A stretch of DNA of 13,594 nucleotides from a bacterium (GTDB taxonomy: Bacteria; JAJRZV01), in contig JAJRZV010000057.1 of the NCBI GenBank assembly GCA_024275095.1, forward strand, positions 1 through 13,594. The letters run 5' to 3'. Both the position numbers and the translations under genes were made by a program. How positions within the stretch are numbered: the stretch's first letter is position 1; each line of letters starts with the position of its first letter. Shown one piece after another: positions 1 through 13,594 of the stretch. The notes beneath the pieces were generated by a model, which was not told the DNA's origin, made no database searches, and saw nothing but the letters and a program-made list of their open reading frames with translations.

Positions 1-307
1 AGGGAATCTGATCAAGAAGATTTTTAAATATAAAAAATTCAATTGAAATGCCGCGTGCAACCATAATAAAATAAGAAAAAACAAAAAGTGTTGCAAACGA
101 CTGCATTTGATTTATATGTATAGACAAAACATAAACTCAGAACATAGTGATATAAATTAATAGAGAAAACATAAATGCTCAACAAACAAAAAATAAAGAA
201 AACCGTAAATAATAAAACAAAAAGCCAAAAAAACAGCTGCTGTGGGCAGTCAATAATTTTGTCAAAAACACAAGAATGGCCATTCAAATTACCAGGGGTG
301 CTTCCTG
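1..307. other. AT-rich flank without a convincing gene
   Basis: By hand count 87 of the first 300 bases are G or C (29%), much lower than the chaperone genes to the right. The plus strand can be read as the last 14 codons of a gene (ending KKIFKYKKFN, stop at 44-46), which could be the tail of a gene entering from the left, but this is too short to support. A long minus-strand open frame here encodes a Phe/Leu/Cys-rich string made by A-runs on the plus strand and looks spurious. An imperfect 16-bp direct repeat (14 of 16 matching) starts at 121 and again at 161. No clear promoter for the following gene can be chosen, because chance -10-like motifs are everywhere in such DNA. Confidence 0.6.
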
Positions 308-2779
308 ATGCATCAAACAAGCAATAAATTCACCTTTATATTGTTCATCTTTATTATATCTATTGCATTTGTCACCAGAATAAAATACATGTCACCCATA
401 CCCACTGGACACGATGAAATCTATTATGCAAAAATGGCGGAAAAGCCGGGCAATTTATTCGGCTACCGACTGCAATATGAGATAAATAAAACAAAAATTA
501 GACCAATATATCCTCCTGGATACCCGTTCTTTATCTATTTAGTATCAAAAATATCCCCTGATGAAAAGATTGCTCCCACTCTTACATCTTGTATTTTTGG
601 AGCACTATCCTGTGGTATTGTATTTTTAATTTTAAATTTAATTACAGGCACTTACTTTGCTGTGTTAGGAGCAATTTTAATCAGTTTCAATCCATTTTTT
701 ATAGATCTAAGTTGTAGAGCATACTCGGAAACAACAATGCTACTTTTTATTTCAACCTCTCTCCTTCTAACTTTATTGGCAATTCACAAAAATAAATCTT
801 TGTTTTTTCATGCATCTTTCATCATGGCAATCATCGCAGTCGGTATACACGCAGGAGAAGTGTTATATCTAATGTCGTTATTTATATTCGGGTTATCTCA
901 CAAAAGATTAAGAAAGATTTTAATCATTTATGCCATGCTCTCTGCACCTTTTGTAATATTTTTCTTGTTTACCAAAACAAACTACTGGTGGCAGGGAGGG
1001 CTCAATCTAACAAATTTAACCAAAGCACTTTTACAGTTTATTGAGTCTGTAATAATCATACCCTCAAAAATATTTGCTAAAAACGGGATTCTTATGTATT
1101 CACAACATCCGGGAGTCGTAGCTTACCTGCTATTTCTCTTATCCGGCCAGGCAAAAATTGGAGAAACAGTAACCTTTCCCATGGCCTTTTTCCCATTAGT
1201 TTTACCAACAGCCGTTATCGGAGGATATGTATTCTGTATAAAAAACAAACAGAACTTAAATACATTATCACGTGAATTTATCAAGATTATATTTACAATC
1301 TTTGTAGTATATCTGCTCGCGCGAGCTTCCCAATATTACAGAACAGCAAGATATATTTTTCCGGTGGTTGTATTCGGGTTGGCTGTAATTCCTGTATTGC
1401 TAAAAATGGCCAACGTAAAAAAACTATTATCCACAACTCTCATCTTTTACATAACACTTATACCTTTATACATATCTAAAGATTTTTTGTCTCTTCCAAA
1501 AGTTCACGCCCAACTTCTTATGAAAGAAATGGCAATTCTGGACAGAATTTTGGATAAGGACGTTCTTATAATAACATCTCGACCACAGACAGTTGAAATG
1601 TACCTTAAGCGGAAGTATTTATATATAAACTGGTATAAAATATTTGAGAAGAAATATGATGAAAACTTAAAAAAATTTAAAAAGGTATACTTGTTAGAAG
1701 ATGCGAATGACATAAAAATTAAAGCAAAACAAAGGCTGTATTATCCACTCAAAAGTAAGTATAAAATTTTACCCCTTGAAAAGATAGGACAATTTAAACT
1801 CAGTATATTAGCAATCGACAAATCATCTATTGAATTCTCTATCGGAAAAACAAACGTAAAAGTTCCTTTAGCAATAAAGGTTGCATCAGGAGGCTGGATT
1901 GCCGGCAACAGATGCGAAATTTCTGTCAATGCCAGTGATAATCTTGTCGTGGAGATAAAAAGAGGAATAAACCTGGTCGCAATTGAACCTGACGGTAAAA
2001 TTATATACAGGGGGAATTTCGATACCTGGATTGATAAAAAAGAAGGATTAAAATTTGCAGAATTTGTAAACAGCTTAACCGATGGGATAGTAGTGGCCCT
2101 TTGTGTGGCCGATGAAGCATCAAAAAATTTGACAGAACGTGGACAAGAGGCATTATACAAACTCGGAGGACAGTTACCCTTAATAAAAGCTTTTAGATAC
2201 AGTTACGCTCTTATAGGAATAAAAGGTGCTGAAAAGGGTACTGCACTTGAAGCAATGTCTTTGTTCAAACAGGTTGTTCTGAAAAACTACCTGCCCCAGA
2301 AATTTGCACCGGAGAGAAAAACAATCACGCACGTGGAAGTCGCATCCGGCGGCTGGAAAGCGGGAAATTTCTGTTATATTACCATCAACTACGGCTTCAA
2401 CCTCGCTTTTGGAAAGCGCGGCGTAAACATCGTTGCATTTGATACCAGGAACGGAAAAATATTTGCAAGGCGTGCTTTCGACACGTGGCTGGACAAAAAA
2501 GAAGGTCTTGCACTTGCAGATTTCGTCAACTCTCTCACAAAGGGCACAGGCGTGGCCATATGCGTTCAGGACGAAGCCTCGAGAAACCTTACGGAAAAAG
2601 GTCAGGAAGCACTTTACTCACTCGGGGCAACGTTCCCTCTCATCAAATCGTTCCAGTACAGCTACGCACTCATTGGAATTAAGGGAGCAGGCAAGGGCAC
2701 TGCATTTGAATGCTGGAGCAAATCACAGAAAGTTCTCCTCACAAGTGAAGGTGAATGCAAGCCCTTCAATCTCAAATAG
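308..2779 (+). CDS. PMT/ArnT-like membrane glycosyltransferase with two C-terminal ILEI/FAM3-like domains
   Basis: Predicted 823-residue integral membrane glycosyltransferase of the GT-C fold, which would move a sugar from a polyprenyl-phosphate donor to an acceptor outside the cytoplasm. Residues 8-25 form the first membrane segment. It is followed by the acidic loop motif GHDEIYYAKMA (Asp36, Glu37) and RPIYPPGYP (65-73), both typical of PMT/ArnT/GT39-GT83 enzymes. Many hydrophobic segments follow to about residue 390. A soluble stretch (about 390-515) then leads to two ILEI/FAM3-like domains, near 519-665 and 675-823, about two thirds identical to each other. The ATG at 308 is preceded by AGGGG nine bases upstream. 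The 3' end overlaps the convergent minus-strand gene by 8 bp. GC rises along the gene (about 32%, 40%, 49%), which suggests transfer or mosaic origin. The membrane enzyme family is fairly sure; acceptor and donor are unknown. The ILEI call rests on recalled similarity to human FAM3C, not a search. Confidence 0.85.
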   Translation: MHQTSNKFTFILFIFIISIAFVTRIKYMSPIPTGHDEIYYAKMAEKPGNLFGYRLQYEINKTKIRPIYPPGYPFFIYLVSKISPDEKIAPTLTSCIFGALSCGIVFLILNLITGTYFAVLGAILISFNPFFIDLSCRAYSETTMLLFISTSLLLTLLAIHKNKSLFFHASFIMAIIAVGIHAGEVLYLMSLFIFGLSHKRLRKILIIYAMLSAPFVIFFLFTKTNYWWQGGLNLTNLTKALLQFIESVIIIPSKIFAKNGILMYSQHPGVVAYLLFLLSGQAKIGETVTFPMAFFPLVLPTAVIGGYVFCIKNKQNLNTLSREFIKIIFTIFVVYLLARASQYYRTARYIFPVVVFGLAVIPVLLKMANVKKLLSTTLIFYITLIPLYISKDFLSLPKVHAQLLMKEMAILDRILDKDVLIITSRPQTVEMYLKRKYLYINWYKIFEKKYDENLKKFKKVYLLEDANDIKIKAKQRLYYPLKSKYKILPLEKIGQFKLSILAIDKSSIEFSIGKTNVKVPLAIKVASGGWIAGNRCEISVNASDNLVVEIKRGINLVAIEPDGKIIYRGNFDTWIDKKEGLKFAEFVNSLTDGIVVALCVADEASKNLTERGQEALYKLGGQLPLIKAFRYSYALIGIKGAEKGTALEAMSLFKQVVLKNYLPQKFAPERKTITHVEVASGGWKAGNFCYITINYGFNLAFGKRGVNIVAFDTRNGKIFARRAFDTWLDKKEGLALADFVNSLTKGTGVAICVQDEASRNLTEKGQEALYSLGATFPLIKSFQYSYALIGIKGAGKGTAFECWSKSQKVLLTSEGECKPFNLK
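1862..2302 (+). repeat. First ILEI/FAM3-like domain (tandem copy 1)
   Basis: Residues about 519-665 of the membrane glycosyltransferase. The order of motifs follows FAM3/ILEI proteins: VASGGW at 525-530, a cysteine after GNR (Cys536), KRGINLVAI, FDTW, a helix with EFVNSLTDG, CVADEASKNL, then FRYSYALIGIKG. In human FAM3C the corresponding landmarks are ASGAAN, PKIC, GRGINVAL, FDMW, FLKAIQDGT, YDDGATKL and FRDNWVFCGGKG. The tail VVLKNYLPQK aligns with the FAM3C tail that holds the last conserved cysteine, but here the position appears to be Tyr. GC over 1861-2280 is about 40% by hand count. Confidence 0.75.
2330..2776 (+). repeat. Second ILEI/FAM3-like domain (tandem copy 2)
   Basis: Residues about 675-823, the C-terminal domain. 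It repeats copy 1 from VASGGW (678-683) through FDTW, DKKEGL, FVNSLT, DEASRNLTE and YSYALIGIKGA to GTAFE (ending at 801). By eye 84 of about 128 aligned residues are identical. Unlike copy 1 it keeps a C-terminal cysteine (Cys817, in EGEC), matching the EGC near the end of FAM3C, besides Cys689 and Cys752. At DNA level the copies differ mostly at third positions, and this copy is GC-richer (about 49% over 2341-2760), so it is not a fresh duplication. Confidence 0.75.
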
Positions 2780-5504
2780 CAGCCGTTCCGTTTCGATACT
2801 TATGGGGTTTCCATTCAATATTCCACTTTCTTTCATAGCGCCTTTTGTTCTCTTCAAAAATCCGGTTGTATTCTTCATCACTTAGCTTTTTAAAAGTCGC
2901 TCCACCAAAGTGATGAATAAATACATCTTCTGCGCATATCAGCCTGTATCCAGCTTTCTTGACACGGAGGCAAAAATCATCATCCTCGAAAAAACCAATG
3001 GAAAACTGTTCATCGAGACATCCCACCTTTTCGATAACGTGTTTTTTTACAGCAACGCAGTAAAAGGCAAGAACGTCAATGGGAAACCACTTGCCCTTAT
3101 TTGCTTTTGTGTACCTCTCGGCGAACTCTTCCATCTCACTAAGGTTTGTATAATCCACGTCAATTTTTGCCTCATTGCCAATGCTGTTTGTTACAGGGCC
3201 GACCATACCGAGATCCTCAACGAGATCAAAATACCTGATCAGGCCTCCCAGCCATCCTTTCGTTACTACGGTATCATTATTGAGAAACACGATGAAGTCA
3301 CCTGTAGATGCCTTGATACCCTGATTATTTGCGCCGGCGAATCCTTTATTCTCATTGTTGAATATAACTTTTACATTGCCGTTTTGCTTTGAAAGTTCAT
3401 ACAGATATTCACGCGTCCCGTCGTGCGATGCGTTATCAACAACGATAACTTCAAAATTCGGATATGCGGTCTTCTCGAAAAGACTGTTAAGGCAAAGTCT
3501 CGTGTAATTCAAGTTATTATGAGTGACCACAATGATACTTACCTTGGGGTACATCTGCCTTATCTTTTCCTGCAGGCGACTGAAGCGCTTGTCCCAGTTG
3601 TTTCTGTAAGCAGTGGTGATTCTTTCTTTCCTGAAACGACGAGGATCTTCAGAAATCGCTTTCTTAACATTCTGTAGAAACTCCTCGTGGGTTTCAGAAA
3701 CGTACGCAATACGCCTTAACGTCCTGAGCTCCGGTAAAGCTGTTGTTACAACAGGTTTCCCAGCACTTATGTACTCATAAAACTTGACGGGATCGGTAGA
3801 CTCTATCAGCTTGGTTACCTTAAACGGGATTAAACACACATCAAACCAGTAGAGGTATCGAGGCAACTCTGAATAAGGCTTTTCACCGAGCAAATAAACA
3901 TTTTTATACTTTTTGAGTTTTTCAACGTCTGAGCCAAAAGTGTGTCCTATCAATACAAAGCTGGCCTCTTTATGAGCCTTAACAACTTTCTCAAGCAACT
4001 CGGTATCAAACCATTCCGATATTGCTCCGTAGTATCCGATTATGGGTTTTTTGAAATCTTTGAGTAGCTCATTCTGGGGAGGATTAAAAAAATGATGAAA
4101 ATCTACTCCATTCTTAACAAGATATGTTTCTTTTTTATGCTCTTTGATTTTGTAGAAAAGTTTCAATGATGAAGTAATACACATATCTGACAACTCAACG
4201 AGTAATTTTTCATCATTCAGTACAATCTCACCAAGATCCTTGAATTCGCTGAACTCATCGAGACAATCGTAAACCAACTTAAAATGTCTTCTACTCCTTT
4301 TGAGTTCTTCAGCGAATCTTCTCCAGTTTGGAAGTTGTACAATCATTACACATTCTTTCACGCCACAATCATCCACAAGCTTTTCAAGTGCAAGCATCAT
4401 CTTTGAGTGGTCATTTTCATCAGCTGTAGAGTAAATATCGTATATAAGAAAATCCTTCTCAGCAGGTAGTTTCACCTCGTAAACATTATCAGCAACTTTC
4501 CTTATCTGATAATCTCCCCCTTTCTTCACATTTACGCTGAGGTAGAAAACCCTGTGGCCATTACGTGCAAACCGGGTGGCAAAATGCTGTGGCCTCTGAA
4601 ACCTGAAATCCCAATCTATAATCGAAAAAAAGATTACATCATACTTGTACACTCCCCTCCGGCTTTCACGTACGGCTTCCTCTACCGGAATAGGATTCTG
4701 ATGTACACTTCTTTTTCTTGGATACTTTACGCGCGACCATATGCGTGTAACAACACCTCTCAGCCCCTCATCGCGCCAGACCCTGAAAACCCGATGCACA
4801 AAAGAAAGTACGACACTTCGGGTGGCCATCCTCCAGTACCACGTCGCCACTTTCCACCAGGTAGTTGCTTTGATATTTTCAAGCTCTTGAAGTAAAGATT
4901 TTGTGTACGACTCCAGGCTCTCCACTCTCTGAGCAAGCACGTTGTTTCTTTCCTGGAGCAAATTAATCTGTCCCTGAAGCCGGGCGTTTTTACTGATTTC
5001 CTGATGCAATAGTTTTTCCTCATGATCCAGCTTTCGTTCAACCCTCTCTCTGACTTCTCTCTCTTGTTCAATCTGCTTTTCGAGAACCTGTTTCTCAGCC
5101 AGGAGTCTTTCGCGCTCTGACCTGAGTGCCCTGGTCTCTTTGTCCAGTGAATCCGTAAGATAGGACAAACGAACTTTCTCAAGGCTCACCCATTGCATGT
5201 GTGCATATACACATAAAAACTGCTTCCCTCCCCAAAAACGCTCCTCCATTTTTGCACAATCGATTTCCCTGAAAAAGACGAGATAAAAATCACCCACCCT
5301 TAGAGGAAAGTTGTTGTAGTCAAAAGTGAAAAAGTGCTCAAAATCCCGTTCTGTCTCCCTGAAAGGAGCAAGAATCACCACGTACTTCCTGGCTTTGTCC
5401 ATCATTTTTTTCAGAAACTGAAAGGGGCGGTCAAAATGCTCTATCGTGTTCGAGCAATAGATGACATCAAACTTTTCTTCAATAGCGTCTATGTCGCTTG
5501 TCAC
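2772..5504 (-). CDS. Methyltransferase C-terminal part, coiled coil, GT4-like and GT2 glycosyltransferase (3' fragment of an interrupted gene)
   Basis: The open frame has 910 codons from a GTG at 5504, but it continues in frame, past one TAA, from the frame that starts at 5804, so this is the larger part of a gene of about 1010 codons. Residues 1-105 are the second half of a SAM-dependent methyltransferase (FDVIYCSNTIEHF). Residues about 116-212 are a charged coiled coil rich in Glu/Arg/Lys, followed by a Trp-rich basic linker. About 288-650 is a GT4-like glycosyltransferase (DWDFRFQRPQHFA near the start, FYEYISAGKPVVTT in the nucleotide-sugar-binding half). About 653-905 is a GT2 glycosyltransferase (VSIIVVTHNN, VIVVDNASHDGT, LNNDT, FFEDDDFCLRVKKAGY). 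It should act in the cytoplasm on surface polysaccharide. The GTG has only a weak AAGAG upstream, so the GT part would need re-initiation. The 3' end overlaps the convergent membrane glycosyltransferase gene. Confidence 0.85.
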   Translation of the reverse strand: MTSDIDAIEEKFDVIYCSNTIEHFDRPFQFLKKMMDKARKYVVILAPFRETERDFEHFFTFDYNNFPLRVGDFYLVFFREIDCAKMEERFWGGKQFLCVYAHMQWVSLEKVRLSYLTDSLDKETRALRSERERLLAEKQVLEKQIEQEREVRERVERKLDHEEKLLHQEISKNARLQGQINLLQERNNVLAQRVESLESYTKSLLQELENIKATTWWKVATWYWRMATRSVVLSFVHRVFRVWRDEGLRGVVTRIWSRVKYPRKRSVHQNPIPVEEAVRESRRGVYKYDVIFFSIIDWDFRFQRPQHFATRFARNGHRVFYLSVNVKKGGDYQIRKVADNVYEVKLPAEKDFLIYDIYSTADENDHSKMMLALEKLVDDCGVKECVMIVQLPNWRRFAEELKRSRRHFKLVYDCLDEFSEFKDLGEIVLNDEKLLVELSDMCITSSLKLFYKIKEHKKETYLVKNGVDFHHFFNPPQNELLKDFKKPIIGYYGAISEWFDTELLEKVVKAHKEASFVLIGHTFGSDVEKLKKYKNVYLLGEKPYSELPRYLYWFDVCLIPFKVTKLIESTDPVKFYEYISAGKPVVTTALPELRTLRRIAYVSETHEEFLQNVKKAISEDPRRFRKERITTAYRNNWDKRFSRLQEKIRQMYPKVSIIVVTHNNLNYTRLCLNSLFEKTAYPNFEVIVVDNASHDGTREYLYELSKQNGNVKVIFNNENKGFAGANNQGIKASTGDFIVFLNNDTVVTKGWLGGLIRYFDLVEDLGMVGPVTNSIGNEAKIDVDYTNLSEMEEFAERYTKANKGKWFPIDVLAFYCVAVKKHVIEKVGCLDEQFSIGFFEDDDFCLRVKKAGYRLICAEDVFIHHFGGATFKKLSDEEYNRIFEENKRRYERKWNIEWKPHKYRNGTAAI

Positions 5505-5552
5505 AAATTCTCTTAAGGGATAATATTGTCTTGCTTTTTTGATCGCCTCTTC

Positions 5553-5804
5553 TTAAATATCCACCCCGACAATTTTTGAATCTGGAAAACGACGGGCCAG
5601 CATTTCAACAGCATCTCCTTCTGCGCAGCCCAGGTCCATAATACTGAGATGGTTTCCTTCAATATCGCTGATAATCCATTCAGGAAGATGTTCAAGCGTA
5701 ATTTGGCAGAAAAATCTGGTCTGCTCCCTGCCCCCTTTTTTCTCCCAATCGGTACGGAATCGAATATCCCAGTAAAGACGACTGTTGATGTCCACATCCT
5801 TCAT
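5553..5804 (-). CDS. N-terminal fragment of the same methyltransferase-glycosyltransferase, cut by an in-frame TAA
   Basis: This is an 83-residue fragment with the start of a class I SAM-dependent methyltransferase. It has the family-typical N terminus (NSRLYWDIRFRTDWEKKGG) and the SAM-binding motif I, DLGCAEGD at 57-64, ending IVGVDI. The next codon is TAA (5553-5555), after which the same frame reads EEAIKKARQYYPLREFV and joins the downstream 910-codon frame without any shift. Family members usually read GVDIS here, so a TCA to TAA change is the simplest origin. Alone it lacks half the methyltransferase fold and should be inactive. The ATG at 5804 has no strong ribosome-binding site and sits just 12 bases past a good -10 box. 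Confidence 0.7.
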   Translation of the reverse strand: MKDVDINSRLYWDIRFRTDWEKKGGREQTRFFCQITLEHLPEWIISDIEGNHLSIMDLGCAEGDAVEMLARRFPDSKIVGVDI

Positions 5805-5815
5805 GATGCCAGGTC

Positions 5816-5844
5816 ATTATACTGAATCACAAATAATCTGGTAA
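5816..5844 (-). promoter_or_regulatory. Candidate promoter of the methyltransferase-glycosyltransferase gene
   Basis: On the minus strand TTACCA (5839-5844) is followed after exactly 17 bases by a perfect TATAAT (5816-5821). The expected transcription start would be only about 5 bases before the ATG at 5804, so the mRNA would be nearly leaderless, in keeping with the lack of a Shine-Dalgarno sequence. Confidence 0.5.
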
Positions 5845-5879
5845 AGGAACGCTCTCTCGAAGTGAACTCTGCAGGCAAT

Positions 5880-5897
5880 AAAAAAGCTGATTTCAGC
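5880..5897 (-). terminator. Short candidate intrinsic terminator after the MEMO-AMMECR1 gene
   Basis: On the minus strand the self-complementary GCTGAAATCAGC (4-5 bp stem) is followed directly by six T. The stem contains the TGA stop of the upstream gene. It is short for a strong terminator, but the position between two transcription units fits. Confidence 0.4.
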
Positions 5898-7488
5898 GTT
5901 TTGCCTGAAATTCCTTTTCCGAAAACACCGTGGCAGTGAACCGGTAAAGTTTTACACCTGGTTTTTTCCACGTATCCGGCGGAAGTCCTGCTTTTCGGCA
6001 TATTTGACGCAGGTATTCTTGTAAATTCCAGCCCCATTCAACAGGCACCTGGGGCAGAAGCACGCCCCGGCGGCGGCCGTACTCAATAATCAAACCGTCA
6101 CGACCAATCTTTATCTCCTTGAGGGGATTCTTCACAGGTACTGGAGGAGAGAGCACAGAAATCTCTATTTCAATATCCTCTAACTCATCCACACGCACTG
6201 GGTAAAACCGCGGGTCCTTCGAACAGGAATTAACCGTCATGTGTTGAACAGCGAGGTAAAGGGGTTCTACCGCAGAGAGGCCTCCAATACATCCCCTGAG
6301 AATCCCTCTCTTTTTCAACGTCACAAAAACGGCTCCCTTCTTCTTCAAAATTTCTCTTTGAGGTTTTACCTCCGGAATGCGTCTCTCTTTCACATAAGTT
6401 TCCAGGGTAAGGCGGGCAATTCGGAGTAACTTCTTTTTATCTTCACGCGTAAGATCATCACCTTTCACCCATTCACCCTTCTCCTTTTGAGTAACGGTTT
6501 CCTTCCTCTCTACACGGGTCCAATCATAAGAAAGCTTTATCCGCCCTGATTTAAGAAATGCCACCGAACCGTAACCTACCACACGCTCCATACCCCCTGC
6601 TGTGTCACCAGAGTTCTTGTATTCCAGCACCACCGGTTTCAGATCCAATTTCGATGCTATTATAAGAGCGGTAAGTACAGGGGACACCCCGCACATTTCG
6701 TAAGTGCGTTCGCGAACCTTTTTGTAGATACTTCTCCAGTCTTCTGTTGTAAGCGCCTTGAGAAGCGCAATATCCATCTCTCTGGCCACTTCATACGGGT
6801 GATAGTGGGAGAGGTCAGAAGATGCAACGAATACATAACGACCGTTACCTTTCTTCAATATTTGCGCAAGAACCTCCGCCGCCCCTTCAATTACATCTGT
6901 ACGAAATCCTCCAAACACGAGAGGCAGCACCTTCGCTTCTGGAAGAAACTTTTGAACAAAAGGGATCTCAACTTCCGCGGCATGTTCCCTCTCGAAAGCT
7001 CTTATTTCCTGCATAAAAGGTAAATGTTTCAGCAACTGCCGGCCCAGCTTTTTATCTATGGGCACTTCCCCGAGAGGGGTTCTGTACGCGTCTTTCATCA
7101 GCACAGATACGCCGTTGAAAGGGTATCTGTGAGACGGTGCCATGATGATCACAGTGAGGGGATTGGTCTGCTTCAACACAAAAAATGAATGGGCCGCCAC
7201 CTGGCCTGAGTAGATATAACCTGCATGGGGAGCAATCACTCCCAGCACCTCACCTTCTACCGAAACACCTGTAACGTTTTTCATAAATTCATTCAGCATT
7301 TCATCGAGTTCCGCAGGACCAGCAGGGTAAAAAGCCCCGGCGACCACAGGATTGAAAACTTCTTTTGGTTTGGATTTACTGCACTGGGTAAAGAACAGAG
7401 CACTTACGAAAGCGACACAAAATCCTGCGACCCGAACCAGAACCCCTCTTTTTTTAATCAAGAATTTCAAGGGTGTATTTCTTGTCAT
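5893..7488 (-). CDS. MEMO-AMMECR1 fusion protein (AmmeMemoRadiSam system proteins B and A) with N-terminal export-like segment
   Basis: This 531-residue protein joins the two non-radical-SAM partners of the AmmeMemoRadiSam system, whose reaction is not established. The MEMO domain (about 45-315) is related to metal-dependent class III extradiol dioxygenases. It keeps the expected ligands and motifs: PHAGY (His88), PSHRYPF (His120), EHAAEVEIPF (His169), SSDLSHYHPY (225-232) and MCGVSP (Cys266). The AMMECR1 domain (about 345-525) has the signature LRGCIGG (397-403), DPRFYPV and IEISVLSP. Residues 1-19 are basic, followed by a hydrophobic stretch ending FFTQC (Cys36) and then a Lys-rich segment. 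This looks like a signal anchor or an atypical lipobox, with Gln before Cys being unusual. The start overlaps khpA by 35 bases and has no clear ribosome-binding site, so expression may depend on khpA translation. The radical SAM partner is not in this window. Confidence 0.9.
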   Translation of the reverse strand: MTRNTPLKFLIKKRGVLVRVAGFCVAFVSALFFTQCSKSKPKEVFNPVVAGAFYPAGPAELDEMLNEFMKNVTGVSVEGEVLGVIAPHAGYIYSGQVAAHSFFVLKQTNPLTVIIMAPSHRYPFNGVSVLMKDAYRTPLGEVPIDKKLGRQLLKHLPFMQEIRAFEREHAAEVEIPFVQKFLPEAKVLPLVFGGFRTDVIEGAAEVLAQILKKGNGRYVFVASSDLSHYHPYEVAREMDIALLKALTTEDWRSIYKKVRERTYEMCGVSPVLTALIIASKLDLKPVVLEYKNSGDTAGGMERVVGYGSVAFLKSGRIKLSYDWTRVERKETVTQKEKGEWVKGDDLTREDKKKLLRIARLTLETYVKERRIPEVKPQREILKKKGAVFVTLKKRGILRGCIGGLSAVEPLYLAVQHMTVNSCSKDPRFYPVRVDELEDIEIEISVLSPPVPVKNPLKEIKIGRDGLIIEYGRRRGVLLPQVPVEWGWNLQEYLRQICRKAGLPPDTWKKPGVKLYRFTATVFSEKEFQAKR

Positions 7489-7690
7489 GTTTTTTTGACA
7501 GCGTTCTCAAAATCGTTCTTAATGCCTGTGCGTTATTGCCCTTTTTTCCGATGATCTTTCCAAGGTCTTCAGGGGCAGCCTTTACCTCAATGACGCACAT
7601 GCGCTCACCATCCACTTCTCTTACCGTCACCTGGTCAGGTCTTGAAACAAGATGCTTGATCACCATTTCCACAAGTTCACCTGCTTTCAT
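7454..7690 (-). CDS. khpA: KhpA-type KH-domain RNA-binding protein
   Basis: This 78-residue protein is one small type II KH domain, the size and form of KhpA (YlqC family). The RNA-binding GxxG loop is GKIIGKKG at 44-51, preceded by the family-typical AAPEDLGKIIG and followed by the helix NAQALRTILRTLSKK. Family members bind RNA, often with KhpB, and affect cell division, envelope and translation in Gram-positives. The ATG at 7690 has a strong GGAGGGG a few bases upstream. In many genomes khpA lies between rpsP and rimM; here it is followed by the MEMO-AMMECR1 gene, which starts inside its last codons. A good promoter candidate lies just upstream, so this looks like a two-gene unit. Confidence 0.92.
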   Translation of the reverse strand: MKAGELVEMVIKHLVSRPDQVTVREVDGERMCVIEVKAAPEDLGKIIGKKGNNAQALRTILRTLSKKHDKKYTLEILD

Positions 7691-7725
7691 CCTTCCCCTC
7701 CAGCCGTAAAAAGTTCACAGGTAAA

Positions 7726-7754
7726 ATATTAAACGAAATCGTATTTGTACTCAA
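7726..7754 (-). promoter_or_regulatory. Candidate sigma-70 promoter for khpA and the MEMO-AMMECR1 gene
   Basis: Minus strand TTGAGT (7749-7754), 17 bases, TAATAT (7726-7731). The predicted start near 7719 gives a leader of about 28 bases that holds the strong khpA ribosome-binding site. The rest of the 108-bp gap between ssb and khpA shows no terminator hairpin. Confidence 0.5.
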
Positions 7755-7798
7755 GATTTGGAAAGGTATAACAAAACTTTTACAAGAAGGCAGGAAAC

Positions 7799-8236
7799 TC
7801 AAAAAGGAACGTCGTCTTCCTCGTCGAATCCATCTTCTGGAATATCGCTTACAAACGGGGGGGCTTCCTCCGGCTCAGGCAATTCGTCGGAAGCACCGTT
7901 ACCGTTTCTCGATCCGAGCATCTGCATGTTGCGAGCGACCACCTCGGTAATCCACCGGGTGTTCCCGTCACGCCCTACAAAACTTCGAGTGACCAGCTCA
8001 CCCTCGATATATACCTGTTTGCCTTTTGTGAGATATTGCCCGCAAATCTCACCAAGCTTGCTCCAGGCCACAATCCGGTGCCACATAGTAATACGCTCTT
8101 TCTCGCCATTTTTGTTGACAATAACTTTATTCGTAGCCAAGGGAAACGTAACCACTACCGTACCGTTAGAGGTATAGCGCACTTCCGGATCTCTCCCCAG
8201 GTTTCCTACCAGGATCACCTTGTTTACCGAGGCCAT
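7799..8236 (-). CDS. ssb: Single-stranded DNA-binding protein
   Basis: This 145-residue SSB coats single-stranded DNA during replication, recombination and repair and recruits partner proteins. The OB-fold occupies about 1-108 (start MASVNKVILVGNLGRDPE, core FPLATNK, WHRIVAW, KGKQVYIEGELVTR). It is followed by a short acidic Pro/Glu linker and the conserved C-terminal tip DDVPF that binds SSB partners. The frame is open six codons further upstream (ATG at 8254). I chose 8236 because GGAGGGTGAC lies directly before it and because family members begin at this Met. A well-formed promoter precedes it, so it is probably transcribed apart from dnaJ. Confidence 0.95.
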   Translation of the reverse strand: MASVNKVILVGNLGRDPEVRYTSNGTVVVTFPLATNKVIVNKNGEKERITMWHRIVAWSKLGEICGQYLTKGKQVYIEGELVTRSFVGRDGNTRWITEVVARNMQMLGSRNGNGASDELPEPEEAPPFVSDIPEDGFDEEDDVPF

Positions 8237-8268
8237 GTCACCCTCCATTGCCATATATTGTAACTTAC

Positions 8269-8297
8269 ATCTTAAGCAGCACCGGGCAGGTTGTCAA
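8269..8297 (-). promoter_or_regulatory. Candidate sigma-70 promoter of ssb
   Basis: Minus strand perfect TTGACA (8292-8297), 17-base spacer, TAAGAT (8269-8274). The expected transcription start near 8262 leaves a leader of about 26 bases with a strong ribosome-binding site. It sits wholly between dnaJ and ssb. Confidence 0.6.
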
Positions 8298-8314
8298 GGG
8301 TGTTGTTCACACTC

Positions 8315-9415
8315 TCATGAGATGTATCGACGGACCAGATCCCACAATTTTTCCACGAATGTATGCAAAGGCGTTGAGTGCCGGCCTTCGGTTTTTCGAA
8401 ATTCCTCCAACAGTTCCCGTTGTTTCTGGGACAACCGTCGAGGTATTTCCACTTTCACCTTCACGTAGAGGTCTCCTCTGCGTCTTGTTCTGAGAGAGGG
8501 CATGCCCTTTCCCCGAACACGTAGAATATCGCCAGGCTGAGTACCTGATGGAATCCGTAAAAACACTTCACTCCCATCAACAGTGGGAATCTCCACCTCT
8601 GCGCCAAGCACAGCATCCGTGAAACTGATGGGCAATTCAATAAACAGATCATCTCCCTCTCGGCGAAACACGGGATGTTCTTCTATTTCAATTTCTATAT
8701 ACAGATCACCTGCGGGAGCACCACCCTTTCCAGGTGCACCCATGCCTTGATAACGCAATCTCAGGCCGGAATAAGCACCCTGAGGAACTTCCACCGTGAG
8801 CGTACGCTGCTCATCCACGACTCCTGAACCTCTACAACGACGACACGGGATATCCACAATGCGTCCCGTACCACTACAGCGTGCACACGTTCTGGAAAAT
8901 GAAAAAAATCCCTGTGAAAATACAACAACACCCCGCCCGCCGCACTCAGGACACGAAATCAGTTGGGATCCTTCCGCCATCCCGGTACCACCACAGGTAC
9001 TGCACGATGTAGGGGCCGTAAATGAAATATCCTTTTTCACACCACGCGCTGCTTCCACAAGAGTAATTCTCAAACGATAGAGCAAGTCTGCACCTTTTTC
9101 CCTCCACCTGCGTCGGGTACCTCTACCGCGACGGGTAAATATGCTGGTGAAATCTTCAAAAAGCTGGTCGAAAAAGTCCTCCAGAGAGCCAAAACCCTCA
9201 ACCCCACCATCAAGCATCCTGTCATATTCGGAACGCTTGCGCGGGTCTCCCAGTATCTGGTACGCCTCGTTAATTTCTTTAAACCGCTCTTCAGCTTCAC
9301 TGTCTCCAGGATTTCTGTCGGGATGATATTTAAAAGCGAGTTCGCGATAGGCTTTCTTTATTTCCTCCTGCGAAGCATCTCGGGACACACCGAGAATGCG
9401 GTAATAATCTTTCAT
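8315..9415 (-). CDS. dnaJ: Chaperone protein DnaJ (type A Hsp40)
   Basis: This 366-residue co-chaperone delivers unfolded proteins to DnaK and stimulates its ATPase. The J domain (1-67) has the essential HPD at 31-33. The linker (68-105) is poorer in Gly/Phe than usual and ends in a run of Arg. The zinc-binding region has all four CxxCxGxG-type repeats (cysteines 138/141, 155/158, 177/180, 191/194). The C-terminal substrate-binding domains follow (about 200-340). The ATG at 9415 has AGGAG six bases upstream. It lies 111 bp after dnaK on the same strand and has its own candidate -10 box, so it may be read both from the operon and alone. Identity is certain from domain order and length. Confidence 0.97.
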
Positions 9416-9454
9416 GAAAATCTCCTGCTATAAGATTCTCTGTACCGGGCGCAC

Positions 9455-9460
9455 ATTATA
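9455..9460 (-). promoter_or_regulatory. Candidate -10 box upstream of dnaJ
   Basis: A perfect TATAAT on the minus strand, about 40 bases before the dnaJ start. No good -35 hexamer lies at 16-18 bases (TTGTAT is present but only 14 away), so an independent dnaJ promoter is possible but weakly supported. Confidence 0.35.
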
Positions 9461-9511
9461 AAACACTACCTGGAATACAATTTATAGCCAACAAATGTTT
9501 ATTGACCACTT

Positions 9512-9529
9512 TGACGACGAATCACGTCA
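9512..9529 (-). other. Small hairpin at the dnaK stop codon
   Basis: TGACG and CGTCA (5 bp, 8-base loop) form a stem whose first arm begins with the TGA stop of dnaK. There is no T-run after it, so it is not a classic intrinsic terminator. It might stabilise or mark the end of a dnaK transcript. Confidence 0.3.
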
Positions 9530-11350
9530 GGAAGAAAAATCCTCCCGTGAACTTTCGTAAATAGCTTCAGCAATCTTATGAGCCCACTCGCTCAGCTCAT
9601 CCTTTTTATTACGAATTTCTGAAATATCATCACTCTCCAGCGCCTTTTTTAGAGCTTCGAGACGAACCTTAATTTCTTCGCGTGTATTGTCATCGATTAC
9701 ATCTCCGTATTCCTGAAGTGAGCGCTCGGTCGAATACACGAGGCTATCTGCTTCATTCTTCAACTCAATAAGCTCTTTACGACGTATATCTTCCTGACGC
9801 AACTTCTCCGCCTCTTCCACAATCTTCTTGAGTTCTGCTTCTGAGAGACCAGACGAGGGTTTCACCTTTACAGATTTTTCCTTGCCGGTCCCCAGGTCAC
9901 GTGCCGAGACATTGAGGATTCCATCAGCATCAATTTGAAAGGTGATTTCGATTTGTGGAACACCTCGAGGGGCAGGCGGAATACCATCAAGCCTGAACCG
10001 TGCAAGAGAGCGATTTTCAGATGCAATTTCTCGTTCTCCCTGGAGCACGTGTATCTCCACGAATTCCTGATTGTCCTCCACAGTAGAGAAAATCCGACTC
10101 TTACGACACGGAATGGTGGTGTTCCGTTCAATAATGCGGGTAAACAGGCCACCCTGCGTCTCAACACCCAGAGAAAGAGGGGTAACGTCGAGAAGCAAAA
10201 CCTCTTCCATCTCTCCTTTAAGAATAGACGCCTGGATCGCTGCACCAACAGCCACGACCTCATCCGGATTAACGCCTTTGAGAGGGGGTTTGCCGAAAAT
10301 TTCTTCCACCTTCTTTTGAACCGCCGGCATGCGAGTCATACCGCCGACAAGAATGACGGATTTAACCTCCTCCGGTTTAAGGCCCGCATCTTCCATGGCC
10401 CGCGCGCACGGCTCTTCCAGTCGTTCAATGAGGTCACGCGTGAGTTCTTCAAGCATTGCGCGAGTGACACGACGAACAAGGTGTTTCGGGCCCTTATCGT
10501 CAACAGCAATAAAGGGAAGATTCACCTCTGTTTCTTTCACTGACGAAAGTTCAATTTTCGCCTTTTCGGCGGCTTCCTTTACCCTCTGAAGGGCGAATTT
10601 GTCCTCACTGAGGTCAATGCCTGTTTCCTTCTTAAATTCCTCAATGAGATAATCCGCCAGTTTGTTGTCAAAATCTTCTCCTCCGAGAAATGTGTCACCG
10701 CATGTGGAGCGAACCTGAAATACTCCCTCAGACAGCTCGAGTATGGACACATCAAACGTGCCACCGCCCAGGTCAAACACAGCTATAACACCTTCTTCAG
10801 ATTTGTCTTTACCGTACGCAAGAGCTGCTGCAGTGGGCTCGTTAATAATTCTCAGCACCTCAAGCCCCGCAATTTTTCCAGCGGCCTTGGTGGCCTGGCG
10901 CTGAGCATCGTTGAAATAGGCTGGTACTGTAATTACTGCTTCTGTAACCTCTTCCCCCAAATACTCTTCTGCCATTTCTTTAAGGCGACGCAGGATAATA
11001 GCAGATATCTCCTGGGGAGACGTCTTCTTATCGCCGAAAAGCACCCAGGCATCCCCGTTGTCTGCTTCTACAATTTGATAGGGACATGATTTGCGCCACC
11101 GTTGAACCACATCATCATCAAATTTTCTACCCATGAGGCGTTTGACAGCGAAAATGGTATTGAGTGGATTAACCACCGCCTGTCGCTTGGCAAGTCCTCC
11201 TACCAGCAATTCTCCCTTCTGAGATAAGGCGACCATCGAGGGAGTCGTTCGCGAGCCTTCCTGATTGGGAATCACCGAGGGATTCCCCTTTTCAACAAAT
11301 GCCATGCAGGAGTTGGTTGTGCCGAGATCTATCCCTATTGCTTTACCCAT
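9527..11350 (-). CDS. dnaK: Chaperone protein DnaK (Hsp70)
   Basis: This 607-residue ATP-driven folding chaperone works with DnaJ and GrpE. The nucleotide-binding domain has [10 protein letters not shown] at the N terminus, [43 protein letters not shown] and [13 protein letters not shown]. The substrate-binding domain starts after [14 protein letters not shown]. The helical lid ends ESSREDFSS, without the acidic tail seen in some DnaKs. The segment around ADNGDAWV is the insertion common to diderm DnaKs. The start is taken as the ATG at 11350, which overlaps the grpE TGA by one base and has GGGAG six bases upstream. A GTG three bases earlier (11353) would add one residue. It is the third gene of the hrcA operon, translationally coupled to grpE. 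Confidence 0.97.
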
Positions 11351-12090
11351 CACTCGCTCCCTTCATCAATAATGTTCACTGGAATTTCTTCTTCTGGTCC
11401 GCATGAGGGCTCCCGGTCTTTTTCCGCTTCTTTCGAACCCTCTTTTTCGTCCGAAACCTCAGGAGCCACCGCAACAGCCACCAAAGAGGGCCTTACCACC
11501 CTGTCCTTGAGTGTATAGCCACGCTGGTATTCTTCAATGACCGTACCAGCCGGGTATTCTGTGGTGTGAACTCTGGATACTGCCTCGTGATAGTAGGGAT
11601 CAAAAACCTTCCCTTTTGCTTCGATAGGCTTTACTCCGTATTTCTCCAGTACGGTGAGAATATTACGATGAATGAGCTTCACGCCTTCCAGCAGGCCCGA
11701 GGAGGCCGCGTCGGGACTTTTCTCTGCGGCTTCCACGCCTTTTTCGAGGGCATCCAGCACGGGCAGAAAATCCTTCAGGAAGCCCTCAAGCGCATACTCA
11801 AAATATTTTTCTTTTTCCTTTTCTGTACGTTTGCGAAAGTTATCGAACTCAGCGACAGCCCTGAGCCATCTGTCGTGATATTCCTTAACCATTTCTTCGT
11901 ACTTGCGAAGCTGCGCATCTACGTGCCCTTCCTCAGACTCTCCGGCAGGTGCGGAAACTTCAGGAACATCATCTTCCGGAGGAGACTCTACATCACCTTC
12001 CGGCGAGGGAACTTCCTGCAATTCACCCTCTTTGTGTTCATCACTGTCTGCACAAACATCTTTCTCTTTTCTCTCTCTTTCATCTTCCAT
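11350..12090 (-). CDS. grpE: GrpE, nucleotide exchange factor of DnaK
   Basis: This 246-residue GrpE dimer releases ADP from DnaK. About 75 acidic, Pro/Glu-rich residues precede the long coiled-coil helix ([20 protein letters not shown]). The four-helix region ([14 protein letters not shown]) and the beta-domain ([43 protein letters not shown]) follow. An unusual acidic, low-complexity tail of about 40 residues comes last. The frame is open to 12159, but I chose the ATG at 12090 because GGAGGGTGGTT lies just before it and the upstream residues are hrcA in another frame. It overlaps hrcA by 11 bases and dnaK by 1-4 bases. Confidence 0.95.
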
Positions 12091-13159
12091 AACCACCCTC
12101 CATCTCCATAGCCAGTTCTCCAAGTGTACCTGACATGGCCTTGGCTGTAACTTCCACAATAGGTAGCACCCGTGGATAATTCATGTAGGCGGGACCCACG
12201 ACACCCACAAATCCCGCGCCTGTATCCCTGGAATCAAATCTCGAAAGCACGATTCCCACACCCTTCAGTTCCTCGCAGCCCGTATCCTCTCCAAAAATCA
12301 CCACCGTATCCTTTTGCTCTTCCAGGGCCACCTGTAACACACTCAGAAGCACCATTCTCTTTTCCATGGCAGCAAGAATTTTATCCAATCGCCCTTTGAG
12401 AAGGTGAGAATAAACCACAAGGCGTGTTGTCCCCTCCACGTATATCTCGTCCTCTCGACACGATTCTATGATTTCAAAGCCCAGGCCCAGAGCGTACTTC
12501 AACAAGTTATTAAATGCGTTGCGTTCCTCTTCCAGTTCCTTCTGCAAGCGTTTCTTGGCCTCTTCCACAGTATAACCCACCACCAGTTCTCTCAAATAAT
12601 TTCCTATACATCGGATTTCTTCGCTGGTCACCTCGTGGTCCATTTGAACAATGTTTCTCTTGAGATACCCGGGATACATTACCACAATCACAAGAAGACG
12701 ACGGCGGGATAGTTTCAAAATTCCCAGCTCTTTGATCACATAACGCTGAATGTTCGGAGGAGCACCAATACCTATGTAGGTCGTCACCTGGGATAACACC
12801 TGAAGAGTAGACCGCAACAGTTCATCTATCGCGCCAGAGGATGCCCTTGAAAAGGAGGAAAGGATTTTCTCCAGAGCCTCGGGAGTCAGCTGTTCGCGCT
12901 TCATTAAATGATTGATAAAAAATCGAAGTCCTTTCAGGGTGGGAACCCGTCCCGCAGATGTGTGCGGCTGGTACACGTATCCTTCCTCTTCCAGATCAGC
13001 CATGGTATTGCGTATGCTTGCGGGAGAAAGGGGAATGTACTTGCGCGAAATAAGGCGTAAGCCCACGGGGCGGTTGTGACGCAGGTACTCATCAACAATA
13101 GCCTGAAGTACGACCATTTGCCTTTCGGTCAATGAAATTTCATTTCTATGTTCATCCAC
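12080..13159 (-). CDS. hrcA: Heat-inducible transcription repressor HrcA
   Basis: This 359-residue repressor of chaperone genes is known in other bacteria to bind CIRCE operators and to be kept active by GroEL. It has an N-terminal winged helix (about 8-80), with the conserved SPASIRNTMADLEEEGYVYQPHTSAGRVPT region, and a GAF-like dimerisation domain to the end. The start is a GTG at 13159 with GGGGTG about eight bases upstream; no in-frame ATG fits as well. It is the first gene of the hrcA-grpE-dnaK unit. No canonical CIRCE (TTAGCACTC, nine bases, GAGTGCTAA) is seen in this window, so either its operator here is divergent (see 13179-13196) or its main target, such as groESL, lies elsewhere. 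Confidence 0.96.
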   Translation of the reverse strand: MDEHRNEISLTERQMVVLQAIVDEYLRHNRPVGLRLISRKYIPLSPASIRNTMADLEEEGYVYQPHTSAGRVPTLKGLRFFINHLMKREQLTPEALEKILSSFSRASSGAIDELLRSTLQVLSQVTTYIGIGAPPNIQRYVIKELGILKLSRRRLLVIVVMYPGYLKRNIVQMDHEVTSEEIRCIGNYLRELVVGYTVEEAKKRLQKELEEERNAFNNLLKYALGLGFEIIESCREDEIYVEGTTRLVVYSHLLKGRLDKILAAMEKRMVLLSVLQVALEEQKDTVVIFGEDTGCEELKGVGIVLSRFDSRDTGAGFVGVVGPAYMNYPRVLPIVEVTAKAMSGTLGELAMEMEGGYGR

Positions 13160-13178
13160 TTCGCTTCACCCCATTTTA

Positions 13179-13196
13179 ACTACTTCGTTCAGTAGT
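13179..13196 (-). promoter_or_regulatory. Inverted repeat in the hrcA leader, possible operator
   Basis: ACTACT, six bases, AGTAGT. It lies between the candidate promoter and the hrcA start, about 20 bases before the GTG, where a CIRCE element would be expected. It does not match CIRCE well: 6-bp arms against nine, with only TAG on the left and TTAA on the right resembling the outer edges. Confidence 0.35.
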
Positions 13197-13227
13197 CTAC
13201 ATTATTATTAATATTTTAACCTCTTTT

Positions 13228-13255
13228 AAAATATGATGCTCCTCACACATGTCAA
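13228..13255 (-). promoter_or_regulatory. Candidate sigma-70 promoter of the hrcA-grpE-dnaK operon
   Basis: Minus strand perfect TTGACA (13250-13255), 16-base spacer, TATTTT (13228-13233). Transcription would begin near 13221, giving a leader of about 60 bases that includes the inverted repeat at 13179-13196. The rest of the 229-bp hemW-hrcA gap is AT-rich. It holds one perfect small palindrome at 13349-13363 (AATTGT, three bases, ACAATT) of unknown role and no terminator with a T-run. Confidence 0.5.
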
Positions 13256-13388
13256 ATTCAAAAGATTTTAACTGCGTATATAAATCTCATTTGCCGTTCT
13301 TCCGCACTTTTATCAAATTTCTGCCATGCTATCAATGGAATATTTTTAAATTGTATGACAATTATAAACATATCTTCGGCCGTTTGCT

Positions 13389-13594
13389 TTAATTTAAAAG
13401 CCCAAGAGCCTCACAAATCTTCCTGGCGATTGCATCAGCCAGCAGCATTCCCCTTGCTGTGGGACGAAAAGAATTCGTGGACGCAACAAGTAACCGGGAC
13501 TCTGCCATAAAAGAGCCCATCTCTTCTATTTCGCGCCATGGGAGTCCGTGACTCTCACACCGTTCTCTTACCAGCCCCCGGGCAAGACGCAGCG
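13389..13594 (-). CDS. hemW: Radical SAM heme chaperone HemW, C-terminal end (partial)
   Basis: The last 67 codons of a gene that enters from the right edge, ending at TAA 13389-13391. The fragment reads as the C-terminal winged-helix part of HemW/HemN-like proteins: EIEEMGSFMAESRLLV, then FRPTARGMLLADAIARKI, like the family's final LTPRG-type motif. HemW (formerly annotated as oxygen-independent coproporphyrinogen oxidase) is a radical SAM protein that binds and delivers heme. The catalytic Cys motif is outside the window. The call is helped by context, since hemW commonly lies just before hrcA. It is on the same strand as hrcA, 229 bp upstream. Confidence 0.75.
   Translation of the reverse strand, partial: LRLARGLVRERCESHGLPWREIEEMGSFMAESRLLVASTNSFRPTARGMLLADAIARKICEALGLLN

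Follow-up and report, generated by a model that had tools for sequence, protein, structure and literature searches.

The analyzed window, meaning the whole stretch of DNA under study, is a complete contig of 13,594 bases from a 2.45-Mb, 97% complete genome, the only representative of its phylum in the genome set compared. Close to its start, an intact open reading frame encodes a protein of 823 residues. The following features were assigned:

308 to 2779, forward strand: whole gene, 823 aa; GT-C (PMT_2) glycosyltransferase, post-membrane domain and two ILEI domains (ORF and Pfam)
308 to 1495, forward strand: GT-C part embedded in the membrane, with about 12 hydrophobic segments over residues 1-396 (hydropathy scan, PF13231)
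413 to 418, forward strand: putative catalytic residues Asp36-Glu37, predicted to lie in extracytoplasmic loop 1 (position; role by homology)
512 to 973, forward strand: PMT_2 profile match, residues 69-222 (PF13231)
1496 to 1822, forward strand: small alpha/beta domain after the last transmembrane (TM) helix, residues 397-505 (pLDDT about 45-74)
1835 to 2287, forward strand: ILEI domain 1, spanning approximately residues 510-660, with its Pfam core at 1961-2230 (pLDDT, ligand positions)
2321 to 2752, forward strand: ILEI domain 2, spanning approximately residues 672-815, with its Pfam core at 2417-2689 (pLDDT, Z 19.3 to the POMGnT1 stem)
2772 to 5504, reverse strand: convergent neighbour, a methyltransferase remnant fused to a GT1-type and a GT2 glycosyltransferase (Glycos_transf_2, 3.5e-33; Glyco_trans_1_4, 1.5e-7)

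The membrane-embedded part matches the PMT_2 profile (PF13231) in Pfam with an E-value of 1.8e-9 and 38.4 bits, which is above the cut-off of 26.1. In a search of its genome the gene scored 43.4 bits and was the only PMT_2 gene at E ≤ 0.001. The last hydrophobic segment identified in the hydropathy scan reaches residue 396, and an acidic motif (H35-D36-E37) is located about ten residues past the first (TM1). Since this is the same place as that of the acidic motif described as essential in ArnT (D55/E56) and Pmt1 (D77/E78) (PMC7801869), Asp36-Glu37 is the candidate catalytic pair by homology. PMT (PF02366) and MIR domains gave no Pfam match in the protein at E-values up to 1. The small domain following the membrane part (residues 399-502) has two weak fold matches, neither high enough to build on: AglB, in its C-terminal globular domain (3vu0, Z 5.3), and ArnT, in its periplasmic domain (5ezm, Z 4.7). 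The protein is similar to the ArnT/PMT_2 family in profile, Asp-Glu motif and, weakly, this domain, whereas the ArnT structure 5ezm ends after the periplasmic domain and has no ILEI domains.

The ILEI profile (PF15711) was matched in two stretches with an E-value of 2.4e-40 and 137.4 bits (cut-off 27), both copies covering profile positions 1-90. These E-values exclude a chance match, and the family was absent from 14 control genomes. The initial annotation, which had described a PMT-like membrane glycosyltransferase joined to two ILEI domains, is confirmed by both profiles and by the presence of Asp36-Glu37. The landmarks and coordinates it had named were also correct, with RGIN (552), FDTW (571), DEAS (602) and FRYSY (629) in domain 1 and RGVN (704), FDTW (724), DEAS (755) and FQYSY (782) in domain 2.

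For the structure prediction with AlphaFold2, the alignment rows were 26 related ILEI domains. Domain 1 reached a pLDDT of 87-98 over most of its length; domain 2, which was covered by no row, was mostly between 72 and 95, and the TM half, of which the alignment held no close relatives, was low. The best match among solved folds was the POMGnT1 stem (5ggf) with Z 19.3 and 1.8 Å over 137 residues (28% identity, rows aligning to domain 2), followed by FAM3C (Z 17.7, 5lc2) and FAM3B/FAM3A (about 17). In the sequence comparison with solved structures, the POMGnT1 stem also ranked first (8.8e-7), followed by FAM3A (1.5e-6), FAM3C (3.9e-6), the TMEM2 ectodomain (8c6i; 2.6e-5) and FAM3B (1.7e-4). For the TM parts of the window protein and of the TMTC-like protein described below, no solved-structure relative was found by sequence. 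According to the model, both ILEI domains have the FAM3/POMGnT1-stem beta-beta-alpha fold. The likeness to FAM3C proposed earlier holds for fold and landmarks, but the nearest relative is the POMGnT1 stem, slightly ahead of FAM3B/C.

The FAM3A/B/C/D proteins (ILEI, PANDER) share the fold (Z about 17-18) and the landmarks, but they are secreted single-domain animal factors without an attached enzyme. The POMGnT1 stem (5ggf, 5ggj, 5ggl), the best match in sequence and fold, is itself attached to a glycosyltransferase. In POMGnT1, however, one N-terminal stem domain sits on a luminal catalytic domain with a single TM anchor that uses UDP-GlcNAc, whereas the window protein is a multi-pass GT-C protein that carries two copies at its C-terminus.

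In POMGnT1, GlcNAc is bound by Arg129, Asp179 and Arg207, and sugar binding was also described for FAM3C, FAM3A and the worm protein Fam3L2 (PMC9802357). Domain 1 of the window protein keeps this full triad (R552, D602, R630), and D572 is kept as well. In domain 2, R704 and D755 are kept and the third ligand position is Q783. In TMEM2/HYBID, hyaluronan degradation was abolished by changing R265 or R187, or D286 (PMC10276149); counted along the motif, these residues appear to be the equivalents of POMGnT1 Arg129 and of the FDT-motif Asp. Arg and Asp are also kept in CBM_1 of the Streptococcus phage TP-778L Tal, a domain with the POMGnT1-stem fold for which binding of host polysaccharide was proposed (PMC9437275), but which belongs to a phage adhesin without a transferase part.

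Conservation was measured in 29 ILEI domains, those of the window protein and of its nearer relatives linked to GT-C, and is 90% for each of R129 and D179 and 72% for R207. A full triad is present in 19 of the 25 domains from a Chloroflexota/Nitrospinae family and in 27 of the 28 from C25-type proteins; the TMTC-like pair has RDH. In the YfhO-type copies the ligand residues are mostly lost (Arg129 is missing, Asp179 often), so binding cannot serve in all members. Loss of D179 accompanies loss of R129 (p 0.0004) and of R207 (p 0.0007) across 34 domains, values that are uncorrected for shared ancestry and stem from non-independent related rows.

The distribution of ILEI was surveyed in 386 bacterial genomes spread across the domain, with hosts counted by GTDB family. 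Profile matches were found in 25 genomes spread over the bacteria, and of the 18 GTDB families in which ILEI occurs, 7 to 9 have it on a GT-C-type protein (7 clear multi-pass, 2 likely). The clear cases are the window protein (PMT_2), YfhO proteins (PF09586) in G285, G350, G214 and G229/G365, the last two with two ILEI domains, a TMTC-like protein (G183/G447) and a protein from Nitrospinae (G172). The label TMTC-like was given from motifs judged by eye (ADD after TM1, YYRP, SLLFVTHPVHTEAV, KE...T) against PMC7801869, with no profile match behind it. The first likely case (G303) is a PMT_2 gene with a C-terminal ILEI-like domain (L092, 4157-6703, reverse strand), in which the PMT_2 half (1.9e-13) and the ILEI half are parted by one in-frame stop codon near 5813. 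The second (G033) is a weak ILEI match on a multi-pass protein.

A further scan of one genome per species used an alignment of the four closer ILEI domains as query, since seven diverse domains proved too loose. Of the 26 loci it yielded, 24 belong to Chloroflexota records, and nearly all encode multi-pass proteins of about 870-1,010 aa with one terminal ILEI domain. In the phylum of G285, taken as Chloroflexota from a protein shared with L119, ILEI was found in 9 of 301 sampled genomes, and the hosts examined were GT-C-type proteins or fragments of them. The full-length window protein gave no match when searched against genome contigs. Viral contigs and plasmids held no ILEI loci, and the matches among phages were weak and confined to four Vibrio phages (30% identity, E 2e-3). 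The pairing of ILEI with GT-C proteins recurs on at least four kinds, namely PMT_2, YfhO, TMTC-like proteins and the Chloroflexota/Nitrospinae family of about 900 aa. The view of the fusion as an isolated oddity was thereby ruled out, and the earlier description of it as specific to one protein was too narrow.

In the last of these families, ILEI was the only Pfam domain found consistently among 21 members. Over the first 430-580 residues, the model of one member (L097, 3904-6519; pLDDT 84.7, pTM 0.81) matches Stt3 (Z 27.7), AglB (25.8), PglB (21.4), AftA (21.2), ArnT (20.2) and Pmt (19.3); its match to AftD (24.9) extends to residue 684. Judged from this model, the family clearly belongs to the GT-C fold. 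Residues 710-850 match the POMGnT1 stem (Z 19.2, 1.7 Å), which also ranks first when the family profile is compared to solved chains (1.7e-15). A beta-rich, jelly-roll-like stretch before the ILEI domain (residues about 612-686) weakly matches beta-glucuronidases and the sugar-binding domains of beta-galactosidases, which suggests a second carbohydrate-binding module.

ILEI was also identified on C25 peptidases (PorU-like, T9SS), CotH-type, RHS-like and small secreted proteins. The C25 hosts are frequent in one phylum, that of G044, in which 54 of 82 genomes have ILEI. In C25 proteins of about 1900 aa (PorU/PorU2-like; L011, 5653-11352), two ILEI domains flank the peptidase domain. One genome (G427; L077, L078) has four near-identical ILEI domains within RHS-repeat-like proteins with variable C-termini.

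In the ILEI tree, which is based on 96 columns and limited by the position of its root, the two domains of the window protein are sisters (support 100/99) and therefore arose by local duplication. GT-C-linked ILEI domains group on one side of a branch (100/98), also when the long YfhO rows are left out. The tree thus points to a single ILEI lineage that spread through several GT-C families, and not to many separate recruitments. Placing the POMGnT1 stem with the GT-C-linked domains was neither shown nor rejected by the AU test (p 0.71). Separate recruitment of ILEI in POMGnT1 and in GT-C proteins, hinted at by the first tree, was dropped on this result.

The convergent neighbour (2772-5504) lies outside the operon of the transferase gene. 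No donor-synthase gene adjoins the transferase gene on the contig, which begins 307 bases upstream of it. The GC content is 32-34% over most of the transferase gene region (window positions 1-2000) compared to mostly 44-50% elsewhere on the contig, and a horizontal origin of this region is possible. Near the Nitrospinae copy, GT2 and YdjC genes are located, and two Chloroflexota copies adjoin TMEM260-like and PMT_2 genes. These neighbours agree with work on glycans without naming an acceptor. At one locus (L122, 6532-8499), a TMEM260-like gene (PF11028, 3.5e-34) directly follows the GT-C-ILEI gene, with a TPR protein adjacent. In humans, TMEM260 acts as a protein O-mannosyltransferase.

GT-C enzymes use polyprenyl-linked donors at the outer face of the membrane. 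The window protein is proposed to work in this way, as an extracytoplasmic transferase that depends on a polyprenyl-phosphate sugar and uses its ILEI pair to bind the acceptor glycan, a reading to which we assign a probability of slightly more than one half (about 0.57). The GT-C part would take the sugar from a polyprenyl-phosphate donor at the outer face of the cytoplasmic membrane, with Asp36/Glu37 in the predicted first outer loop, and would hand it to an acceptor, either a glycan of the cell surface or a protein that is already glycosylated. The two C-terminal ILEI domains, presumably outside the membrane, would act as a non-catalytic carbohydrate-binding pair. They may grip the acceptor sugar by the pocket that holds GlcNAc in POMGnT1 and thus keep or orient it near the active site. 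Domain 1, with all three ligand residues, would be the likelier binder, and Gln at the third position could give domain 2 weaker binding or a different sugar.

The pair is read as a sugar-binding type of module because of its fold, its place after the last TM helix, the kept POMGnT1 ligands and the precedents among GT-C enzymes. EmbC, AftD and the GT136 enzyme ORF12 are multi-pass GT-C enzymes with outward C-terminal modules that bind the acceptor glycan (PMC11127046), and the window protein may, by analogy, do the same. The folds of these modules are different, with an Ig-like one in ORF12, and in the text consulted none is called ILEI-type. Counting against the proposed reading are the low confidence of the modelled TM half, the ILEI domains on transferase-free proteins, the loss of ligand residues in YfhO-type copies, the lack of an adjoining donor-synthase gene and the ORF12 module, which binds the acceptor LPS but was dispensable under the conditions tested (PMC11127046). 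The extracytoplasmic sugar-binding module suggested by the initial annotation is thus probably right as to its kind, on the evidence of sequence, model and analogy, while its treatment as a feature of one protein is not.

The ILEI pair might instead be a structural or protein-protein module for dimerisation or for docking of a partner or peptide acceptor, with no sugar binding. This fits the occurrence of ILEI on unrelated secreted proteins, the YfhO-type copies without Arg129 and often without Asp179, and the crystallisation of FAM3C in a dimer form (5lc4). It is nevertheless unlikely, as the ligand positions are kept in domain 1, in the Chloroflexota/Nitrospinae family (19/25) and in the C25-type domains (27/28), and the ligand residues are lost together, as a pocket would predict.

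Less probable again is binding of envelope or cell-wall sugars that would anchor or localise the enzyme rather than present its acceptor. A multi-pass membrane protein does not need a further anchor, and the modules of the precedent GT-C enzymes bind the acceptor (PMC11127046). The same conserved pocket would serve for anchoring too, and ILEI occurs on surface-exported T9SS-type proteins, on which acceptor presentation makes no sense.

A strict bacterial protein O-mannosyltransferase of the PMT/POMT type, with an ILEI pair reading O-mannosyl glycans like POMGnT1, is improbable: the PMT_2 match, the Asp-Glu motif, the POMGnT1-like pocket and the TMEM260-like neighbour of one Chloroflexota relative would suit it, but the match is to the broad PMT_2 only and not to PF02366, a MIR domain is lacking, ILEI is found on YfhO-type proteins too and no acceptor protein or pathway gene is known. 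PMT_2 also spans transferases acting on lipids and polysaccharides. The parallel with animal O-mannosylation drawn earlier is kept as a suggestion.

ILEI could be a portable acceptor-reading head that has moved between GT-C proteins of the PMT_2, YfhO, TMTC-like and Chloroflexota families, and its pairing with transferases could share ancestry with, or prefigure, the elongation of O-mannose by POMGnT1 in animals. This wider idea is rather doubtful. The suggestion of an undescribed type of transferase holds for the kind of module: EmbC, AftD and GT136 already provide examples of a glycan-binding module appended to a GT-C enzyme, whereas an ILEI module on GT-C enzymes appears to be undescribed. 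A literature search for "ILEI domain" or PF15711, with subscription papers mostly outside its scope, found no papers, a result that speaks weakly for novelty.

FAM3 proteins and the POMGnT1 stem have been studied as animal proteins, and here the domain is repeatedly tied to bacterial membrane sugar transferases. This pairing would give the domain a testable older role, the recognition of acceptor glycans, and bacterial ILEI domains could be useful for learning what FAM3-type pockets bind. In Chloroflexota, Nitrospinae and candidate phyla, GT-C enzymes that are still uncharacterised can be flagged by their ILEI domain; the family of about 900 aa without a Pfam name is among them.

Two further observations were made in the window. 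The neighbouring fusion gene (5513-5804 and 2772-5504, reverse strand) has an in-frame TAA near 5551-5553 with the frame open on both sides, which may reflect a nonsense mutation, an error in sequencing or a true internal start. At 5893-7488 (reverse strand), Memo (3e-60) and AMMECR1 (2.7e-55) domains are combined in one protein with a lipoprotein-like signal (FTQC), which is possibly exported.

Follow-up and report, generated by a model that had tools for sequence, protein, structure and literature searches.

A long gene on the minus strand of the contig described here, predicted to encode a methyltransferase joined to glycosyltransferases, is split by a single in-frame TAA (Table 1). The question it raises is whether the organism carries a broken gene, a gene that is read through or switched, or a whole gene that has been broken only in the assembly. 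The window, i.e. the whole stretch of DNA analysed, is a complete contig (C19) of 13,594 bases from a genome of 2.45 Mb in 136 contigs, for which 97 % completeness and 0.9 % contamination have been estimated. The assembly is fragmented and has MAG-like features, and the genomes used for comparison are related to this one no closer than at domain level.

The interrupted frame and its predicted product

On the minus strand, positions 5564 to 5544 read GTG GAT ATT TAA GAA GAG GCG. The frame that begins at 5804 runs for 83 codons to ...KIVGVDI, meets the TAA and then continues unshifted as EEAIKKARQYYPLREF in translation, residues EEAIKKARQYY standing directly after the stop in the same frame. Past the TAA the frame is open for 926 codons, or 910 when counted from the first GTG at 5504, and no second lesion was seen in the whole frame from 5804 to 2772. 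A previous reading of this DNA, made from the sequence only, had described an in-frame TAA splitting a methyltransferase-glycosyltransferase gene that is otherwise intact over more than 900 codons. Sequence and translation confirmed both points, and the position and the reading were correct.

Table 1 Features of the interrupted gene (positions in the window)
Feature	Position	Strand	Basis
In-frame TAA inside the methyltransferase domain	5553..5555	-	Sequence and gap-free homologue alignment
Upstream piece of 83 codons, with the N-terminal part of a predicted class I SAM-dependent methyltransferase, motif I included (DLGCAEGD ... GVDI)	5556..5804	-	Pfam Methyltransf_31/25
Downstream piece in the same frame, 926 codons and stop: remaining methyltransferase, coiled coil, GT4-like and GT2 domains	2772..5552	-	Translation and profiles
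Earliest candidate restart codon, GTG, 16 codons past the TAA	5502..5504	-	
Methyltransferase core on both sides of the TAA, from motif I to roughly where the core ceases to align	5367..5651	-	Alignments
Probable coiled-coil linker, rich in Glu, Lys and Leu	4869..5156	-	Judged by eye from the translation
Predicted GT4-type glycosyltransferase domain (Glyco_trans_1_4; TuaH-like)	3720..4040	-	Profile matches
Predicted GT2-type glycosyltransferase domain (Glycos_transf_2, E 3.6e-33)	3030..3539	-	Pfam

Judged from its alignments and codon usage, the interrupted stretch is one ancestral domain. The signature of class I methyltransferases is present: motif I (xDxGCxxG) reads DLGCAEGD, the acidic end of strand 2 reads GVDI, and a Rossmann core follows. 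The 83-residue piece matches the Methyltransf_31/25 profiles from the profile start as far as the stop (on its own it scores 22.5 in Pfam, under the cut-off of 27). Past the stop, later portions of related methyltransferase profiles are matched. When the stop was read as X, the PDB methyltransferases 5dm2, 5dm1 and 4kwc matched query residues 46-136 with E values of 2e-7 to 3e-7, the X being placed opposite one residue with no gap at the site. Curated methyltransferase families also aligned with this protein, the core alignment extending to residue 136-147.

Gap-free alignment over the TAA was likewise obtained with 25 homologous loci, in which the residue facing the stop is Ser in 13 and Asp, Val, Ala, Asn, Ile or Thr in the rest. 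The suggestion that relatives commonly have GVDIS at this point was thus a fair one, although Ser is the most frequent residue and not the sole one. The codon-usage score of the frame was 0.19 per codon before the TAA, 0.09 over the 16 codons between the TAA and the GTG and 0.14 after them, with 0.17 per codon as the mean of long ORFs; the other two frames before the GTG scored negative. The gap-free homologues, and a coding signal that keeps to one frame before and after the TAA, thus point to a single ancestral domain and not to two adjacent genes.

If intact, the gene would encode one protein of about 1010 residues, with a methyltransferase followed by a coiled coil, a GT4-like domain and a GT2 domain. 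Based on these families, the product probably has a role in cell-surface polysaccharide synthesis. In the genomes searched, the matches cover single domains and none is a full-length homologue with an identical architecture; a scan of the contig against other genomes gave distant GT2 matches only.

Two further multidomain proteins are predicted in the window. At 308-2779 on the plus strand lies a membrane glycosyltransferase of the PMT_2 type that carries at its C-terminus two ILEI domains (Pfam E 2.4e-40, two stretches), which are FAM3-like, of the "interleukin-like EMT inducer" type, and are here found in a bacterium. At 5893-7488 on the minus strand, Memo (AmmeMemoSam B) and AMMECR1 (AmmeMemoSam A) are fused in a protein of 531 residues, the N-terminus of which is possibly signal- or lipoprotein-like.

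Other interrupted genes in the assembly

Sixty stretches of the genome, 790,795 bases altogether, were scanned by codon usage for stops with the coding signal running through them. Most of the 43 candidate stops obtained were ordinary neighbouring genes; the RsfS/RlmH and AroE candidates, for example, were plain adjacent genes and were left uncounted. Besides the TAA of the window, stops within genes were found in nadB (TAA, contig C16), proB (TAG, contig C110), an accC-like biotin carboxylase gene (TAG), a gene for a TolB-like propeller (TAA) and a gene for a GH15-type amylase (TAG). Pfam or NCBIfam profiles cross the stop in nadB (L-aspartate oxidase, 710 bits), proB (394 bits) and the accC-like gene (584 bits). 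The last of these is a poor marker of essentiality, because two intact paralogues of it exist.

An independent homology scan was made by tblastn with the proteins of two comparison genomes (G010 and G012) and of smaller loci, and covered 215,451 aligned bases. Six clear in-frame stops were obtained, namely those of nadB, proB and the accC-like gene together with TAA codons in accD, maeB and an M50 protease gene. The scan also showed an IS256-type transposase gene with a TGA, a frameshift in argS and a decayed carbamoyltransferase gene. Sites at L035, L037, L094 and L111, and antisense matches at L087, were set aside, being spurious frames or boundaries between genes. The carbamoyltransferase gene (L084 15035-15706, plus strand, contig C36) has several stops and a frameshift, and looks like either a truly decayed gene or an error-rich stretch.

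Some of the broken genes are present in a single copy. The sole accD of the genome (contig C125) has a TAA inside, and a frameshift near 7911 divides the sole argS (L106 7126-8762, minus strand, contig C132) in two. In prfB, the sole gene for RF2, an in-frame TAA lies in the N-terminal helices, apart from the normal programmed-frameshift region. This region itself, apparently of the classical +1 type, is seen in the same gene (L195 1480-1750, contig C21), with GGIFDV reading after a short upstream frame. A change was also found outside protein-coding sequence: in tRNA-Leu(UAG) (L203 42-126, minus strand, contig C105), one of the 33 tRNAs read, the invariant T-loop C56 is replaced by A. No such change at C56 was found in genuine control tRNAs, and it is consistent with a base error.

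When G010 and G012 were treated by the same tblastn procedure, no clear in-frame stop emerged from the 159,470 bases aligned; two sites (L120 and L181) resemble gene boundaries, and one G012 alignment looks like a frameshift. For the genome studied here the rate was 28 in-frame stops per Mb aligned (95 % CI 10-61), i.e. about one per 12,000 aligned codons, and at this rate the probability of finding none in the controls would be 0.012. Among 59 other genomes, a stop is almost never found within full-length matches to accC and proB, and neither TAA nor TAG was found in full-length matches to accD.

The stops occurred as TAA:TAG:TGA in the ratio 7:3:1, which fits random substitutions under this codon usage (expected 40:37:23 %, p 0.26). 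From codon usage, 3.8 % of random substitutions would yield a stop, and the stop rate therefore corresponds by calculation to a substitution error rate of about 7e-4 per base. A base-damage signature was considered from the residues of homologues but not retained, as the original codons are not knowable and random substitution fits the stop mix.

Weighing the explanations of the stop

We regard a base error of the assembly, and not biology, as the most likely origin of the TAA, with a probability of about 0.8. The frame is continuous over the TAA, and comparable single-base breaks are present in many unrelated housekeeping genes. Single-copy genes of the type of prfB, accD and argS are normally essential, and therefore the breaks in the sole copies of these three cannot all be real. 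A living cell could hardly bear all of the lesions, which makes base errors in the assembly the best explanation for them, and we infer that the TAA of the window is itself one of these errors. It would then be a substitution error in the consensus, i.e. a wrong base call, in an otherwise whole gene. At 28 stops per Mb, the chance that a gene of 3 kb acquires a stop by error is about 8 % (3-18 %), which is well over a plausible rate of lone nonsense mutations in intact genes, the latter rate being our own estimate. Some points speak against assembly error: modern assemblies would be expected to have fewer substitution errors than the implied 7e-4 or so per base, the other genes of the window (hrcA, grpE, dnaK, dnaJ, ssb and Memo-AMMECR1) are open, and the glycosyltransferase gene is non-essential, so that a true nonsense mutation is allowed.

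A recent, genuine nonsense mutation is the main rival to assembly error, and we consider it unlikely. By such a mutation the methyltransferase would be lost, and the glycosyltransferase part would either be lost by polarity or be restarted at the GTG at 5504 or at a later ATG. The gene is of the surface-polysaccharide type, the loss of which is tolerated, the remaining frame is intact, and a candidate restart codon stands 16 codons on, after TTAAGAGAATTT; translation from it would give a protein of 910 amino acids without motif I. However, lone nonsense mutations are rare in otherwise perfect long genes, whereas some 28 such stops per Mb are found here, and comparable stops have also hit single-copy genes that cells need. 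Furthermore, the codons between the TAA and the GTG are still coding-like and aligned with homologues, so no decay is visible.

It is far less probable that UAA and UAG are ambiguous throughout the genome of an isolated lineage, being mostly stops but sometimes sense codons, even in housekeeping genes. In-frame TAA and TAG, and almost no TGA, break conserved genes here and not in the controls, and cases of conserved in-frame stops under purifying selection are known from bacterial genes (PMC7918605). However, the low count of TGA is not significant (p 0.26, as above), and the in-frame stops are scarce. TAA ends 125 and TAG 22 of the 344 long ORFs. Ordinary anticodons were found in all 33 tRNAs read of the 43 in the genome, none of them a stop anticodon. 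Of the release factors, RF1 is intact (506 bits, with no stop); the sole gene for RF2 is interrupted by a TAA in the assembled sequence. Ambiguous reading of UAA and UAG would also leave the frameshift in argS and the change of an invariant tRNA base unaccounted for. A fully recoded genetic code, under which a codon is common in genes and rare as a terminator, found no support, given the normal use of terminators, the presence of RF1 and the lack of a suppressor among the 33 tRNAs read. A dedicated, structured read-through element is not supported either, as the RNA around the TAA folded no better than shuffled sequences (z 0.35 and 0.97) and showed no unusual structure, RF1 is present and the tRNAs read include none for a stop codon.

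A phase-variable or programmed switch at the site, whether by a slipped-strand repeat, an invertible element or a structured read-through signal, can practically be set aside: phase variation often affects genes for surface glycans, but neither a tandem repeat tract nor an invertible element was found at the TAA, the RNA is no more structured than shuffled sequences, and the usual mode of such switching is a change in length and not a substitution to a stop.

The sequence-only reading had left four options side by side, i.e. recent mutation, assembly or read error, phase variation and read-through. The breaks found throughout the genome favour the second of these, while phase variation and read-through found no support, in view of the missing repeat or invertible element and the missing structure. 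With assembly error as the preferred explanation, the organism most likely has an uninterrupted gene, and as biology the stop is probably of no consequence. It does, however, give a warning for curation, as the assembly appears to carry base errors at a rate of about 7e-4, enough to split a few percent of its genes. In this genome, single stops, "pseudogenes", odd residues and short ORFs should not be taken as biology without reads.

Comparison with known systems

The deposited genome of Mycobacterium smegmatis offers a parallel: conserved genes are interrupted there by a single in-frame stop or frameshift, and 28 of 73 resequenced interrupted coding sequences were sequencing errors, about 4 per Mb (PMC1852416). 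The case described here is of the same kind, but with about 28 in-frame stops per Mb of aligned coding sequence it has the higher rate; it also comes from a fragmented assembly with MAG-like features and is known from the assembled sequence alone.

Frequent read-through has been argued for in a study of in-frame stops in prokaryotes, in which the stop was required in orthologues of at least two species, excluding sequencing errors (PMC7918605). As in those genes, the stop lies here inside an otherwise conserved reading frame. In contrast to them, no other genome is known to share this TAA, and lesions of the frameshift type are present too. The case thus falls outside the two-species requirement.

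With respect to its predicted product, the gene resembles the multidomain surface-polysaccharide proteins that combine methyltransferase, coiled-coil and glycosyltransferase parts. As in these, a class I methyltransferase, a GT4-like domain and a GT2 domain would be joined in one polypeptide, and the TuaH-like and EpsD/MftF-like profile matches within the gene point to the same class of proteins.
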